Source: Chryseobacterium fluminis
GTDB lineage: Bacteria; Bacteroidota; Bacteroidia; Flavobacteriales; Weeksellaceae
DNA length: 64,000 nucleotides
Assembly (NCBI RefSeq): GCF_026314945.1
Contig: NZ_CP111121.1
Coordinates: forward strand, 4,774,001 to 4,838,000
Reading direction: 5' to 3'
The number at the start of each line of letters is the position of its first letter. The first letter of the stretch is position 1. Both the position numbers and the translations under genes were made by a program. Below, piece by piece: positions 1 through 64,000 of the stretch. The notes under the pieces were generated by a model, which worked only from the letters and a program-made list of their open reading frames with translations, searched no databases and had not been told where the DNA came from.

Positions 1-1637
1 TATACAATTCCCGATTCAAGACCAATATTGATATCCAGTTTTTTACGGAATATAATCAATGCCAGAATATAATACATGCTGAAAAGCAAGGCGTATGTGG
101 TAATAAAAATAGATGATTCTTTAGAAATATGATAGATGATCTCGAGCAAAAATGAAATATAAATAACTCCGAAACATAATATTTTGAATATATTCTCATA
201 AAAGTTGTTTTCCGGCTGGTTATTTTCCGGTATTTTTCTCAATAATATTAAGTTTGTAAATGTCGTTGCCACGGTGACCAGGCTCGTTAAGAAAACTGGA
301 TTAAAAATGACAGATAAATTTTTAGCATCGAAATACTCTGCCCAGGTCATCATTTGTGCGATAATGACGAGCGGGAAAAGCAGATAAAAACAGATTCTGA
401 AAATCTTAAGATCCGTTTTTTTCCAGATAAATAACAATAATGTGGCTTCCACCGCCCAAACGCTTGTGATCAGGTGGGTTTTGAACTGAAGTGCAATAGC
501 GATCGTCACTAAACTGATGCTGATTGCCGTAAATACAGAATAGGAATTTCCGAAGTTTTTCTTTCGGTATTCTCTGTATAACAAATAGATATTGATACAG
601 GCAAAAACCAATGGAAAACTCATGACAGGCTGGTAATTTTCCTGATTGAAAATATAAACGATGCCGATAACGCTTGAAAAATTGATTAGTACCAACATTA
701 AAATGCTGGAAGAGGCCAGTATATTTTTCCTGATATACTCCTGTAATGCCAATACGTAGAAAATAATATACGTGGCTATATAAAAATAAACCGTCAGGAT
801 TTCAGTTTTTTCAAGCGTCCAGGAGAACAGATAAGCTGTGGTAAAAATATAGCAGATCCAGCCTGCGCTTTTCCAGTTTTTAAGAAAAACAATGGCAAGC
901 ATTCCGCTATTTAATATCGTTAAGTAAATAAACAGAAAAAGATAGTTACTTTGCCCGGTGCTGATCATCAGCGGGGCCAGAAAACCACCAGCTAAAGAAA
1001 AAATAATTAAAATTTCACTTTTATAAAAATACGATAAGGCAATGGAAGCCAGGGTAATGAGACATGTAATCCCGAACGCTGCATTCTGTGAAAAAAAATG
1101 ATATTCTCTGAAGGCTATAGTGACCGTAAAATAAAGGATACTGATCCCGCCGCCCATTATAATAGATGAAAATGTGCCGTAGCTTTTTCTTAAAAAATGG
1201 CCCGTTGCCATCAGTAAAGCACCTATGAAAAATCCTGTTGTCACTCTCGCCGATTCGCCGATCCAGTTTTTATCGACGGCATATTTTACGAAGTATCCTA
1301 TCCCCAGTACCAGGGTAAAGATCCCAATGATCGTTAATGCATTTTGTTTCAAAAAATCAAACACGGAAGCAAGCCAGTCTTTCTGTTCATCAGCATGGAG
1401 GTTTTCCTGGGTGTGGTTTACTTCATCGTTGCCTTTCATTTTTTCAGGAATATCAGTTATATTTCGGGTGGATGTTACCGGACTGTCCTGTATTTCTTGC
1501 AGAACCTGATTTTTCTGATCTATCTTTCGGCTTAGTTCTGAAATTTTATGTTCCAGACTCCTGATCTTATGATAAAGGCTGGTGTAGATGAAGATGATGA
1601 GAACAATTAAAACAAAAATAATAATTGAATAGGTCAT
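1..1637 (-). CDS. DUF2339 family membrane protein, 3' end outside window
   Basis: The reverse frame stays open from an ATG at 1637 to the window edge, so about 545 residues are visible and the C-terminus is missing. The N-terminus has one membrane helix, then a short coiled-coil-like stretch rich in Glu/Lys/Gln. Around residue 110 begins the long multi-helix region typical of DUF2339, recognisable by a segment reading GIGYFVKYAVDKNWIGE. The remainder is almost continuous hydrophobic helices. DUF2339 proteins are large polytopic inner-membrane proteins of unknown function, and nothing here adds a role. Family recognition is from memory of the motif. No partner gene is visible, because the next gene on the 5' side is a separate secreted protein. 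Confidence 0.8.
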   Translation of the reverse strand, partial: MTYSIIIFVLIVLIIFIYTSLYHKIRSLEHKISELSRKIDQKNQVLQEIQDSPVTSTRNITDIPEKMKGNDEVNHTQENLHADEQKDWLASVFDFLKQNALTIIGIFTLVLGIGYFVKYAVDKNWIGESARVTTGFFIGALLMATGHFLRKSYGTFSSIIMGGGISILYFTVTIAFREYHFFSQNAAFGITCLITLASIALSYFYKSEILIIFSLAGGFLAPLMISTGQSNYLFLFIYLTILNSGMLAIVFLKNWKSAGWICYIFTTAYLFSWTLEKTEILTVYFYIATYIIFYVLALQEYIRKNILASSSILMLVLINFSSVIGIVYIFNQENYQPVMSFPLVFACINIYLLYREYRKKNFGNSYSVFTAISISLVTIAIALQFKTHLITSVWAVEATLLLFIWKKTDLKIFRICFYLLFPLVIIAQMMTWAEYFDAKNLSVIFNPVFLTSLVTVATTFTNLILLRKIPENNQPENNFYENIFKILCFGVIYISFLLEIIYHISKESSIFITTYALLFSMYYILALIIFRKKLDINIGLESGIV

Positions 1638-1689
1638 TCGTGATTTTATTTACAGTCAAATATAATTGATTTGTCTGAAATAGCTGCCA

Positions 1690-1721
1690 AATAAAAATCC
1701 ACCTTATTTCTAAAGTGGATT
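1690..1721 (-). terminator. Intrinsic terminator after the secreted protein gene
   Basis: Read on the minus strand, an 11-bp stem with one G-U pair closes a GAAA tetraloop and is followed by a T-rich run. It lies 20-50 bases past the stop codon of the gene at 1743-2462. Confidence 0.7.
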
Positions 1722-1742
1722 ATCTATAGTCAGTTTAATGTA

Positions 1743-2462
1743 TTAATTTGATATTTTGTAAATGTAGAATGAAGCAACACTGGAACCCAGCAGTGCGGCA
1801 GAAAGTGCGTTTGATCCGGTGAGGCCGAAAGAAACTTTATCTCCCGCCTGAAAAGTATAAACTGAATTCAGACTTGTTTCTGAAATGGTCAAACTCAAAA
1901 GAACAAGATTGGCACCACTGAATGTCCGGCTGTCTATGAGGGTTCCGACTCCTGCTCTTGTTCTTACAATCCCGATTCCCGGAGAGTTGGATAAGATCTC
2001 TGCCTGGAGTCCTGATCCGTACCGGAAGGTGAATCCGGTGGCATAAACCCCTGAAGACGGAATCGTATAGCTGTTGTCCGTATCTGTAAATAATCCCGCT
2101 GCTCCTACGGTTCTTTCGCTGGTCAGGAAATTGACAGCTCTGAATCCCGTAGGGAAAAGTCCCAGACTCAATAAGTTCACTCCTGCTGTTTTTCTGGCGG
2201 CATACACACTTGTATTGGTGGTAGCTGCAGTAACAGCAGCATCTGTAAGTAACTGAGAGTCCACACGCGTAACCTGTGCATTTCCCAAATTTAATGCCAT
2301 AACCTGATAACCGGGAAGTGTGGTTGTCTGAGGAATATCTCTTACTTTCAAGGTTCCGTTCACATCGAGGGTTGCAGTAGGGGTGGGGGTATTAATCCCA
2401 ATCTGCGCCAAAGCGGTTATCCCGCTCACTGCTAAAAGTAGACTACAAATTCTGGTTTTCAT
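1743..2462 (-). CDS. Secreted protein, C1q/TNF-like C-terminal fold, function unknown
   Basis: A 239-residue protein with a clear signal peptide ending near ALAQ. The mature start GINTPTPTATLDVNG is the standard opening of a large group of flavobacterial surface proteins, in which it precedes a variable head. The last ~110 residues have the look of a C1q/TNF-like beta jelly roll: SSGVYATGFTFRYG, then a GDKVSF strand, ending in an aromatic SFYIYKI strand. This fold assignment is inference from pattern only. Such proteins are probably exported and surface-associated; no T9SS C-terminal sorting domain is evident. The gene stands alone, with a terminator just downstream. Confidence 0.7.
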   Translation of the reverse strand: MKTRICSLLLAVSGITALAQIGINTPTPTATLDVNGTLKVRDIPQTTTLPGYQVMALNLGNAQVTRVDSQLLTDAAVTAATTNTSVYAARKTAGVNLLSLGLFPTGFRAVNFLTSERTVGAAGLFTDTDNSYTIPSSGVYATGFTFRYGSGLQAEILSNSPGIGIVRTRAGVGTLIDSRTFSGANLVLLSLTISETSLNSVYTFQAGDKVSFGLTGSNALSAALLGSSVASFYIYKISN

Positions 2463-2883
2463 GTTTAAAAAATTTAATTTAGTTAATGGTTTTTCTCAGT
2501 TAGTTAGTTTGACAGATAATCACAAAAATCATGCCTCTGGCCTGAATGAATTTAGCGATTAACTAAAATTAATAAAAATAATTTAATCAAATTTATTTTT
2601 TTGATTAATAAAATAACAATAAATTAGTTTATGTTATGAATATCGGAAATGAATTCCGGCATTTACATCCGTATAATGTATAAATACTCTCCGATTAGTG
2701 ATTTTTATTCAATTGAAAAATCCCGTCATAAAAAGTGACAGGATTTATTTTACTATCAGGACATTTTTACCGCAAAATATATTTTATATAAAATCTTATC
2801 TATTCGACTCACCCGATTGTGACAAAATATCATCTAAAAGATCAATAATAGAGTCAGTATTAATAGAGTACATAAATTATATA
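2463..2883. other. Gene-free AT-rich stretch
   Basis: About 420 bases separate the secreted-protein gene from pheA, both on the minus strand. I see AT-rich DNA, presumably holding the promoter of the gene at 1743-2462, and one hairpin terminator at 2712-2746. A 65-codon plus-strand frame here has no family resemblance and overlaps the end of pheA; I do not call it. Confidence 0.5.
2712..2746 (-). terminator. Probable pheA terminator
   Basis: On the minus strand an 11-bp stem (AAATCCTGTCA with its complement, one G-U pair) with a 7-base loop is followed by a T run. It lies about 140 bases past the pheA stop and is the first hairpin downstream. Confidence 0.55.
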
Positions 2884-3732
2884 TCAGCTTTTTAGTAAAA
2901 ATTCTCTGTAATTTCCAAGAAAATCTACCTTGGCATTTATTGTTTTCAGTTCCTCCAATGCATTTTCATAGAGGGTAGGAAGCCATTTTCCGGTAACGTT
3001 GATAAAAAAGAAGTAATTTCCCAGGCCTGTTTTTAAAGTTCTGGACTCTATCTTACTGAGATTCATTTTTCGCCACGCAAATACCGACAGGACCTGGTGA
3101 AGTCCCCCTGCATGATCTTCCGGCAGGGTAATTAACAAAGCTGATTTATTTCCTAAAGATTCCAGCCGGTTGTTGTCATAAGCAGACCCGGTTCCGGAAA
3201 TAACAATAAACCTTGTATGATTCTGTTCAAAATCCTGAATATTCCGGTGGATAATTTTTAACCCGTATAAATGGGCGGCAAACTGGTTGGCCACAGCAGC
3301 TTTTTTCAGGTCAGGGTGTTCAGAAACGTATTTGGCAGCAGCGGCCGTAGAGGAAAACTCCTGTCTTTCAACGTCTTTATAGTGCGTGTCCAGAAAATGA
3401 AAACTTTGTGCTAAAGCCTGTGGATGAGAATAAATCTTTTCAATATCTTCCGCATGATGTTTTGGATGGATCATCAGGTGGTGAGCAATAGGCATTACTG
3501 CTTCTGCTTCAATTCTGATATTCTGCGTTTTATATAAATAGTCAAGGGTCATAGAAACTGTGCCTTCAATAGAATTTTCAAGGGGAACGACTGCTTTGTC
3601 GGCATCTCCTTTTTCTACAGCAGCAAAACAATCCAGAATATTAGTCACGGGTACAAGTTCATCGTCAGGAAAAAGTTGGGCGGCAGCGAGCTGGGTAAAG
3701 CTGGCCTGAGGCCCAAGGAATGCAATCTTCAT
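2884..3732 (-). CDS. pheA: Prephenate dehydratase
   Basis: Converts prephenate to phenylpyruvate in phenylalanine biosynthesis. The 282 residues match the monofunctional enzyme length. The catalytic domain opens with IAFLGPQASFTQLAA and contains VVPLENSIEGTV and the TRF motif (NHTRFIVI, about residue 172). The C-terminal ~80 residues form an ACT domain for phenylalanine feedback, with KIESRT where most enzymes have ESRP, so the Ser-Arg pair is kept but the Pro is replaced by Thr. No chorismate mutase domain is fused. The gene sits alone between a secreted protein and the thioesterase, all on the minus strand. Confidence 0.95.
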   Translation of the reverse strand: MKIAFLGPQASFTQLAAAQLFPDDELVPVTNILDCFAAVEKGDADKAVVPLENSIEGTVSMTLDYLYKTQNIRIEAEAVMPIAHHLMIHPKHHAEDIEKIYSHPQALAQSFHFLDTHYKDVERQEFSSTAAAAKYVSEHPDLKKAAVANQFAAHLYGLKIIHRNIQDFEQNHTRFIVISGTGSAYDNNRLESLGNKSALLITLPEDHAGGLHQVLSVFAWRKMNLSKIESRTLKTGLGNYFFFINVTGKWLPTLYENALEELKTINAKVDFLGNYREFLLKS

Positions 3733-3853
3733 ATAACTTTATAGTATTTTAATTTAAATGTAGTGAAAAGTCATGAGGTCTCCAAGCTGAAGGCTTAAAG
3801 TTTCGGATCATCTGAATACGGTTTCATTCTAAATCTAGACCCCATAACTAAAG

Positions 3854-4264
3854 CTATTCTTTCCAGTTTTTCTCAATAAGCTGCATCAGAAAATCCGGAC
3901 ATTTAATGACTCTGTTTGTTTTGGCATCCAGAAAGAAAAGGGTAGTAGAAGCTTCTGTAATTTTTACGTGATCTTCATTATAAATTTCATATTCGAATTC
4001 TATTTTTACCCCGGGTATTTTTTTTATGTAGGTTCGGATTTCTAATTTCTGGTCATATAAAGCCGGCCTTAAATATTTAATTTTATAGTCGGAAACGGGC
4101 AGCCAAATTCCTTGATTTTCAATCTCATTATAGGACATTCCTATGCTCCGGAAAAGCTCAACTCGGGCCACTTCAAAGTATTGTGCATAGTTTCCGTAGT
4201 ATACATATTTCATAGGATCTGTTTCTGCGTAACGTACTCGTAATGAGTGTGTTGTGTATATCAT
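3854..4264 (-). CDS. Acyl-CoA thioesterase, 4HBT (YbgC/FadM-like) hot-dog fold
   Basis: A single hot-dog domain hydrolysing acyl-CoA thioesters. The motif RVRYAETDPMKYVYYGNYAQ near the N-terminus is the 4HBT active-site signature, with Asp in the usual catalytic position. A start seven codons upstream (4285) is possible. However, a -7 box TATATTTG lies at 4286-4293 on the minus strand, immediately before that ATG, so transcription would begin about there; I therefore prefer the ATG at 4264. The gene is divergent from dnaA, with about 137 bases between the two start codons. The substrate cannot be told from the sequence. Confidence 0.85.
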   Translation of the reverse strand: MIYTTHSLRVRYAETDPMKYVYYGNYAQYFEVARVELFRSIGMSYNEIENQGIWLPVSDYKIKYLRPALYDQKLEIRTYIKKIPGVKIEFEYEIYNEDHVKITEASTTLFFLDAKTNRVIKCPDFLMQLIEKNWKE

Positions 4265-4401
4265 AGTAAGGTGTATTTTAGACATACAAATATATTTTTA
4301 AATAATCAATAGCCGCAATATTTTTTTTTGAAGAGAAAATATTGGACCTTTGTCATCCTTCTAAAAAAAGTACTAACCAAGAGTTAATCGGGGCATAATT
4401 T

Positions 4402-5856
4402 ATGGATGAAAATTTAATGTTGATATGGCAGAAGTGCCTTCAGTTTATGCGAGATAATTTAAACGCGGCTGAAGACAATTCTGATTTAAAGAAACTTGAA
4501 AAATCTTTCGACCTGCTGTTTGATAAAGTTCAGCCAATTTCTTTGGTTCAGAATAATCTTACATTGATGGTTCCGAGTGATTTTTACAAGGAATATATTG
4601 AGGATAACTACCTGTCCTTACTTTCTGCTGCCCTGAAGAAAAATATTGGAAAAGGAGTTAAATTATGGTATTCTGTAATGGAAAATAAACCTTCAGGTTT
4701 AGAAAAACCCGTTACGATGAATATGAAGGGGAACACCGTTCCCACGCCAAAGATGCAGGAAACGATGCCGAAAGGTTTTTCGTCCAATATAGTAAACCCG
4801 TTTGTGGTTCCGGGAATCAGAAAAGTAAATATTGATTCCAACTTAAAAGCTGATTTTTCTTTTGATAATTATGTAGAAGGGGAAAGCAATAAATTTGCAG
4901 CTACCGTGGCGAGATCGATTGCCAAAAGACCTGGTGCGACTGCTTTCAACCCGCTGTTCTTATATGGGGGTTATGGAGTCGGTAAGACCCATCTTGGACA
5001 GGCTGTCGGTTTAGAGGTGAAAAGCCAGTTTCCGGATAAAGTCGTTCTTTATTTGTCTTCTGAAAAGTTTATCCAGCAGTTTATTTCAGCTGCAAAAGCT
5101 CATAAGCAGACCGAATTTGCCAATTTTTATCAGATGGTAGATGTTTTGATTATTGATGATATTCAGTTCTTATCTGGTAAATCGGCTACCCAGGACAGCT
5201 TCTTCCATATTTTTGATTATTTGCATCAGAACGGGAAGCAGATTATCTTAACTTCAGATAAGGCTCCTGCAGATATTATGGATATTCAGGACAGGATTGT
5301 TTCCCGGTTTAAGTGGGGACTTTCCGCAGAAATAAAATCGCCGGATCTGCAGACCCGAAGACAGATTATTGTAGACCGGTTAAGCAGAGACGGGATTGTG
5401 CTTCCGGATGATGTGCTGGATTTCTTAGCGACAGAAACCAAGACCAATGTCAGAGAACTTATAGGAGTGATTAATTCCGTGATTGCATATTCTACCATCT
5501 ACAAACGAGATTTAAGTCTTGAATTATTAAAAGACACCATTAATAAAATTGCAGCTAACCAGAAAAAAATCATCAATATTCCTTATATCCAGGAAGTTGT
5601 CTGTGATTATTTCGGAATTAAAAAAGAGCAGCTTTTATCGAAGACAAGAAAAAGAGAAATTGCTTTACCAAGACAGCTGGCGATGTATTTCTCCAAAGAA
5701 TTTACCAACTCTACATTTACTAAAATCGGTGAAGAAATGGGAGGTAAGGATCACTCAACGGTAATGTATGCCTGTGATACCATTAAAGATGTTTCTAAAA
5801 TCGATAAAGAGATTAAGAAATATGTGAAGGATCTGACGGAAAAAATTAAACAGTAA
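4402..5856 (+). CDS. dnaA: Chromosomal replication initiator DnaA
   Basis: Binds DnaA boxes at the origin and opens the duplex for replication. At 484 residues the length is normal. Visible are an N-terminal domain I, a variable linker (about residues 85-140), the AAA+ core with Walker A GGYGVGKTHL near residue 195 and Walker B LIIDDIQFLSG near 250, and the C-terminal DNA-binding domain with GGKDHSTVMYACDTI. The start codon is followed directly by the conserved domain I. No cluster of DnaA boxes was noticed beside the gene, so the origin may lie elsewhere, as is common in Bacteroidota. A terminator follows the gene. Confidence 0.98.
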   Translation: MDENLMLIWQKCLQFMRDNLNAAEDNSDLKKLEKSFDLLFDKVQPISLVQNNLTLMVPSDFYKEYIEDNYLSLLSAALKKNIGKGVKLWYSVMENKPSGLEKPVTMNMKGNTVPTPKMQETMPKGFSSNIVNPFVVPGIRKVNIDSNLKADFSFDNYVEGESNKFAATVARSIAKRPGATAFNPLFLYGGYGVGKTHLGQAVGLEVKSQFPDKVVLYLSSEKFIQQFISAAKAHKQTEFANFYQMVDVLIIDDIQFLSGKSATQDSFFHIFDYLHQNGKQIILTSDKAPADIMDIQDRIVSRFKWGLSAEIKSPDLQTRRQIIVDRLSRDGIVLPDDVLDFLATETKTNVRELIGVINSVIAYSTIYKRDLSLELLKDTINKIAANQKKIINIPYIQEVVCDYFGIKKEQLLSKTRKREIALPRQLAMYFSKEFTNSTFTKIGEEMGGKDHSTVMYACDTIKDVSKIDKEIKKYVKDLTEKIKQ

Positions 5857-5879
5857 AAATAATTTAATTTTATAATGAA

Positions 5880-5912
5880 AATGAAGAGTAAGGTTTATTC
5901 TTCATTTTTTTT
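5880..5912 (+). terminator. dnaA terminator
   Basis: A 7-8 bp perfect stem (ATGAAGA with TCTTCAT) and an 11-base loop are followed by eight T residues, 24 bases past the dnaA stop. Confidence 0.8.
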
Positions 5913-6062
5913 AGTTTTGTTTAAATAAAAGATAACGATTTAAAAGATGGTACCATGTCAAAATTCCCAATCTGTATTGGGATAAGATGACAGATTATCA
6001 GCAGTTTCAATTTTTTATAAAAAGATTTGCTGCCATTGTATAACCAATAAATAACAATTAAA

Positions 6063-6761
6063 ATGCTTTTTTTACTTCCGGCCTACCTTTCAGAAAATAC
6101 CTCTATTACTCACTTTTCACCGGTAATCAAAGAGTATATTATGCAGACCGATTATTTCTTTGTGGAGAATGAGAAGACTGCCAGAAAAGTAGTGAAGTTT
6201 TTTGCTCCTGAAAAGAAGCAGGCTGATCTGAAGCTTTTTTTACTGGATAAATACACGGAAAATGCCGACATTAAAGAAGCTCAGGAACTGATGATGAAGG
6301 GACAGGATTTCGGATTGCTTTCGGAAGCCGGTCTTCCCTGTATTGCTGATCCCGGAAATCTTATTGTAAAATGGTGTCATGAAAAAAATATCAGAGTGAT
6401 TCCTGTATCAGGGCCTTCTTCTATTATTTTAGCTTTAATTTCCAGCGGTTTTAACGGTCAGGAATTTACTTTTAACGGCTATCTTCCTATTGACAAAGGA
6501 GAAAAGAAAAAACAGATTTTACAGCTGGAAAGTACTGTTCAGAAGACGGGTTATTCTCAGATTTTCATGGAAACGCCTTACAGGAATAATGTACTTTTTG
6601 AAGATTTGATTAAATTTTTATCACCCAATAGCAAACTTTGTATTGCCGCAAATATCAACGATCCTGAACATGAGTTCATTAAAACAAAAACCATAAAAGA
6701 CTGGCAGAAACAAAAACCGGAACTTCATAAAATTCCGGCTGTATTTGTATTAGGAAAGTGA
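6063..6761 (+). CDS. RsmI-like SAM-dependent methyltransferase (tetrapyrrole methylase fold)
   Basis: The 232-residue protein has the tetrapyrrole-methylase/RsmI fold. Landmarks are MLFLLPAYLSE at the start, the LSEAGLPCIADPG loop near residue 95 and VIPVSGPSSIILALISSGF near 125. True RsmI 2'-O-methylates C1402 of 16S rRNA. This protein is shorter than E. coli RsmI (about 286 residues) and resembles the short paralogue common in flavobacteria, so the rRNA target is inference only. It is a single-gene unit between dnaA and the convergent GxxExxY remnant, whose 3' end overlaps it by 12 bases. Confidence 0.8.
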   Translation: MLFLLPAYLSENTSITHFSPVIKEYIMQTDYFFVENEKTARKVVKFFAPEKKQADLKLFLLDKYTENADIKEAQELMMKGQDFGLLSEAGLPCIADPGNLIVKWCHEKNIRVIPVSGPSSIILALISSGFNGQEFTFNGYLPIDKGEKKKQILQLESTVQKTGYSQIFMETPYRNNVLFEDLIKFLSPNSKLCIAANINDPEHEFIKTKTIKDWQKQKPELHKIPAVFVLGK

Positions 6762-6956
6762 TAGAAGAATGAGTAATTTCAATTTTTTTTTATTCTCGCA
6801 GATAGGACAATCTATAGATATGGACTGCCGTTCCAACTCTTTAAGTTCGTAAACTAAAATTCTATGGTAAACGCTTTCCAGAAGAGCGGGACCAAGTTTA
6901 TTACAGACATTAAAAATAAGTCTTCTTATGATGTAAGAAATTTCATTTTCATTCAT
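6750..6956 (-). pseudogene. Truncated GxxExxY protein remnant
   Basis: Only 68 residues remain of a family that is normally about 125. The first ~45 residues keep the family signature (NKLGPALLESVYHRILVYEL, the Gly-x-x-Glu-x-x-Tyr motif). Past residue 50 the sequence turns to low-complexity Lys/Leu and stops, missing the PDDEXK-like half with the Asp/Glu-x-Lys residues. The stop lies inside the 3' end of the methyltransferase gene, so the lost half is not present elsewhere. GxxExxY proteins are of unknown role and often occur near repeats or mobile DNA. Confidence 0.65.
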
Positions 6957-7018
6957 TTATTTTTTTCTGCAAATGAAAGAAAATAAAAAATATACCTCAA
7001 TTATTCATTTTGGTGTGG

Positions 7019-7909
7019 TTATCTGGCTTTACCGCTCTTCCATTTTTTCCAGAGATAAATCAGAACCGGAATCAGTAAAAAGAACGGCCACAGAGAAATC
7101 AAGCCCAGGAAAAATGCCACAAAGCTATTCCAGCCCTCAGTAAGGGAGTCTCCGAAGCGGCTTGCGAAGCCTATTTTGGAAGTTGTCGAACTTCTTACTT
7201 TTTCTTTAAACAAGCCTAAATTCAGGGTGCTGTAATTCACCCGGTCGTCAATAAAGCGCAGTTTTCCTTCTGAAACATCAATTTCATCTTCAAGCTCGCG
7301 GATGTTTTCCTGGATTTCGAGAATATCTTTGGTGGTTGATGCGCTTTTAAGCATATCTCTGTACTTCTCAAGATAAATTTTCTTATTGGTGAGCTTAATA
7401 GAAACATCAGTATATTCCTCCGTGACATCATCAGAAGAAATATTTTTTGAAGCCACTGATCCGATGCCGTCAGAAAATGTATTGATCAGCTGATCGAATT
7501 TCTGATGCGGAACACGAATCGTATAATTTAAATTTTCATTGGTGTCAGTATTATGAAATTCTTCTGTCTGGATATAGGCGTTATTGTTCTTAACGATATC
7601 ATTGATCTGTCGCTGAGCCTTTTTTATGTCTCCTACCTGAATACTCATCTCCCCGTTTTTAATGATTTTTTTTGTGATTGTATCATCTTTAGAAGGCTGA
7701 CTTCGCGTTGTTTTGTTATCGGGTAAAAGTTTTTCAGTAATTGCAGCAGGGGGTACAACTTTATCTTCTTGCACCATGTCGGTTAATTCTGCTTTTACTT
7801 CGTGTTGCCCTGAGGAGTCAGATTTATTACACTGAATAAGGAACAGGCAAAACAGTGGTACCCATAATTTTGTCATAAATGAATTTTTCTTAATCCTATC
7901 AAAAATCAT
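7019..7909 (-). CDS. DUF4349 lipoprotein
   Basis: A 296-residue envelope protein. The signal segment ends in a lipobox (FLIQC), giving a lipid-anchored N-terminal Cys, then a ~50-residue disordered stretch. From residue ~80 comes DUF4349: KKIIKNGEMSIQV, a central coiled-coil rich in Glu/Lys/Ile around residues 180-225, and near the C-terminus a membrane helix (FFLLIPVLIYLWKKW). An internal ATG at 7876 gives a shorter, equally good signal peptide and may be the true start. DUF4349 proteins are of unknown function, although the fold and architecture suggest an envelope scaffold. Divergent from the DUF2891 gene. Confidence 0.85.
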   Translation of the reverse strand: MIFDRIKKNSFMTKLWVPLFCLFLIQCNKSDSSGQHEVKAELTDMVQEDKVVPPAAITEKLLPDNKTTRSQPSKDDTITKKIIKNGEMSIQVGDIKKAQRQINDIVKNNNAYIQTEEFHNTDTNENLNYTIRVPHQKFDQLINTFSDGIGSVASKNISSDDVTEEYTDVSIKLTNKKIYLEKYRDMLKSASTTKDILEIQENIRELEDEIDVSEGKLRFIDDRVNYSTLNLGLFKEKVRSSTTSKIGFASRFGDSLTEGWNSFVAFFLGLISLWPFFLLIPVLIYLWKKWKSGKAR

Positions 7910-8034
7910 GCTTATTCTGAATTTTTAATGGTTAATTTTAACTATTTGATAATAATTAATGTAATTATGAAGTGAATTGATATTTTTTAGCGGGTAGTCA
8001 AGGCTACAGAAGAAATATTTCCTATTTTTAAAGA

Positions 8035-9102
8035 ATGAAAAAGAGTCTCTTAGCAATTATTTGTTTTCCTGTTTTATGGTATGCCCAGGAAAGTCTGAAG
8101 CTGACGGATGATATGGCAATTAAATTATCAGATAAGCCCCTGCACTGTATCAATCAGGAATATCCCAATAAAACAGCACATATTATTAACAGTGCCGGTG
8201 AAGTTGCATTAACCCCGAAAGATCTGCATCCCAGTTTCTACGGGTGTTTCGACTGGCACAGTTCGGTACACGGGCACTGGATGCTGGTTCGCTTGCTGAA
8301 AACAAAACCGAATCTGTCTATTGCAAAAGAGATTGAAAAAATTCTTGACAACTCGTTTAAAAAAGAAAATCTGCAGACAGAAGCCGATTACTTCACAAAA
8401 TATCAGTTAACGGGAACTTTTGAAAGAACCTACGGCTGGGCATGGCTTTTAAAGCTGGATGAAGAATTAATGACTTGGGACAGTCCAAAGGCTAAAGGAT
8501 GGCATCAGAATTTAAAACCCCTGACAGATAAAATTTTAGCTTCCTGGAAGATTTTTTTACCAAAACAGACTTATCCCAACAGAACGGGAGTTCATCCGAA
8601 CACAGCATTTGCTATGGTTTTTGCCCTTGACTGGGCAAGAGCCGCGGGCGATAAAGTATTTGAAAATGAACTGATCGAAAAAGCTAAATATTTTTACTTA
8701 AACAACACGAAAACTCCGGCATATCTTGAGCCGGACGGTTCCGATTTCTTTTCGCCAAGTCTGGAAATTGCAGATCTGATGCGCAGGGTTCTGCCTCAAA
8801 AGGAATTTGTAAACTGGCTGGATAATTTTTACGAAAAGCGGAGCCTTGAAAATATTGAAAAAATCCCGGTAGTAAGTGATTTGTCTGATTACCAAACGGT
8901 TCATCTGGTTGGATTATCGTTTACAAAAGCCTGGTGCATGAAGGGAATAGCCCAATCTCTTCCCAATAATCATCCTTTAAAAAAGAAATTTCAAAAAACA
9001 GCGACCGTATTTTTAAATAACGGTCTGCCGCTTCTCTTTCAGGGAAATTATGGCGGTGACCACTGGCTGGCAAGTTTTGCCGTGTACGCTTTAGAGGATT
9101 AA
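8035..9102 (+). CDS. DUF2891 family secreted protein
   Basis: 355 residues with a short signal peptide (ending near WYAQ). The body fits DUF2891: repeated helical segments of an alpha/alpha-barrel type and conserved patches such as HPSFYGCFDWHSSVHGHW (about residue 63), GWAWLLKLDEEL, and a C-terminal NYGGDHWLASFAVYAL. Conserved His, Trp and Asp residues in these patches resemble a six-hairpin glycosidase-like active site, but no enzyme activity is established for the family to my knowledge. Single gene; its 3' end faces the Mpo1-like gene. Confidence 0.85.
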   Translation: MKKSLLAIICFPVLWYAQESLKLTDDMAIKLSDKPLHCINQEYPNKTAHIINSAGEVALTPKDLHPSFYGCFDWHSSVHGHWMLVRLLKTKPNLSIAKEIEKILDNSFKKENLQTEADYFTKYQLTGTFERTYGWAWLLKLDEELMTWDSPKAKGWHQNLKPLTDKILASWKIFLPKQTYPNRTGVHPNTAFAMVFALDWARAAGDKVFENELIEKAKYFYLNNTKTPAYLEPDGSDFFSPSLEIADLMRRVLPQKEFVNWLDNFYEKRSLENIEKIPVVSDLSDYQTVHLVGLSFTKAWCMKGIAQSLPNNHPLKKKFQKTATVFLNNGLPLLFQGNYGGDHWLASFAVYALED

Positions 9103-9177
9103 AAAGGCTTAAACTGAATGCTGTAAGAGTAAACGTAATAAAGCAAATACCTTCTTTTCCGTCCTGATCGGTAATTA

Positions 9178-9651
9178 TTAATATCTGATTCCCATTTTTT
9201 TAAGAATAAAACTTAAAAGCCAGACCGGTCCGATTAACAGAAATTGTAGGTCTTTCAGGAAAGATGGTTTTTTGCCTTCTATTTTATGTCCGACAAATTG
9301 CAGGATCCAGGTAATGATAAATACGACAAGGTAAATCATCCATGACCTTTTTCCAAAAGTAATATTAATCAAGGAGACAAAATGCTCCATTATAAGCATT
9401 ATAAAAATCATGATCAAAGCGATTCTCCAGGATAATCTGCAGTAAAAAAGGGTCACCAGCATTATGGCAATACCACTGGCAATGCTCAGAAAGCCGAAAT
9501 ACTTCAGATACATATTCGGAGTCGGAATGTAAGAGATAAAGCCTAAAATCGTCCAGAAGATCAAAGGCACACAAATCCAGTGAATTAATTTGTTGGTTGC
9601 GTTTCTGTGGCTTTCACCATATTCAGCAAGAAGTAAATCTATCTTTCTCAT
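9178..9651 (-). CDS. Mpo1/DUF962 family membrane protein
   Basis: 157 residues with the Mpo1 opening LLAEYGESHRNATNKLIHWICVP, whose two His residues (about 15 and 24) are metal ligands in yeast Mpo1, and a second His pair region near EHFVSL. Four hydrophobic helices. Yeast Mpo1 is an Fe(II)-dependent dioxygenase acting in alpha-oxidation of 2-hydroxy fatty acids. The same role in this bacterium is plausible but inferred. Divergent from the AraC-family regulator. Confidence 0.8.
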   Translation of the reverse strand: MRKIDLLLAEYGESHRNATNKLIHWICVPLIFWTILGFISYIPTPNMYLKYFGFLSIASGIAIMLVTLFYCRLSWRIALIMIFIMLIMEHFVSLINITFGKRSWMIYLVVFIITWILQFVGHKIEGKKPSFLKDLQFLLIGPVWLLSFILKKMGIRY

Positions 9652-9684
9652 ATCATAATTTGGAAGTCACTAAAATAATAAATT

Positions 9685-9716
9685 TTTGCAATCGCTCAGG
9701 ACTTTGCTTACATTTG
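9685..9716 (+). promoter_or_regulatory. Promoter of the AraC regulator gene
   Basis: TTTG at 9685-9688, a 20-base spacer and TACATTTG at 9709-9716 match the Bacteroidota TTTG/TAnnTTTG promoter. Only four bases separate the box from the ATG, so the mRNA would have almost no leader. Confidence 0.7.
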
Positions 9717-9720
9717 TGTT

Positions 9721-10566
9721 ATGTCTGCCTTAGAAAAATTCGGGGTTGAAATTTTCACCCAACATAATATTTTCGAGCGAATCGCTGTCGATAAGCCGTT
9801 CCGGCCTGATAATCCGGCATTTATATTCATTAAAAGCGGAACAATAAAGCTGAAGCAGCATTTCCGGGACCTGGAACTTTCTGCGAATATGTTTATGGTG
9901 ACAGATCCCCAGACGATTTACGAAATGGTTTCTGTGAGTGACGATTTTCAGTCACGAATGGTCTCTTATAAACGCGAGTTTATTTCTGCATTGTCTTTGA
10001 AATTCAATAGATTAATTACATACCGGTATTTCAGGCAACAGATGAATATCGGTGTTCCTTTTCAGCAGGATGAAATGGATGTCGTCTGGAAAAGCGTGAA
10101 TTTCCTCAAATATATCCTGGATTCTGAAACGGAGATGACCTACAAAAAAGAGATTGTAGAGCATTTATTTTCGGTCTTCTGTTACCAGATGGCAGGAATT
10201 ATTGCTCAGGAAGACAGCAACTCAATGAGTCAGATGTCGAGACAGGAAGAAATCGTTTTTGTATTTTTAACAGATCTTGCAGCGCATCATCTTCAGGAAC
10301 AAACAGTAGAGTTCTACGCCGAACGTCAATCAATTACAACCAGACATCTTTCTTCGGTGGTGAAGGCCATTACGGGGAGGTCTGCCAGCCAAATCATTGC
10401 TTTAATAGTAATGAATGAAGCAAAAGTACTTTTAAACTCTTCCAATAAGCCTGTTTCAGAGATTTCCGCTCTTCTAGGGTTTAGTGATCAATATTCGTTT
10501 TCACATTTTTTTAAGAAACACTTAGGAGAAAGTCCTACGCAGTACCGACGTCAGTTCGAAAACTAA
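9721..10566 (+). CDS. AraC-family transcriptional regulator
   Basis: 281 residues: an N-terminal cupin-like sensing domain (about 1-160) and a C-terminal pair of helix-turn-helix motifs (about 195-280), with the AraC signature VSEISALLGFSDQYSFSHFF and the ending HLGESPTQYRRQF. It lies 89 bases upstream of a TolC/HlyD/MFS efflux operon on the same strand and is probably its local regulator. A perfect palindrome overlapping the efflux promoter is the obvious candidate target, although AraC proteins more often bind direct repeats. The ligand is unknown. Confidence 0.9.
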   Translation: MSALEKFGVEIFTQHNIFERIAVDKPFRPDNPAFIFIKSGTIKLKQHFRDLELSANMFMVTDPQTIYEMVSVSDDFQSRMVSYKREFISALSLKFNRLITYRYFRQQMNIGVPFQQDEMDVVWKSVNFLKYILDSETEMTYKKEIVEHLFSVFCYQMAGIIAQEDSNSMSQMSRQEEIVFVFLTDLAAHHLQEQTVEFYAERQSITTRHLSSVVKAITGRSASQIIALIVMNEAKVLLNSSNKPVSEISALLGFSDQYSFSHFFKKHLGESPTQYRRQFEN

Positions 10567-10596
10567 AATCTTACATTTGAACATCTTTTTCCAATT

Positions 10597-10614
10597 CTCA
10601 AACATTTGTTTGAG
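10597..10614. promoter_or_regulatory. Palindromic candidate operator at efflux promoter
   Basis: CTCAAACATTTGTTTGAG is a perfect 18-bp inverted repeat. Its right half contains the TTTG -33 element of the efflux operon promoter, so a bound protein would block or contact RNA polymerase. Confidence 0.6.
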
Positions 10615-10635
10615 TTTCTCATCGCCCTAACTTTG
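10605..10635 (+). promoter_or_regulatory. Promoter of TolC-HlyD-MFS operon
   Basis: TTTG at 10605-10608, a 19-base spacer and TAACTTTG at 10628-10635 are a good match to the Bacteroidota consensus, 20 bases ahead of the TolC-like ATG. Confidence 0.75.
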
Positions 10636-10655
10636 TACCCGTAAAACAAGGTAAA

Positions 10656-11966
10656 ATGGTACATCATATAAAAACAGCACTATCACTCGTGATAGGATTA
10701 TTTCCTGCGCTGTTTTTTTCACAGGAAATTAAACAACTGACTGCAACGGACGTCGCCGAACTGGCGGTAAAGAATCATCAGCAGCTGAAAGTATCAGCAC
10801 AGAATATAGACATTGCGAAACAAAATACAAATGTTGTAAGACTTCAGAAATTACCTGCTATCACAGCTTCTGTGAGTCAGTTTTATCTGGGTGATGCGGT
10901 AGCGATCGATAAAGATTTTTCAAATTCAGCCCGTATTCCGATGCCGCATTACGGGAGCTCATACGGTGTTCAGGCCAGCCAGCTTATTTTCAAGGGAGGT
11001 CTGGTGAATAAGTCGATTGAACTGTCCGAACTTCGTGAGCAACTTTCGGAGCTGGATCTGGAAAAAAATAAGCAGGATGTGAAATTTCTGGTGATCTCTA
11101 ATTATTTGGATATCTATAAAATTTTAAATCAGCAGGAAGTTTTTCAGAACAACAAAAAACTTGCTCAGGAACGTCTTAAAAATATTCAGAAGTTTTATCA
11201 GCAGGGAATGATCACCCGGAATGAGGTAATTCGTGCTGAATTGGCGATTAAAAACCTGGATCAGGGAATTCTGACCCTGGTCAACAATAAAAAAATTCTT
11301 AATTATAATTTAAGTATTGCTTTAGGATTATCTGCTGATACCGAGATTATTCCTGTAGAAAGCCTGGAGAGTAAAGAATCCGGAATCGGACCGGACTACT
11401 ATATCAGTCTTGCCCACGAAAGCAATCCTTTAATGAAATCTGCGAAAACCAACATCGATGTGGCAGACAAGAATATTGAGATTATAAAAACCGATAAAAT
11501 GCCTACAATAGGAGGTTTTGGAGGTTATACGGTACAACGGCCTGTCACCACGAGAAATCCGGTACTGGATATGTATTCCGGAGGTTGGCAGACCGGGATC
11601 TCTCTGAGCTACAATATTGACAATTTATATAAAACTAAGGAAAGAGTAAAAGCTGGTGAACTTCAGAAAAATCAGGCCGGGGAGGTGATGACACTCACAC
11701 AGCAGAATATCGATATGGCAGTGAATGCAGCTTATGTTAAATACCAGGAGTCTATTCAGCAGGCTGATATTCTGAATGATGCTAAACAGTTAGCCGAAGA
11801 AAACTATAAAATTACTGAAGCCAAATATCTTAACCAGTTGGCTGTACAGGCAGAAATGATAGATGCCCAAAACCAGAAATTACAATCTGAGCTTGACTAT
11901 GCCAATGCAGAAATTAATGTCCTGTATCAATATTATAATCTTCTGAAATCTACCGGAACTCTTTAA
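10656..11966 (+). CDS. TolC-family outer-membrane efflux protein
   Basis: 436 residues with a signal peptide (ending near FFSQ) and the two-fold repeated outer-membrane efflux protein domain. Each half has long amphipathic coiled-coil helices and the IKNLDQGILTLVNNKKILNYN type heptads. It would form the trimeric channel through the outer membrane for the HlyD and MFS proteins encoded directly after it, at a 23-base spacing. The substrate is unknown; the arrangement resembles EmrAB-TolC multidrug export. Confidence 0.92.
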   Translation: MVHHIKTALSLVIGLFPALFFSQEIKQLTATDVAELAVKNHQQLKVSAQNIDIAKQNTNVVRLQKLPAITASVSQFYLGDAVAIDKDFSNSARIPMPHYGSSYGVQASQLIFKGGLVNKSIELSELREQLSELDLEKNKQDVKFLVISNYLDIYKILNQQEVFQNNKKLAQERLKNIQKFYQQGMITRNEVIRAELAIKNLDQGILTLVNNKKILNYNLSIALGLSADTEIIPVESLESKESGIGPDYYISLAHESNPLMKSAKTNIDVADKNIEIIKTDKMPTIGGFGGYTVQRPVTTRNPVLDMYSGGWQTGISLSYNIDNLYKTKERVKAGELQKNQAGEVMTLTQQNIDMAVNAAYVKYQESIQQADILNDAKQLAEENYKITEAKYLNQLAVQAEMIDAQNQKLQSELDYANAEINVLYQYYNLLKSTGTL

Positions 11967-11989
11967 ACTTAAAACTGAAAAACAAAACA

Positions 11990-13114
11990 ATGGAAAACAA
12001 GGAACAAAATACTCAGCATACATCTCCTGCACCCGTACAGTCAGGCGCTGCAACGAAAAAGAAAGAAAATAAAAAGAATAAGATACGGGCCATCATTTCA
12101 AATATAATAGTGTTTCTGGTGATCGGTTGCGGGCTGTTCTGGTTGGTCCGCGAATATTTTCATGTGGGAGACAAAACCTATACGGAAGCAGCTCAGGTTG
12201 AAGAATTTATTAACCCGGTCAATACGAGGGTTTCCGCTTATATCAAAGAGATAAAATTCATAGAACACCAGCAGGTAAAAAAAGGGGATACCCTGGTGGT
12301 TCTGGATGACCGTGAAATTTTAACACAATTAGGCCAGGCAGAGGCTGCTTATCAGAATGCCCTGGCTCAGAAAACTGCTACAAGTTCATCCGTAAATACC
12401 GTTTCAAATAACGTAAGTGTTATGGAATCTAACATCGCAGGAGCAAAGGCAAGACTGTGGAATGCCGAACAAAACTTAAACCGATATAAAAACTTATTGG
12501 CTTCAGAAGCTGTTACAAGGCAGCAGTACGACCAGGTAAAAACAGAATATGATGCTCAGAAAGCGGCGTATCAGGCGTTGGCCAGTCAGAAGCAATCTGC
12601 GAATCTTTCTACAACGGAAGTGAGAAGCAAATTGGGAATCAATGATGCTGAAATCAAAAGAACAAAATCTGCACTGGATATGGCAAAAATTAATTTATCC
12701 TATACGGTCATCACTGCGCCTTATGATGGAGTAATGGGCAGAAGAACCATTTCCGAAGGACAACTCATTCAGCCGGGGCAACAGATCGCTACCATTGTTC
12801 TGAACGGCCAGAAATGGGTGACCGCCAACTTTCTGGAAAGCCAGATGCCCAATATCAAAATAGGCGAAAAAATGATGATGACCGTCGATGCTTTGAGCGG
12901 GCAGCAGTTTGAAGGAGTGGTAACGGCGGTTTCGGCAGCAACGGGCTCAAGATATTCAAGTGTTCCGACCGATAACTCTACCGGAAACTTTATTAAAGTT
13001 CAGCAGAGAATTCCTGTCAGAATTGAGTTTACCGCTTCTAATAAAAAAGAGGATGTGGCTAAGTTGAGCGCAGGAATGAATGTTAATGTGAGTATTGATA
13101 TAAAGGATCGATAG
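11990..13114 (+). CDS. HlyD/EmrA-family membrane fusion protein
   Basis: 374 residues. A cytoplasmic N-terminus rich in Lys/Asn/Gln leads to one membrane helix (about residues 34-55). A lipoyl/barrel-sandwich half-motif (VNTRVSAYIKEIKF), a coiled-coil hairpin (about 110-220), the second half-motif (YTVITAPYDGVMGRRTISEG) and a beta-barrel domain follow. This is the periplasmic adaptor bridging the MFS pump and TolC channel. Second gene of the efflux operon; the 118 bases after it hold 7-bp repeats, then the pump gene. Confidence 0.92.
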   Translation: MENKEQNTQHTSPAPVQSGAATKKKENKKNKIRAIISNIIVFLVIGCGLFWLVREYFHVGDKTYTEAAQVEEFINPVNTRVSAYIKEIKFIEHQQVKKGDTLVVLDDREILTQLGQAEAAYQNALAQKTATSSSVNTVSNNVSVMESNIAGAKARLWNAEQNLNRYKNLLASEAVTRQQYDQVKTEYDAQKAAYQALASQKQSANLSTTEVRSKLGINDAEIKRTKSALDMAKINLSYTVITAPYDGVMGRRTISEGQLIQPGQQIATIVLNGQKWVTANFLESQMPNIKIGEKMMMTVDALSGQQFEGVVTAVSAATGSRYSSVPTDNSTGNFIKVQQRIPVRIEFTASNKKEDVAKLSAGMNVNVSIDIKDR

Positions 13115-13123
13115 ATGTCGGAT

Positions 13124-13218
13124 GTCAGATGTCAGACTTTTAGTGAAGACTTTATATGAGTGTTGGATATCTGATATCGTGTCTCGTGTCTGAGTCTCCT
13201 ATCTAAACCCCTCACCTC
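13124..13218. repeat. Degenerate 7-bp tandem repeats before the MFS pump gene
   Basis: GATGTCG-GATGTCA-GATGTCA opens the gap at 13124-13144, and a second run of heptads related to CGTGTCT/GAGTCTC/CTATCTA lies near 13175-13205. They fill the intra-operon gap between the adaptor and pump genes. Similar heptads lie before guaA. Confidence 0.6.
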
Positions 13219-13232
13219 TAAACTCAAAAAAA

Positions 13233-14825
13233 ATGTACAATAAAGGATTATATCATAACTGGGTTCCGAAACCCATACAGCTCCTGTTCATCGTGTTACT
13301 TCTTGCAGTAGTAATGCCGCTGGGTGGGGTGTATACGGGAAATATAAGTTTTGTAGTGAGTGGCACCGGAGCGATGACAGAATATTTCATGTGGGCCAAT
13401 TATGCGACGACCATCGGGATGGGAGCGTGTATGCCGATTGTTCTGAGAATGAAAATGCGGTTTAAAGTCCGTGATAAAATGACAGTTCTGCTCGTCCTTT
13501 TAGGACTGTTGAGCTACCTCAATTCAACCACTTATGATCCCATGATTTTCGTTTTTTCATCATTAATTATAGGATTTTTAAAAATGATGGTAACGATAGA
13601 ATTGTTTTTACCGTTAATGGCGATGATCGGGAACAGGGGAATGTTTTATGGTGCGTTTTACACTTTTGTTCTGGTTCTGAACCAGGTTTCAGCCTATTAT
13701 GCAGCAGAGATCTCCATTCAGTACAACTGGCAGCATTTTTACGTAATTATGTCTGTATTATGCTTTGTGCTTGCACTCTTACACTGGGTTTTCATGCATA
13801 ATCAATATTTTGCGCTGAAAGTTCCGCTGCATTATATCGACTGGTTGAGTATTCTGCTGTTCATTTCTACTTTTATGTTTTCAGCCTATGTTTTCTCTTT
13901 TGGAAAACAGCAGGACTGGCTGAACTCAGAGAATATTATTCATGCGGGTATTGCTGCCTTTATAAGTTTTGCTTTGCTGGTCACCCGTCAGATGACTTTA
14001 AAAAGACCTTATCTATCATTCAGAATATTTTCGAAAAATAATGTTCAGCATGGCCTGTTTATGCTTTTATGCCTGGGAATGTTCTTAGGCACAACCTCTC
14101 TTCAGAACACTTTCGCAGTTGGAGTTTTAGGTTATGATCAGCTGACGAATGCAAGACTGAACTTATTGATGATTCCCGGATTGGTTTTAGCAGGTGGACT
14201 GGCGATCTTCTGGTTCAAAAAAGAAATTCCGCTAAAGATGTATATTTTCTCCGGGTTTTCGGCGATGATGGGGTATGCGATCATTATGTACTTTTCAATG
14301 GTGCTGGAATTCAGTTATGATCTGTGGTACTTACCCATGTTCCTGAAAGGTTTCGGGATGGGTTCGCTTTTTATCTCCGTCTGGTTTTATACGCTGGATA
14401 AGCTGGAAATGGATGACATGCTGGCTGCTATCGGACTGATACTGGTTTGGAGAACATTTTTGGTTGTCGGGCTTTTCTCCGCTGTATATTCCTGGTTCCA
14501 GTATCGCTTTCAGGTAGTAGCCATCGGAGATTTGGCAGTTTATATGGACGGACTGACCGTTTCTCCGCAAAATGTTGCTTCCAACCTGAAATCTATTCAG
14601 CTGAATGCTATTATAATCGCGACCAAAAAAATATTCGGATATATTATTTTAGCCGGAATTGGGGTATTGATCTACATTTTTACCCATCATTTCGGAAAAG
14701 AACGATTCGAATATGCCAGGTTTGTTAAAATATTAAGCGGAAAATCAGCTCTTGCGAGAAAAAGACTTCGCGAAAGAAAAAGATTATTAGAAGAAATAAA
14801 AGACGCGGCTGGTCCCGCTGCATAA
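13233..14825 (+). CDS. MFS drug:H+ antiporter (DHA2/EmrB-like)
   Basis: 530 residues with about 14 hydrophobic helices, the length and helix number of the DHA2 family, and a basic C-terminal tail (ALARKRLRERKRLLEE). It lies last in the operon, after the TolC-like and EmrA-like genes, forming a complete tripartite pump across both membranes. The usual MFS loop 2-3 motif is weak, which is common in the Bacteroidota members. A terminator follows directly. Confidence 0.88.
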   Translation: MYNKGLYHNWVPKPIQLLFIVLLLAVVMPLGGVYTGNISFVVSGTGAMTEYFMWANYATTIGMGACMPIVLRMKMRFKVRDKMTVLLVLLGLLSYLNSTTYDPMIFVFSSLIIGFLKMMVTIELFLPLMAMIGNRGMFYGAFYTFVLVLNQVSAYYAAEISIQYNWQHFYVIMSVLCFVLALLHWVFMHNQYFALKVPLHYIDWLSILLFISTFMFSAYVFSFGKQQDWLNSENIIHAGIAAFISFALLVTRQMTLKRPYLSFRIFSKNNVQHGLFMLLCLGMFLGTTSLQNTFAVGVLGYDQLTNARLNLLMIPGLVLAGGLAIFWFKKEIPLKMYIFSGFSAMMGYAIIMYFSMVLEFSYDLWYLPMFLKGFGMGSLFISVWFYTLDKLEMDDMLAAIGLILVWRTFLVVGLFSAVYSWFQYRFQVVAIGDLAVYMDGLTVSPQNVASNLKSIQLNAIIIATKKIFGYIILAGIGVLIYIFTHHFGKERFEYARFVKILSGKSALARKRLRERKRLLEEIKDAAGPAA

Positions 14826-14845
14826 GGATACCTTGTTTTTCACTT

Positions 14846-14886
14846 GTAAAACTCCATTTTATTGTAAAGTGGGGTTTTACTTTTTA
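14846..14886 (+). terminator. Terminator of the efflux operon
   Basis: An 11-bp stem (GTAAAACTCCA, one G-U pair) with a 13-base loop, followed by TTTTT, begins 20 bases past the MFS stop codon. Confidence 0.8.
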
Positions 14887-15011
14887 GTGAAAGTCCGGTG
14901 ACATACAATTAAACAGACATTTAAAATATGAAAAATTTCATGCATCGTTGTTTTTATTTAGAAGTAATAAAAATTAAATTTGCCGGAAATAGTAAACTTT
15001 TAATTAAAAGG

Positions 15012-17225
15012 ATGAGAAAGCAGTATGTAGTAATCGCTTTATTAATTTCGGGAATCGCCTTTTCCCAAACTGTACAGGACTCGGTAAGCTCAAAAAACAT
15101 TGATGATGTGGTGATCGTTGCCTCGAGAAAACCTACAAAGATTTCTGAAATTCCGGGAACGGTGTGGGTCGTGCAGAAAGAAAAAATCCAGGAGCAGGCC
15201 AAAAGTGGTGTTCCGATTAAAGAAATGCTGTCGATTCTTGTTCCGGGTATGGATATAGGTCCACAGGGAAGGACTAATTACGGGCAAAATATAAGAGGCC
15301 GTTCAGCCCTGGTGATGATCGACGGCGTTTCCCTGAACAGCATCCGTACCATCAGCAGGCAGCTGGATGCCATCGACCCTTTCAATATTGAAAGAATAGA
15401 AGTGCTTTCCGGAGCAAGTTCCATCTATGGAGGGAATGCTACCGGAGGAATCATTAATATCATTACTAAAACGCCATCGGAAAAAGGAATAAGCGGGGAA
15501 ACGGAATTGGGGATCCGTACCGGTTTTATGGGAAGTGATGACCATGATTTCCGTGCAGCGCAGTCGGTTTCAGCCAAAGGAGAGAAACTCTCCGGAAGAC
15601 TGGGAGTGGCATACCAGCAAAACGGCGGGGTGTACGGAGCTGATGGAGAGCAGGTAATCACCGATATTACCCAGACCGATTTACAGTATAATCAGTCGAT
15701 TGATGTTTTGGCAACAGGAGGATACCAGTTTAATCATAAGCATAAAATTACAGCTTCTGTTCAGTATTACAATTCGAAATTTAACGGAGACAGAAGTCTT
15801 TATTTAGGGGAAAACCTCAGTGCCTTTACGACTAAAGACGCGACCCTGCTGGAAATGAGAGACGGGTTTTCTTCGGATAAAAATATCGGGACCGAACGTT
15901 ATATGGGAACATTAACCTACAATGGAAATGATATTCTCGGAGGTCAGGATCTGTATGTCCAGCTGGCCACCCGTGGTGAGAAATTAGGATTTTATCCGTT
16001 TCCGGGCAGTGTGAAAATTCCGGTAACGACTTCTTATATGTCATCCTCTCAGCAGGATACTTATTATTCGGGTTTAAAAGCTTTATTATCAAAATCGTGG
16101 AAAGGGCTGAATATTACGTACGGAGTAGATGTTGACCTGGAAAAATTTGAAGGCAACCAGTCGGTCTATGATTTAGCGAAAACCATGTCGAGCGGCGGTC
16201 TGGTGAATGAAACAAAATACAGCTTGGGAAGATATCCTACCAATCATTCTGAAAGTTACGCGGGATATGTACAGGCCAGATATAACCTCCTTCCAAAGCT
16301 GCAGCTGAATGGAGGAATCCGCTATCAGAATCTCAATGTAAAAGTTGATGACTTTGTGGGTTCTCAGCAGCAGACTCAGGTGGCTATGGGCTATGGAAAT
16401 TCAGCATCTGCTATTCCGGGAGGAGAAAGTTCCTACAATGTAACCTTATTCAATGGTGGATTATTATATAAATTTAATCAGCAGCATCAGGCGTGGGGAA
16501 CTTTTTCTCAGGGAGTAAGCCTGGCGGATCCTTCAAAATATTACGGAATAGGAGTCTACAGCCTGAATGCGGCAACCGGAAACTGGAATGTTACCTCAAG
16601 CATCAATGTAAAAGAACAGCCTCTACAGGCAATAAAAACCAACCAGTTTGAGGTGGGATACCGTATTAATAAAGGAGGATTGAGAGGTCAGATCGCCGGA
16701 TTTTTAAGCAATTCTGATAAAACGGTGACGGTTGACCGGACTACCTTCCAGATTCTTGTGAATGATCTTAAACTAAGAAATATGGGGATTGAAGCAGAGA
16801 TTTCATATTCTTTAAACAACGGTGTTTATTTCGGAGCAAGCGGTTTACTGATCAAATCTGAGGTTGACAATAAGGGAGAATGGATCAGCCAGGAGATTTA
16901 CAATGCTTCTCCTTCAAAATTAGTGACTTATATTGGATATCATGTTAAAAACTGGTCGTTCAGATTCCAGTCTCTCCAGAATTTTAAACTGAGAGACGAC
17001 ATCAATAATGAGATCGACGGATACAATACGTCTGACCTGATGGCAGGTTACCGGTTCAGCTGGGGCAAATTTAATGTAGGAATTCAGAATATATTCAATA
17101 CGGATTATCAGACCATCTGGAGCAAGCGTTCCCAGGTATTGTACTCATCGTACGGACTGCCAGAACTGTTCAGCTATAAAGGTAGAGGAAGAATATATAA
17201 TCTTTCTTACACATTTGATTTTTAA
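15012..17225 (+). CDS. TonB-dependent outer-membrane receptor
   Basis: About 737 residues from the ATG at 15012, which is preceded by AAAAGG and opens a clean signal peptide ending in AFSQ. A longer frame starts at 14928, but a -7 box TAAATTTG (14975-14982) falls inside it, so I chose the shorter one. It has an N-terminal plug with DDVVIVASRKPTKISEIPG and the GNATGGIINIITK end-of-plug motif, then a ~22-strand barrel finishing in YNLSYTFDF with a terminal Phe. The plug and the absence of a SusD partner suggest a siderophore, haem or corrin receptor rather than a glycan one. The substrate cannot be assigned. Monocistronic, with a terminator after it. Confidence 0.9.
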   Translation: MRKQYVVIALLISGIAFSQTVQDSVSSKNIDDVVIVASRKPTKISEIPGTVWVVQKEKIQEQAKSGVPIKEMLSILVPGMDIGPQGRTNYGQNIRGRSALVMIDGVSLNSIRTISRQLDAIDPFNIERIEVLSGASSIYGGNATGGIINIITKTPSEKGISGETELGIRTGFMGSDDHDFRAAQSVSAKGEKLSGRLGVAYQQNGGVYGADGEQVITDITQTDLQYNQSIDVLATGGYQFNHKHKITASVQYYNSKFNGDRSLYLGENLSAFTTKDATLLEMRDGFSSDKNIGTERYMGTLTYNGNDILGGQDLYVQLATRGEKLGFYPFPGSVKIPVTTSYMSSSQQDTYYSGLKALLSKSWKGLNITYGVDVDLEKFEGNQSVYDLAKTMSSGGLVNETKYSLGRYPTNHSESYAGYVQARYNLLPKLQLNGGIRYQNLNVKVDDFVGSQQQTQVAMGYGNSASAIPGGESSYNVTLFNGGLLYKFNQQHQAWGTFSQGVSLADPSKYYGIGVYSLNAATGNWNVTSSINVKEQPLQAIKTNQFEVGYRINKGGLRGQIAGFLSNSDKTVTVDRTTFQILVNDLKLRNMGIEAEISYSLNNGVYFGASGLLIKSEVDNKGEWISQEIYNASPSKLVTYIGYHVKNWSFRFQSLQNFKLRDDINNEIDGYNTSDLMAGYRFSWGKFNVGIQNIFNTDYQTIWSKRSQVLYSSYGLPELFSYKGRGRIYNLSYTFDF

Positions 17226-17240
17226 TAACAGATAAAATAA

Positions 17241-17276
17241 AAACAGACTTCTAAATGCCAAGAAGTCTGTTTTTTA
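17241..17276 (+). terminator. TonB receptor terminator
   Basis: A 12-bp perfect stem (AAACAGACTTCT) with an 8-base loop and T run lies just after the receptor gene; its reverse could also serve the convergent MoxR gene. Confidence 0.85.
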
Positions 17277-17345
17277 TCAATGTTGGTTTCCCAGTTAAAA
17301 TATTAAGACTGCTTTATTTGGAAACAACCTTTATGTTATAGATTT

Positions 17346-18800
17346 CTAATTACGGAACATCTGTCTTACATCCGCTGAATCGAAAGTGAAATCCGACTGA
17401 TTTTCAGATTTATCCAGTTTTTTGCTGATCGTCAGTGCCCATAATATTAATTCTTTACAGAAATTTTTGTCTTCCGGGCTTAATTCCGGAGCATTTTCTT
17501 CGATAATGGTATTCAAAGGTTCTATCGCATTCAGTTTAGTGTAAAATTCTTCGTCTGTATCGGCGTAGTTCAGTTCCAGTCGATTGTTGTTAAACCATTT
17601 GATTACGTCGGTATAGGGTGTTCTGATGCTTTCTTTTTCGAGCTTGGAGATTCTCGGGAAAATGCTTTCAAACTGCATCATAACTGCTTTATCGATTAAG
17701 ATTTGTGCCACATAATCAGCACCTTCCTGCTCGCCTTCGTATACCAGTTCTATTTTTCCTGTAATGGATGGAATAATAGATCCGAAATCAAGCAGACGAA
17801 CAGTGGTGTTTTCAGCACCTGATTCTATTAAACGTAATTTTGCGGCAGCCACTAAATTTTCCATGGCACTGATGGTAAGTCTGGCGCTTACTCCGCTTTT
17901 TGCATCTACATATTCACTGTCCCGTGCTGCAAAAGCGACTTCCTCCAGAAGGTCTTTTGCCAGACCCGGGATCAGGATCTGTGCCTTATCTTCGGCTGAA
18001 ATCAGAGCTTCCTGTTCCGTAATCTGTCTTGCTAATGCAATGGTTTTTGGGTAATGCGTAAAGATCTGAGAGCCGATTCTGTCTTTTAAAGGCGTTACAA
18101 TGCTTCCTCTGTTCGTATAATCTTCCGGGTTTGCCGTAAACACAAACTGGATATCCAGCGGCATTCTCAGCTGAAATCCGCGAATCTGAATATCACCTTC
18201 CTGTAAAATATTGAACAGGGAAACCTGAATTCTGGCCTGTAAATCCGGCAATTCATTTAAAACAAATATCGAACGGTTGGCGCGGGGAATCATCCCGTAA
18301 TGAAGAACACGCTCATCGGAATACGGCAGTTTCAATGTTGCTGCTTTTATCGGATCGATATCACCGATCAGGTCGGCGACATTTACATCCGGTGTTGCCA
18401 GCTTTTCGAAGAAGCGGCTGGAGCGGTGAACCCATGAGATCGGAGTTTCATCCCCCAGTTCGGCAATAAGATCGCGGGCATATTTTGAAATAGGCTGAAA
18501 AGGACTGTCATTAATCTCGGATCCTTTTACAATCGGCATGTATTCATCCAGTAGGCTTACCATACTTCTTGCAATCCTGGTTTTGGCCTGTCCGCGCAAG
18601 CCCAGCAGGTTAATGTGGTGTCCGGCAAGAAGCGCTTTTTTTAACTGGGGCACTACAGAGTCTTCATAGCCCCATAATCCTTCAAATACAGGCTGTTTAG
18701 CTTTAATTCTGGCAATTAAGTTAGCCTGAATCTCTTCACTGATCGTTTTATCGGTATATCCTGAATTTTTTAATTCTTTAAATGTAATATCGTTTTTCAT
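17346..18800 (-). CDS. MoxR-like AAA+ ATPase
   Basis: 484 residues from the ATG at 18800. The longer frame to 18914 reads through the hairpin region upstream and adds residues unlike the family. Visible are a Walker A-type LLGLRGQAKTRIARS (about residue 65), FVLNELPDLQARIQVSLFNIL, and FVFTANPEDYTNRGSIVTPLKDRIG with the sensor-1 Asn and arginine-finger region typical of MoxR/magnesium-chelatase I-like ATPases. The upstream gene encodes a VWA protein. MoxR-VWA pairs act together as chaperones for metal insertion or complex assembly; the client here is unknown. Confidence 0.88.
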   Translation of the reverse strand: MKNDITFKELKNSGYTDKTISEEIQANLIARIKAKQPVFEGLWGYEDSVVPQLKKALLAGHHINLLGLRGQAKTRIARSMVSLLDEYMPIVKGSEINDSPFQPISKYARDLIAELGDETPISWVHRSSRFFEKLATPDVNVADLIGDIDPIKAATLKLPYSDERVLHYGMIPRANRSIFVLNELPDLQARIQVSLFNILQEGDIQIRGFQLRMPLDIQFVFTANPEDYTNRGSIVTPLKDRIGSQIFTHYPKTIALARQITEQEALISAEDKAQILIPGLAKDLLEEVAFAARDSEYVDAKSGVSARLTISAMENLVAAAKLRLIESGAENTTVRLLDFGSIIPSITGKIELVYEGEQEGADYVAQILIDKAVMMQFESIFPRISKLEKESIRTPYTDVIKWFNNNRLELNYADTDEEFYTKLNAIEPLNTIIEENAPELSPEDKNFCKELILWALTISKKLDKSENQSDFTFDSADVRQMFRN

Positions 18801-18865
18801 TTTAAATTTTATTATTGATATGGGAGAAATCGGAGGGTTATCTGATGACCGTTCTGCTTCATATG

Positions 18866-18913
18866 CCGGGTTTGAAGACCCGGGCTGGTATTGTTGAACC
18901 ACTTCGTGGTTCA
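18866..18913. repeat. Two adjacent hairpins between VWA and MoxR genes
   Basis: CCGGGT-TTGAAG-ACCCGG (18866-18883) and TGAACCAC-TTC-GTGGTTCA (18895-18913) are two palindromes within 48 bases in the intergenic gap. They look like a REP-type paired hairpin. Confidence 0.65.
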
Positions 18914-18959
18914 TTAGCCTTATTTACAAAAAATTGTCAGCCTCCGGTTTCGTCCTTAA

Positions 18960-20102
18960 TTATATTCTTTTTATTCTGTTTTTTTCATAATCTTCAAAAA
19001 TCATCTGTCCTAAGCCTGAAAGTCCGGTTAAGAAAGCTTTCCCTTTATTCTGTGCAGTAAATTCCTTGACAAACTGACGGAGATAAGGATCTTGCGCGAT
19101 CATGAAGGTGGTAATGGGGATCTTCAGTTTTTTGGCCTGTGCTGCTTTGTTCAGGCACTGGGAAACAATCTTCTCATCCAGACCGACGCTGTTCATGTAA
19201 AATTCCCCGTTAGGCAGCCGGATACAGCTGGGTTTTCCATCAGTAATCATAAAAATCTGCTTGTTGGTGTTTCTTTTTCTGCGCAGAATATCCATGGCCA
19301 GTTCCAGACCGGCAACGGTATTGGTATGATAAGGACCGACCTGTAAATAGGGGAGGTCTTTGATTTTAATGGGCCATGCCTCGTTTCCGAAGACAATAAT
19401 GTCAATAGAATCTTTAGGATATTTTCTGTTAATGAGTTCAACCAGAGCCATGGCCACCTTTTTGGCAGGGGTGATCCGGTCTTCACCGTATAAAATCATA
19501 GAATGGCTGATGTCGATCATCAACACGGTGCTCATTTGTGCTTTGTGCTTTGTTTCTTCTACGATGAGGTCATCTTCGGTCAGCCGGAGGTCTGCAATTC
19601 CGTTGTTGATCTGTGCATTTTTTAAGCTTTCGGTCATGTTCACGAGAGAAAGATCGTCTCCATACTGAAAATTTCTGTTTTCTCCGTCGCGTTCATCGCC
19701 TACACCTGTTTTTGTGGTGCGGTGGTTTCCCACACCGCTCTTTTTAAGTTTTCCGAAAATCTGTTCCAGAGCATATTCCCTTAAGGCAGCTTCCAGTTTG
19801 GCGGTCAATATATTCTTACCTTCTCCGGTTCCGGAATTTCCGTCTTCGGAATCATCTTCCCGTTTGATATACCCCCGCTTTCTCAGATCTTCCTCGAAAT
19901 CGGCAAGGGTATACTCATCGCTAAAGATATCATATTCTTTATCCAGCATATCAAGCCAGTCAAAAGCTTCTTCGATATCACCGGAAGTATGCGTGAGGAG
20001 ATCCTTGAAAACATCAAATACCCGGTCGAAATGCGAAATTTCTTCGGGAGTGTGTTTGGTAAATATATAGCCTTTATGAAAATTAAATTCTTTATTAGTC
20101 AT
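18960..20102 (-). CDS. VWA-domain protein, partner of MoxR ATPase
   Basis: 380 residues. The first ~110 are helical and acidic; a Gly/Ser-rich spacer follows. The C-terminal von Willebrand A domain (about 195-370) has an intact MIDAS motif (VLMIDISHSM, Asp-x-Ser-x-Ser), a Thr in PYHTNTVAG and the second Asp in MITDGKPS. It lies directly upstream of the MoxR gene on the same strand (159-base gap containing two hairpins), so the two are probably co-transcribed and work as an ATPase-adaptor pair. Confidence 0.88.
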   Translation of the reverse strand: MTNKEFNFHKGYIFTKHTPEEISHFDRVFDVFKDLLTHTSGDIEEAFDWLDMLDKEYDIFSDEYTLADFEEDLRKRGYIKREDDSEDGNSGTGEGKNILTAKLEAALREYALEQIFGKLKKSGVGNHRTTKTGVGDERDGENRNFQYGDDLSLVNMTESLKNAQINNGIADLRLTEDDLIVEETKHKAQMSTVLMIDISHSMILYGEDRITPAKKVAMALVELINRKYPKDSIDIIVFGNEAWPIKIKDLPYLQVGPYHTNTVAGLELAMDILRRKRNTNKQIFMITDGKPSCIRLPNGEFYMNSVGLDEKIVSQCLNKAAQAKKLKIPITTFMIAQDPYLRQFVKEFTAQNKGKAFLTGLSGLGQMIFEDYEKNRIKRI

Positions 20103-20361
20103 AAGATGATGCTAGTGTTTAAACGATACAAGTTATGGAAATATTATGCAAACAGCCGCACCGGCAAATAGATAAAACTAATGGACGTGATATAAAATGA
20201 AGTATAACCGTAAAAAGAATGTGCTCATCTCTTTCTAAATAAATCTGATGGTAAGAGGGTTCAGCTGACAAAGTCAATCTGTTAGGAATAACTCAATAGG
20301 TCCAGCAATATACTCCCGGATGTAGTAAAGCGGTAAGATCATCCTGTATTTTAAAAATATT

Positions 20362-20369
20362 TATCTTTG
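20362..20369 (+). promoter_or_regulatory. -7 box of methyltransferase gene
   Basis: TATCTTTG, 16 bases ahead of the ATG at 20386, matches TAnnTTTG. No clear -33 TTG was found at the expected distance. The rest of the 283-base gap after the VWA gene shows nothing recognisable. Confidence 0.5.
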
Positions 20370-20385
20370 TGCTTTAAAATAAGAC

Positions 20386-21090
20386 ATGAAAGACTTAATG
20401 GGCAAGGCCATCCACGATTATTTTCATAATGAAAATCCTGAAGATCTGCAGACTGAAACTTCAATTTCCGAACTGGATGAGCTTCCGGTACACTATCTCT
20501 TCAGAGAATTTTCAGAAATGAATGAAATCGAACAGAAAGCGTTGAGCTTATCTCAGGGAAAAGTTCTGGATATCGGCGCCGGTGCCGGTTCTCATTCCTT
20601 GTACCTTCAGAACGAAATGGGCCTGGATGTCACAGCACTGGATATTTCACCAAAATCTATAGAGGTTTGCAGGTCCAGAGGAGTCAAAAAAGCGGTTTCA
20701 GAAAATATGCTTCATTTTTCAGGAGAAACTTTCGATACTATTCTCTTATTAATGAACGGAACCGGTATATTTCAGAGTCTTACCGTGATCGATCTCTACC
20801 TTAGAAAGTTATCTTCTCTGCTGAATCCGAAAGGACAGATCCTGATCGACAGTACCGATATTTTATACATGTTTGACCGCGATGAAGACGGAGGGGTTTA
20901 TATTCCGGCAGAAGGATATTATGGTGAACTGGATTATACCGTTCATTATAAAGGAGAATCGGAAGATCCGATCAAGTGGCTGTATCTGGATTACAATACG
21001 CTGAAAAATGCTGCTGAAAATAACGGTCTTGCCATTGAGAAGGTTTTGCAGGATGAAGATTCTTATTTGGCAAAACTGACTAAAAAATAA
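20386..21090 (+). CDS. Class I SAM-dependent methyltransferase
   Basis: 234 residues with a Rossmann methyltransferase core: motif I VLDIGAGAGSHSLYL (about residues 63-77), an acidic end of strand 2 (TALDISPKSIE) and a DTILLLMNGTGIFQ strand-4 segment. The N-terminal ~50 residues are acidic helices. The substrate cannot be told. Isolated between the VWA gene and the convergent metG. Confidence 0.85.
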   Translation: MKDLMGKAIHDYFHNENPEDLQTETSISELDELPVHYLFREFSEMNEIEQKALSLSQGKVLDIGAGAGSHSLYLQNEMGLDVTALDISPKSIEVCRSRGVKKAVSENMLHFSGETFDTILLLMNGTGIFQSLTVIDLYLRKLSSLLNPKGQILIDSTDILYMFDRDEDGGVYIPAEGYYGELDYTVHYKGESEDPIKWLYLDYNTLKNAAENNGLAIEKVLQDEDSYLAKLTKK

Positions 21091-21232
21091 ATGAATTGCC
21101 ACCTGGGCTGCAAAGCAATCTTAAGTTCTGACCAAACTGTTTTATCCGAGATCTTATCAATACTTTCTATAACTAAGCATTGAGTCAGATTAGACGATAA
21201 GGATTTTGTGGAAGAAAAGAAATATAAAAGGA

Positions 21233-21261
21233 GAAAGACGCATAAATTTTATGCGTCTTTC
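21233..21261. terminator. Bidirectional terminator, methyltransferase/metG
   Basis: GAAAGACGCATAAA and its perfect complement form a 14-bp hairpin with almost no spacer, between convergent genes. T-rich DNA flanks both sides, so it can serve both. Confidence 0.8.
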
Positions 21262-21282
21262 TTATTTATCTATCATTAAAAA

Positions 21283-23316
21283 TTATCCGATCTCAATACC
21301 GTTTTCCACAGTCTCATCAGGCGTAACAAATGATAATTTACCGTCTGCTTTTGTCGTTAGCAACAACATTCCCTGGGATTCAATTCCTCTGATCTTTCGA
21401 GGAGCAAGATTTAATAAAATCATAACCTGTTTTCCAATGACCTCTTCCGGAGTGAAACTTTCTGCGATCCCTGAAACAACGGTTCTTACATCTACTCCTG
21501 TGTCAACGGTAAGTTTCAGTAATTTATCAGCTTTTTCTACTTTTTCAGCTTCTGTGATGGTGGCTGTTCTTAAGTCGATTTTCGTAAAATCATCAAAAGT
21601 GATTTCGTCTTTCATAGGATTGGCGTTAGGATTTGTTTTTTTATTGTTTTGCTTAGTATCTTCTAATTTCTGAATCTGTGCCTCAATAACATCATCTTCA
21701 ATTTTTGAGAAAAGAAGAGATGATTCATTGATTTGATGTCCGGTTTCAATAAGAACCGGTTTTGTTTCAATGTCGCTCCAGCTTGCTTTTTCAACATTAA
21801 ACATATTCAAAAGTTTTTCAGAACTGAAAGGAAGGAATGGTTCACACAACTGGGCTAAAGCTACAGCGATCTGAGCTCCCACAAATAATGAATGGGCAGC
21901 TTTTTCAGGACTGTCTTTGATCGTCTTCCAAGGTTCCTCTGTCTGAAGGTATTGGTTTCCAAAACGGGCTAAATTCATTAAAGCAGTTAAAGAATTTCTG
22001 AATTCATAGTTTTCTAAGAACCCTGCAATTTCCTTTGCTGAATTATTGATTTCTTTCAGTTCCGGAGCATTTACATCGCCTTGAGGAACAACACCGTCAT
22101 AATATTTATGAATCAGGACGGCAACTCTATTAATAAAGTTTCCGAAAATTCCAACCAATTCAGAGTTGTTTTTAGTCTGGAAATCCTTCCACGTAAAATT
22201 ATTATCCTTAGTTTCCGGAGCAGATGAAAGGAGCGCATATCTCAGCACATCCTGCTGGCCCGGGAAATCTTCAACATATTCATGTGCCCAGACTGCCCAG
22301 TTTCTAGAAGTTGAAATTTTATCATTTTCAAGATTCAGGAATTCAAAAGCAGGAACATTTGTCGGCATGATGTAGTCTCCATGAGCTTTCATCATGGCAG
22401 GGAAGATAATACAGTGGAATACAATATTATCTTTTCCAATGAAGTGTACGAGGTCACTTTCTTCACTTTGCCAGTAGTCTTTCCAGTCTTTCCCATTTTT
22501 CTCTGCCCATTCTTTGGTGAAAGAAATATAGCCGATGGGTGCGTCAAACCATACATAAAGAACCTTTCCTTCTGCATCAGGAAGCGGCACGGGAACGCCC
22601 CAGTTCAGGTCTCGGGTCATGGCACGGGGTTTCAGACCATCGTTTAACCATGATTTAACCTGCCCGTAAACATTAGTTTTCCAGTCGTCTTTATGTCCTT
22701 CGATAATCCATTCGTTCAGGAAATCTTCATATTCATTAAGTGGCAGATACCAGTTTTTTGTTTCTTTTAAAATAGGAACATTTCCGCTCAGCATAGATTT
22801 TGGATTGATCAGTTCCGATGGAGAAAGGGTAGAACCACATTTTTCACACTGATCTCCGTACGCATTTTCATTTCCGCAATTCGGACACGTTCCAACGATG
22901 TAACGGTCAGCTAAAAACTCATTGGCCTGTTCGTCAAAATACTGTTCTGAAACTTCTTCCGTGAATTTTCCTTTTTCATAAAGAACTTTGAAAAAATCCT
23001 GGCTGGTTTCATAATGCTTTTTTGAGGTCGTTCTTGAATATTCATCAAACGAAATCCCCAAATCTGAAAAAGATTTTTTGATGATTCCATGGTATTTATC
23101 AACGATATCCTGAGGCGTAACGCCTTCTTTCTTAGCTCTTATGGTAATGGGAATTCCATGCTCATCCGAACCACAGATAAACGCTACCTCTTTTCCTGAT
23201 CTTCTCTGAAATCTTGCGTAAACATCCGCAGGAATATAAACACCTGCCAAATGCCCTATATGAACCGGTCCGTTTGCATATGGCAAAGCTGCCGTAATCA
23301 TCTTTCTGTTTGACAT
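21283..23316 (-). CDS. metG: Methionyl-tRNA synthetase
   Basis: Charges tRNA-Met. 677 residues: the class I HIGH motif in [16 protein letters not shown] (residues 12-27), a zinc knuckle [19 protein letters not shown] (about 139-157), the KMSKS loop as KISTSRNW, an anticodon-binding helical domain, and a C-terminal EMAP-like tRNA-binding domain (about 570-677, starting [16 protein letters not shown]). The domain set is that of the long dimeric form. A -7 box CAAAGATA (TATCTTTG on the minus strand) at 23338-23345 lies 21 bases upstream of the ATG. Confidence 0.97.
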
Positions 23317-23337
23317 TTATAATAAAGTTTTGAAATA

Positions 23338-23345
23338 CAAAGATA
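23338..23345 (-). promoter_or_regulatory. -7 box of metG promoter
   Basis: TATCTTTG on the minus strand, 21 bases from the metG ATG. The rest of the 333-base gap to SusC is AT-rich with no other recognisable gene. Confidence 0.6.
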
Positions 23346-23649
23346 CGGATAATCTCAGAAAGTTTTACGGATGCCTTATATAAAGCGATTTTGGAGATAT
23401 GCAATCCATTGATATTATATTTAGTTAAACAAATGTTTAACTTTTTGTTAAAACTACCGTAATGCTATGTGTAGCATATTTTGTTGTAAATAAATGAAAA
23501 GCAATGATTTAGTTTAAAATAGTCGTTTAATGTACATAAAATTATCTTAATTTTAAATAAAATTATGTTAATTGTAATTTTTTAATAAATTGCGAGACTG
23601 GCTTTGTGTCAGAATTACTACGAAACGAAACTATATAAAAAATAATATT

Positions 23650-26397
23650 GTGAAGAATTTTACAACGGTATTAAAAATTGCGCCTGCATTCTTATTGGCC
23701 AGCACCATGATTCATGCGCAGACAGACACTCTACAGGAGAAAAAGATTGAAGAGGTGGTATTGATCGGGTATGGAAAGCAGAAGAAAACTGATTTGACGG
23801 GATCGATCTCATCCGTTTCTTCAAAGGATTTTAACGGAGGAGCATCTACTGCTGACCAATTAATTGTAGGAAAAACGCCAGGTGTGCAGATCACGGGAAA
23901 TAGTGGTGCGCCGGGCGCAGGTTCTACCATTAGAGTAAGAGGAGGCTCTTCATTTATAAATAATGATCCTTTGATTGTGATAGACGGAGTACCGATAGAC
24001 TTTAACAGTTTGAGTGGTGCAACAAATCCATTAGCATTAATCAATCCCAATGACATTGAGACATTTGATATCCTGAAAGATGCTTCTTCTGCAGCAATTT
24101 ACGGTAACAGAGCTTCTAATGGAGTTATTTTAATTACTACCAAGAAAGGAACTTCAGGTAGATTTAGAGTGAATTTCAACACCAATTTCTCAGTTTCAAC
24201 TAAAATGGATAATGTGGATGTTCTGAACGCTGACCAATTTAGAAATTTTGTCAATACTTTCGGAACTCCATTACAGAAAACTTATTTGGGAACTGCAAAT
24301 ACAAATTGGCAGGACCAGATTTATCAGCAAGCTTGGGGAACGGATAATAACGTGTCTTTTTCAGGTGGAATTAAAGGCTTACCCTATAGAGTCTCGATGG
24401 GATATAATGAACAAAATGGAATCGTAAGAACTAATGAATTCAGAAGGACTTCATTAGGTCTAAATTTATCCCCTAAATTTTTTGATAATCATTTAACTGT
24501 TAATGGTAATTTCAAGGGAACTTTTTCGGAAAACAGATTTCCTGATAACGGAGCCATCGGGGCCTCCATCTATTTTGATCCTACTCAGCCGGTTTATTCT
24601 GGAAATTCAAATTACGGAGGATATTATGAATGGCTGGATCCTGCTAATTCTGCCACAGGGCTGAATGTAAATGGAACAAGAAATCCATTGGGATTACTAA
24701 ACAGTAAGAGGGATATTTCATCTGTATTCAGAATTATTCCAAGTCTACAATTAGACTACAAATTTCATTTTTTGCCTGATTTGAGATTAAATATTACAGG
24801 GTCTTATGATTATGCTAAGAGTGACGGTTCCACGGCAACGTATAATGAATATAATTTAACAGCTACCAATCCCGAAGCAATTAGAATTGGTACTTCTTAT
24901 CGTCCGTACTCTCAGGAAATTAAAAGTAAATTGTTTGAGTCTTATTTAAATTACGTCAAAAAAATTGAAGTTATCAGTACAAACGTTGATATTATCGGAG
25001 GATACTCTTATCAGGATACCCGCTCTATAACGCCTGCTGCACCAACGTATTCTAATACCCGTGATACCAGTTTTTCTACCCCCGGAGATACGCGAAGAAC
25101 ACTAGTATCTTTTTATGCCAGAGGTATATTTACTATAGCTGACAGATATGTGATCAATGGTTCCATAAGAAGAGATGGTTCTTCAACGTTTTGGAACGGA
25201 AGTGACAAAGACCAATTGTGGGGCAATTTCCCGGCAGTATCTGTCGCGTGGAAAATAAACGAAGAAAGTTTTCTGAAAAATATTACGGTCATCAACTCTT
25301 TAAAAGCAAGAGCGGGTTGGGGTAAGACCGGCCAACAGGAAACAGGTACATTCTATCCTGCTTTCGGTTCTTACTCTTATAGCAATAGCAGTACTGCTCA
25401 ATATCAGTTGGGTAATAATTTCTATACTTTATTACGTCCAGATGTTTATAACCCTAATTTGGTTTGGGAAACGACAACTACTAAAAATTTAGGTTTAGAT
25501 TTCGGAATTCTAAACAACAGAATTAATGGATCCGTAGATTATTTTGATAAAAAATCTGAAAACCTAATTGCTAAAGTTCCGACCTGGGCAGGCGATTTAA
25601 GTAACTTCAATATTAAAAATGTTGGAATCATTGCCAATAAAGGTTTTGAGGCAAACTTGAATATAATCCCTGTACAGAAAGAAAATTTAACTTGGGAAGT
25701 TAATTTTAATGCTACTAAATTTGACCCGAAAGTAACAAGTCTTTCTCAGTATGTGGATTCATCTTATAAAATTCCGGCTGGAACTATCTCGGGAATTAAT
25801 AATTACATCCAAGCTATTACAGTAGGACAGGCACTTAATGCATTTTACGTTTATCAGCAGATTTACGACAGCAACGGAAAACCTCTAGATGGGGCATATG
25901 TTGACAGAAACGGTGACGGAAAAATAACAGAAGATGATAAGTATTTTTACAAATCTCCTACGCCGGATGTTATTTTAGGTTTTTCAACCAAAGTAAAATT
26001 TAAGAACTGGGATTTCAGTACATCACTTAGAGCTGTTTTAGGGAATTATGTGTATAATAATTCTGCATCTAACAGTTCAATTGCCAATATTCAGAATAAC
26101 AATTTCTTAAGCAATACTAACTCTAGTGTTTTAAACACACAGTTTACTACCACTCAATTATTCTCAGACATGTTTATAGAAGATGCATCGTTTTTGAGAA
26201 TGGATAATCTTACAGTAGGCTATAATGCCGGGGAATTTATGGGTAAAGGAACTAATTTAAAAGTTAATGCGATGGCACAAAATGTATTTGTCATATCAAA
26301 ATATAAAGGTGTGGATCCGGAAGTGTTTGGAGGAATTGATAACGGATTTTATCAAAGACCTAAAGTATATTCAGTTGGTTTTAACTTTCAATTTTAA
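23650..26397 (+). CDS. susC: SusC-like TonB-dependent glycan transporter
   Basis: Outer-membrane import barrel for starch-type oligosaccharides, working with the SusD encoded next. I start it at the GTG at 23650, giving MKNFTTVLKIAPAFLLAS and cleavage near IHAQ. The frame is open to an ATG at 23590, but a promoter-like TGGCTTTG (23599-23606) overlaps that region. The plug begins IEEVVLIGYGKQKKTDLTGS and carries the SusC signature SSAAIYGNRASNGVILITTK; the last strand ends VYSVGFNFQF. At about 915 residues it lacks the N-terminal carboxypeptidase-D-like domain of many SusC proteins. Confidence 0.93.
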   Translation: MKNFTTVLKIAPAFLLASTMIHAQTDTLQEKKIEEVVLIGYGKQKKTDLTGSISSVSSKDFNGGASTADQLIVGKTPGVQITGNSGAPGAGSTIRVRGGSSFINNDPLIVIDGVPIDFNSLSGATNPLALINPNDIETFDILKDASSAAIYGNRASNGVILITTKKGTSGRFRVNFNTNFSVSTKMDNVDVLNADQFRNFVNTFGTPLQKTYLGTANTNWQDQIYQQAWGTDNNVSFSGGIKGLPYRVSMGYNEQNGIVRTNEFRRTSLGLNLSPKFFDNHLTVNGNFKGTFSENRFPDNGAIGASIYFDPTQPVYSGNSNYGGYYEWLDPANSATGLNVNGTRNPLGLLNSKRDISSVFRIIPSLQLDYKFHFLPDLRLNITGSYDYAKSDGSTATYNEYNLTATNPEAIRIGTSYRPYSQEIKSKLFESYLNYVKKIEVISTNVDIIGGYSYQDTRSITPAAPTYSNTRDTSFSTPGDTRRTLVSFYARGIFTIADRYVINGSIRRDGSSTFWNGSDKDQLWGNFPAVSVAWKINEESFLKNITVINSLKARAGWGKTGQQETGTFYPAFGSYSYSNSSTAQYQLGNNFYTLLRPDVYNPNLVWETTTTKNLGLDFGILNNRINGSVDYFDKKSENLIAKVPTWAGDLSNFNIKNVGIIANKGFEANLNIIPVQKENLTWEVNFNATKFDPKVTSLSQYVDSSYKIPAGTISGINNYIQAITVGQALNAFYVYQQIYDSNGKPLDGAYVDRNGDGKITEDDKYFYKSPTPDVILGFSTKVKFKNWDFSTSLRAVLGNYVYNNSASNSSIANIQNNNFLSNTNSSVLNTQFTTTQLFSDMFIEDASFLRMDNLTVGYNAGEFMGKGTNLKVNAMAQNVFVISKYKGVDPEVFGGIDNGFYQRPKVYSVGFNFQF

Positions 26398-26403
26398 TTT
26401 ATC

Positions 26404-28002
26404 ATGAAAAACAAATATTTATATAAAAAACTAATTATAGGATCTATTACATTAGGAACTTTAATTTCAGCAGGGTCTTGTACAAGTGACCTGGAAAGAG
26501 AGCCTACCTTAGGCTTAACTTCTACAGTACTTTATAAAGATTTTAATAATTATAAACCTGCATTAGCTAAGATTTATGCCGGTCTTGCCATTGGAGGACA
26601 GGGTGACCAGAATAATGGTGACGGCGGAACTGATATTGGAGGTATTGACGGAGGGTTTTCAAACTATCTTCGCCAGATGTACAGCATGCAGGTACTGACA
26701 ACGGATGAGGCGGTTATAGCCTGGGCAGATGCCGGCCTTCCGGAAATGCATAACATGACCTGGAATGCTTCTAATCCCTTTATAGCAGCAATTTATTACA
26801 GAATGTTTAACGTCATAGCAGTGAGTAACGAGTTTATTAAAAATACCACTGACGAAAAATTGTCTACCAATGGAATTACAGACGCTAATCTCACGGAAGC
26901 AAAATATATGCGAGCAGAAGCACGTTTTCTGAGAGCTCAGTCTTACTATCATGCGTTGGACTTATTTGGTAATGTTCCTTTTGTAACAGAAACTACTGAT
27001 ATTATTAATAACCCTCCTCCAAGAATTGCAAGAGCCGAACTCTTCAGTTTTGTGGAAAGTGAGTTATTAGCATGTGCTAATGAGTTAAAAGATGCCAAAT
27101 CCAATGAATATGGGAGAGCTGATAAAGCTGCAGCCTGGGCACTGTTAGCCAGACTTTATCTTAATGCAAGAGTATATACAGGAACAGAAAGAAATACAGA
27201 TTGTATTACCTATTGTAACAAAGTAATTGCAGCCGGATACTCTTTGAAGTCTAATTACGGTTCATTATTTATGGCTGATAATAATGTGAATAATCCTGAA
27301 GTTATTTTGTCCGTAAATTATGATGGTACCCATACAAGGACGTATGGAGGTTCTACTTTCATGGTACATGCAGCAGTAGGTGGATCAATGCCTGCTTCTC
27401 AATTTGGTATCAACGGAGGTTGGGGTGGTATGAGAACTACAAAATCTTTCGTAAATCTATTTAATGGGATGCCTAATGATAAAAGAGGGAATTTTTATAC
27501 CGCTGGTCAAAATCTCGAAATTAATAATTTAAGCACATTCACAGACGGATATGCTTTCATTAAGTATAAAAATATTAAATTTTCAGATGGCACACAAGGA
27601 TCTGATGCTACAGGTGATTTTGTTGATGCAGATATTCCTTTATACCGTTTGGCAGATATTTACCTTATGTATGGCGAAGCTGTTGCAAGAGGTGGAGCAG
27701 GTGGAGATTTGGCGACAGCAATTGGATATGTAAATGCTCTTAGAACAAGAGCAGGTGGCAATCCAGTAACAGCCGTTAATACAGACTTCTTTTTAGATGA
27801 AAGAGCCAGAGAATTATCTTGGGAAGCAACAAGGAGAACTGACTTGATCCGTTATGGTAAATTTACTTCGGGTACGTACCTGTGGCCTTGGAAAGGAGGA
27901 GTGAAAGAAGGTAAATCGGTGGAGGATTACAGAAGTTTATTTCCGATCCCTGCTAATGATATTGTAGCTAATCCTAATTTAGTTCAGAATCCAGGATATT
28001 AA
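26404..28002 (+). CDS. susD: SusD/RagB glycan-binding lipoprotein
   Basis: 532 residues with a lipobox (ISAGSC) placing it on the cell surface as the lid of the SusC barrel. The SusD fold is recognisable from TPR-like helices (EAKYMRAEARFLRAQSYYHA) and the C-terminal DERARELSWEATRRTDLIRY motif that marks RagB/SusD. It lies six bases after SusC, so the two genes are certainly co-transcribed. The neighbouring GH97 and GH13 enzymes point to starch or maltodextrin as the bound glycan. Confidence 0.95.
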   Translation: MKNKYLYKKLIIGSITLGTLISAGSCTSDLEREPTLGLTSTVLYKDFNNYKPALAKIYAGLAIGGQGDQNNGDGGTDIGGIDGGFSNYLRQMYSMQVLTTDEAVIAWADAGLPEMHNMTWNASNPFIAAIYYRMFNVIAVSNEFIKNTTDEKLSTNGITDANLTEAKYMRAEARFLRAQSYYHALDLFGNVPFVTETTDIINNPPPRIARAELFSFVESELLACANELKDAKSNEYGRADKAAAWALLARLYLNARVYTGTERNTDCITYCNKVIAAGYSLKSNYGSLFMADNNVNNPEVILSVNYDGTHTRTYGGSTFMVHAAVGGSMPASQFGINGGWGGMRTTKSFVNLFNGMPNDKRGNFYTAGQNLEINNLSTFTDGYAFIKYKNIKFSDGTQGSDATGDFVDADIPLYRLADIYLMYGEAVARGGAGGDLATAIGYVNALRTRAGGNPVTAVNTDFFLDERARELSWEATRRTDLIRYGKFTSGTYLWPWKGGVKEGKSVEDYRSLFPIPANDIVANPNLVQNPGY

Positions 28003-28022
28003 TTCAAAAAGATACTACTAAA

Positions 28023-29099
28023 ATGAAACATTTATTTAAAATATTAATCATCGCTTTTGTGAGTTTTCTGGTTATTTCTTGCGAAAAAGACGAAGATCAG
28101 GCCATTATTACAGAAACGACAAAAGGTAAAATCTCTACGGATAAGACCACTCTTATTCTGGATAAAAACAATCCGGATGATGTAGCGCTTAATGTTACGT
28201 GGAGTAAATCAGCATTTGACGTACCTGTAGTTTTTACGCAACAAGTACAATTTGGAATTAAAGGAAAGAATTTTGAAGGTGCTTCCAACGTTGAAGCTAT
28301 CAATTCCCCTATAACGTTTACAAATAAACAACTTAACAGTATTGCTTTAAGTTTAGGTGCAAACTCTAATGTTGTTGCAGAGATTGAAGTAAGATTAAAA
28401 ACCCTGATCGGAGCAGCTCCATTCTATTCAGAAGTTGCTACCTTATCTGTAACGCCTTATCTTTTAGGACCGGTATACAATTTCACCGATTTATATCTGA
28501 TTGGCGATGCAACATCAGCCGGATGGGATAATCTTAAAACAAATACAAAATTTGTCCCATTACAGAAATCAGCTACTGCCGGGGTGTATTCATATACAGG
28601 CTATTTTGCTGTTGGTGGATTTAAAATGATAAAAACACCTGGAGAATGGACCGTTCAATACGGTTTAGGATCTTCTTCAGGGATTCTAAGTACGGATAGT
28701 GGATCAGGCAATATCAGCGTTACTACAGCCGGATATTATAAATTAACAGTAAATACCACAACACTAACTTATACATTTGCTCCAGTAACCCCACCTACAG
28801 CTACTTATACTTCAATTTCGATGATCGGAACGGCGTCAGGTGATTGGAGCACAGATGTGGATCTTCAGCAGTCAACCTTTGATCCTCATATTTGGGTTAA
28901 GAAAAATGTACTATTAAATTCCGGAGAGTTTAAATTCAGAGCTAATCATGCATGGACAACAAGCTGGGGAGTAGCTGAAGAGTTTTTTGGAATAGCAACA
29001 ACGAGCGGAGGAAATATTCCTTTAACTACTTCTTTTACTTACAATGTATATTTTAATGATATTACAGGCGGGTATACTGCAATTCCGTACTATCCTTAG
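28023..29099 (+). CDS. SusE/SusF-like starch-binding surface lipoprotein
   Basis: 358 residues with a lipobox (LVISC). An N-terminal SusE-type Ig-like domain (about 35-140) is followed by two similar starch-binding CBM-like domains, each opening with a tryptophan-rich strand: DLYLIGDATSAGWDN (about 160) and YTSISMIGTASGDWSTD (about 262). It binds glycan at the surface and keeps it near SusCD. Third gene of the operon, 20 bases after susD, with a strong terminator after it. Confidence 0.88.
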   Translation: MKHLFKILIIAFVSFLVISCEKDEDQAIITETTKGKISTDKTTLILDKNNPDDVALNVTWSKSAFDVPVVFTQQVQFGIKGKNFEGASNVEAINSPITFTNKQLNSIALSLGANSNVVAEIEVRLKTLIGAAPFYSEVATLSVTPYLLGPVYNFTDLYLIGDATSAGWDNLKTNTKFVPLQKSATAGVYSYTGYFAVGGFKMIKTPGEWTVQYGLGSSSGILSTDSGSGNISVTTAGYYKLTVNTTTLTYTFAPVTPPTATYTSISMIGTASGDWSTDVDLQQSTFDPHIWVKKNVLLNSGEFKFRANHAWTTSWGVAEEFFGIATTSGGNIPLTTSFTYNVYFNDITGGYTAIPYYP

Positions 29100-29146
29100 T
29101 GAAGTAAATATATAGTTAATATAAATTTAATCTGAATTTACATAGC

Positions 29147-29178
29147 AAAGTGCTGCTTAACAACAGCACTTTTTTTAT
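29147..29178 (+). terminator. Terminator between SusE and GH97 genes
   Basis: A 9-bp stem (AAAGTGCTG), an 8-base loop and a run of nine T residues. It may end the susCDE mRNA or partly attenuate read-through into the GH97 gene 25 bases later. Confidence 0.8.
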
Positions 29179-29202
29179 TTTTAAAGTTTATAAATAGTCA
29201 TT

Positions 29203-31365
29203 ATGAAGAAAATTACAGTTGGAGCAGTTTTGCTCTCAATGATGTTTGCGGGTGTTAATGCACAGTCTTTAAAATCGCCGGACGGAAAATTCGAAATGGA
29301 TTTCCAGTTGAAAGGCGGCATTCCTTACTACGACCTTAAATATAACGGCAAAACGGTAGTCGAAGATTCCAAATTGGGACTGAGGCTATTTAAAGATACT
29401 TCCATAAAATTTGCTTCAGAGATTGCAAAACCGGAAGATGCTAAATTTGATCTGAACAGCGGATTTACTAAAACAGCAGAAAAAAGAGATTCTAAAAATG
29501 AATCCTGGCAGCCTGTTTTGGGAGAAAAGAAAAATTATATCAATCATTATAATGAACTGGCGGTAACCCTTAACCAGGCAACTACCGACAGAAGCATTAT
29601 TGTAAAATTCAGATTGTTTAACGATGGGCTTGGATTCAGATACGAGTTTCCCCAGCAGAAAAATCTGAATTATTTTGTGATCAGGGAAGAAGATTCTGAA
29701 ATAGATTTCCCGTCCGATATGAAAGCCTGGTGGATGGTGGCAGATTACGATTCTCAGGAATACCAGTATCAGGAAACAAAAGTTTCGGAAATTCCTGCAA
29801 GATGGCCGAAAGCGGCAGATGCCAACGCTTCCCAGACCCTAATTAAGAATGCCGTTCAGTCCCCTTTAATGCTTAAAAAAGAAGGAAAAGAACCATTATA
29901 TATTAATGTTGCAGAAGCTGCTGTTTTAGATTATCCGGCTTCCCACCTGGAGGTGGATGCTCAGAACTTTAAGCTGAAAACCCATCTTACAGCAGACAGA
30001 CAGGGAGCGAAAGGTTATATCCAGACGCCTTCTGTAACGCCTTGGAGAACTATTATTGTGGCACCCAAAGCGGAAGAGGTAATGGATTCGAAAATGATTT
30101 TCAATCTTAATGAGCCTACGAAGTATACAGATACTTCTTACATTCACCCGACGAAATATATGGGCGTATGGTGGGAAATGATCATCGGGAAATCCCAGTG
30201 GGCTTACGGACAGCCGGAATCCAATGTTCGTCTCGGACAGACTGATTTTGCAAAACTTACACCCAACGGAAAACATGCGGCCAACAATACCAAAGTTAAG
30301 GAATATATAGATTTTGCAGCAGAGAACGGATTTCAGGGATTACTGATCGAAGGCTGGAACGTCGGTTGGGAAGACTGGTTCGGTCATTCTAAAGAATTTG
30401 TTTTCGACTTTATCACGCCGTATCCGGATTTCGATATCAAAATGTTAAATGAATATGCGCATTCAAAAGGAATCAAACTGATCATGCACCACGAAACTTC
30501 CGGTTCCGCAACGAACTACGAAAGATGGGCAGACAAAGCATTCCAGCTGATGAATAAATACGGCTATGATGCTGTAAAAACAGGATATGTAGGGGACATC
30601 ATCCCAAGAGGGGAGCACCATTATTCGCAGTGGACTATCAATCACTTCTACAGAATCGCAGAAAAGGCGAACGAGTACAAAATTATGATTAATTCTCACG
30701 AATCGGTTCGTCCTACAGGAGAAAGCCGTACCTACCCGAATTATATTTCAGCAGAGGCGGCCCGTGGAACAGAATACGAAGCGTTCGGAGGAAACAATCC
30801 CGATCACCAGACCATTCTTCCGTTTACCAGATGGATGGGAGGTTCGATGGACTATACACCGGGGATCTTCCAGACAAAACTGGATTACTACTTCCCGGGA
30901 GATACGCGTTTTGTGAAAACTACCCTTGCAAAACAGCTCGCACTTTATGTTACAATGTATATGCCCCTTCAGATGGCAGCCGATTTACCGGAAAACTATA
31001 AAAAGCATATGGATGCTTTCCAGTTTATCAAGGATGTAGCAGCCGATTGGGACGATACGAAAATTTTATCGGCAGAACCGGGAGATTATGTCATCACGGC
31101 AAGAAAAGCAAAAGGTACAGATACCTGGTTCGTTGGAGGGATTACCGATGAAAATAAACGTGAATATACCGTAGATTTTTCATTCCTGGATAAAGGTCAG
31201 AAATATGAAGCAACCATCTATGAAGACGGTAAAGATGCAGATTATATCAACAATCCGCAAAGCTATAACATCTACAAAAAGCAGATTACAAGCAAATCGA
31301 AAATCAATTTCAAAATGGTAAGAAGTGGTGGTTTTGCTGTAACGATCAAGAAAGTTAATAATTAA
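29203..31365 (+). CDS. susB: GH97 alpha-glucosidase (SusB-like)
   Basis: 720 residues, the usual GH97 length. A signal peptide (ending VNAQ) suggests the periplasm. An N-terminal beta-supersandwich leads to the (beta/alpha)8 barrel, with GLLIEGWNVGWEDWFG, the LIMHHETSGSATNYERW segment, MINSHESVRPTGESRTYPN with a conserved Glu, and TEYEAFGGNNPDHQTILPF, then a C-terminal beta domain. The Glu-rich active site is of the inverting SusB type, which needs calcium and releases glucose from malto-oligosaccharides. The assignment fits the SusCDE context. Confidence 0.93.
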   Translation: MKKITVGAVLLSMMFAGVNAQSLKSPDGKFEMDFQLKGGIPYYDLKYNGKTVVEDSKLGLRLFKDTSIKFASEIAKPEDAKFDLNSGFTKTAEKRDSKNESWQPVLGEKKNYINHYNELAVTLNQATTDRSIIVKFRLFNDGLGFRYEFPQQKNLNYFVIREEDSEIDFPSDMKAWWMVADYDSQEYQYQETKVSEIPARWPKAADANASQTLIKNAVQSPLMLKKEGKEPLYINVAEAAVLDYPASHLEVDAQNFKLKTHLTADRQGAKGYIQTPSVTPWRTIIVAPKAEEVMDSKMIFNLNEPTKYTDTSYIHPTKYMGVWWEMIIGKSQWAYGQPESNVRLGQTDFAKLTPNGKHAANNTKVKEYIDFAAENGFQGLLIEGWNVGWEDWFGHSKEFVFDFITPYPDFDIKMLNEYAHSKGIKLIMHHETSGSATNYERWADKAFQLMNKYGYDAVKTGYVGDIIPRGEHHYSQWTINHFYRIAEKANEYKIMINSHESVRPTGESRTYPNYISAEAARGTEYEAFGGNNPDHQTILPFTRWMGGSMDYTPGIFQTKLDYYFPGDTRFVKTTLAKQLALYVTMYMPLQMAADLPENYKKHMDAFQFIKDVAADWDDTKILSAEPGDYVITARKAKGTDTWFVGGITDENKREYTVDFSFLDKGQKYEATIYEDGKDADYINNPQSYNIYKKQITSKSKINFKMVRSGGFAVTIKKVNN

Positions 31366-31406
31366 ATTTTTAATAAAAAATGTTTTTTAGTGTGAATTTA
31401 ATTTTC

Positions 31407-31414
31407 TATATTTG
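31407..31414 (+). promoter_or_regulatory. -7 box of the precursor-peptide operon
   Basis: TATATTTG, 39 bases ahead of the precursor ATG, matches TAnnTTTG. A clear -33 element is not evident, which could mean activator dependence. Confidence 0.5.
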
Positions 31415-31453
31415 GTGAGATAAGTAAATTAATAACCCTTTAACTCATCTTTT

Positions 31454-31708
31454 ATGAAAAAGAAATTTAAAATCACGAGTAATCTTGAACAAAAAGAAAT
31501 TCTAAAAAAATCAATCCAGAACTCGGAAAATGAAAATGTAGATCTTTACAAATCCATTTTCGGAGGAATCAACAATTTAGGCCTTGTTCCCGGAACAGGA
31601 GGAGGTGGTGGAGTAATCATAGCGCCTCCGGGAGGAAGCTGTGATGTCGTAGCCATTTCAGGTGCATCAGCTGCTTATGACAGGCATGATACATTTTTAA
31701 GAGCTTAA
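31454..31708 (+). CDS. RiPP precursor peptide, radical-SAM modified (putative)
   Basis: 84 residues with no database-like identity I recognise; called a precursor from its shape and position. Residues 1-36 form a charged, helical leader rich in Lys/Glu/Asn. LYKSIFGG (31-38) could be a double-glycine cleavage site. A Gly-rich spacer (GTGGGGG, 47-53) and a single Cys63 follow. The C-terminus reads SAAYDRHDTFLRA, so Tyr75-Asp-Arg77 and Phe81-Leu-Arg83 have the aromatic-x-basic layout accepted by three-residue cyclophane-forming radical SAM enzymes; His78-Asp-Thr80 lies between. The enzyme gene follows after a terminator. Confidence 0.7.
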   Translation: MKKKFKITSNLEQKEILKKSIQNSENENVDLYKSIFGGINNLGLVPGTGGGGGVIIAPPGGSCDVVAISGASAAYDRHDTFLRA

Positions 31709-31729
31709 TTTACTGATTTTTAAAACTTT

Positions 31730-31770
31730 AGTTCTTCGCTGGTAAAATAGCGAAGAACTTTATTTATTTA
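31730..31770 (+). terminator. Terminator/attenuator after the precursor gene
   Basis: An 11-bp perfect stem (AGTTCTTCGCT) with an 8-base loop, then a T-rich run. It lies between precursor and maturase, the usual means of making precursor mRNA in excess over enzyme mRNA. Confidence 0.8.
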
Positions 31771-31777
31771 TAGAGAT

Positions 31778-33019
31778 ATGGTTACTTCTTTTGTTCTGAA
31801 GGTTGCAAGCAGATGCAACCTCAACTGTTCGTATTGTTACATGTATAATCTGGGAGATAAAACATATCTCAAACAACCCAAATTCATGTCGCTTGATACG
31901 ATGACAACGTTCGCAGAAAAACTGTCACGCTACAGTGATCAATATGGCCTGAAATCCTTCCAGATTGTTTTTCATGGCGGTGAGCCCTTATTATATCCCA
32001 AAGAATTTTATAGGGAAAGCATAAAAATATTCAGAGAAAAACTCAGCGATTCCTATTTTGATTTTGTGCTTCAGACCAATGGTGTAGGTCTGGATGAAGA
32101 ATGGTACCATCTGTTTAATGAATTAAGCATCCGGGTCGGTGTCAGCATAGACGGACCTAAAGAATATCACGATAAATACCGTGTTTTTCATAACGGGAAG
32201 GGATCTTACGATGAGGTTCGGACTGCCATACAGCTCGGTTTGGATAAAGGGATGCACGGCGTGTTATCCGTTGCCAACCTGAATATCAGCCCGAAGGAGC
32301 TGTACCAGGAATTTAAAGACCTCAATATTCTGAGTTTTAATCTTTTGCTTCCCGATGGGCATTTCGACAAACTGCCGGATGGTATCATCAGGGAAAAAGT
32401 TAATACCAGCGATTATACACCCTATGCCGATTGGCTGATCGAACTTTTTGCCATCTGGAAAAGTGATCCGGACCGGCCGAATATGAGGTTCTTCAAAACA
32501 TTAATTCAGCTTATCGCAGGTGAAGAAGTGGGAGATCAGGTGCTCGGACTGAAAAAGAATGGGGTGGCCATCCTTGAGACCAATGGGAATCTGGAAGTGG
32601 CAGATTCTATAAGAGCCTGTTATGAGGGGATTACAAGAAATGACATTAACATCCATACCCACGAGATCGACGCTGTACTGGAAGATCCATTGTTTGATAT
32701 ATACATCAATTCCCACCAGATGGTTAACGAAAAATGCCTTAACTGTCCCATTTATGACATATGTGGAGGTGGCTTTCTTCTGAACAGGTATTCGAACGAG
32801 AATGGGTTTGATAATCCTACCATCTACTGTCACGATATGATAAAACTGGTAAGCTATATCCAGAATGACCTGATAAACAGTCTTCCTGAAGAGGTTTGCG
32901 AAGAAATGGATCTTACCAGGGTTTCTTATCACGAAATTGTAGAAGAGCTTGAAAATACAAGAGCGGTTTCCGTTCAGAAAAATATTAAAGATAAACTATT
33001 AGCCTACAGTTTAGCATGA
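31778..33019 (+). CDS. Radical SAM/SPASM peptide maturase, FxsB-like
   Basis: 413 residues. The radical SAM cluster motif CNLNCSYC supplies Cys13, Cys17 and Cys20; FHGGEPLLY and VGVSIDGPKEYHD mark the SAM-binding barrel. The SPASM part has Cys281, then CLNCPIYDICGGG (Cys320, 323, 329) and Cys351 in NPTIYCHDMIKLV. The CGGG...RY...NP..YC ending is what I recall of FxsB-type maturases, which join an aromatic ring to the beta-carbon of the second residue after it. It probably installs such crosslinks at the C-terminus of the upstream peptide. The stop overlaps the next start (ATGA). Confidence 0.88.
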   Translation: MVTSFVLKVASRCNLNCSYCYMYNLGDKTYLKQPKFMSLDTMTTFAEKLSRYSDQYGLKSFQIVFHGGEPLLYPKEFYRESIKIFREKLSDSYFDFVLQTNGVGLDEEWYHLFNELSIRVGVSIDGPKEYHDKYRVFHNGKGSYDEVRTAIQLGLDKGMHGVLSVANLNISPKELYQEFKDLNILSFNLLLPDGHFDKLPDGIIREKVNTSDYTPYADWLIELFAIWKSDPDRPNMRFFKTLIQLIAGEEVGDQVLGLKKNGVAILETNGNLEVADSIRACYEGITRNDINIHTHEIDAVLEDPLFDIYINSHQMVNEKCLNCPIYDICGGGFLLNRYSNENGFDNPTIYCHDMIKLVSYIQNDLINSLPEEVCEEMDLTRVSYHEIVEELENTRAVSVQKNIKDKLLAYSLA

Positions 33020-33846
33020 GTTTAAAAAAAGGAATCAAAGTATATCCCTGCGGTATTCAGGACATTAAAGATCAGATTAGCATTAATTCGGGAGTAGGTC
33101 CTGTTACCAATTCCAATTCTGAAATCGAATATTACAGCAATGCCTATCTGCCTACGATGGATTGGCGTGGTCTTACGGATTCGGAATACAGAAAAATTTC
33201 TACGGCAGATGCCGGCAGTAAAATATTTAACACACTGGGCGTGGGTGCTATTCCGGAACAGTTGAAGGATCTATTTGAAAAATTAAATCTCAATGACTGT
33301 GAATCTCTTTTTGACGTCCCAAAGAAATTTCAGGAAAATGAAACACTCACAAAACAGATTAATGAATTAACCAATGTTTTTCTGGATGAGAAATCTTTAC
33401 AGAGAAATTATAAGTTTCACCGCATCGCCAGATCTCTCCCCGATATGCAGAGTACGACCTTCCATCATTTGGGTCAGAACAAATTTAAATATACAGGACT
33501 GCATATTGATAAAAGCAGCTTTTTCACTCCTCATACTGCTTATAAGTCGGGGAACAGAATTTCAATCAATATAAGCACGGAATCACGCTATCTGTATTTT
33601 ATTAATTTAACACTACGGCAGATCTATGGGGAAGTGCAGAAAAAATATGCGGAGAAAATAACGTCTGACAATATTGTTGAACAGTTTTTTAATCATTATC
33701 CCGGATATCCCGTGCTGAAGCTGGAAATAAAACCTTACCAATACTATATTGCTCCTACGGACAATTTCATCCATGACGGTACAACGCTCGGGAATAAAGG
33801 CTTTGACGTCACCATGGTCTATGTCGGAGTATTTGATAAATACTGA
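33016..33846 (+). CDS. Putative 2-oxoglutarate/Fe(II) oxygenase, RiPP operon copy 1
   Basis: 276 residues of a family I cannot name. It is paralogous to the next gene: both share FGNRI/SGNRI, ESRYL, a Pro-x-Leu-Lys stretch and YIAPTDN...HDG-TLG near the end. His163-x-Asp165 (GLHIDKS) and His253 (FIHDGTTLG) are kept in both copies in the order of the HxD...H iron triad of 2-oxoglutarate oxygenases. The usual Arg about ten residues after the last His is absent, so the co-substrate site is unclear. It starts inside the maturase stop codon, so it is translationally coupled. A hydroxylation of the crosslinked peptide is an inference from context. Confidence 0.6.
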   Translation: MSLKKGIKVYPCGIQDIKDQISINSGVGPVTNSNSEIEYYSNAYLPTMDWRGLTDSEYRKISTADAGSKIFNTLGVGAIPEQLKDLFEKLNLNDCESLFDVPKKFQENETLTKQINELTNVFLDEKSLQRNYKFHRIARSLPDMQSTTFHHLGQNKFKYTGLHIDKSSFFTPHTAYKSGNRISINISTESRYLYFINLTLRQIYGEVQKKYAEKITSDNIVEQFFNHYPGYPVLKLEIKPYQYYIAPTDNFIHDGTTLGNKGFDVTMVYVGVFDKY

Positions 33847-33851
33847 ATCCC

Positions 33852-34727
33852 ATGAAAAAACTAAAACCAGGAATTAAAATATACTCAGATCACAACGGCG
33901 GAACCCTGCAGATTAATTCAGGAGTTATTCATCATAGCCAGCAGGAGCCCAACGAATTTATTTTCAGAGGTGAAAGGTTTCTGCAGCAGTATGAACCCGA
34001 AGCCCATCTGCCCAAACGCGACTGGCGTACACCCGATCCGCAAGAATATAAAATCATTAAGGGTGATCATAAGAACAAAAAAGACTACAATTCCGTATTT
34101 ACAGGAGAACTGCCTGAAAATATCCGTCGTCTTTTTACTGAACTGGATCTTGGGACAGCAACTTCCGAAGAAGAAGTCTTTGGTAAATTCAGACAGAATA
34201 AAGAACTCGTAGACCAGATCAATATCCATATCAATGAGTTTTTGCAGCAGATTTCTCTTGCCCCGTTCCGGTTTATGAGTCTTGCCACCAACTATGCCAA
34301 CAGCGAAATCGTATCCCTGAACAGAAGAACACTGTCCGAAGGACAATCTATCGCTGATCTTCAATTTATAGGAGTTCATAAGGACAGCTCAAAAAATATG
34401 ACCCTGCATACCGCTCATAGATTCGGAAACAGAATAACATTTAATTTAGGAAAGGAGTCGCGCTATTTACTCGTAACGAATCTCTCGATGCGGCAGGCAT
34501 ATCATATGATTAAAAGAGAAATAGACCTGAAAGAAAATGACGTAAATAATAAAAACATTACTTCGTATTTTATGAAGCTGTTTCCGGATTATCCTATGCT
34601 GAAAATAGAGCATAAACCTCATCATTTTTATATTGCGCCTACCGATAACTGTTTTCATGACGGGTCTACGCTTGGAAGTACATCCCTGGATATCGTCATG
34701 ATCTATCTCGGTAAGTTTTTAATTTAA
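33852..34727 (+). CDS. Putative 2-oxoglutarate/Fe(II) oxygenase, RiPP operon copy 2
   Basis: 291 residues, a clear paralogue of the gene ending five bases upstream, diverged but with the same landmarks: RDWRTPDPQEYK matching MDWRGLTDSEYR near residue 55, HKD (His176, Asp178), FGNRITFNLGKESRYLL, and CFHDGSTLG (His269). The duplicate pair suggests either two target residues or a heteromeric enzyme. No signal peptide, so it acts in the cytoplasm before export. As for copy 1, the fold call rests on the HxD...H pattern only. Confidence 0.6.
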   Translation: MKKLKPGIKIYSDHNGGTLQINSGVIHHSQQEPNEFIFRGERFLQQYEPEAHLPKRDWRTPDPQEYKIIKGDHKNKKDYNSVFTGELPENIRRLFTELDLGTATSEEEVFGKFRQNKELVDQINIHINEFLQQISLAPFRFMSLATNYANSEIVSLNRRTLSEGQSIADLQFIGVHKDSSKNMTLHTAHRFGNRITFNLGKESRYLLVTNLSMRQAYHMIKREIDLKENDVNNKNITSYFMKLFPDYPMLKIEHKPHHFYIAPTDNCFHDGSTLGSTSLDIVMIYLGKFLI

Positions 34728-34742
34728 TCTACTTTTTTTCAC

Positions 34743-35900
34743 ATGAAATATACTTTAGCTTTTTTACTCTTAACGATTTCGTACCTTCAGATTATGGCTC
34801 AGAAAAAACTTCCTGTCGTAAAAGCTAATTCATCCAAAGCCATCATTCTGGAAGAAGATACCGGGCTGAAAACCGACTGGAATATCGATCCTTCTGTAAA
34901 ACCAGATGTATACACCGTCACCAAAATAAGCAAAGGCTCCAGAACGGTAAAGATAAAAACAGATATCGACTCCATCAGAATTACGGTGAAACAAGGCGAG
35001 AAAAAAGATTTTATCATTCTTCTTAAAGATAAAGATTCATGCCTTACACGAATCGAAAGCGCCGTTCCCAAAAATTTCAGTACGGTACGTCCTGCTTTTC
35101 ACGACAGCATTCGTCTCGGAATCAATGAGCAGAATACCATGTTTGTAAAAACGCTGCTCAATAAAACAGATTCTCTGGTTCTTAATTTTGATACCGGAAG
35201 CAATAACCTTTCCCTGACCCGGGAAACGCTCAAAGATAAAATCAAAGAACAGCTCAAAGGAAGAGTCAATGTCCTGTCTATCGGAAACAAAAAATACGAT
35301 GGCTTCAGAATCTATCAGGTTGAGCTATCGGGACATGGCACCGATGGGAGATTTGGCTGGGACCTGTTTGACGGAATGGTAGTAGAACTGAATTATGACA
35401 AAGGAATAATGGTGGTACATTCTGAACTTCCCGAATTTGTAAAAAAAGATAAGGCATATCAGCCGTTGGATATCATCTATTTTGATCAACTGTTCTTCGT
35501 TGAAACAACCATAAAACAGGGGAGAAAAACGCTGAAAGACTGGTTTCTGTTCGATACAGGATACCAGAGAACCGTAATGCTGGATGGTCCTCTGCTGAAG
35601 GAGCAGCAATTTCCGGCCGATCAGATGAAAATAATAAAAAAAGTAGTGATGAAGGGAGGACAGGGGAATGAAATCCCCGTTATCACAGCGAATCTGGAAT
35701 CCCTGAGCCTCGGAAAATATCATCTTAAAAACATTCCTTCCCAGGTTCTTTCTGAAAGCAGACCGGTAAAAGATAAAAAAATGAATATCCTGGGCAACGA
35801 AATTTTGAAGAGATTTAATATCTTTCTTGATTTTCAGCATAATGTCATTTATCTGAAGCCCAATAAACTCTTTAATGATGCCTATATTGAAAAGCAGTAA
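34743..35900 (+). CDS. Secreted aspartic protease-like protein with two DTG motifs
   Basis: 385 residues with a signal peptide ending near IMAQ. Two repeated lobes carry the catalytic motif of clan AA proteases: FDTGS (Asp150) and FDTGY (Asp271), each followed by a hydrophobic-Gly element and an ending such as ILGNEILKRFNIFLDF (about 348-363), as in retropepsin-like or pepsin-like enzymes. The first ~120 residues are a beta-rich pro-region or binding domain. It lies 15 bases after oxygenase copy 2 and is the last gene before a terminator. I infer it trims the leader of the modified peptide outside the cytoplasm; general protein turnover is the alternative. Confidence 0.75.
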   Translation: MKYTLAFLLLTISYLQIMAQKKLPVVKANSSKAIILEEDTGLKTDWNIDPSVKPDVYTVTKISKGSRTVKIKTDIDSIRITVKQGEKKDFIILLKDKDSCLTRIESAVPKNFSTVRPAFHDSIRLGINEQNTMFVKTLLNKTDSLVLNFDTGSNNLSLTRETLKDKIKEQLKGRVNVLSIGNKKYDGFRIYQVELSGHGTDGRFGWDLFDGMVVELNYDKGIMVVHSELPEFVKKDKAYQPLDIIYFDQLFFVETTIKQGRKTLKDWFLFDTGYQRTVMLDGPLLKEQQFPADQMKIIKKVVMKGGQGNEIPVITANLESLSLGKYHLKNIPSQVLSESRPVKDKKMNILGNEILKRFNIFLDFQHNVIYLKPNKLFNDAYIEKQ

Positions 35901-35934
35901 AGAAGCGGTAAAATAAATATTCCTTAACTTTATC

Positions 35935-35970
35935 ATCCTTAAAGCCTTCGTACCTTTAAGGATTTTTTTA
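35935..35970 (+). terminator. End-of-operon terminator after the protease gene
   Basis: ATCCTTAAAG and its perfect complement enclose a 9-base loop, followed by seven T residues. It separates the peptide operon from the transporter gene. Confidence 0.85.
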
Positions 35971-35995
35971 TTTATAAATATTTTATTCTTATTTA

Positions 35996-36979
35996 ATGAT
36001 GATGTTGACTAAAATTTTTAACAAGCAGAATCTCTTTCTTCTTCTGTTAATCGTAATGGTCTTGATGGCAAAACTGGTCCCGTTTCATGAATCCTACAAC
36101 CGGTATTTCAACCTTTCTGCTTTTATAGACTGGGGTATCGCCGGGATTTTCTTGCTGTACGGACTTAAACTGAATCTGAAAGAAGTCATAAAAGATATTT
36201 CCAACTGGAAATTACATCTCCTGATTCAGTCCGGAACTTTTATCCTCTTTCCACTGCTTGTCCTGCTGTTTTACCCTTTGGTAAACGGTTCGCAATATGA
36301 GAATGTCTGGCTTTCGATATTTTTTCTCGCGTGTCTGCCATCCACGGTTTCATCATCCGTAGTGATGGTGTCCATTGCCAGAGGAAATGTAACTTCAGCT
36401 ATTTTTAATGCCTCGATTTCAGGATTAATCGGTATTGTGATGACACCACTCCTGATGAGCTTTTTCCTTGAACCGGATTCAGGATCAGGAAATCATGGTG
36501 AAGTTGTACAGCAATTGCTGATGAAGGTCTTATTACCTATCGTACTGGGAATACTCTTAAACCCCGTTTTTAAAAAATGGGTCACAAAGTATTCTGCGGT
36601 GATCGCCGAATTCGACAGGCTGATCATATTATTAATTGTGTATGAAAGTTTTTCAACAGCATTCATAGAAAAAATATTCGTATCCGTACCTCCCATTGTA
36701 TTTTTAATCCTGGCGCTGAGTGTGGTCTTCCTGTTTTTTGCCGTTTAACATATCCTGCAGTTTTTTGCCGGAAAAATGAAATTTAATACCGAAGATATCA
36801 TCACCTTCACTTTCTGCGGATCAAAAAAATCCCTGGTTCACGGCAGTCTTTTCTTACTGGTATTAGGAATCCCCGACGACCGGAAGGTGCTGTTTCTGCT
36901 TCCGGTCATGATATATCACAGTTTCCAGTTATTTTATGTAAGCTGGCTGGCCAATAAAATTGCACATAGAGCTTCTTGA
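35996..36979 (+). pseudogene. BASS-family (YfeH/bile acid:Na+ symporter-like) transporter with in-frame stop
   Basis: Two pieces in one reading frame: residues 1-250, then TAA at 36746-36748, then another 76 codons without shift. Together they give about 327 residues, the full length of the SBF-like/YfeH family, with alternating helices such as AGIFLLYGLKLNLKEVI and CLPSTVSSSVVMVSIARGN, and a normal ending (SWLANKIAHR). The stop lies within helix VVFLFFAV, so the last helices are lost unless it is suppressed or re-initiated at 36776. Sodium-dependent import of an organic anion would be the family role. It follows the peptide-operon terminator. Confidence 0.8.
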
Positions 36980-37010
36980 GTTTAAAATATATTTAATTAT
37001 CTTTATTTCC

Positions 37011-38063
37011 ATGAAAAAAATGAAGAGAGCAGTGCTGGTATTTTTGATGATGATAATGAGCGTAAGCTCCAATGCACAAAATATCATCCAGATCATAGGA
37101 CAGAACGGGCCATTCAGAAAAGACACGGTTATAAATCTTAAAAATAACTCTGAACAGACCCACCTTCCGGTTTCCATTATCAAAGGAAAAGAAGCAGGAC
37201 CAGTCTTCAGCATCGTAGCAGGAATTCATGGTTACGAATATCCACCTGTTATTGCGGTTCAGGAACTGTTGAAAGAAATAAAACCGGAAAATGTAAAGGG
37301 AACTTTAATCATCGTACCCATTGCCAATATGGAAGCTTTTCGGGAAAGAACCCCTTTCCTAAATCCAGTAGATCGTAAAAATTTAAATACTGCTTTTCCG
37401 GGATCACCTGCCGGAACGGTCACGGATCAGATTGCCGATGCTCTTACCAAAGAAATTATTTCCAATTCCTCGATCTTTTTAGATATTCACGGAGGTGACG
37501 CTAATGAAGACCTGCTGCCTTTCGTATGCTATTATGACCGGAAAGATACCCCTGAAAGTACTCATCTTGCTTATCAGCTGTCGGTACAGTCGCAAATCGG
37601 TTATCTGGTTTCGTATCCTTATCATTTAACCTCATCCGAGCCTGCAAAATATGCTTTTAAACAGGCAACTCAGCAGGGAATTACAGCATTGAGTATAGAA
37701 GCCGGAAAACTGGGAACCGTACAAAATGAAAATGTGAAACTCATTAAAACTGCGGTTTACCATATGCTGGAATATTCCGGAAATTACCAGGGAGGAAAAT
37801 TAAAACGCTATAAGAAAAAAACGCCTGTTTATTTAAACCGGCAGGATTACGTTCGTGTTCCTGAAACCGGAATCTTTTACAGTAATTTAAAAAGCGGAGA
37901 TACCGTAAAGAAAAATCAGATTTTAGGCGTCATTACCGATGAATTCGGAAATAAGAAGCAGGAGATCATTTCAGGTACAAACGGAATTATTTTATATAAA
38001 ATAGGAACTCCGCCCGTAAATAAAGGCGAAACCCTGTTCTGTATCGGATATTCGGAAAAATAG
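37011..38063 (+). CDS. Secreted succinylglutamate desuccinylase/aspartoacylase-family (M14) peptidase
   Basis: 350 residues from the ATG at 37011, which gives a good signal peptide ending SSNAQ; an upstream ATG at 36960 lies inside the preceding gene and is less likely. Zinc-site residues are visible: GIHGYEYPP (His-x-x-Glu), the second His in IFLDIHGGD and a catalytic Glu in LSIEAGKLG. A C-terminal beta domain resembles a biotinyl-lipoyl-like fold (YKIGTPPVNKGETLFCIGY). The family removes acyl or amino-acid groups from small amides or peptides. The substrate is unknown. Confidence 0.85.
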   Translation: MKKMKRAVLVFLMMIMSVSSNAQNIIQIIGQNGPFRKDTVINLKNNSEQTHLPVSIIKGKEAGPVFSIVAGIHGYEYPPVIAVQELLKEIKPENVKGTLIIVPIANMEAFRERTPFLNPVDRKNLNTAFPGSPAGTVTDQIADALTKEIISNSSIFLDIHGGDANEDLLPFVCYYDRKDTPESTHLAYQLSVQSQIGYLVSYPYHLTSSEPAKYAFKQATQQGITALSIEAGKLGTVQNENVKLIKTAVYHMLEYSGNYQGGKLKRYKKKTPVYLNRQDYVRVPETGIFYSNLKSGDTVKKNQILGVITDEFGNKKQEIISGTNGIILYKIGTPPVNKGETLFCIGYSEK

Positions 38064-38082
38064 TTTAGAAATTGATTTGGCC

Positions 38083-38134
38083 AAGCTGTATATAAGCTTC
38101 GTGTAGCAAATTGTATTCGCCATGCCCTCTTAAA
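38083..38134. repeat. Dispersed 52-bp repeat, copy A
   Basis: The 52 bases starting AAGCTGTATA and ending CTCTTAAA match 51397-51448 at 41 of 52 positions by my hand count, without gaps. Lies between the M14 peptidase and GH13 genes. Confidence 0.65.
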
Positions 38135-38186
38135 TCCGCAAATGTCATGTGACCTTAGCACTAAAACAAAAGTTAAAATAGTAAAA

Positions 38187-40043
38187 ATGAAAAAAATATA
38201 CACCATCATCGCTCTTTCAGGCGCCGTCGTTGCTTTTGCGCAAAAACCTATCGACAAAGTGGAACCCGCTTTCTGGTGGAAAGGAATGAAAAATCCCGAA
38301 CTCCAGATTATGGTTTACGGGAAAGATATTGCGAACAGCGAAATAGAACTTTCAGACGGGGTTCGGGTGAAGGATATTCAGAAAACGGAAAATCCGAACT
38401 ATGTTTTTATCACCGTGGATACCAATGAAATCAATGTTCAGAAATTTAAAATCAACAGTAAAAAGGGCAGAAAAAATACAGGTTCTTATACCTATGAATT
38501 AAAGCAGAGAAATCAGAATTCTGCCGACCGAGAATCATATACCTCAAAAGATGTCATGTATCTTATCATGCCGGACCGTTTTGCCAATGGTGATGAAAAG
38601 AACGATTCCAGCCCGGAACTGACGGAAAAAGCAAACCGGAGCCTTCCCAATGGGCGACATGGCGGAGATTTGCGCGGAATTATCAATCATCTTGATTATA
38701 TTCAGGATTTAGGGGCAACGGCAGTATGGCTTACCCCGGTAAATGAAGATAACGAAAAAGTATATTCCTATCACGGATATGCGCAGACCGATTTATACAA
38801 AATAGATGCCCGATACGGAACCAATGAAGAATACAGGGAGCTTTCCCAAAAATTGAACAGGAGAAATATGAAACTGGTGATGGATTATGTCACCAATCAC
38901 TGGGGAATTTCACACTGGATGATCAAAGATCTGCCGACAAAAGACTGGATTCACCGGTTTAATGACGGTGAAAACGGTTTTAAACGGTCAAACTATAAAA
39001 CGACCACTCAGTTTGATCCCAATGCTTCTGAAATTGACCGGAAAGTAGCGTTGGACGGCTGGTTTGATACCACAATGCCTGATATCAATCAAAAAAATCC
39101 GTTGGTTTTAAAATATTTAACCCAGAATGCCATCTGGTGGATCGAATATGCCGAATTGGGAGGGTTCCGGGTCGATACCTATCCTTACAACGATAAAGAA
39201 GCCATGGCAAAATGGGCCAAAGCAATTACCGATGAATACCCGAAATTCAATATTGTCGGAGAAACCTGGTTAAATACAGCCGGACACATTTCGGCATGGC
39301 AGAAGGATTCAAAAACAGGAGAAGCAGCGAATTATAATTCCAACCTGCCGTCAGTCATGGATTTTATGCTGTACGGGGATATGCCGAAGGCATTGAAAGA
39401 AAAAGAGGGCTGGGATACCGGAATGAACCGTATTTACAACAGTCTGTCCAGTGATTTTCTGTATCCTGACATCAATAATGTGATGGTTTTCTTCGAAAAT
39501 CACGACACCGAAAGATGGAACGAGATTTTTAACGGTGATCCGAAAGCTTATAAGCTGGGACTTACCCTGATTTCAACCGTTAGGGGAATTCCGCAGATCT
39601 ACTATGGCTCAGAAATCGGGATGCGTGGCGACAAAAATAAAGGAGGAGATGCAGATATCCGCAGAGATTTTCCGGGCGGCTGGAAATCTGACCGTAAAAA
39701 TGCCTTCCAGACATCCGGCCAGACTCCTGAGCAGAAGGACTTTCATCAGTTTACACAGAAACTGCTGACCTGGAGAAAAGGCAAAGAGGTCATCCACACC
39801 GGGAAAACTAAAAATTTCGTTCCGCAGAATGATGTTTTTGTGTATTTTAGATACAATGAAAAAGAAAGTGTCATGGTCGTTCTGAATAATAATGAGAAAG
39901 AACAGGTTTTAGATCTAAAACATTTTGCAGAATCTTTAAAGGGATTTTCAAAAGGAACAGACGTCATTTCGGATCAACAATTTTCATTGCAGAATACCTT
40001 AACCATCCCCGCGAAAACATCAATGGTTATTGAATTGAAGTAA
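38187..40043 (+). CDS. susA: GH13 alpha-amylase/cyclomaltodextrinase-like
   Basis: 618 residues from the ATG at 38187 with signal peptide ending VAFAQ. An N-terminal ~110-residue beta domain precedes the GH13 barrel. All four conserved regions are present: DYVTNHWG, GFRVDTYPYND with the nucleophile Asp, IVGETWLN with the acid Glu, and FFENHDTER with the transition-state Asp. The C-terminal beta domain ends KTSMVIELK. This is the neopullulanase/SusA type, breaking starch or cyclodextrin into malto-oligosaccharides for the GH97 enzyme. It is separated from that gene by the peptide operon. Confidence 0.92.
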   Translation: MKKIYTIIALSGAVVAFAQKPIDKVEPAFWWKGMKNPELQIMVYGKDIANSEIELSDGVRVKDIQKTENPNYVFITVDTNEINVQKFKINSKKGRKNTGSYTYELKQRNQNSADRESYTSKDVMYLIMPDRFANGDEKNDSSPELTEKANRSLPNGRHGGDLRGIINHLDYIQDLGATAVWLTPVNEDNEKVYSYHGYAQTDLYKIDARYGTNEEYRELSQKLNRRNMKLVMDYVTNHWGISHWMIKDLPTKDWIHRFNDGENGFKRSNYKTTTQFDPNASEIDRKVALDGWFDTTMPDINQKNPLVLKYLTQNAIWWIEYAELGGFRVDTYPYNDKEAMAKWAKAITDEYPKFNIVGETWLNTAGHISAWQKDSKTGEAANYNSNLPSVMDFMLYGDMPKALKEKEGWDTGMNRIYNSLSSDFLYPDINNVMVFFENHDTERWNEIFNGDPKAYKLGLTLISTVRGIPQIYYGSEIGMRGDKNKGGDADIRRDFPGGWKSDRKNAFQTSGQTPEQKDFHQFTQKLLTWRKGKEVIHTGKTKNFVPQNDVFVYFRYNEKESVMVVLNNNEKEQVLDLKHFAESLKGFSKGTDVISDQQFSLQNTLTIPAKTSMVIELK

Positions 40044-40106
40044 TCGGAAAGAACAAGTTAAATTACCTGGAACCTTTACTTCAAAAAAAAATAAAATAAT
40101 AATCTC

Positions 40107-40139
40107 AAACCTGACAGGTTTCTGAAACCTGTCAGGTTT
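40107..40139. terminator. 15-bp palindrome, likely terminator of the GH13 gene
   Basis: AAACCTGACAGGTTT, CTG, then the perfect complement AAACCTGTCAGGTTT followed by TTATTT, 63 bases past the GH13 stop. Each arm is itself nearly palindromic, so a cruciform or repeat role is also possible. Confidence 0.65.
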
Positions 40140-40161
40140 TATTTGAAAAAATAATTTCAAT

Positions 40162-40674
40162 ATGAAAAAAACAACAATATTCTTTACCTTCATCTTATGG
40201 GTCATGAGTTTTACAGCCGTCACGGCCCAGACAAAATCTGACATAGACAAAAAGGAAATCGGCACCATGCTGGATGGCTTTAATGTTGCCGCAGCAAAAG
40301 CAGACTATACAACGTATTTCAATTATTTTGCTGATGAATCGACATTTATCGGAACGGATGCCACCGAAGTCTGGGATAAAAAAGCATTTATGGCCTGGGC
40401 AAAACCTTATTTTGACAAAAAGAGCACCTGGAATTTTACGTCTTTAAAAAGAAATATTTATTTCAGCAAAGACGGAAAACTCGCCTGGTTTGATGAATTG
40501 CTGGATACGCAGATGAAAATCTGCCGTGGTTCAGGAGTGGTTGAAAAAATCAACGGATCCTGGAAAGTAAAGCAGTACGTGCTTTCTATGACGGTTCCGA
40601 ATGAGGTGGTAGATCAGGTGGTGGCGGAAAAGACCCCGATTGAAGAGGCATTAATCCTAAAACTGAAAAAATAA
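40162..40674 (+). CDS. Secreted SnoaL/DUF4440-like NTF2-fold protein
   Basis: 170 residues with signal peptide ending TVTAQ. The rest has an NTF2-like shape: KKEIGTMLDGFNVAAAKADYTTYFNYFADESTFIGTDA is the helix-strand opening of DUF4440-type proteins, and SGVVEKINGSWKVKQYVLS the closing strands. No catalytic function is assured for this fold. It sits between the GH13 and MFS genes of the starch locus and may share their transcript. Confidence 0.75.
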   Translation: MKKTTIFFTFILWVMSFTAVTAQTKSDIDKKEIGTMLDGFNVAAAKADYTTYFNYFADESTFIGTDATEVWDKKAFMAWAKPYFDKKSTWNFTSLKRNIYFSKDGKLAWFDELLDTQMKICRGSGVVEKINGSWKVKQYVLSMTVPNEVVDQVVAEKTPIEEALILKLKK

Positions 40675-40735
40675 TGGCAGAGATGACAGGGAGGAGATAC
40701 GGAATGGATATCTCAGGAAGAAAAAGAAACCCGAT

Positions 40736-42094
40736 TTGTCCATGGCTCAAATTATCAATATGAGTATGGGGTTTTTGGGAATTCAGATGGCATTCGGTCT
40801 GCAGAATGGAAATGCAAGCAGAATTCTGGCCAATTTCGGGGCCGATGTGCATGAGTTATCATGGTTTTGGCTGGTCGCTCCGGTTACAGGGTTGATTGTT
40901 CAACCCATCATCGGACACATGGGCGACAATACCTGGAGCCCGCTGGGACGGCGGAAACCTTACTTTTTGATTGGGGCCGTTCTATGCGCCATCGGTCTGG
41001 TGATGCTTCCGAATGCGGCTTCGGCAACCCAGATGATGGCAGCGAATGTATTATTACTGGCCGTCATTTTCCTGGCGATGATGGATGCCTCCATCAATGT
41101 GGCTATGGAACCGTTCCGGGCACTGGTGGGAGATATGCTGCCAAAACATCAGGGCACCATCGGGTTTTCCGTGCAGACGATTTTAATAGGAATTGGCGCA
41201 GTGATCGGTTCGTATTTACCGGACTGGTTAACAAAACTGGGGATTTCAAACGAAGCTCAGCCAGGCTTTGTAGCCGATAATGTGATCTACTCGTTTTATG
41301 TAGGGGCAGGTTTCCTGTTATTGACGATACTTTACACCATATTTACTACGAAAGAATATTCCCCTCAGGAGTTCGCAGAATTTGAGGGCGGAAAAGAAGT
41401 GGTGGAACAGCCTTCAAAACTGACGGATATTTTTAAAGATTTTTCAAATATCCCTTCCCAGATGAAAAGACTGGGAGCAGTACAGTTTTTCTCATGGTTT
41501 GCCCTGTTTACGATGTGGGTGTTTACAACAAGTGCGCTGGCCACTCATCATTTCGGGCTCTCACCGGACGATACCCATTCAAAAGCATTCAATGATGCCG
41601 GGGATTTAACCGGGAATTTATTCGGTATGTATAATCTCTGGGCCATTCCTTTTGCATTCTTATTGACCCCGATTGCCAAATGGATCGGAAAAAAGCAGAC
41701 TCATGCTTTGGCCTTAGCCTTTGGCGGTGTAGGATTGATCTCTATGTATTTTATTAAAGATATAAACTTTCTCTGGATTTCAATGATCGGATTAGGATTC
41801 GCCTGGGCCAGTATTTTAGCCATGCCTTACGCCATGCTTATCGAAGTCATTCCTCAAAAGAAAATGGGTGTGTATATGGGAATTTTCAACTTTTTTATTG
41901 TTATTCCCCAAATCATCAACGGTATTTTCGGCGGGCCTATCGTGAGTGGGATTTTCGGAAAACAGGCCATCGATTACGTTGTGGTCGGTGGAGTCTGCAT
42001 GCTTTTAGGAGCGGTTTTAACGTTGATTTTCATTAAATCAGATGAGGAAACACCAAAAGAAATTGAAGAAGAAATCCGGCAGGTCCATTTTTAA
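40736..42094 (+). CDS. MFS sugar transporter (maltose/SLC45-type), disturbed N-terminus
   Basis: About 452 residues and 12 helices. GFLGIQMAFGLQNGNASRI, the loop GRRKPYFLIGA and VAMEPFRALVGDMLP mark the GPH/SLC45-like maltose transporters of Bacteroidota, which import maltose across the inner membrane. The frame keeps KKKKPDLS just upstream of ATG 40742 but has no ATG there; only TTG at 40736 is in frame. An ATG at 40675, abutting the stop of the previous gene, runs in another frame and would join if one A were added in the A-run near 40720-40725. So either the start is TTG/ATG here or the N-terminus carries a frameshift. A terminator follows. Confidence 0.85.
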   Translation: MSMAQIINMSMGFLGIQMAFGLQNGNASRILANFGADVHELSWFWLVAPVTGLIVQPIIGHMGDNTWSPLGRRKPYFLIGAVLCAIGLVMLPNAASATQMMAANVLLLAVIFLAMMDASINVAMEPFRALVGDMLPKHQGTIGFSVQTILIGIGAVIGSYLPDWLTKLGISNEAQPGFVADNVIYSFYVGAGFLLLTILYTIFTTKEYSPQEFAEFEGGKEVVEQPSKLTDIFKDFSNIPSQMKRLGAVQFFSWFALFTMWVFTTSALATHHFGLSPDDTHSKAFNDAGDLTGNLFGMYNLWAIPFAFLLTPIAKWIGKKQTHALALAFGGVGLISMYFIKDINFLWISMIGLGFAWASILAMPYAMLIEVIPQKKMGVYMGIFNFFIVIPQIINGIFGGPIVSGIFGKQAIDYVVVGGVCMLLGAVLTLIFIKSDEETPKEIEEEIRQVHF

Positions 42095-42112
42095 AATAAA
42101 TTTCAATAGTAT

Positions 42113-42138
42113 AAAACGAACTTCGGTTCGTTTTTTTT
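42113..42138 (+). terminator. Terminator of the starch-locus MFS gene
   Basis: A 9-bp stem (AAAACGAAC) closed by a TTCG tetraloop, then eight T residues. Nothing else was recognised in the remaining ~220 bases of the gap to the next gene. Confidence 0.9.
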
Positions 42139-42359
42139 ATACCTTACAATGTTTATTTTAAACAAATGATAAACTCTTATTAAACAAGACAGACAAACAT
42201 ATCGAAAACAGGGTTCAGTTGAATACAGGGAAGATAATTCAAAGAGAAAACATCAGAATAAAAACAAATATGGGCGGTCTTAAACAGGAATGAATTTTAA
42301 AAAACACGATCTTTCAAAAGAAAATGCAGAATTTTCCGTTTAATTCTTAAATTTGGCTC

Positions 42360-42827
42360 ATGCGAAAGAATCTTTATCTTATCATCATATCATTTTCCAT
42401 GGTAAGTTGCTATACCTATCAGGTTAAAAAACCGAAACCTGTGGATACAGCAGTCAACAATCCATCAGGACCCAATAAGAATGCAGTCGTAGCTAATAAT
42501 CCGGTGAAAGCAGAAAATGGTAATTCCCAAAATACGGGTTCACAGCCCGTTCCTGTTCCTGTCAATGTTCAGGAGAAACTTGCGCCTAATAAAAATGTGA
42601 AAATACAGGTTGATGGAAAGACTTATAAAGTAATCGTTGACAAGTGGGAGAGTGACAGCCTGGTGGCACACCCGGTTCATCACCCTGAAAAAATTCTGAA
42701 ATTCCATAAAAATCAGATCAATGCTGAGAAAATTGCTGAAAAACGCTTCTCACAACCCATCGCTGATATCATTACCGTTGTAGCGTATGCCGGTATTGCG
42801 GCTTCGGTATGGCTTCTTGTACGATAA
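42360..42827 (+). CDS. Hypothetical lipoprotein with C-terminal membrane helix
   Basis: 155 residues, not recognised. A lipobox (SMVSC) follows a short signal segment. Residues 25-80 are disordered, rich in Pro/Asn/Val. A compact part with QVDGKTYKVIVDKWESDSL follows, then a single hydrophobic helix (IITVVAYAGIAASVWLLVR) at the extreme C-terminus. A lipid anchor plus a C-terminal helix would tie it to both membranes or fold it back. It stands alone between the starch locus and pirin. Confidence 0.7.
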   Translation: MRKNLYLIIISFSMVSCYTYQVKKPKPVDTAVNNPSGPNKNAVVANNPVKAENGNSQNTGSQPVPVPVNVQEKLAPNKNVKIQVDGKTYKVIVDKWESDSLVAHPVHHPEKILKFHKNQINAEKIAEKRFSQPIADIITVVAYAGIAASVWLLVR

Positions 42828-42964
42828 AAACCTGCGAAAGAAAATAAAGTCACGGTTATGAAAATTGGTTCGTTTTAATTCAAAACTTAAGTTCCGTCCT
42901 TTCTTACCTTACATCAACATTTGGCACCACCACAGTCCGTACATTTGTACCATAAATCATCAAT

Positions 42965-43694
42965 ATGAAAACAGTATATCATAAAGCCGATACAAGAGGT
43001 CACGCCAATCACGGTTGGTTAGACAGTTATCATACCTTCAGTTTTGCCAACTATCAGAATCAGGAAAGAACGCATTTCGGGGTTTTAAGAGTATTGAATG
43101 ACGATACCGTTTCCCAGGGAATGGGATTCGGAACACACCCTCACAAAAATATGGAAATTATCTCCATCCCTTTGGAAGGCGATCTCGAACATAAAGATTC
43201 GATGGGAACCACTGCCGTTATCAAAAAAGGAGAAATCCAGGTAATGAGCGCAGGAACGGGAGTAATGCATAGTGAATACAACAAAAACAAAGATGAAGCC
43301 GTAAAATTCTTACAGATATGGGTTTTTCCCAAAGAAGAAAATGTAGAACCGAGATATGACCAGAAGAGTATTAAAGAAGGCCAGAAGATCAATGGATTCC
43401 AACAGATTTTATCCCCGGATAAAAATGACGACGGGGTCTGGATTCATCAGGATGCCTGGTTTAATTTAGCCAACTTTACCAAAGGAAACGGCAAAAATTA
43501 TATGCTCAATAAAAAAAGGAAACGGAGTTTATGCCTTTGTATTAAAAGGAAGTGCCAGAATCGGGGACCGGATCTTAAGTGAAAGAGACGGAATGGGAAT
43601 CTGGGATACCCAGAGTTTTAATATAGAAGCAGCTGAAGATACCGAAGTCCTTTTAATGGAAGTTCCGATGGAATTACCAGCCTATTTAAGATAA
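42965..43694 (+). pseudogene. Pirin-family protein, frameshifted
   Basis: The first ~183 residues are a normal bicupin pirin: HGWLDSYHTFSFANY, metal-binding GTHPHKNMEI and GTGVMHSEYN. At an A-run near 43510-43516 the frame shifts, and the protein would end with 22 unrelated residues at 43582. In the frame one base shorter, the missing C-terminal cupin strands follow (VYAFVLKGSARIGDR ... EVPMELPAYLR) to a stop at 43692-43694. A single extra A explains it. Pirins bind Fe and some have quercetinase activity. The 280 bases after it show nothing recognisable apart from an AT-rich promoter region. Confidence 0.88.
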
Positions 43695-43974
43695 ATATAT
43701 TAAAAGACAAAAGGCAGAAAATTTACTTGAATCGTATAATAATAAATCTGAAACCAGATTAAAAGTTCATCAAAAAATAAAATCAAAGATTTTTTAAAAG
43801 TCCTAAGTGTGCTTTTTAGAAGCTCCGATTAAACTTGAAATAACTAAAGTTTAAAATCTTTTGGAACATTTAACTACGTCGGATTTTCGGTTTATGGTAT
43901 AAAAAATATAAAAATCTTCACGACCTTTGCATCAACAATACAAAATAACTTTACTTTAAACAGATAATACAACA

Positions 43975-44526
43975 ATGAAAATTTTAGCAGTAGCAGGAAG
44001 TAATTCTGATGTATCCATCAACAGACAGCTCGTAACCTATGCCACGACCTTATTCGAGAACGCAGAAGTGGAAATCGTTGATATGAATGATTTTGAAATG
44101 CCGATTTACAAACACCAGAGGGAAGTGGAAAGCGGAATCCCGCAGCAGGCCCAGGATTTTGCATCAAAAATCGACAGCGCAGATGTGCTTTTGGTTGCCC
44201 TTTCTGAGCACAACGGAACCTATTCCGCAGCATTTAAAAACGTGTTCGACTGGACTTCAAGAATAAAGCCAAGAGCCGTTTGGAACGAAGTACCGATGCT
44301 ATTGATGGCTACAGCACCGGGAGCGCGGGGAGGACTGGGTGTTTTGGAGGCAGCAGAGAAAAGATTTCCTTTACACGGAGGAAATATCATTGATACCTTT
44401 AGCCTTCCGTTCTTTAACGATAATTTTGACAAATCGGAGCAGAAGATTTCCAACGAAGAGAAGGATAATGAACTGAAAGAAAAAGTTCAGAAAATTTCAG
44501 CCATCGAATCGATCCTGGAAAAATAG
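43975..44526 (+). CDS. NADPH-dependent FMN reductase
   Basis: 183 residues of flavodoxin-like fold. The N-terminal FMN phosphate loop is AVAGSNSDVSINRQL (residues 5-19) and the second flavin loop is SEHNGTYSAAFKNVFDW (about 77-93). TAPGARGGLGVLE is a third conserved loop. The family reduces FMN, quinones or azo compounds with NADPH. It stands alone upstream of the pur leader. Confidence 0.9.
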   Translation: MKILAVAGSNSDVSINRQLVTYATTLFENAEVEIVDMNDFEMPIYKHQREVESGIPQQAQDFASKIDSADVLLVALSEHNGTYSAAFKNVFDWTSRIKPRAVWNEVPMLLMATAPGARGGLGVLEAAEKRFPLHGGNIIDTFSLPFFNDNFDKSEQKISNEEKDNELKEKVQKISAIESILEK

Positions 44527-44527
44527 A

Positions 44528-44558
44528 TTTGAATATTAATTTAAAATTAATATCTTTG
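44528..44558 (+). promoter_or_regulatory. Promoter of the pur leader transcript
   Basis: TTTG at 44528-44531, a 19-base spacer and TATCTTTG at 44551-44558 match the Bacteroidota consensus very well. The next ATG is the 24-codon ORF at 44573. Confidence 0.75.
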
Positions 44559-44572
44559 CAAAAAGAAAGAAG

Positions 44573-44647
44573 ATGAAAATTCAGACCTCCCATAAAGAAT
44601 ATTTTTCCAAGAAAGGGAAAATTGTGGGCTCTGAAATTCTGAGATAA
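44573..44647 (+). CDS. 24-residue leader ORF upstream of purM
   Basis: A short frame (MKIQTSHKEYFSKKGKIVGS, then four more residues) directly downstream of a strong promoter and preceded by AAAGAAAGAAG, a possible ribosome site. Eight codons' worth of space after its stop lies a 10-bp terminator hairpin. The promoter-short ORF-terminator order ahead of a biosynthetic gene is the layout of a leader peptide or attenuator. The peptide has no run of one amino acid, so simple codon-stalling control is not obvious. It could instead be an independent small protein. Confidence 0.5.
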   Translation: MKIQTSHKEYFSKKGKIVGSEILR

Positions 44648-44654
44648 AATACTG

Positions 44655-44687
44655 GCCGATAATCCACTGAGATTGTCGGCTTTTTTG
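44655..44687 (+). terminator. Terminator/attenuator upstream of purM
   Basis: GCCGATAATC and GATTGTCGGC pair over 10 bp (one G-U) around a 6-base loop, followed by TTTTTTG. It ends the short leader transcript 105 bases ahead of purM. Confidence 0.85.
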
Positions 44688-44754
44688 TTTTCAAAATTTG
44701 AATTAAAAATAGAAATAAAACGTCCCATTTTATCAGGAAGCGATTTATTTATTG

Positions 44755-44789
44755 TTAGACTGTTAAACTGACACACTGTTACATTAATA
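44755..44789. repeat. 8-bp degenerate repeats before purM
   Basis: Four units related to ACATTGNT/AAACTGNT end in ACATTAAT three bases before the purM ATG. The same unit recurs before purN and purH. Confidence 0.6.
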
Positions 44790-44791
44790 CT

Positions 44792-45784
44792 ATGAGCAAC
44801 ACTTACAAATCCGCAGGAGTAGACAAAGAAGAAGGATACAAAACCGTAGATAAGATTAAAAAAGCGGTTGGGGAAACTCACAATTCCAATGTATTGAATC
44901 ATTTGGGAAGTTTTGGAGCTTTCTATGAAATCGGAGGATACAAGAATCCTGTTTTGGTTTCCGGAACCGATGGAGTGGGAACAAAGCTGAAAGTAGCTTT
45001 AGACTCTAAAAAATATGATTCTATCGGAGTAGACTGTTTCGCGATGTGTGCGAATGATATCCTTTGTCACGGGGCAAAACCATTGTTCTTTTTGGATTAT
45101 CTGGCCTGTGGGAAACTGGATTCTGAAATTGCTGCAGAAATTGTTCTGGGAATGGTGAAGGCCTGTAAAGATAACAATTGTGCTTTAATCGGGGGCGAAA
45201 CTGCAGAAATGCCGGGGATATACCAGCCCGGAGATTACGACGTTGCAGGATTCTGCGTGGGAATCGTTGAAAAAGATCAGATTATCGATGGCTCGAAAAT
45301 TAAAGCAGGGAATAAAATTATAGCATTGCCAAGCTCAGGATTTCATTCCAACGGATTCTCATTAGTAAGAAAAGTATTCCCGGATTTCAACGAAGAATTT
45401 GAAGGAAAACCATTGTATGAGACGCTCTTAGTTCCTACCAGACTATATTACAAAGATATTCATAAAGTACTTGAAGAAGTAGAGGTTTCCGGAATTGCGC
45501 ACATTACAGGAGGAGGACTGTACGAAAACATTCCGAGAATTATCGGTGACGGGCTATGTGCGACCATCGATGCTTCAAAAATCCAGATTCCAAGCATTAT
45601 GCTTGAGCTGGAAAAGAGAGGTGGCGTAGCGCGTGAAGAGATGTTCGGAACCTTTAATATGGGCGTCGGAATGATCATTGTGGTGGATCCGGAACATGCA
45701 GAAAAAGTACTGCACCTTCTGGACGATGCCTACGAAATAGGAGAAATCACTGAAGGAAGCGAGAAAATAAATCTATCATTTTAA
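44792..45784 (+). CDS. purM: Phosphoribosylformylglycinamidine cyclo-ligase (AIR synthetase)
   Basis: Closes the imidazole ring of AIR in purine synthesis, using ATP. 330 residues, of normal length. Landmarks are VSGTDGVGTKLKVA near residue 55, the GIDC-like IGVDCFAMCANDILCHGA, GGETAEMPGIY (about 135) and HITGGGLYENIPRI (about 233). First gene of the local pur cluster (purM-purN-purH-purD-guaA, all plus strand), preceded by a leader ORF, a terminator and 8-bp repeats. Confidence 0.97.
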   Translation: MSNTYKSAGVDKEEGYKTVDKIKKAVGETHNSNVLNHLGSFGAFYEIGGYKNPVLVSGTDGVGTKLKVALDSKKYDSIGVDCFAMCANDILCHGAKPLFFLDYLACGKLDSEIAAEIVLGMVKACKDNNCALIGGETAEMPGIYQPGDYDVAGFCVGIVEKDQIIDGSKIKAGNKIIALPSSGFHSNGFSLVRKVFPDFNEEFEGKPLYETLLVPTRLYYKDIHKVLEEVEVSGIAHITGGGLYENIPRIIGDGLCATIDASKIQIPSIMLELEKRGGVAREEMFGTFNMGVGMIIVVDPEHAEKVLHLLDDAYEIGEITEGSEKINLSF

Positions 45785-45825
45785 TGTACCAATATGGCAA
45801 TGTAGCAGTTTACCAGTTATACGCA

Positions 45826-45880
45826 TTGGTAGATTATTACATTGATACATTGTTAAACTGATACATTGTTACATTAATTT
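45826..45880. repeat. 8-bp degenerate repeats before purN
   Basis: Five units (ACATTGAT, ACATTGTT, AAACTGAT, ACATTGTT, ACATTAAT) lead to the purN ATG. The order and the final ACATTAAT are the same as before purM. Confidence 0.65.
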
Positions 45881-46444
45881 ATGAAAAACCTAGTTATACT
45901 CGTTTCCGGTTCAGGCAGCAATCTCCAGAGAATCATCGATACCGTTGACAGCGGAGAAATCCCCGATGCACAAATATCTTTGGTAGTAGCCGACAGAGAA
46001 TGTTACGGACTGGAAAGAGCAAGAAATCATAACATAGAAAACGTTCTGATCCCGAGAGGAAAAAACTTCAGCAGCGAACTGGGTAAAATCATTCCGGAAA
46101 ATACAGATCTGATCGTATTGGCAGGATTTTTATCTATTCTCAAACCTGAGTTTTGTGAAAACTGGAACGGAAAAATAATCAATATTCATCCTGCCTTACT
46201 TCCAAAATATGGAGGAAAAGGAATGTGGGGGCATCATGTGCATCATGCCGTGATCGATGCTAAAGAAAAAGAAAGCGGCGCAACCGTACACTTTGTAACT
46301 TCAGGAATCGACGAAGGAGAAGCCATCCTTCAGAAATCATTCGAAGTCACTGAAAATGATACGGCGGAAACGCTGGCTGAAAAAGTTCATAAAATAGAAT
46401 ATGAAATTTTTCCGGAAGCTATAAATAAGGTATTAGGAAACTAA
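45881..46444 (+). CDS. purN: Phosphoribosylglycinamide formyltransferase
   Basis: Transfers formyl from 10-formyltetrahydrofolate to GAR. 187 residues. ILVSGSGSNLQRIID at the N-terminus binds the phosphate; the catalytic NIHPALLPKYGG (Asn and His, about residues 105-116) and the Asp in SGIDEGEAIL are intact. Between purM and purH in the cluster; gaps on both sides are filled by 8-bp repeats. Confidence 0.96.
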   Translation: MKNLVILVSGSGSNLQRIIDTVDSGEIPDAQISLVVADRECYGLERARNHNIENVLIPRGKNFSSELGKIIPENTDLIVLAGFLSILKPEFCENWNGKIINIHPALLPKYGGKGMWGHHVHHAVIDAKEKESGATVHFVTSGIDEGEAILQKSFEVTENDTAETLAEKVHKIEYEIFPEAINKVLGN

Positions 46445-46502
46445 TAAAATGTAACCAGTGAACATGACGACAGCTTACCGATAAGAATATATTATAAACT
46501 GT

Positions 46503-46566
46503 TACATTAATACATTGCTACATTGTTACATTGCTACATTGTTATATTAGTACATTGATACATTGC
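46503..46566. repeat. 8-bp tandem repeats between purN and purH
   Basis: Eight consecutive octamers: ACATTAAT, ACATTGCT, ACATTGTT, ACATTGCT, ACATTGTT, ATATTAGT, ACATTGAT, ACATTGCC. This is the best-kept of the three pur repeat tracts and lies about 90 bases ahead of the purH ATG. Confidence 0.75.
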
Positions 46567-46657
46567 CAAGAATCTAAGTAAAATAAAAGTAAGTTCGGAG
46601 GTGAAAGACCCGGGCACAGTTTGAAATAGCTGTAAAAAGTAAAAAATTGAAAGTAAA

Positions 46658-48175
46658 ATGAGTAAAAAGAGAGTTTTAATCAGTGTTTCTGACAAAAGCG
46701 GATTGATTGAATTCGCACAGTTTCTGGAAGCCCAAAACTATGAATTGATTTCTACAGGAGGAACATTCAAGCATTTGAAAGACGCTGGTTTAAATCCAAT
46801 TCAGATCGATGAGGTTACGGATTTTCCGGAAATGTTGGATGGAAGAGTGAAAACATTACACCCGAAAGTTCATGGTGGATTATTGGCCGTACGTTCCAAC
46901 GAAGAGCACATGAAAACCGTGCAGGAACACGGAATCGGTCTCATTGATATGGTGATTGTCAATCTTTATCCTTTCTTTGAAAATGTGAACAAAAACATTT
47001 CTCTTCACGAAAAGGTAGAATTTATTGACATCGGAGGTCCATCTATGCTTCGCTCTGCAGCTAAAAACTTTGATTCTGTAACCGTAATTACGGATGTAGA
47101 AGATTATACAACCGTGAAAATCGAAATGGAACAGAACGGGGATACTTATATCGAAACCCGTAAAAAGCTGGCAGGAAAAGTATTTAATCTTACTTCTGCT
47201 TATGACGGCGCGATCTCAAGAATGCTGTTGGAAGAAGATTACCCGACTTATCTAAATGCTTCTTATAAAAAAGTTTCTGACCTTAGATACGGGGAAAACC
47301 CGCACCAGACAGCGGCTTACTACGTTTCTACTTTTGAAAACGGAGCCATGAAAGATTTCGAGCAATTAGGAGGGAAAGAGCTGTCTTTCAATAACCTTCG
47401 CGATATGGATCTTTGCTGGAAGGTGGTTACCGAATTCAAAGAAGAAATGGCCTGTTGTGCTGTAAAACACTCTACCCCTTGTGGCGTGGCGATCGGGACC
47501 TCAGCCCTGGAAACCTATCAGAAAACATTCGAATGTGATCCGGTATCCATCTTTGGCGGAATTGTTGCTATGAACTACAAAATCGATGCAGCAACGGCGG
47601 AAGAATTAAATAAAACATTCCTTGAAATTGTAATGGCTCCTGAGTTTGACGAAGAAGCTCTTGAAGTTTTAAGAAAAAAGAAAAATTTAAGAATTATAAA
47701 GATTGCCAACCCTGTTTCCGATAAACAGACATGGGTAAAGATCGACGGCGGAATTTTAGTTCAGGATAACGACAGCATCTTCTCTGATGATATTAAAGTA
47801 GTAACTGAAACCCAGCCTACAGAAGAGCAGAGAAAAGCACTGTTATTCTCTCAGAGAGTGGTAAAATATGTGAAATCCAATGCGATTGTTGTTTCCAACG
47901 GGATTCAGGCCTTCGGAATCGGAGGAGGACAGGTAAACAGAATCTGGGCGACTCAGCAGGCGATCGAAAGAGCTAAAGAAAAATTCACAGGAGACCTCGT
48001 ATTGGCTTCGGACGCATTTTTCCCTTTCCGTGATGTCGTAGATTTCTGCGCTCAGGAAGGAATCACAGCGATTATCCAGCCGGGAGGCAGTGTAAAAGAC
48101 CAGGACAGCATCGAAGCAGCCAACGAGCACAAAATACCGATGATGTTTACGGCAATCAGACATTTTTTACATTAA
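46658..48175 (+). CDS. purH: Bifunctional AICAR transformylase/IMP cyclohydrolase
   Basis: Catalyses the last two steps to IMP. 505 residues: an N-terminal MGS-like IMP cyclohydrolase ([32 protein letters not shown] about residue 65) and a C-terminal AICAR transformylase with [17 protein letters not shown] (about 270) and [17 protein letters not shown] (about 450). All catalytic landmarks look intact. Third pur gene; the upstream gap carries octamer repeats. Confidence 0.97.
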
Positions 48176-48230
48176 TGGTAAAGCAATTGGGCATCGGTTA
48201 TTGGCAATTAGCTAAAATTATATTTTGAGA

Positions 48231-48262
48231 TTGTATTTATAGCATTCAAAATTATATATTTG
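48231..48262 (+). promoter_or_regulatory. Promoter of purD
   Basis: TTG at 48231-48233, a 21-base spacer and TATATTTG at 48255-48262, 30 bases before the purD ATG, indicate that purD has its own promoter in addition to any read-through. Confidence 0.65.
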
Positions 48263-48292
48263 TAAAGTATAGACTAGATAATTAAATAAAGT

Positions 48293-49531
48293 ATGAGAAT
48301 ATTAATCATAGGTGAAGGTGGAAGAGAGTCTGCTTTGGCTGCAAAGCTTCACAGCGATTCCAGAGTTTCTGAAATGTTTTTTGCAAACGGAAATGCGACT
48401 ACCGATGTAATAGGGAAAAATGTTCATTTATCAGAGATTAAAGAACTTAGAGATTTTGCAATCAAGGAAAAAATAGATTTAACGATCGTAGGTCCGGAAG
48501 CACCGCTAGTTGCCGGTTTAAAGGACGAATTTAAAAAGCATGATCTGAAAGTTTTTGGTCCGAATCAAAAAGTAGCCAGCCTGGAAGGAAGTAAAGCTTT
48601 CTCTAAGAAATTTATGCAGACCTATGGTATCAAAACAGCCAAAGCGGTAGTATTTGACTCCTATAATGAAGCTAAAGACTATGTTCAGACTCAGGAGTTT
48701 CCATTGGTAATCAAGGCAAGCGGTTTAGCTGGCGGAAAAGGTGTTGTTATTTGTGATACCTTAGAAGAAGCTGAAGCAACGATCCATGATTTCATGATCA
48801 GAAGGATCTATGGAGATGCCGGAATCCGTTTAGTTATCGAAGAATTTTTACAGGGCTTTGAAGCTTCCATTATTGCTTTCTCAAACGGTGAGAAGATTTT
48901 TCCTTGTATCGCTGCTAAAGATTATAAAAAAGCCGGAAATGGTGATACAGGACCGAATACGGGAGGAATGGGATCTGTAGCGCCGAGTCCTGAATTTACT
49001 GAAGAGCATTACGCCGATTTCGACAAAAATATCCTGCAGCCTACCGTGGCAGGTCTTAAAGGAGAAGGATTCAGCTTTAAAGGAATCATTTTCTTTGGAT
49101 TGATGGTGACCAAAAACGGAACCTACCTTTTAGAATATAATATGAGGTTCGGAGACCCTGAAACACAGGTATTAATGGCTTTGATGGAAAACAATCTTTT
49201 AGATGTCATCAATGATTGTATGGACGGTAAAGAAATCGAGCTTAAATTTAAAGACGAAAAAGCTGTTTGTCTGGTAATGTGTTCGGGAGGTTATCCAAGA
49301 AACATCGAAACCGGTTTCGAAATCACGGGTGAAGATAAAGTGAAACACAGCCAGCTGCTTCATGCCGGAGCTGTCAGAAGAGGCGATAAAGTAGTTTCCA
49401 ACGGTGGCAGAGTGCTGAACATCGTAGCTACGGGAGCCACCTATGAAGATGCCCGCAAAAAAGTGTATGAAGATGCAAGTCATGTACATTTCGATTATGG
49501 CTTCTACAGAGAAGATATCGGAAAGTTTTAA
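48293..49531 (+). CDS. purD: Phosphoribosylamine-glycine ligase (GAR synthetase)
   Basis: Joins glycine to phosphoribosylamine with ATP. 412 residues of ATP-grasp type: ILIIGEGGRESALAAKL at the N-terminus, VGPEAPLVAGL near residue 65, the ATP-grasp loop VIKASGLAGGKGVV (about 140), TGGMGSVAPSPEF (about 223) and a metal-binding YNMRFGDPETQ (about 285). Has its own promoter and a terminator after it, so it may be a separate unit within the pur cluster. Confidence 0.97.
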   Translation: MRILIIGEGGRESALAAKLHSDSRVSEMFFANGNATTDVIGKNVHLSEIKELRDFAIKEKIDLTIVGPEAPLVAGLKDEFKKHDLKVFGPNQKVASLEGSKAFSKKFMQTYGIKTAKAVVFDSYNEAKDYVQTQEFPLVIKASGLAGGKGVVICDTLEEAEATIHDFMIRRIYGDAGIRLVIEEFLQGFEASIIAFSNGEKIFPCIAAKDYKKAGNGDTGPNTGGMGSVAPSPEFTEEHYADFDKNILQPTVAGLKGEGFSFKGIIFFGLMVTKNGTYLLEYNMRFGDPETQVLMALMENNLLDVINDCMDGKEIELKFKDEKAVCLVMCSGGYPRNIETGFEITGEDKVKHSQLLHAGAVRRGDKVVSNGGRVLNIVATGATYEDARKKVYEDASHVHFDYGFYREDIGKF

Positions 49532-49545
49532 AATAAAATCACGGA

Positions 49546-49577
49546 AAAAGATTTGGAGCAATCCAGGTCTTTTTTTG
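49546..49577 (+). terminator. purD terminator
   Basis: A 12-bp stem with two G-U pairs and a GCAA tetraloop, ending in a T run, 15 bases past the stop. Confidence 0.85.
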
Positions 49578-49631
49578 TAAGCAAGTTGAAATTTAGATTT
49601 CAGATAATAAGATTATAGATTCCGGACTAAA

Positions 49632-49660
49632 AGTCTCATGTCTCATATCTAAATCTGACG
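49632..49660. repeat. 7-bp degenerate repeats before guaA
   Basis: AGTCTCA-TGTCTCA-TATCTAA-ATCTGAC heptads in the gap ahead of guaA, like those at 13124-13218. Confidence 0.5.
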
Positions 49661-49685
49661 TCATTAAAAACAAATTAATTCAAAA

Positions 49686-51215
49686 ATGAACAACGGTATT
49701 ATCATATTAGATTTCGGATCACAGTACAATCAGCTTATCGGAAGAAGAATCCGTGAGATGGGAGTATACTCTGAAATCTTGCCTTTCAATACACCATTAG
49801 AAACAATTTTAGAAAAACAGCCGAGAGGAATTATCCTTTCCGGAGGACCAAGTTCTGTCAATGCAGAAAATGCCCACTTAGTAGAAAAAGAACTATACGA
49901 GCAGGGGATTCCGGTTTTGGGAATCTGCTACGGAATGCAGCTGACTGCACATCTTTTAGGCGGAAAAGTGCATAAAGGAGTAAAAGGAGAGTATGGAAAA
50001 GCTCACCTGGAGATTGTAAAAGAAAGTTCTTTACTGAAAGGGGTTACAGACAATTCTATCGTCTGGATGAGCCATTTTGATGAAGTGGGAGAATTGCCCG
50101 CCGGTTTTGAATTGAATGCAAAATCAGGTGTAATCGCTTCTATTTCAAATGAAGATAAAAAGATCTATTGCGTACAGTTTCACCCGGAAGTTTCACATAC
50201 AGAAGAAGGAGGAAAGATGCTGGAGAATTTTGTTTTCGGAATCTGCGATGCTGAGAAAAACTGGAAACTGACCAATTATATTGAAAAAACAGTTGCCGAA
50301 ATCAGGGAAAAAGTAGGAGATCAGAAAGTGATCCTCGGACTTTCTGGTGGAGTAGATTCTTCCGTAGCTGCCGTACTGATCCATAAAGCGATCGGTGATC
50401 AGCTGACCTGTATCTTTGTTGACACGGGATTGTTAAGAAAAGATGAAGACAAAAAAGTAATGGATAATTATGGAGAACATTTCCATATGAACATTAAGCT
50501 GGTGGATGCTTCTGAAAGATTTTTATCCAAATTAGCCGGTGTTGATGATCCGGAAGCCAAAAGAAAAATCATCGGAAACGAATTTATTCATGTTTTTGAT
50601 GAAGAATCCCATAAAATCGAAGGGGCTAAATTCTTAGCGCAGGGAACCATTTATCCTGATGTGATCGAAAGCCAGTCCGTAAACGGACCGTCAGCGGTCA
50701 TTAAATCGCACCATAATGTCGGCGGACTTCCCGAAGAAATGGATTTCGAATTACTGGAACCTTTAAGAGAATTATTTAAGGATGAAGTTAGAAAAGTAGG
50801 AGAAGAACTGGGAATTCCACATCATCTGGTTCACAGACATCCTTTTCCGGGCCCAGGTCTGGGAATCAGGATTTTGGGAGCAGTTGACGCTGAAAAAGTG
50901 AGAATTTTGCAGGAAGCAGATGATATCTTCATCGAAGAATTATATAAAAATGATCTTTACGAAAAAGTATCCCAGGCATTCGTCGTTTTACTTCCTGTAA
51001 AATCAGTAGGCGTAATGGGCGACGAAAGAACATATGAATATACTGCGGTCGTTCGTTCTGCCAACACCATCGACTTCATGACCGCAACCTGGAGCCGACT
51101 TCCTTACGAGTTTCTGGATACGGTTTCCAGCAGAATCATCAATGAAGTACGCGGGATCAACAGAGTTGCTTACGATATTTCAAGCAAACCGCCTGCAACC
51201 ATCGAGTGGGAATAG
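49686..51215 (+). CDS. guaA: GMP synthase (glutamine-hydrolysing)
   Basis: Converts XMP to GMP. 509 residues: an N-terminal class I glutamine amidotransferase with the nucleophile in GICYGMQL (about Cys80) and His/Glu in QFHPEVSHTEEGG (about 160-172); then the ATP pyrophosphatase loop LGLSGGVDSSVAAVL (about 218-232) and the C-terminal dimerisation domain ending PPATIEWE. Last gene of the purine cluster, ending in a strong terminator. Confidence 0.97.
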   Translation: MNNGIIILDFGSQYNQLIGRRIREMGVYSEILPFNTPLETILEKQPRGIILSGGPSSVNAENAHLVEKELYEQGIPVLGICYGMQLTAHLLGGKVHKGVKGEYGKAHLEIVKESSLLKGVTDNSIVWMSHFDEVGELPAGFELNAKSGVIASISNEDKKIYCVQFHPEVSHTEEGGKMLENFVFGICDAEKNWKLTNYIEKTVAEIREKVGDQKVILGLSGGVDSSVAAVLIHKAIGDQLTCIFVDTGLLRKDEDKKVMDNYGEHFHMNIKLVDASERFLSKLAGVDDPEAKRKIIGNEFIHVFDEESHKIEGAKFLAQGTIYPDVIESQSVNGPSAVIKSHHNVGGLPEEMDFELLEPLRELFKDEVRKVGEELGIPHHLVHRHPFPGPGLGIRILGAVDAEKVRILQEADDIFIEELYKNDLYEKVSQAFVVLLPVKSVGVMGDERTYEYTAVVRSANTIDFMTATWSRLPYEFLDTVSSRIINEVRGINRVAYDISSKPPATIEWE

Positions 51216-51235
51216 TTTGACCTGAATTTACCTAT

Positions 51236-51262
51236 AAATCCTGCCTTTTGGCGGGATTTTTT
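51236..51262 (+). terminator. guaA terminator
   Basis: A 10-bp stem (AAATCCTGCC, one G-U) with TTTT loop and T run, 21 bases past the stop. Confidence 0.85.
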
Positions 51263-51680
51263 ATTGAAATCAATTTAAATGTAGGATTTGATAGACAGAA
51301 AGTTTTATTAAAATCGGAATCTTCTTGACGCAAGTCTACTCTCTGTCAGATGATGATTTAATAAGGATTGCGGAAGAATTAACAAAATGATTGAGAAAGC
51401 TGTATACCATCTTCGCGAAGCAAATTTCATTTGCCTTTGCCTCTTAAAAACAGCGGTATGTTATAAAAACTTTGCGTTAAAATAATTGGACAGATTTCTG
51501 TCTGATAAAATATCTGCGATTTCATGACACTCACAATATTTCCAGTTTATATTTAAGTCTATGGCACTTTCGACAGTAGAGGTAATATTCATTATGAAAA
51601 TTCATTAAATGATGCATTCATGCTTCTTACAAGTAATTGCATGTCGGAAATTTTCCCTAAATTTAAGTAAAATTACATCA
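51263..51680. other. Gene-free gap with repeat copy B and an ORF fragment
   Basis: About 420 bases without a full gene. It holds the 52-bp dispersed repeat at 51397-51448, including the palindrome CTTCGCGAAG and the hairpin GCAAAT-TTC-ATTTGC. An open frame ending at 51390 reads SLSDDDLIRIAEELTK, which looks like the end of a lost protein. No start or upstream homology could be seen. Confidence 0.5.
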
Positions 51681-53183
51681 ATGCAAATAGAAACGAGGCC
51701 CCTGACCGTTCAGGATTATGAAGAATTGGTCGTAACGATGAAGCGTGCCTATCCACAAATGTCAGAATCGATATGGTCCAGGAAAAGTATCGAGAAACTT
51801 ACCCGGATATTCCCGAAAGGACAGATTTGTATCACAGTAGACGGAAAATTGGCGGCCGTGGCGCTGTCTATCATTGTTAATTATAATGAATTCGGAGATG
51901 AGCATACCTATAGCGATATTACGGGAAATTATACATTCAATACCCATTTGTCGACAGGGGATGTCCTGTACGGAATAGAGATCTTTGTAGATCCTGAGTT
52001 CCGCGAACTGAGGTTAGGAAGACGCTTATATGATGCCAGAAAAGAATTATGTGAATTGCTGAATCTTAAGTCTATTGTTCTAGGGGGAAGAATTCCGAAT
52101 TATCATAAATATAGTAATGAACTTTCAGCGAGGGATTATATCCGCAAAGTCCGCGACAAGGAAATTTACGATCCCGTTTTGTCTTTTCAGCTTTCCAATA
52201 ACTTTTTACCGATAAGAGTCCTTAAAAAATATCTGCCTGAGGATGAATCTTCAAAGGAAAATGCGGTTCTTTTACAATGGAATAATGTCTACTACAGCAA
52301 AAAACCAAACACCATGCAGGACAGCATCATCCGTCTGGGGCTGGTGCAGTGGCAGATGAGGCATTTTAAAGACATTGATGCCTTTTACGAGCAGGTGGAG
52401 TTTTTTGTAAACGTAATGGGCGACTACAAATCGGACTTTGTGCTGTTCCCGGAATTATTCAATACTCCTTTGCTGGCACCGTTCAATAAGCTTTCCGAGA
52501 GAGACAGTATGATAGAATTGGCTAAGCTTACGGAAGATATAAAAAACAGGATTTCAGAATTGGCGATCAGTTACAACGTTAATATTATTTCCGGAAGCAT
52601 GCCTGTTTTTGAGAATAATGATCTGTATAACGTGAGCTACCTGCTTCATCGTGACGGTCGCGTAGACGAATACCGCAAAATTCACATCACGCCTAATGAA
52701 AGAAAGTATTACGGAATGAAAGGAGGAAGTGAAATAAAAGTTTTCGATACGGATTGCGGAAAAATCGGTCTTGTGATCTGCTATGATGTGGAATTTCCGG
52801 AACTCCCGAGAATCCTGGCAGATCAGGGAATGAAAATTTTATTTGTCCCTTATCTTACCGATACCCAGAATGCCTACATCAGAGTGCGTCACTGTGCAGC
52901 GGCCAGAGCGATAGAAAATGAATGTTATGTAGCAATTGCGGGCTGCGTCGGGAATTTACCCGGAGTGAATAATATGGATATTCAGTTCGGCCAGGCAGCA
53001 GTATTTACCCCTTCCGACTTTGCGTTTCCTTCCAATGCCGTAAAAGGAGAAGCGACGCCGAATACCGAAATGACCTTAATTGTAGACGTTGATTTAAATC
53101 TCCTCAAAGATCTTCACTATCATGGCTCTGTCCAGGTCATGAAAGACCGGAGAAACGACCTCTATGAGACATATCTTAAATAA
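51681..53183 (+). CDS. GNAT acetyltransferase-nitrilase superfamily fusion
   Basis: 500 residues from the ATG at 51681, where the GNAT domain begins (MQIETRPLTVQDYEELV); an upstream ATG at 51609 adds 24 unlike residues. Residues 1-190 are the GNAT part with FVDPEFRELRLGRRLYDARK as the acetyl-CoA-binding segment. Residues ~215-495 are a carbon-nitrogen hydrolase with all three catalytic residues: Glu in FPELF, Lys in YRKIHITP and Cys in VICYDVEFPE. Substrates are unknown; an amide is the likely target of the hydrolase half. Single gene with a terminator shared with the convergent peptide gene. Confidence 0.92.
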   Translation: MQIETRPLTVQDYEELVVTMKRAYPQMSESIWSRKSIEKLTRIFPKGQICITVDGKLAAVALSIIVNYNEFGDEHTYSDITGNYTFNTHLSTGDVLYGIEIFVDPEFRELRLGRRLYDARKELCELLNLKSIVLGGRIPNYHKYSNELSARDYIRKVRDKEIYDPVLSFQLSNNFLPIRVLKKYLPEDESSKENAVLLQWNNVYYSKKPNTMQDSIIRLGLVQWQMRHFKDIDAFYEQVEFFVNVMGDYKSDFVLFPELFNTPLLAPFNKLSERDSMIELAKLTEDIKNRISELAISYNVNIISGSMPVFENNDLYNVSYLLHRDGRVDEYRKIHITPNERKYYGMKGGSEIKVFDTDCGKIGLVICYDVEFPELPRILADQGMKILFVPYLTDTQNAYIRVRHCAAARAIENECYVAIAGCVGNLPGVNNMDIQFGQAAVFTPSDFAFPSNAVKGEATPNTEMTLIVDVDLNLLKDLHYHGSVQVMKDRRNDLYETYLK

Positions 53184-53219
53184 AAAGAAGACTGCACCTA
53201 AGATGCAGTCTTCTTTTTT
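53183..53219. terminator. Bidirectional terminator
   Basis: A 14-bp perfect stem (AAAAGAAGACTGCA) with a 7-base loop; A-rich on one side and T-rich on the other, serving the nitrilase fusion and the convergent small peptide gene. Confidence 0.9.
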
Positions 53220-53227
53220 CCATCGGA

Positions 53228-53383
53228 CTATTTGTACTGCGGGCAGATCACAGCCGGACAAATCAACCTCGGACATCTTGGTCTTCCGTCGTCCGGACAA
53301 CATTGATTAGAACAGTTGGTAATAATTATACCTCCTGCGATGCTTTGCATTTGTTGTCTTGATACTTTCTTTAAATTTTTCAT
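53228..53383 (-). CDS. Double-glycine bacteriocin-like small peptide
   Basis: 51 residues, too short for most ORF thresholds. The leader MKNLKKVSRQQMQSIAGG has the double-glycine form common in Chryseobacterium bacteriocin-like peptides (MKNLKKLSR...GG). The 33-residue core that follows is rich in Cys (six) and Pro, including CSNQCCPDDG and CPRLICPAVICPQYK, with regular C-P steps. It would be cut after Gly-Gly by a C39 peptidase transporter, but none lies in this window. Function (bacteriocin, signal or metal binding) is unknown. The A-rich DNA upstream could serve translation initiation. Confidence 0.8.
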   Translation of the reverse strand: MKNLKKVSRQQMQSIAGGIIITNCSNQCCPDDGRPRCPRLICPAVICPQYK

Positions 53384-53603
53384 TTTAATAATTTTTGAAG
53401 TTTAGTTTTTGTTATTTTGATTCCTGTAAAGTTAAAAAAATAATTGAATAAACAAATTTAAACTTGAAATATTACCATCTATAAAGGCAAAACAGGTAAT
53501 GATTGCCATTCATCCATCACAAGATAAAGCAGATCAATAAAAATAACAGATTGCATTTTTAAAGGAACAATTTTTGAATTAAATTGCAACTACATTTCAA
53601 GAT

Positions 53604-55254
53604 ATGTTTGACAAGCAACAGAGAAAACTGAAAAGATCCGCAAAATTAATTTCCGTATTAAGCAAATACGGTTTTAAAGATATGCTCGCGAGAATGAACA
53701 GCGGAAACAAGCAGGTTGATATTCCCGGAAATTCCGATGAAATTATTTCAAAAGGAACGGTATACGAAAGAATCAGGCTGGTGCTGGAAGAACTGGGACC
53801 TACTTTTGTCAAGCTTGGACAGACCTTTAGCAACAGGGAAGATCTTCTGCCGGCAGAACTTATTCAGGAATTACAGAAACTTCAGGATAAAGTAGAGGTG
53901 GTAGAAATGAATGTTGAAGAAATTCTGGAGAATGAATTTAATATTTCCGTAGCAGAACATTTTCTGGAAATTCCTAAAGAACCCCTGGCCACAGCCTCTA
54001 TTGCGCAGGTTTATAAAGCAGCTTTAATTGACGGCACAGAAGTTATACTGAAAATTAAGAAAGCCGATGTTCAGAGCGTTATTGAAGATGATCTGCTTTT
54101 AATCAAAGATCTTGAAAAACTGATTTCGTCCTATTCTGAAATTGGTGACAAACTTAATCTGAAACAAGCCATTTCAACGTTTGAAAAGTCACTGCTGGAA
54201 GAAGTTTCATTGATCAATGAGAAGGAAAATATCCTCCAGTTTGCAAGAAATTTTAAAAATAATAAAGAGACCTACGTTCCAAAAATTTACGAAGATTTTT
54301 CCAACAACAATATCCTCTGTATGGAATTTATCGACGGAATCAAAGTGACGGATAAAATTTCTTTATTAGCGCACGATATTAATCCTGTCAAGGTTTCGGA
54401 AGAAGGTTTAAGGCTTTTCGTATCCCAGATTTTAGACTACGGTTTCTTCCATGCAGACCCTCATGCAGGAAATATCCTGGTAAAAAGAGACGGAAAGGTT
54501 GTGTTCATTGATTTTGGAGCCGTGGGAAAAATTCCGCCCAATGATAAGGAGATCCTTGAAGATCTGATTGTAAGTTTCGTTGCCAAAAATCCTCATAAAA
54601 TTGTAAGGTATCTCAAAAAAATGGCGATCAGCTACCAGATTCCTGATGAAAGAAGATTTGAAAATGATGTAGAAGATATTCTCAATTTTGTCCACAGTAC
54701 CTCTTCTGAAAGAAATAAATCCCCAGGCCATCATCAATAAAATGAAAGATGTTTTAAAGGATAACCGACTGTATATGCCGGATTATTTTTATCTTCTGTT
54801 TAAAGGAATCGGCTTGATAGAAGGAGTAGGACGCACCATAAATCCTGACCTGGATGTCGTTAAAAGTCTACATCCGTACACCAAAAAAATATTCGCGAAA
54901 AAGATAAGTCCTAAGAATATTTTAAAAACGGGAATGGATAAAATGATGAATTTTACAGACAATGTGGATGAAATCCCTAAAGAATTACGTTCCGTTTTAC
55001 AAAAACTCGACGACAATAAATTCACCATTGCCAGCGAAATTAAAAATATTGAAAAGACCAACAGGCTCATAAAATCGAGCATCATCAATCTGATCCTAAC
55101 CATGATTTTAGGGGCCAATATCATTGCAACAGCTATCGTATTTGCTTCCGAGTCGGGCCCGAGGATAGGAGAACTTTCACTGGTTGCGGTACTGGGATTC
55201 ATCTTTTCAGTTCTGTTGATCATCGTTATTTTATTAAGAATTACCAGAAAATAA
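53604..55254 (+). pseudogene. ubiB: UbiB/AarF/ABC1 atypical kinase, frameshifted
   Basis: Residues 1-370 give an intact kinase-like core: KGTVYERIRLVLEELGPTFVKLGQ (ABC1 signature), ATASIAQVYKA (Ala-rich nucleotide loop), FHADPHAGNIL and VFIDFGAVGKI. Near 54710 the first frame runs into 9 unrelated residues and stops at 54738-54740. The shifted frame continues with LKEINPQAIINKMKDVLK and two C-terminal membrane helices (about 55080-55240), as in the full-length family of ~550 residues. Removing one base in the TCTTCT stretch around 54708-54712 restores the frame. The family supports quinone biosynthesis or lipid homeostasis. Either real inactivation or a sequence error. Confidence 0.88.
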
Positions 55255-55367
55255 TTTTATCTGTATCCCACATGAAATAAGGGAATTTGTGAACAATCAG
55301 CTTGCTGTTAAAAGATTGTATGGAATAGCAACAAAGATCAAAAACAATATTAAATGACACCTATACC

Positions 55368-55871
55368 ATGAAAATACTCATTTCTTCATTACTCACATTG
55401 TACAGTGTTATCATTTTTGCCCAACAGCAGGAAGGAATATCAGGAGACTTTAACGGCGACGGGAAAAAAGAATATGCCTATACAAAACTGAAAGACTGTA
55501 ACGACGATTGTGACGGAGCATGTGAAACCGTGATTTATTTCAGTGATAAAAATATAAAGCCATTCACCATTTCACCATCCCGGGACGGAACTTTATATAA
55601 CCTATCCGATTTAAATAACGACGGAAAAGATGACCTCGGCTTTTATCCCGACTGGTGTACAAGCTGCTGGCATCCGCTGTATGTCTATACCTTTACAAAA
55701 AATGGCTGGAAGCCTTTAGTATCGCCTATTTCCACCCATTGCTCACAGTGGGAAGAAGAAAAATTCCCGATCAGAAAAGATCCGAATAAGAAAGGGTTTG
55801 TAATTATTACCTCCAGCGTATGGAAAGATGATGATATAAAAATCGTGAGTAAAAGTGTGAAGGTTAACTGA
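55368..55871 (+). CDS. Secreted protein with calcium-binding VCBS/FG-GAP-like repeats
   Basis: 167 residues with signal peptide ending IIFAQ. Two DxDxDG-type loops, GDFNGDGKKEYA (about 26-37) and LSDLNNDGKDDLGF (about 83-96), are the calcium-binding turns of FG-GAP/VCBS propeller blades. Between and after them are Cys pairs (CNDDCDGAC, WCTSCWHP) likely to form disulfides. Too short for a full propeller. Function unknown; extracellular or periplasmic location is inferred. Confidence 0.72.
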   Translation: MKILISSLLTLYSVIIFAQQQEGISGDFNGDGKKEYAYTKLKDCNDDCDGACETVIYFSDKNIKPFTISPSRDGTLYNLSDLNNDGKDDLGFYPDWCTSCWHPLYVYTFTKNGWKPLVSPISTHCSQWEEEKFPIRKDPNKKGFVIITSSVWKDDDIKIVSKSVKVN

Positions 55872-55992
55872 TGATATTGTAGCTGAAAACTGAAGTGTGA
55901 AAGTTTAAAACCATACATAGAAGTTGTTTAAACTTATTCAGGAAAAAATAGTTCCGAGAAAATTAGCATTTTTAGACACAATGTAAAAGACT

Positions 55993-56173
55993 AACGATCT
56001 GGAATTCATTAGCAAAAATAAAATAGAGAAATGGATTTCACCATTTAAGCAGAGGGAAAAGAGGATTTTCTACGAGGTTTAATTTGGTAAAAATAATTCA
56101 GATCATTATAAAACGGCTGAAAACCGGTTGCCAGTGGCCGAAACTTTCGTTAAAGGAGTATTATGGGGAAGAA
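55993..56173 (+). pseudogene. IS5-type transposase 5' remnant (frameshifted)
   Basis: An N-terminal transposase piece: NDLEFISKNKIEKWISPF in one frame, then after a stop/frameshift near 56080 the frame reads LVKIIQIIIKRLKTGCQW followed by SLKEYYGE. The block I..RLKTGCQW..L is the DUF4096 start of Bacteroidota IS5-family transposases. Only about 60 codons remain, and the catalytic DDE part is absent. It abuts the 225-bp tandem repeats. Confidence 0.6.
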
Positions 56174-56174
56174 A

Positions 56175-56767
56175 ATACGGCAGAATTAATTGTGCCTCAG
56201 AAGAAAATCAAAGATTTTCAAAAAACTTACGTGTGCTTCTTCTGCGTAAAGTTATTACTTAAATCTACTTAATAAGTGTTTAGAAATCTCTTGGATTTCC
56301 TTTAGGGTTTACTACAGACAACCACACGAAGGGATTCGTGCGGTAGCGGTGTGTGGTTATTCTCCCACATTTAAATACATTTTAACATGTTTAAAACACA
56401 CCGCAAAATTAAGTGTGCCTTAAAAGAAAATCAAAGATTTTCAAAAACTTACGTGTGCTTCTTTTGCGTAAAGTTATTACTTAAATCTACTTAAGTGTTT
56501 AGAAATCTCTTGGATTTCCTTTGTGGTTTATTACAGACAACCACACGAAGGGATTCGTACGGTAGCGGTGTGTGGTACTTACTGTCTCAAATTAAGTACA
56601 CTTTAGAAAGTTTAAAAAAAATACCGCAGAATTAAGTTCACATCAGATCAAAGATTTTCAACAGGACTTTCGTATACTCTTTTCCGTAAAGTATATTACT
56701 CTAATTAACTTAAGTGTTTAGAAATCTTTCGGATCTACTTTGGCATAATAGAAAAGTTTAAACAGCT
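56175..56767. repeat. Three tandem copies of a ~225-bp repeat
   Basis: Copy 1 (about 56175-56399) and copy 2 (about 56400-56622) are nearly identical over CAAAGATTTTCAAAAAC, GCGTAAAGTTATTACTTAAA, GTGTTTAGAAATCTCTTGGA and the hairpin block AACCACACGAAGGGATTCGT. Copy 3 (about 56622-56767) is diverged and lacks the hairpin block. The repeat end AAAAGTTTAAACAGCTTT recurs at 61269-61286. The block holds stops in all frames, so it is non-coding. Confidence 0.85.
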
Positions 56768-56872
56768 TTATAATATCAATGTCTTCACCGAATATCTGAC
56801 ACAGAAATATGAACCTGGGGCGATTATTTTTCAGCTTTAAAGTCAGGCTTCTATACTACAAAATTAATTGCC

Positions 56873-56880
56873 TATCTTTG
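56873..56880 (+). promoter_or_regulatory. -7 box of the helicase gene
   Basis: TATCTTTG ends four bases before the ATG at 56885, implying a leaderless or near-leaderless mRNA. Confidence 0.6.
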
Positions 56881-56884
56881 CAAA

Positions 56885-58237
56885 ATGGAAAAACTCACTT
56901 TTGCAGATTTTGACCTTCCGGTTAAAATTCTTGATGTTTTAGCAGATCTGAACTTATTTGAACCTACTCCGATTCAGGAGAAAAGCATCAAACCGATACT
57001 TTCGGGAAGAGATGTAATGGGCATTGCGCAGACCGGTACCGGAAAAACACTGGCCTATCTTCTGCCTGTTCTTAAAACCTGGAAATACAATAAAAACGGT
57101 AATCCTACAGTTGTTATTTTAGTTCCTACAAGAGAATTGGTCGTTCAGGTAGCCGAGATTGTTGAGAAATTGACGGAAAATATTACCGCAAGAGTGATTG
57201 GGATCTATGGAGGTAAGAATATTAATACCCAGAAGTTGCTGTTTAATGATGGTTGTGATATTTTGGTGGGAACACCCGGAAGGGTAATGGATCTTGCAAT
57301 CGACAATGCCATTTCTCTGAAAGAAGTTCAGAAACTGATCATTGATGAGTTTGATGAAATGCTGAACCTGGGTTTCAGACCTCAGCTGACCCATATTTTC
57401 GAAATGATGAGGGAAAAAAGACAGAATATTCTTTTTTCTGCAACGATGACAGAAGCTGTGGATGAAATGCTGGAGCAATATTTTGCCGGTCCTGTAGAAA
57501 TTTCACTGGCAAAATCCGGAACACCACTTGAAAAAATTGAACAGACGGCCTACAAAGTAGAAAATTTCAATACTAAAATTAACCTGTTGGAACATTTGCT
57601 GAAAACAGATGCCGATATGTCAAAAGTGTTGATCTTCACCAATAACAAAAAGAATTCAGATCTTCTATTTACGAAAATTGATGAGCTGTTCCCGGAACAG
57701 TTTGATGTTATTCACTCCAATAAGTCCCAGAATTACAGGCTAAAGGCGATGAAACGCTTTGAAAATGAAGAAATCCGGGGTCTTATTACGACTGATGTAA
57801 TGGCGAGAGGTCTGGATATTTCAGATATTACCCATGTTATCAATTTTGAAACGCCGGATATTCCGGAACAGTACATTCACAGGATCGGTAGAACGGGTAG
57901 AGCCGATAAAGATGGTAAGGCAGTAACTTTTGTAACTAAAAAAGAAGAAATTTCAGCTCTTGATATCGAGTTGCTGATGGATAAGGAATTAAGATATATT
58001 GACTTCCCTGAAGGAGTGAAGATTAATCCTAAAAAGATTGCTTCAGAAGAAGAGGTCATCATCATGAAAAATCCTGCCCAGGTAAAATTAAATGACGGTG
58101 GAGGAGCCTTCCATGAAAAGAAAGACAAAAATAAAAAAGAAAACTGGGGGGGACCTTCAAAAAGAAAAGCACCAAAAAAATTCGGCGCCAACAGAGCCCA
58201 GCAGAAGGCGATTTCAAAGTCTAAAAAAAAGAAATAA
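56885..58237 (+). CDS. DEAD-box ATP-dependent RNA helicase (motif II DEFD)
   Basis: 450 residues, two RecA domains and a Lys/Gly-rich C-terminal tail (GGPSKRKAPKKFGANRAQ). Motifs: Q motif FEPTPIQEKSI, I AQTGTGKT, Ia PTRELVVQV, Ib TPGRVMD, II IIDEFDEML, III FSATMTE, V TTDVMARGLDIS, VI HRIGRTGRADK. Motif II reads DEFD instead of DEAD, but the two catalytic acids are kept. A role in RNA remodelling, ribosome assembly or cold growth is typical of the family and not specific here. Confidence 0.93.
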   Translation: MEKLTFADFDLPVKILDVLADLNLFEPTPIQEKSIKPILSGRDVMGIAQTGTGKTLAYLLPVLKTWKYNKNGNPTVVILVPTRELVVQVAEIVEKLTENITARVIGIYGGKNINTQKLLFNDGCDILVGTPGRVMDLAIDNAISLKEVQKLIIDEFDEMLNLGFRPQLTHIFEMMREKRQNILFSATMTEAVDEMLEQYFAGPVEISLAKSGTPLEKIEQTAYKVENFNTKINLLEHLLKTDADMSKVLIFTNNKKNSDLLFTKIDELFPEQFDVIHSNKSQNYRLKAMKRFENEEIRGLITTDVMARGLDISDITHVINFETPDIPEQYIHRIGRTGRADKDGKAVTFVTKKEEISALDIELLMDKELRYIDFPEGVKINPKKIASEEEVIIMKNPAQVKLNDGGGAFHEKKDKNKKENWGGPSKRKAPKKFGANRAQQKAISKSKKKK

Positions 58238-58238
58238 A

Positions 58239-58265
58239 CGAAACTCCCTCAATTTGAGGGAGTTT
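58239..58265. terminator. Bidirectional terminator, helicase/SGNH
   Basis: GAAACTCCCTCAA and its perfect complement form a 13-bp hairpin between the two convergent genes. Confidence 0.8.
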
Positions 58266-58293
58266 CTGTTTATAATAAGCTTTCTGTCTGTCG

Positions 58294-58947
58294 TTATTTC
58301 ATATAAGGTTTCATCACAGAAGTCCAGAGTTTATAACCTTCCGGAGTCATGTGGAGCATATCTTCTACAAAAAGGTCTTTTCGTACGTTGCCATTCGCAT
58401 CTTCCATCACTTTGGTAATATCAATATATCCTGCATTACGTTCTTTTTTCATAAAAGCAGCAATTTTCTCATTTGCTTCTCTCATTTGGGGCCAGAGCTT
58501 TTCGCGGCTCGGAGAATATTTTATGGAAATATAATCTACCGGGATCTTCGGGAATTTCTGACGGATCTTTTTATAGAACGTTTTAAAACGGTCTACCACA
58601 ACATCCGCTTTTAACTGTTCATTATCGGCAAAATCATTTTCACCACAGTAGACAATAATCTGTTTAGGCTGATAGTTGAGAAGGTCTTTGGCGTAATAAT
58701 TAAGATCGGTTAAACGCGATCCTCCAAAGCCCCTGTTGATGATTTTTTTATCCGGAAAATAATCAGCTACATCTTTCCACTTTGTGAAAGAGGAGCTTCC
58801 AACCAAAAGAATAGCATTTTTAGGAGGAGCATTTTCCTGATCTGCTTTTTTGAAATCCTGGATGTCCTGCCAGTACATCGGTTTTTTTTCCTGTGAAAAG
58901 AAAAGGGCAAAGGTCAGCAATAATAATGCTGATAACATCTTCTTCAT
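58294..58947 (-). CDS. Secreted SGNH/GDSL hydrolase
   Basis: 217 residues with signal peptide ending LFFSQ. The family blocks are complete: AILLVGSSSFTKW (catalytic Ser, block I), INRGFGGSRLTDL (block II Gly), VYCGENDFADNE (block III Asn) and DMLHMTPEGYKLW (Asp-x-x-His, block V). It is an esterase or acyl/acetyl hydrolase of the periplasm or exterior, acting on an unknown ester. The convergent helicase shares its terminator; the lipocalin-like gene upstream lies on the same strand with its own terminator between. Confidence 0.9.
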   Translation of the reverse strand: MKKMLSALLLLTFALFFSQEKKPMYWQDIQDFKKADQENAPPKNAILLVGSSSFTKWKDVADYFPDKKIINRGFGGSRLTDLNYYAKDLLNYQPKQIIVYCGENDFADNEQLKADVVVDRFKTFYKKIRQKFPKIPVDYISIKYSPSREKLWPQMREANEKIAAFMKKERNAGYIDITKVMEDANGNVRKDLFVEDMLHMTPEGYKLWTSVMKPYMK

Positions 58948-58969
58948 TGTTCAATAATTTTAATACGTA

Positions 58970-58996
58970 TAAAAAACTCCCGAAAAATTCGAGAGT
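58970..58996 (-). terminator. Terminator of the lipocalin-like gene
   Basis: On the minus strand a 9-bp stem (ACTCTCGAA, one G-U), a 3-base loop and TTTTTT, just past the stop at 59003. Confidence 0.8.
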
Positions 58997-59002
58997 CAGT
59001 TT

Positions 59003-59464
59003 TTATCTTTTGTAGGTCGTATAGGTGAAATCAATGATCTGATCACCATTCTGATCTACATTATCATTCAGCTGCTTGATTCTTAATTCTGTAGCGGTAA
59101 GGATAACGACCTCATATTTCATAGGTGGAGCATTGTCAAATCTGATCTCCATATTTTTATTTTCGGTATCGTACGTATATTTACCTTCTACGGTACCAGC
59201 CAGCTGACAATCGGATCCTACCCCTGAATACGTGGTATAGGATACGAAATAATCTGTTCTGAATAAGGTTATGTTTTTAGTATCACACCCGGTAATAACT
59301 TCAGTACCAACTAGAGTTTTGTCGTCTTTCCCGGAAATCACTTCTTTTTTTACGGTCTTCCATTCACCCTTCATCATATCCATTTCATATCCCTGGATAT
59401 CATCATCTTCACAAGAAGTTAGCGCTAGCGCGGAAAAGGCAAATAAAAGTAATTGTTTTTTCAT
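59003..59464 (-). CDS. Lipocalin-like lipoprotein
   Basis: 153 residues from the ATG at 59464; an in-frame GTG two codons earlier overlaps the -7 box and is not used. Lipobox ALTSC after a short signal. The first strand MMKGEWKTVKKEV with its Gly-x-Trp is the lipocalin-like opening found in many Bacteroidota lipoproteins, followed by about eight beta strands and a C-terminal DFTYTTYKR. Ligand unknown. A -7 box TAAATTTG (59470-59477, minus) lies five bases from the ATG. Confidence 0.75.
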   Translation of the reverse strand: MKKQLLLFAFSALALTSCEDDDIQGYEMDMMKGEWKTVKKEVISGKDDKTLVGTEVITGCDTKNITLFRTDYFVSYTTYSGVGSDCQLAGTVEGKYTYDTENKNMEIRFDNAPPMKYEVVILTATELRIKQLNDNVDQNGDQIIDFTYTTYKR

Positions 59465-59663
59465 TTTCACAAATTTAAGAATATGCTAAAATATAAATAA
59501 ATTTGAAATATCTCTAATGAAATCAAGGTTTTTTAAACGAATGTTTGTAGAAAAAATAATTAAAGAGGAAAGTCAGAAGATGATGTCGGAAGTTTACCAA
59601 TAATGGCTACAATTTTATCATTCAAAGATAAATCTCCGTCACCACCCTCAGTCTTCGTCTCTA

Positions 59664-60827
59664 TCAATAACTCATTTCCACGATTTTATATGCATCCTGC
59701 GGAGTCAGCTTTTTATATTCTCCAAGACCCAGCCAGTTTCTTTCTGTAAAAGCCCTTTCCACCTTCTCTGCAGTACCTCTGTAATCATCGGTATATTCTG
59801 AAAGTTTGGTCTTAATATCTAAACTGTGGAAAAATGCTTCCAGTTTCTGAATTCCGGCTTCGGCTTTTTTTTCAGTCGTTCCGTCTTTAATTCCCCAGAC
59901 TCTCTCTGCATACTGAGCTAATTTCTCTTTCTTAGCCTCAAAATTATAACGGTAATGAGATGGGGCAATAACCGCTAACGTTCTAGCGTGATCTATTCCG
60001 TAATAGGCTGTTAGTTCATGTCCCATGGCATGAACCGCCCAGTCTGTTATCACGCCTTTCTGGATTAATCCGTTTAAGGCCATTGTACAGCACCACATGA
60101 AGTTTCCTGCAGCATCATAGTTGAATTCATCTGCCAATACTTTGGGAGCTGTTTCCTGTAAGCTGATTAAAATGCTTTCAGCAATTCTTTCCTGCAGATC
60201 CGCTGAAGAAGGAGAGGTCATATACTGTTCCAGAACATGCGTATAGGCATCGGTAAGTCCGTTTACAATTTGTCTTGGCGGAATTGATCTTACCACCTCA
60301 GGATCCAGCACTGAAAACTGAGGAAAAAGTCCGGGACCTCCTGACGACAGCTTTTCGTTGGTCTCTCTCCTGGAAATAACGTAGCCCGAATTCATTTCAG
60401 AACCAGTTGCCGGCAACGTCAATACACTTCCGAAAGGCATGCCTTCACCCTCAAAAGTCCGTACCGGTTTTTTCAGAATTTCCCATGGCTCACCGTCATA
60501 GTTTGCCGCTGCCGAAAGAAATTTAGTCCCGTCAATCACAGAACCGCCACCTACCGCCAGCAGATAGGTAATATTTTTCTCTTTGATTATCCGTATAGCA
60601 TCCACCAGCACTTCATATTCAGGATTGGCAGGAATACCTCCGAATTCGTGCAGCTCATGATCTTTCAGGGCCTGATTTACCTGATCATAAACGCCGTTGT
60701 TCTTGATGCTTCCGCCCCCGTAGATCATCAGAACTCTGGCATCCTGAGGGATCTCCTTTGAAATTTTAGCGATTTCACCCTTCCCGAAAAGTATTTTTGT
60801 TGGATTTTTGAATTCAAAATTAAGCAT
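59664..60827 (-). CDS. Iron-containing alcohol dehydrogenase, YqhD/BdhA-like
   Basis: 387 residues. The N-terminal NAD(P)-binding half has GGGSIKNNGVYDQV and AVGGGSVIDGTKFLSAAA (about 92-109). The metal-binding half carries Asp and His ligands in LTDAYTHVLEQY, AVHAMGHELTAYYGIDHARTL. Length and motifs fit the NADPH-dependent butanol/aldehyde dehydrogenase group rather than the propanediol type. It probably reduces aldehydes. A -7 box TAGATTTG (minus, 60850-60857) lies 22 bases upstream. Confidence 0.92.
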   Translation of the reverse strand: MLNFEFKNPTKILFGKGEIAKISKEIPQDARVLMIYGGGSIKNNGVYDQVNQALKDHELHEFGGIPANPEYEVLVDAIRIIKEKNITYLLAVGGGSVIDGTKFLSAAANYDGEPWEILKKPVRTFEGEGMPFGSVLTLPATGSEMNSGYVISRRETNEKLSSGGPGLFPQFSVLDPEVVRSIPPRQIVNGLTDAYTHVLEQYMTSPSSADLQERIAESILISLQETAPKVLADEFNYDAAGNFMWCCTMALNGLIQKGVITDWAVHAMGHELTAYYGIDHARTLAVIAPSHYRYNFEAKKEKLAQYAERVWGIKDGTTEKKAEAGIQKLEAFFHSLDIKTKLSEYTDDYRGTAEKVERAFTERNWLGLGEYKKLTPQDAYKIVEMSY

Positions 60828-60849
60828 TGTTCTTACATTTTTTGTCCTT

Positions 60850-60857
60850 CAAATCTA
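60850..60857 (-). promoter_or_regulatory. -7 box of the alcohol dehydrogenase gene
   Basis: TAGATTTG on the minus strand, 22 bases before the ATG, matches TAnnTTTG. No good -33 was found. Confidence 0.5.
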
Positions 60858-61046
60858 CACATTGTACAACGAAATGTAAGTTAAAGAAGTTTTAAAATTC
60901 AAATGACAGATTTTTATTAAAACTATTGAAATCGGATGTATGAGAAAATTAGGAATTTTGGAGTTTACTTAAAAGTTTCTATATTTTTATAAGTCAATTT
61001 GTTTTTTTTCAAATATTCTATTACCGCTCAGGTAGACAAATCCTCG

Positions 61047-61196
61047 CTACCGCACGAATCACACAGCTACCGCACGAATCCTTTCCCATGCTACCGCACG
61101 AATCCGTTCCCATGCTACCGCACGAATCTTTCGTGCGGTACTTATTGAAACCACACGAAAGATTCGTGCGGTAGTGAGGAAGGATTCGTGCGGTAG
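61047..61196. repeat. Array of CTACCGCACGAATC direct and inverted copies
   Basis: Four direct 14-mers (61047, 61067, 61091, 61115) and two inverted ones (61161-61174, 61183-61196), plus an 11-bp hairpin TACCGCACGAA-TCT-TTCGTGCGGTA spanning the centre. The downstream flank to 61297 matches the end of the repeats at 56175-56767. This fills most of the 470-base gene-free gap; the rest is AT-rich. Confidence 0.85.
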
Positions 61197-61297
61197 CCAG
61201 GAAAAATCTACTTATTTGGCTTTCTCAGTTAAGTGTTTAAAATCTTTGGATCCTTTGGGGTTTAATAAAAAAGTTTAAACAGCTTTGAAGTCAAAAA

Positions 61298-61873
61298 TTA
61301 GTAATTTACGTTACTTTTTACTTCCCATTTACCGGTTTTTCTGTTGATTTTTACAAAAAAAGATTCTTTCCGGGCATCATTCCTCGGTTTTAAAACATAT
61401 ATCGAGATATATTGATCATCAATTTTATAAGAACTTCCTAATGCATTACCGGTATCTACCTGAAAGCCATAAGTTGCCGCAACTAAAATGGCTTCCGGCA
61501 GATTGTCGACGAATCCGATGAAACTCCTCAATTGCTGTTCATCAGTAAAATATTTGGACCTGTCGTTTTCACAGGCTATAATGTATGAAAAACAGTTCTC
61601 TCCCAGGCATTTCTGGAAAAACCCTCTCTCCGGAGCAGGATCATTAATTGTAAGATAGGGCGGCATCTGGCTTTCATAAATGACAGCTTCGTCAGGATCC
61701 GGATTGTTGCGGAATACAGACCAGTATCCGTATTTTTTATCGGGGATGATAAAAGGATAGAGCAGTTCTGTATTGTCCAGGATTTCAGGAATTCTTTTAA
61801 AATCGGACGGGACGGTTCCCTGTCCTGAAACCCAACCGGATAATAACAGGATCACCGGGAATAATAATTTCAT
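61298..61873 (-). CDS. Hypothetical secreted protein
   Basis: 191 residues from the ATG at 61873; the longer frame starts with TTG inside the promoter box. Signal peptide ending VSGQ. The rest is a soluble domain with two Cys (GENCFSYIIACENDRS), strands SYKIDDQYISIYVLKPRN and a closing KSNVNY. I do not recognise the family. A -7 box TACCTTTG (61886-61893, minus) lies 12 bases upstream, so it has its own promoter although the next upstream gene is only 33 bases away. Confidence 0.7.
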   Translation of the reverse strand: MKLLFPVILLLSGWVSGQGTVPSDFKRIPEILDNTELLYPFIIPDKKYGYWSVFRNNPDPDEAVIYESQMPPYLTINDPAPERGFFQKCLGENCFSYIIACENDRSKYFTDEQQLRSFIGFVDNLPEAILVAATYGFQVDTGNALGSSYKIDDQYISIYVLKPRNDARKESFFVKINRKTGKWEVKSNVNY

Positions 61874-61885
61874 TCTGTTTTTTTG

Positions 61886-61893
61886 CAAAGGTA
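61886..61893 (-). promoter_or_regulatory. -7 box of the hypothetical secreted protein gene
   Basis: TACCTTTG on the minus strand, 12 bases before the ATG at 61873. It rules out the in-frame TTG at 61888 as a start. Confidence 0.6.
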
Positions 61894-61906
61894 CTAAAGT
61901 ATGATT

Positions 61907-62311
61907 TTATTGCAGTACGATTTTATAATATCCGTTTTCGTCTGTTACGTCGATACCCACCCCGGTGAATGTTAATTTATTGATCTGATAACCGTCACAA
62001 CCCCCTTTAAATTCTGATGAATGGATGGAGAAATTAAAAATCTTAATGGCAGAATAAAAGGTGTAATTTTTTATTCCGTTATAAGTCCCTACATTTTCTA
62101 AAATTACCATGTCTTCCGATGTTTTCGTAAGCTGAATGCCAACATGGTTTTCATCTTGAACGGAATACGTTGAAAGTGCTCCGTTCGTAATCAGATTGAC
62201 GTCATTAGAATCAACAAATTTAAACGCGATTGTCTGAGGTGCATTATAGCAATCGTCACCACAAGCGGTAAAAAGAAAAGTGATTACTAGGAACAGGAAT
62301 ATTTTTTTCAT
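61907..62311 (-). CDS. Hypothetical lipoprotein
   Basis: 134 residues, lipobox LFTAC. The mature part is a small beta-rich domain with two or three Cys (CGDDCYN, GGCDGYQINKL) and a closing strand NGYYKIVLQ. No family recognised. It is the middle of a run of short minus-strand genes encoding envelope proteins of unknown role. Confidence 0.65.
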   Translation of the reverse strand: MKKIFLFLVITFLFTACGDDCYNAPQTIAFKFVDSNDVNLITNGALSTYSVQDENHVGIQLTKTSEDMVILENVGTYNGIKNYTFYSAIKIFNFSIHSSEFKGGCDGYQINKLTFTGVGIDVTDENGYYKIVLQ

Positions 62312-62358
62312 GGGATCAATTTCTTGTAGATGAGTAATTATTAATGAATTGAATAAAA

Positions 62359-63024
62359 TTATAACAAATCTGAAGTATTGTAGCGTTTTCTGAATATTTT
62401 CAAAACCTGCGCAAGCTGATAATCCGTAATATCAAAATCATCAATATTGACCTCTACTTTTTCGTCTCCATGAAAGAAATATAGATAGTTAACTTCTGGC
62501 TTATAATCATGCTTAGATTCGCGACTTACTAAACGTTTTACGATAATTTTTTCAAGTTGAATTTCATTCCAAAAGTACATTGGATTATTTTTTATTTGAA
62601 TACCTTTTCTATCAATCGAAATAATTATTTTAGATGTTTTCTTAATTTCCAGAATAATTTTTACAATAAAATAAATCGTAAATGCTGCTAGCAATGCAAC
62701 TATAAATATCGTTATGAAATTGAACTTCATAATAATACAAGAAAGAAAAAATATTCCTAAAATCACGAAGATACTATAAGTCGCAATAGCAATAATCCTG
62801 CCCGAAAGCGAATATTTGATAGTAACTTCATCAGGAAGTGTATTTTCATCATATTCAACAATATTATTTTTATGAATATTATATTCCTTATAAATAAAAA
62901 CTCCGTTGATGAATGTTCCAATAAAAAAAATAATGGAAAGAAGAATAAAATATTGTAGTAAATAAACGCCTGCTATTAGAGTTAACATTCCTATAGTTGA
63001 ATAAAAAATAATTCCAAATTTCAT
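62359..63024 (-). CDS. Hypothetical four-helix membrane protein
   Basis: 221 residues, not recognised. Two N-terminal helices (about 5-46), a short charged loop, two more helices (about 78-122) and a C-terminal soluble domain of about 95 residues with IIISIDRKGIQIKNNPMYFW, a pleckstrin-like or YcxB-like start, ending in charged helices. Inner-membrane location is inferred. The codon use is more AT-rich than in neighbouring genes, as is the adjacent broken lipoprotein gene. Confidence 0.6.
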   Translation of the reverse strand: MKFGIIFYSTIGMLTLIAGVYLLQYFILLSIIFFIGTFINGVFIYKEYNIHKNNIVEYDENTLPDEVTIKYSLSGRIIAIATYSIFVILGIFFLSCIIMKFNFITIFIVALLAAFTIYFIVKIILEIKKTSKIIISIDRKGIQIKNNPMYFWNEIQLEKIIVKRLVSRESKHDYKPEVNYLYFFHGDEKVEVNIDDFDITDYQLAQVLKIFRKRYNTSDLL

Positions 63025-63095
63025 ATGTCATTAATATTTTTGTAAATACATTATAAAGTAACGCATTAATTGAATTCAAAACTAAAAAACCTAAA

Positions 63096-63671
63096 TTAGA
63101 GATTTTTATATCTAACGATCACTCTGGTTCTTTGCCCTTCATCAATCCCAAAAATAAAACTATAAACATGAACAGAATCGTTATCCCATCTTTCAATTCT
63201 TTGCCACCAACCGTCTTTCTTTTCAAATATTTCTGTCCCGCTTCCTAGTATTTTTGAAATTCTGTTTTTATTTAAACGATAAAGGCTATCAATAAATAGT
63301 TGTTGTTTTCTGTTTTGACTCCAACTGTATTCTATTAATCGTACAGTACTATCTTTTTTGGTGAAAAGTAAGAGGCTTGAGTGTTCAGATTCCCTGTATC
63401 CCTCCGATATATTAAGGGTTGATCGAAATTATAATGTTCAATACCCGGGAAATAGTCTTCTGATAAACTGATTCGATAAGGTTTAGTATATTGAATAGAG
63501 TTATTCTTATCCTCTATTTTTTTTTATGTCTGCTAATTGTATGGTGTCATAAATAAATTCTGTAGATTTTAGTTTTACATTTTTCTTTTGAGTATCTGAA
63601 TCTTTTTTTTGATGGCAACTGAATAGTGTATACATTATCATGATTACAATAAAAGATTTTGTTGGATACAT
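63096..63671 (-). pseudogene. Hypothetical lipoprotein broken by two frameshifts
   Basis: An ATG at 63671 opens a lipoprotein start (signal then LFSC) that runs ~55 codons to a stop just after a run of nine A. In the neighbouring frame coding sense continues (EDKNNSIQYTKPYRISLSED) for ~45 codons, then a second shift near 63410-63420 leads to a long frame reading TLNISEGYRESEHSSLLLF and ending GQRTRVIVRYKNL at 63096. Joined, it is about 191 residues, matching one gene. No family was recognised. Confidence 0.6.
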
Positions 63672-63748
63672 CAAATGAAAATTATATTATTTTGTAAAGA
63701 TAATTTAAATTTTAAATTTATTGAAATACAATTAAAACGAAAATCCCC

Positions 63749-63756
63749 TACATTTG
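63749..63756 (+). promoter_or_regulatory. -7 box of the PEP carboxylase-like gene
   Basis: TACATTTG ends four bases before the ATG at 63761. A TTG 25 bases upstream is a little far for a -33 element. Confidence 0.55.
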
Positions 63757-63760
63757 TTAC

Positions 63761-64000
63761 ATGATACACGACCAACGCGCAGAAAAATTCAGGCAGATCG
63801 TGGAAAATAAGTTCCAGATCTACAATTCATTATTTATGAGCCTTCCGTATGATAAAATGACCAACATCGGGATGCTGCTTCCGTTTCTTTGTGAAGAAAG
63901 CCGGATCGGTTACGAAGCCGGGAAAACCCCTGAAGAAATCGTTGAAGAATTTTTTAAAAGCCATACCGATTTACAGACCGAAGAGCAGAAAACTGAACTG
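63761..64000 (+). CDS. ppc: Phosphoenolpyruvate carboxylase, N-terminal part (probable)
   Basis: 80 codons before the window ends. The start (MIHDQRAEKFRQIVENKFQI, then YNSLFMSLPYDKM) and the GYEAGKTPEEIVEEFF segment match what I recall of flavobacterial PEP carboxylases, which add CO2 to phosphoenolpyruvate to refill oxaloacetate. No catalytic residue lies in this part, so the call rests on N-terminal resemblance. Confidence 0.6.
   Translation, partial: MIHDQRAEKFRQIVENKFQIYNSLFMSLPYDKMTNIGMLLPFLCEESRIGYEAGKTPEEIVEEFFKSHTDLQTEEQKTEL

Follow-up and report, generated by a model that had tools for sequence, protein, structure and literature searches.

The window, i.e. the whole stretch of 64,000 nucleotides of Chryseobacterium fluminis DNA that was analysed, contains a short run of co-oriented genes encoding a precursor peptide, a freestanding radical SAM (rSAM)/SPASM enzyme, two paralogous oxygenases (hereafter ox1 and ox2) and an aspartic protease. 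Their positions and the neighbouring features are as follows.

31407..31414, + strand: promoter-like motif TATATTTG (TAnnTTTG), 47 bases upstream of the precursor start
31454..31708, + strand: precursor peptide, 84 aa, with a leader ending in DLYKSIFGG, a Gly-rich linker, a single Cys and the core end AAYDRHDTFLRA
31730..31759, + strand: hairpin of 12 pairs with a T-rich tail in the precursor-rSAM spacer, from the hairpin scan (putative attenuator or partial terminator)
31778..33019, + strand: radical SAM/SPASM enzyme of 413 aa, a freestanding peptide maturase that the tree places on the FxsB/ChlB/YhhB side
33016-33019 region, + strand: overlap of the ox1 start with the rSAM stop (ATGA), read from the sequence
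33016..33846, + strand: ox1, predicted Fe(II)/alpha-ketoglutarate oxygenase, 276 aa, with HxD...H formed by H163, D165 and H253
between ox1 and ox2, + strand: gap of 5 bases, read from the sequence
33852..34727, + strand: ox2, a paralogue of 291 aa, likewise a predicted Fe(II)/alpha-ketoglutarate oxygenase, forming its own subfamily (MicC match, oxygenase tree)
34743..35900, + strand: secreted aspartic protease with two DTG motifs and a signal-like N-terminus, outside the cassette count

What a sequence-only reading had stated about these genes (the precursor, the rSAM motifs, the ATGA overlap, the 5-base gap and the double-DTG protease) holds. The operon terminator that it noted can be seen by eye, at about 35935-35970, but is missing from the list produced by the hairpin scan.

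The system is made of four genes, namely the precursor, the freestanding radical SAM/SPASM enzyme, ox1 and ox2, and not of the five whose co-occurrence had been proposed. The precursor and an rSAM orthologue accompany the oxygenase pair in all 24 Chryseobacterium genomes that carry the pair (one rSAM gene being interrupted), and locus comparison found the order precursor-rSAM-ox1-ox2 in 28 of 31 named loci, which represent nine Bacteroidota genera, a recurrence which argues that the arrangement is not due to chance; the aspartic protease falls outside this co-occurrence. None of the 149 other genomes of the genus, which lack the oxygenase pair, encodes an rSAM protein scoring above 400 bits. 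The cassette is scattered among Bacteroidota: three of 395 genomes sampled across the phylum, with at most six candidates scored per genome, gave a match, namely the window's own genome, a second one from its genus and G312. A weak precursor match in another genome, G143 (E 0.007), was dropped, as this genome turned up neither among those with the oxygenases nor among those with the rSAM gene. Cassettes carry up to four oxygenase genes serving one core of 29-50 residues, and inspection of the named loci by eye revealed no clear relation between ox2 copy number and core features. The open-access literature, the only literature searched, yielded no account of this gene set, which is weak evidence of novelty.

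Upstream of the precursor lies TAnnTTTG, which we take to be the Bacteroidota-type -7 promoter motif. In a scan covering 22 of the 28 complete loci, TATATTTG occurs at -37 to -48 in the window and in 12 of 14 Chryseobacterium relatives (it is absent from L043 and L044) and was not found in the eight non-Chryseobacterium loci scanned. TAnnTTTG is also present in all four gaps from which the cassette is missing; the motif is thus no proof that the cassette has a promoter of its own, and the idea that it brings one was dropped. The terminator-like hairpin noticed after the precursor proved real. The fold of this spacer is lower than that of all 100 mononucleotide shuffles in 25 of 28 complete named relatives, lower than 98 or 99 of them in two more and lower than 91 in L050. 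Across the spacers of 12 Chryseobacterium loci, all 132 cells are paired, and 4 of the 11 pairs show double changes. The hairpin may hold the amount of enzyme below that of the precursor.

The precursor matched no Pfam or NCBIfam model. Related precursors were found via similarity to that of the window or with a profile built from 14 sequences, so the counts that follow favour conserved features. Both core triplets, Y-[DNS]-[KR] and F-L-x, are kept in 31 of 31 cores from named loci. The conservation of aromatic-x-Arg triplets that had been anticipated was hence borne out for the triplets themselves, while Arg was too narrow a definition of their third residue: the second triplet reads F-L-[R/Q/K/L], with Leu last in 6 of 31 cores and in 13 of 108 in a wide set. 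In this wide set the pattern aromatic-x-x...D...F-L fits 108 of 119 cores; the Asp preceding x-F-L is missing in eight and one core reads Y-A-S. The leader ends with GG in 29 of 31 precursors, the remaining two having GK and AG. Each core also contains exactly one Cys (31/31 in the named loci, 119/119 in the wide set), a feature overlooked by the sequence-only reading. Its distance to the Tyr ranges from 12 to 23 in the wide set; a spacing in steps of three (12, 15 or 18, in 29 of 31 cores) was abandoned once the wide set added 14 (16 times), 19, 16, 20 and 23. Sister precursors mostly lack a core Cys and display many aromatic-x-polar repeats, such as WSN repeats. Within the C-terminal 35 residues of the 19 sister precursors, N/Q/D/E/K/R/H occupies position +2 of 66 of 74 aromatics versus 25.9 in shuffles, none of 10000 shuffles reaching the observed count; with one sequence per group, a polar or charged residue follows at +2 of 37 of 40 aromatics versus 13.8 expected.

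The maturase harbours the rSAM motif CNLNCSYC (CxxxCxxC) and SPASM-type C-terminal cysteines (CLNCPIYDICGGG...YC). No Pfam SPASM model matched it, and the SPASM part of its name is retained because of its NCBIfam matches and its alignment to ChlB. The top-scoring NCBIfam model is NF041707 (YhhB), at 346.7 bits for a curated cut-off of 445, followed by TIGR04269 (FxsB), at 312.4 bits for a cut-off of 370; at 196.1 and 125.3 bits, the models for XyeB and GrrM lag far behind. We take XncB, OscB and MscB to represent the XyeB, GrrM/OscB and FxsB families, respectively. The best solved relative is the rSAM domain of ChlB (PDB 9gm3, E 2.5e-55). In a midpoint-rooted tree from which XyeB is absent, the enzyme groups with FxsB, ChlB and two YhhB proteins (group support 89/90), apart from the sulfatase maturases (anSME), as had been predicted. 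GrrM, also a cyclophane maker, lies outside this group on a long branch, and the lachnocin maturase likewise falls apart from the window's enzyme, on a very long branch in a tree that includes few thioether-forming enzymes.

Homology to MicC (PDB 9vkm; E 9.4e-24 for ox1 and 2e-17 for ox2, with the triad aligned) together with the HxD...H triad assigns both paralogues to the Fe(II)/alpha-ketoglutarate enzymes, a prediction from sequence comparison that upholds their earlier designation as HxD...H oxygenase-like proteins. H163, D165, H253 and R191 are all kept in 113 of 113 alignment rows, three rows of L093 repeating L055. A homology or fold match to proven Fe(II)/alpha-ketoglutarate members is present. 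No Pfam or NCBIfam model covers the family. MicC is not among the fold-search matches listed (entries up to April 2026), presumably owing to a later release of its structure, and no paper on its role was found in the open-access literature.

The product of the cassette appears to be a small exported peptide with side chains stitched by the radical enzyme and then oxidised by at least two related iron enzymes. A four-gene RiPP cassette with rSAM-formed cyclophanes, oxidation by ox1 and ox2 and C39 export is in our view the best explanation, with a probability of about two in three. Its computed basis is the gene set and order, the fold and metal triad, the core conservation, the hairpin covariation and the tree position; we infer the cross-link positions, the oxygenase reaction, the leader cleavage, the export and the effect of the hairpin. 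The rSAM/SPASM enzyme would act on the leader-borne core. In Y-D-R it would, like YhhB, bond the beta-carbon of the Lys/Arg at +2 to the Tyr ring, and in F-L-R it would likely connect the last residue with the Phe ring, so that the C-terminus carries two three-residue cyclophanes of the triceptide type. The two oxygenase subfamilies would then oxidise this modified core; if one reaction had to be guessed, it would be beta-hydroxylation of the Asp/Asn midway in the Tyr cyclophane, with further sites attended to by ox2 copies. A C39 peptidase-transporter would cut after the leader GG and export the peptide, the candidates in the window's genome being unlinked to the cassette, and the default guess as to activity is a secreted antibacterial or interference peptide. 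Points against the cyclophane scheme are the rSAM scores below the YhhB and FxsB cut-offs, the position of GrrM outside the group, Leu as third residue of some second triplets, the eight cores lacking the Asp and the one with Y-A-S.

In genera other than Chryseobacterium, the cassette stands next to an outer-membrane barrel gene, and a C39 peptidase-transporter lies nearby in 7 of 14 loci, and in L046. One linked transporter is that of Chitinophaga ginsengisoli (L048). No cassette-linked C39 transporter was found in the Chryseobacterium loci, and the window's genome has four unlinked candidates at 41-46%. The linked transporter of some relatives fits the GG leader; the presence of C39 domains as such was useless as an association test and carries no weight, since they occur in 169 of 173 genomes.

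The aspartic protease (Asp_protease_2, 27.1 bits for a Pfam cut-off of 24.3) had been taken for a fifth, dedicated member that trims the peptide outside the cytoplasm. This is quite unlikely, even though the protease gene comes immediately after ox2 in 22 of the 24 Chryseobacterium genomes and Aquimarina L051 has a 37% relative on the other strand, some 1 kb upstream. It is not beside the cassette in the other two Chryseobacterium genomes, and in none of the 14 complete loci from other genera is it the gene directly after ox2. It also occurs at the equivalent place in four genomes without any cassette, 80-89 bases after a GH97 gene, and in G016 and G100 it is split by stops next to an intact cassette. 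We therefore set it aside as a dedicated part of the system; it looks like a resident of the surrounding starch locus and a long-standing neighbour of the cassette. The multiplication of the paralogues, up to four per cassette, might also be read as a sign that ox1 and ox2, instead of modifying the core, bind the leader or act as scaffolds and have a degenerate site, which is very improbable given the invariance of the triad and R191.

The cyclophane-plus-hydroxylation scheme leaves the conserved Cys without a role. Its presence, exactly once, in each of 119 cores makes a live alternative of a pathway in which ox1 and/or ox2 cross-link the Cys thiol to Tyr or another core residue after cyclophane formation, hydroxylation being minor or absent. 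Cys-Tyr cross-linking of a RiPP by an alpha-ketoglutarate enzyme has a reported precedent (Xia 2025, cited in PMC12636437). Cys occurs in three of four oxygenase-bearing lineages versus none or one of ten oxygenase-free sister lineages (Fisher p 0.011 or 0.041, depending on how L102, which has one Cys near its core start and no oxygenase, is counted), an association resting on few, hand-grouped lineages. The search profile behind the wide set already contained the Cys. Against it, the divergent oxygenase clusters L086/L087 have a precursor without Cys, the Cys-Tyr spacing is variable and a lone Cys could serve a disulfide dimer instead; we consider this route possible, though doubtful. If the Cys cross-link reading is true, an rSAM enzyme and two to four oxygenases would build a polycyclic, stapled peptide, with a new bond-forming role for an HxD...H oxygenase family present in at least nine Bacteroidota genera. 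The same Cys could point to a thioether-forming maturase of the sacti- or ranthipeptide type, the aromatic triplets being recognition elements, which is quite unlikely in view of the tree, long branches included, and of the sister systems with their aromatic-x-polar repeats and mostly Cys-free cores. Being small, and with its single Cys and YDR, the peptide lends itself readily to reconstitution in E. coli.

The preferred reading, a cyclophane-forming cassette with subsequent oxidation, recalls several known systems. MicC, an alpha-ketoglutarate-dependent non-heme iron oxygenase, is a distant one, its relatives P0122 and P0123 being 28 and 26% identical to ox1 (alignment A2). XncB, OscB and MscB are rSAM/SPASM triceptide maturases forming aromatic-x-x cyclophanes, and the passages on them in PMC11002830 mention no paired HxD oxygenases. 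The same paper describes TvgB/TvgC of Halomonas, an rSAM and an iron/alpha-ketoglutarate enzyme in one RiPP cluster; unlike the scheme proposed here, TvgB forms cyclopropyl groups on Val, and TvgC belongs to IPR018724. Closer is YhhB, which links C3(Tyr) to Cb(Arg) in its substrate YhhA (PMC11002830). YhhA cores end in SYDRMHHRHNRS and share S-x-Y-D-R/S-Y-D-R, including the Y-D-R, with the precursor of the window. The cassette precursor has a single Cys and lacks the His triplets of YhhA. The two YhhB proteins used for comparison measure 716 and 711 aa and carry HExxH at around residue 600, whereas the rSAM enzyme of the window stands alone at 413 aa, has no HExxH and is accompanied by two HxD oxygenases as separate genes. 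ChlB shares the order of events, the cyclophane being formed first and its fused alpha-ketoglutarate-dependent domain then beta-hydroxylating Asp and His, with the difference that this domain is of the HExxH type with a zincin-like fold (PMC12636437). In our scheme, ox1 and ox2 would be non-homologous stand-ins for the HExxH domain fused to YhhB and ChlB. The cassette thus joins a cyclophane-type rSAM enzyme to an alpha-ketoglutarate oxygenase family outside the Pfam and NCBIfam models and, since ChlB follows the same chemical plan with an unrelated oxygenase fold, would represent a replacement of oxygenase type.

We recovered in the window sequence all the open reading frames and signals that the sequence-only reading had named, where it had placed them. 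The features considered here are:

31454-34727 (+), cassette of four genes: precursor, radical SAM/SPASM enzyme (rSAM), and the paralogous HxD...H Fe(II)/alpha-ketoglutarate oxygenases ox1 and ox2
34743-35900 (+), secreted aspartic protease
23001-44000, region of the starch-utilisation locus enclosing the cassette, with an SBF-like transporter and an AspA-like protein also there by Pfam

The window genome (5.07 Mb, two contigs) shares the five genes with Chryseobacterium sp. JUb7 at 87-98% identity. Scanning GTDB genomes with an alignment of the oxygenases yielded 31 loci, 28 of which display the order precursor, rSAM, ox1, ox2, in Chryseobacterium, Chitinophaga, Longitalea, Niastella, Mucilaginibacter, Aquimarina, Tenacibaculum, Kordia and Flavobacterium. 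The exceptions are L046, where a contig end leaves ox1 as the first gene, and two distant relatives with an rSAM and one oxygenase, L061 (Chryseobacterium) and L062 (Paraflavitalea). The gene ox2 is single in the 14 complete Chryseobacterium loci and occurs in two (five loci) or three copies (nine loci) in the 14 other complete loci. Among 173 genomes of the genus, 27 harbor ox1 or a relative and 24 the oxygenase pair; all 24 also encode the precursor and the rSAM orthologue, that of G051 being broken by a stop, and the co-occurrence anticipated for these four genes was thus borne out. None of the remaining 149 genomes contains an rSAM above 400 bits; 16 of them have a 33-43% relative, accompanied in three (G081, G156 and G171) by one oxygenase. 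The family was found in 3 of 395 sampled Bacteroidota genomes and is rare in this sample. Tandem precursor genes stand beside one cassette in Niastella caeni, Mucilaginibacter flavus has two precursor genes, one ~3 kb upstream of the cassette, and Epilithonimonas hominis encodes a precursor of the window's type (P0231). In G051, the adjoining protease carries a stop as well, and this cassette is in decay.

The earlier proposal of a five-gene system including the protease was not supported by this comparison. The protease directly follows ox2 in 22 of the 24 Chryseobacterium genomes, with the cassette on one side and the remainder of the starch locus on the other, and the cassette adjoins a GH97 gene in 22/24; Pfam identified SusD and GH97; window ORFs and neighbour clusters, on reading, point to a SusC-like gene and an alpha-amylase. 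Four genomes (G099, G151, G132 and G171) carry the same protease (529-538 bits) 80-89 bases after GH97 and no cassette, while G092 and G158 (C. rhizosphaerae and strain Bi04) have the cassette at another place and no protease beside it. G016 and G100 have a whole cassette but a disrupted protease frame. Outside the genus, it directly follows ox2 in 0 of 14 complete loci, a 37% relative in Aquimarina (L051) lying ~1 kb upstream on the opposite strand. Cassette-free copies, other-genus loci and broken frames argue against the protease as a dedicated cassette member: it persists without the cassette, whether the latter was inserted or lost.

In 25 of the 28 complete named loci, none of 100 mononucleotide shuffles folds as low as the spacer 3' of the precursor; the fold of L050 is unconvincing, with 9 of its 100 shuffles doing so. 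Across 12 Chryseobacterium spacers, pairing holds in 132/132 cells, with both sides changed at 4 of 11 pairs. In the window, and likewise in 12 of the 14 Chryseobacterium relatives, the motif TATATTTG lies 37-48 bases upstream of the precursor; TAnnTTTG is present as well in all four cassette-free gaps.

Precursor, ox1 and ox2 gave no match in Pfam or NCBIfam. The rSAM scored 346.7 bits against NF041707 YhhB (cut-off 445), 312.4 against TIGR04269 FxsB (cut-off 370), 196.1 against XyeB and 151.2 against the sulfatase maturase; its nearest models are cyclophane makers, yet with scores below their curated cut-offs. Its top solved relative is the rSAM domain of ChlB (E 2.5e-55). In a tree of 34 proteins, the 12 rSAMs from oxygenase-pair cassettes form a single group (support 100/99) within a larger one of 28 rows (89/90) comprising Chryseobacterium sister enzymes, one FxsB, ChlB and two YhhB. 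Outside fall anSME, GrrM, PeaB, CbpB and the lachnocin maturases. The expectation that the maturase would not belong with anSME is upheld by this grouping, though GrrM, a cyclophane maker too, lies outside on a long branch.

All 31 precursors end in Y-[DNS]-[KR]...D...F-L-[RQKL] with variable loop lengths; the predicted aromatic triplets are hence conserved among homologues, with a third residue that is not always Arg. The second triplet is less typical, its third residue being Leu in 6/31. Since two YhhA peptides, substrates of YhhB, end in S-Y-D-R-M-H-H-R-H-N-R-S, and YhhB is reported to link C3(Tyr) with Cb(Arg) (PMC11002830), the window Y-D-R corresponds to the YhhA motif. Aromatic-x-polar triplets, WSN repeats among them, abound in the sister precursors: over the C-terminal 35 residues of the complete set of 19, a polar residue occupies +2 of aromatics in 66/74 cases versus 25.9 in shuffles (0/10000 reach this), and in 37/40 versus 13.8 with one precursor per group. 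An earlier hand-cut count on 12 gave 41/44 versus 15.9; 13 window-type representatives, related to each other in sequence, gave 24/28 versus 6.9.

The chief unforeseen result is a conserved single Cys. A profile from 14 precursors retrieved 123 matches from a 5.8-billion protein collection; among the 120 matches listed, 119 fit the leader pattern and all 119 cores contain exactly one Cys, a set that is not unbiased because the search profile already contained it. The loose core motif occurs in 108 of these 119, with Asp absent in eight, some differing at Phe or Leu, and one Y-A-S. The Cys is mostly absent from sister precursors without an oxygenase and present in three of four oxygenase-bearing lineages (Fisher p 0.011; 0.041 if a Cys near the core start of L102 counts); L086/L087, with a divergent oxygenase, lack it.

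Several sister systems deserve description. L076, L077, L079 and L103 (Chryseobacterium G072, G083, G060 and G114) combine a sister rSAM, no oxygenases and WSN/WRN-rich precursors (EEWSNNWSNLGWSNAWRNG), whose repeats form a triceptide-like motif; the next gene, by reading, looks like an SRP GTPase. The L083 precursor (Chryseobacterium G061) contains a run of Y-x-Q/E/R triplets (GYAQSYSQSYTEHYGQSYSRQ), and its neighbours cluster with a C39 transporter and an outer-membrane barrel. L086 and L087 (G081, G171) pair the rSAM with an oxygenase at 34% to ox1, with APTEY instead of APTDN, next to a GT9-family glycosyltransferase, a C39 transporter and a barrel, and are possibly a glycosylated relative without Cys. 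L061 and L088 encode an rSAM, a single oxygenase, a Peptidase_S9-like protein (Pfam covered L088 alone) and precursors with one Cys and YADSIYVK.

Outside Chryseobacterium, all 14 complete loci have an outer-membrane barrel (OMP_b-brl_3) directly upstream of the cassette, in L051 as a fragment of 95 aa. Seven of the 14, as well as L046, also carry a peptidase C39 ABC transporter no more than ~8 kb away. Both were assigned by neighbour clusters, Pfam being applied to the L048 copies alone. Such a transporter fits a leader that closes with GG, as it does in 29 of the 31 precursors. Four C39 transporters (41-46% identity) are encoded in the window genome, all away from the cassette.

We take the cassette to be a putative triceptide-type RiPP system. 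ChlB provides, in an introduction-level account, a precedent for cyclophane formation followed by Asp hydroxylation (PMC12636437), and Xia 2025, as cited there, one for an alpha-ketoglutarate Cys-Tyr cross-link; either reaction is a candidate for ox1/ox2, and the sequence does not choose. Others may already be working on this oxygenase family, since the structure of a distant homologue, MicC (PDB 9vkm), has been deposited. The cassette oxygenases would stand in place of that of YhhB and ChlB, which is fused to the enzyme and of the HExxH type, whereas the cassette encodes them as separate genes of the HxD...H type.
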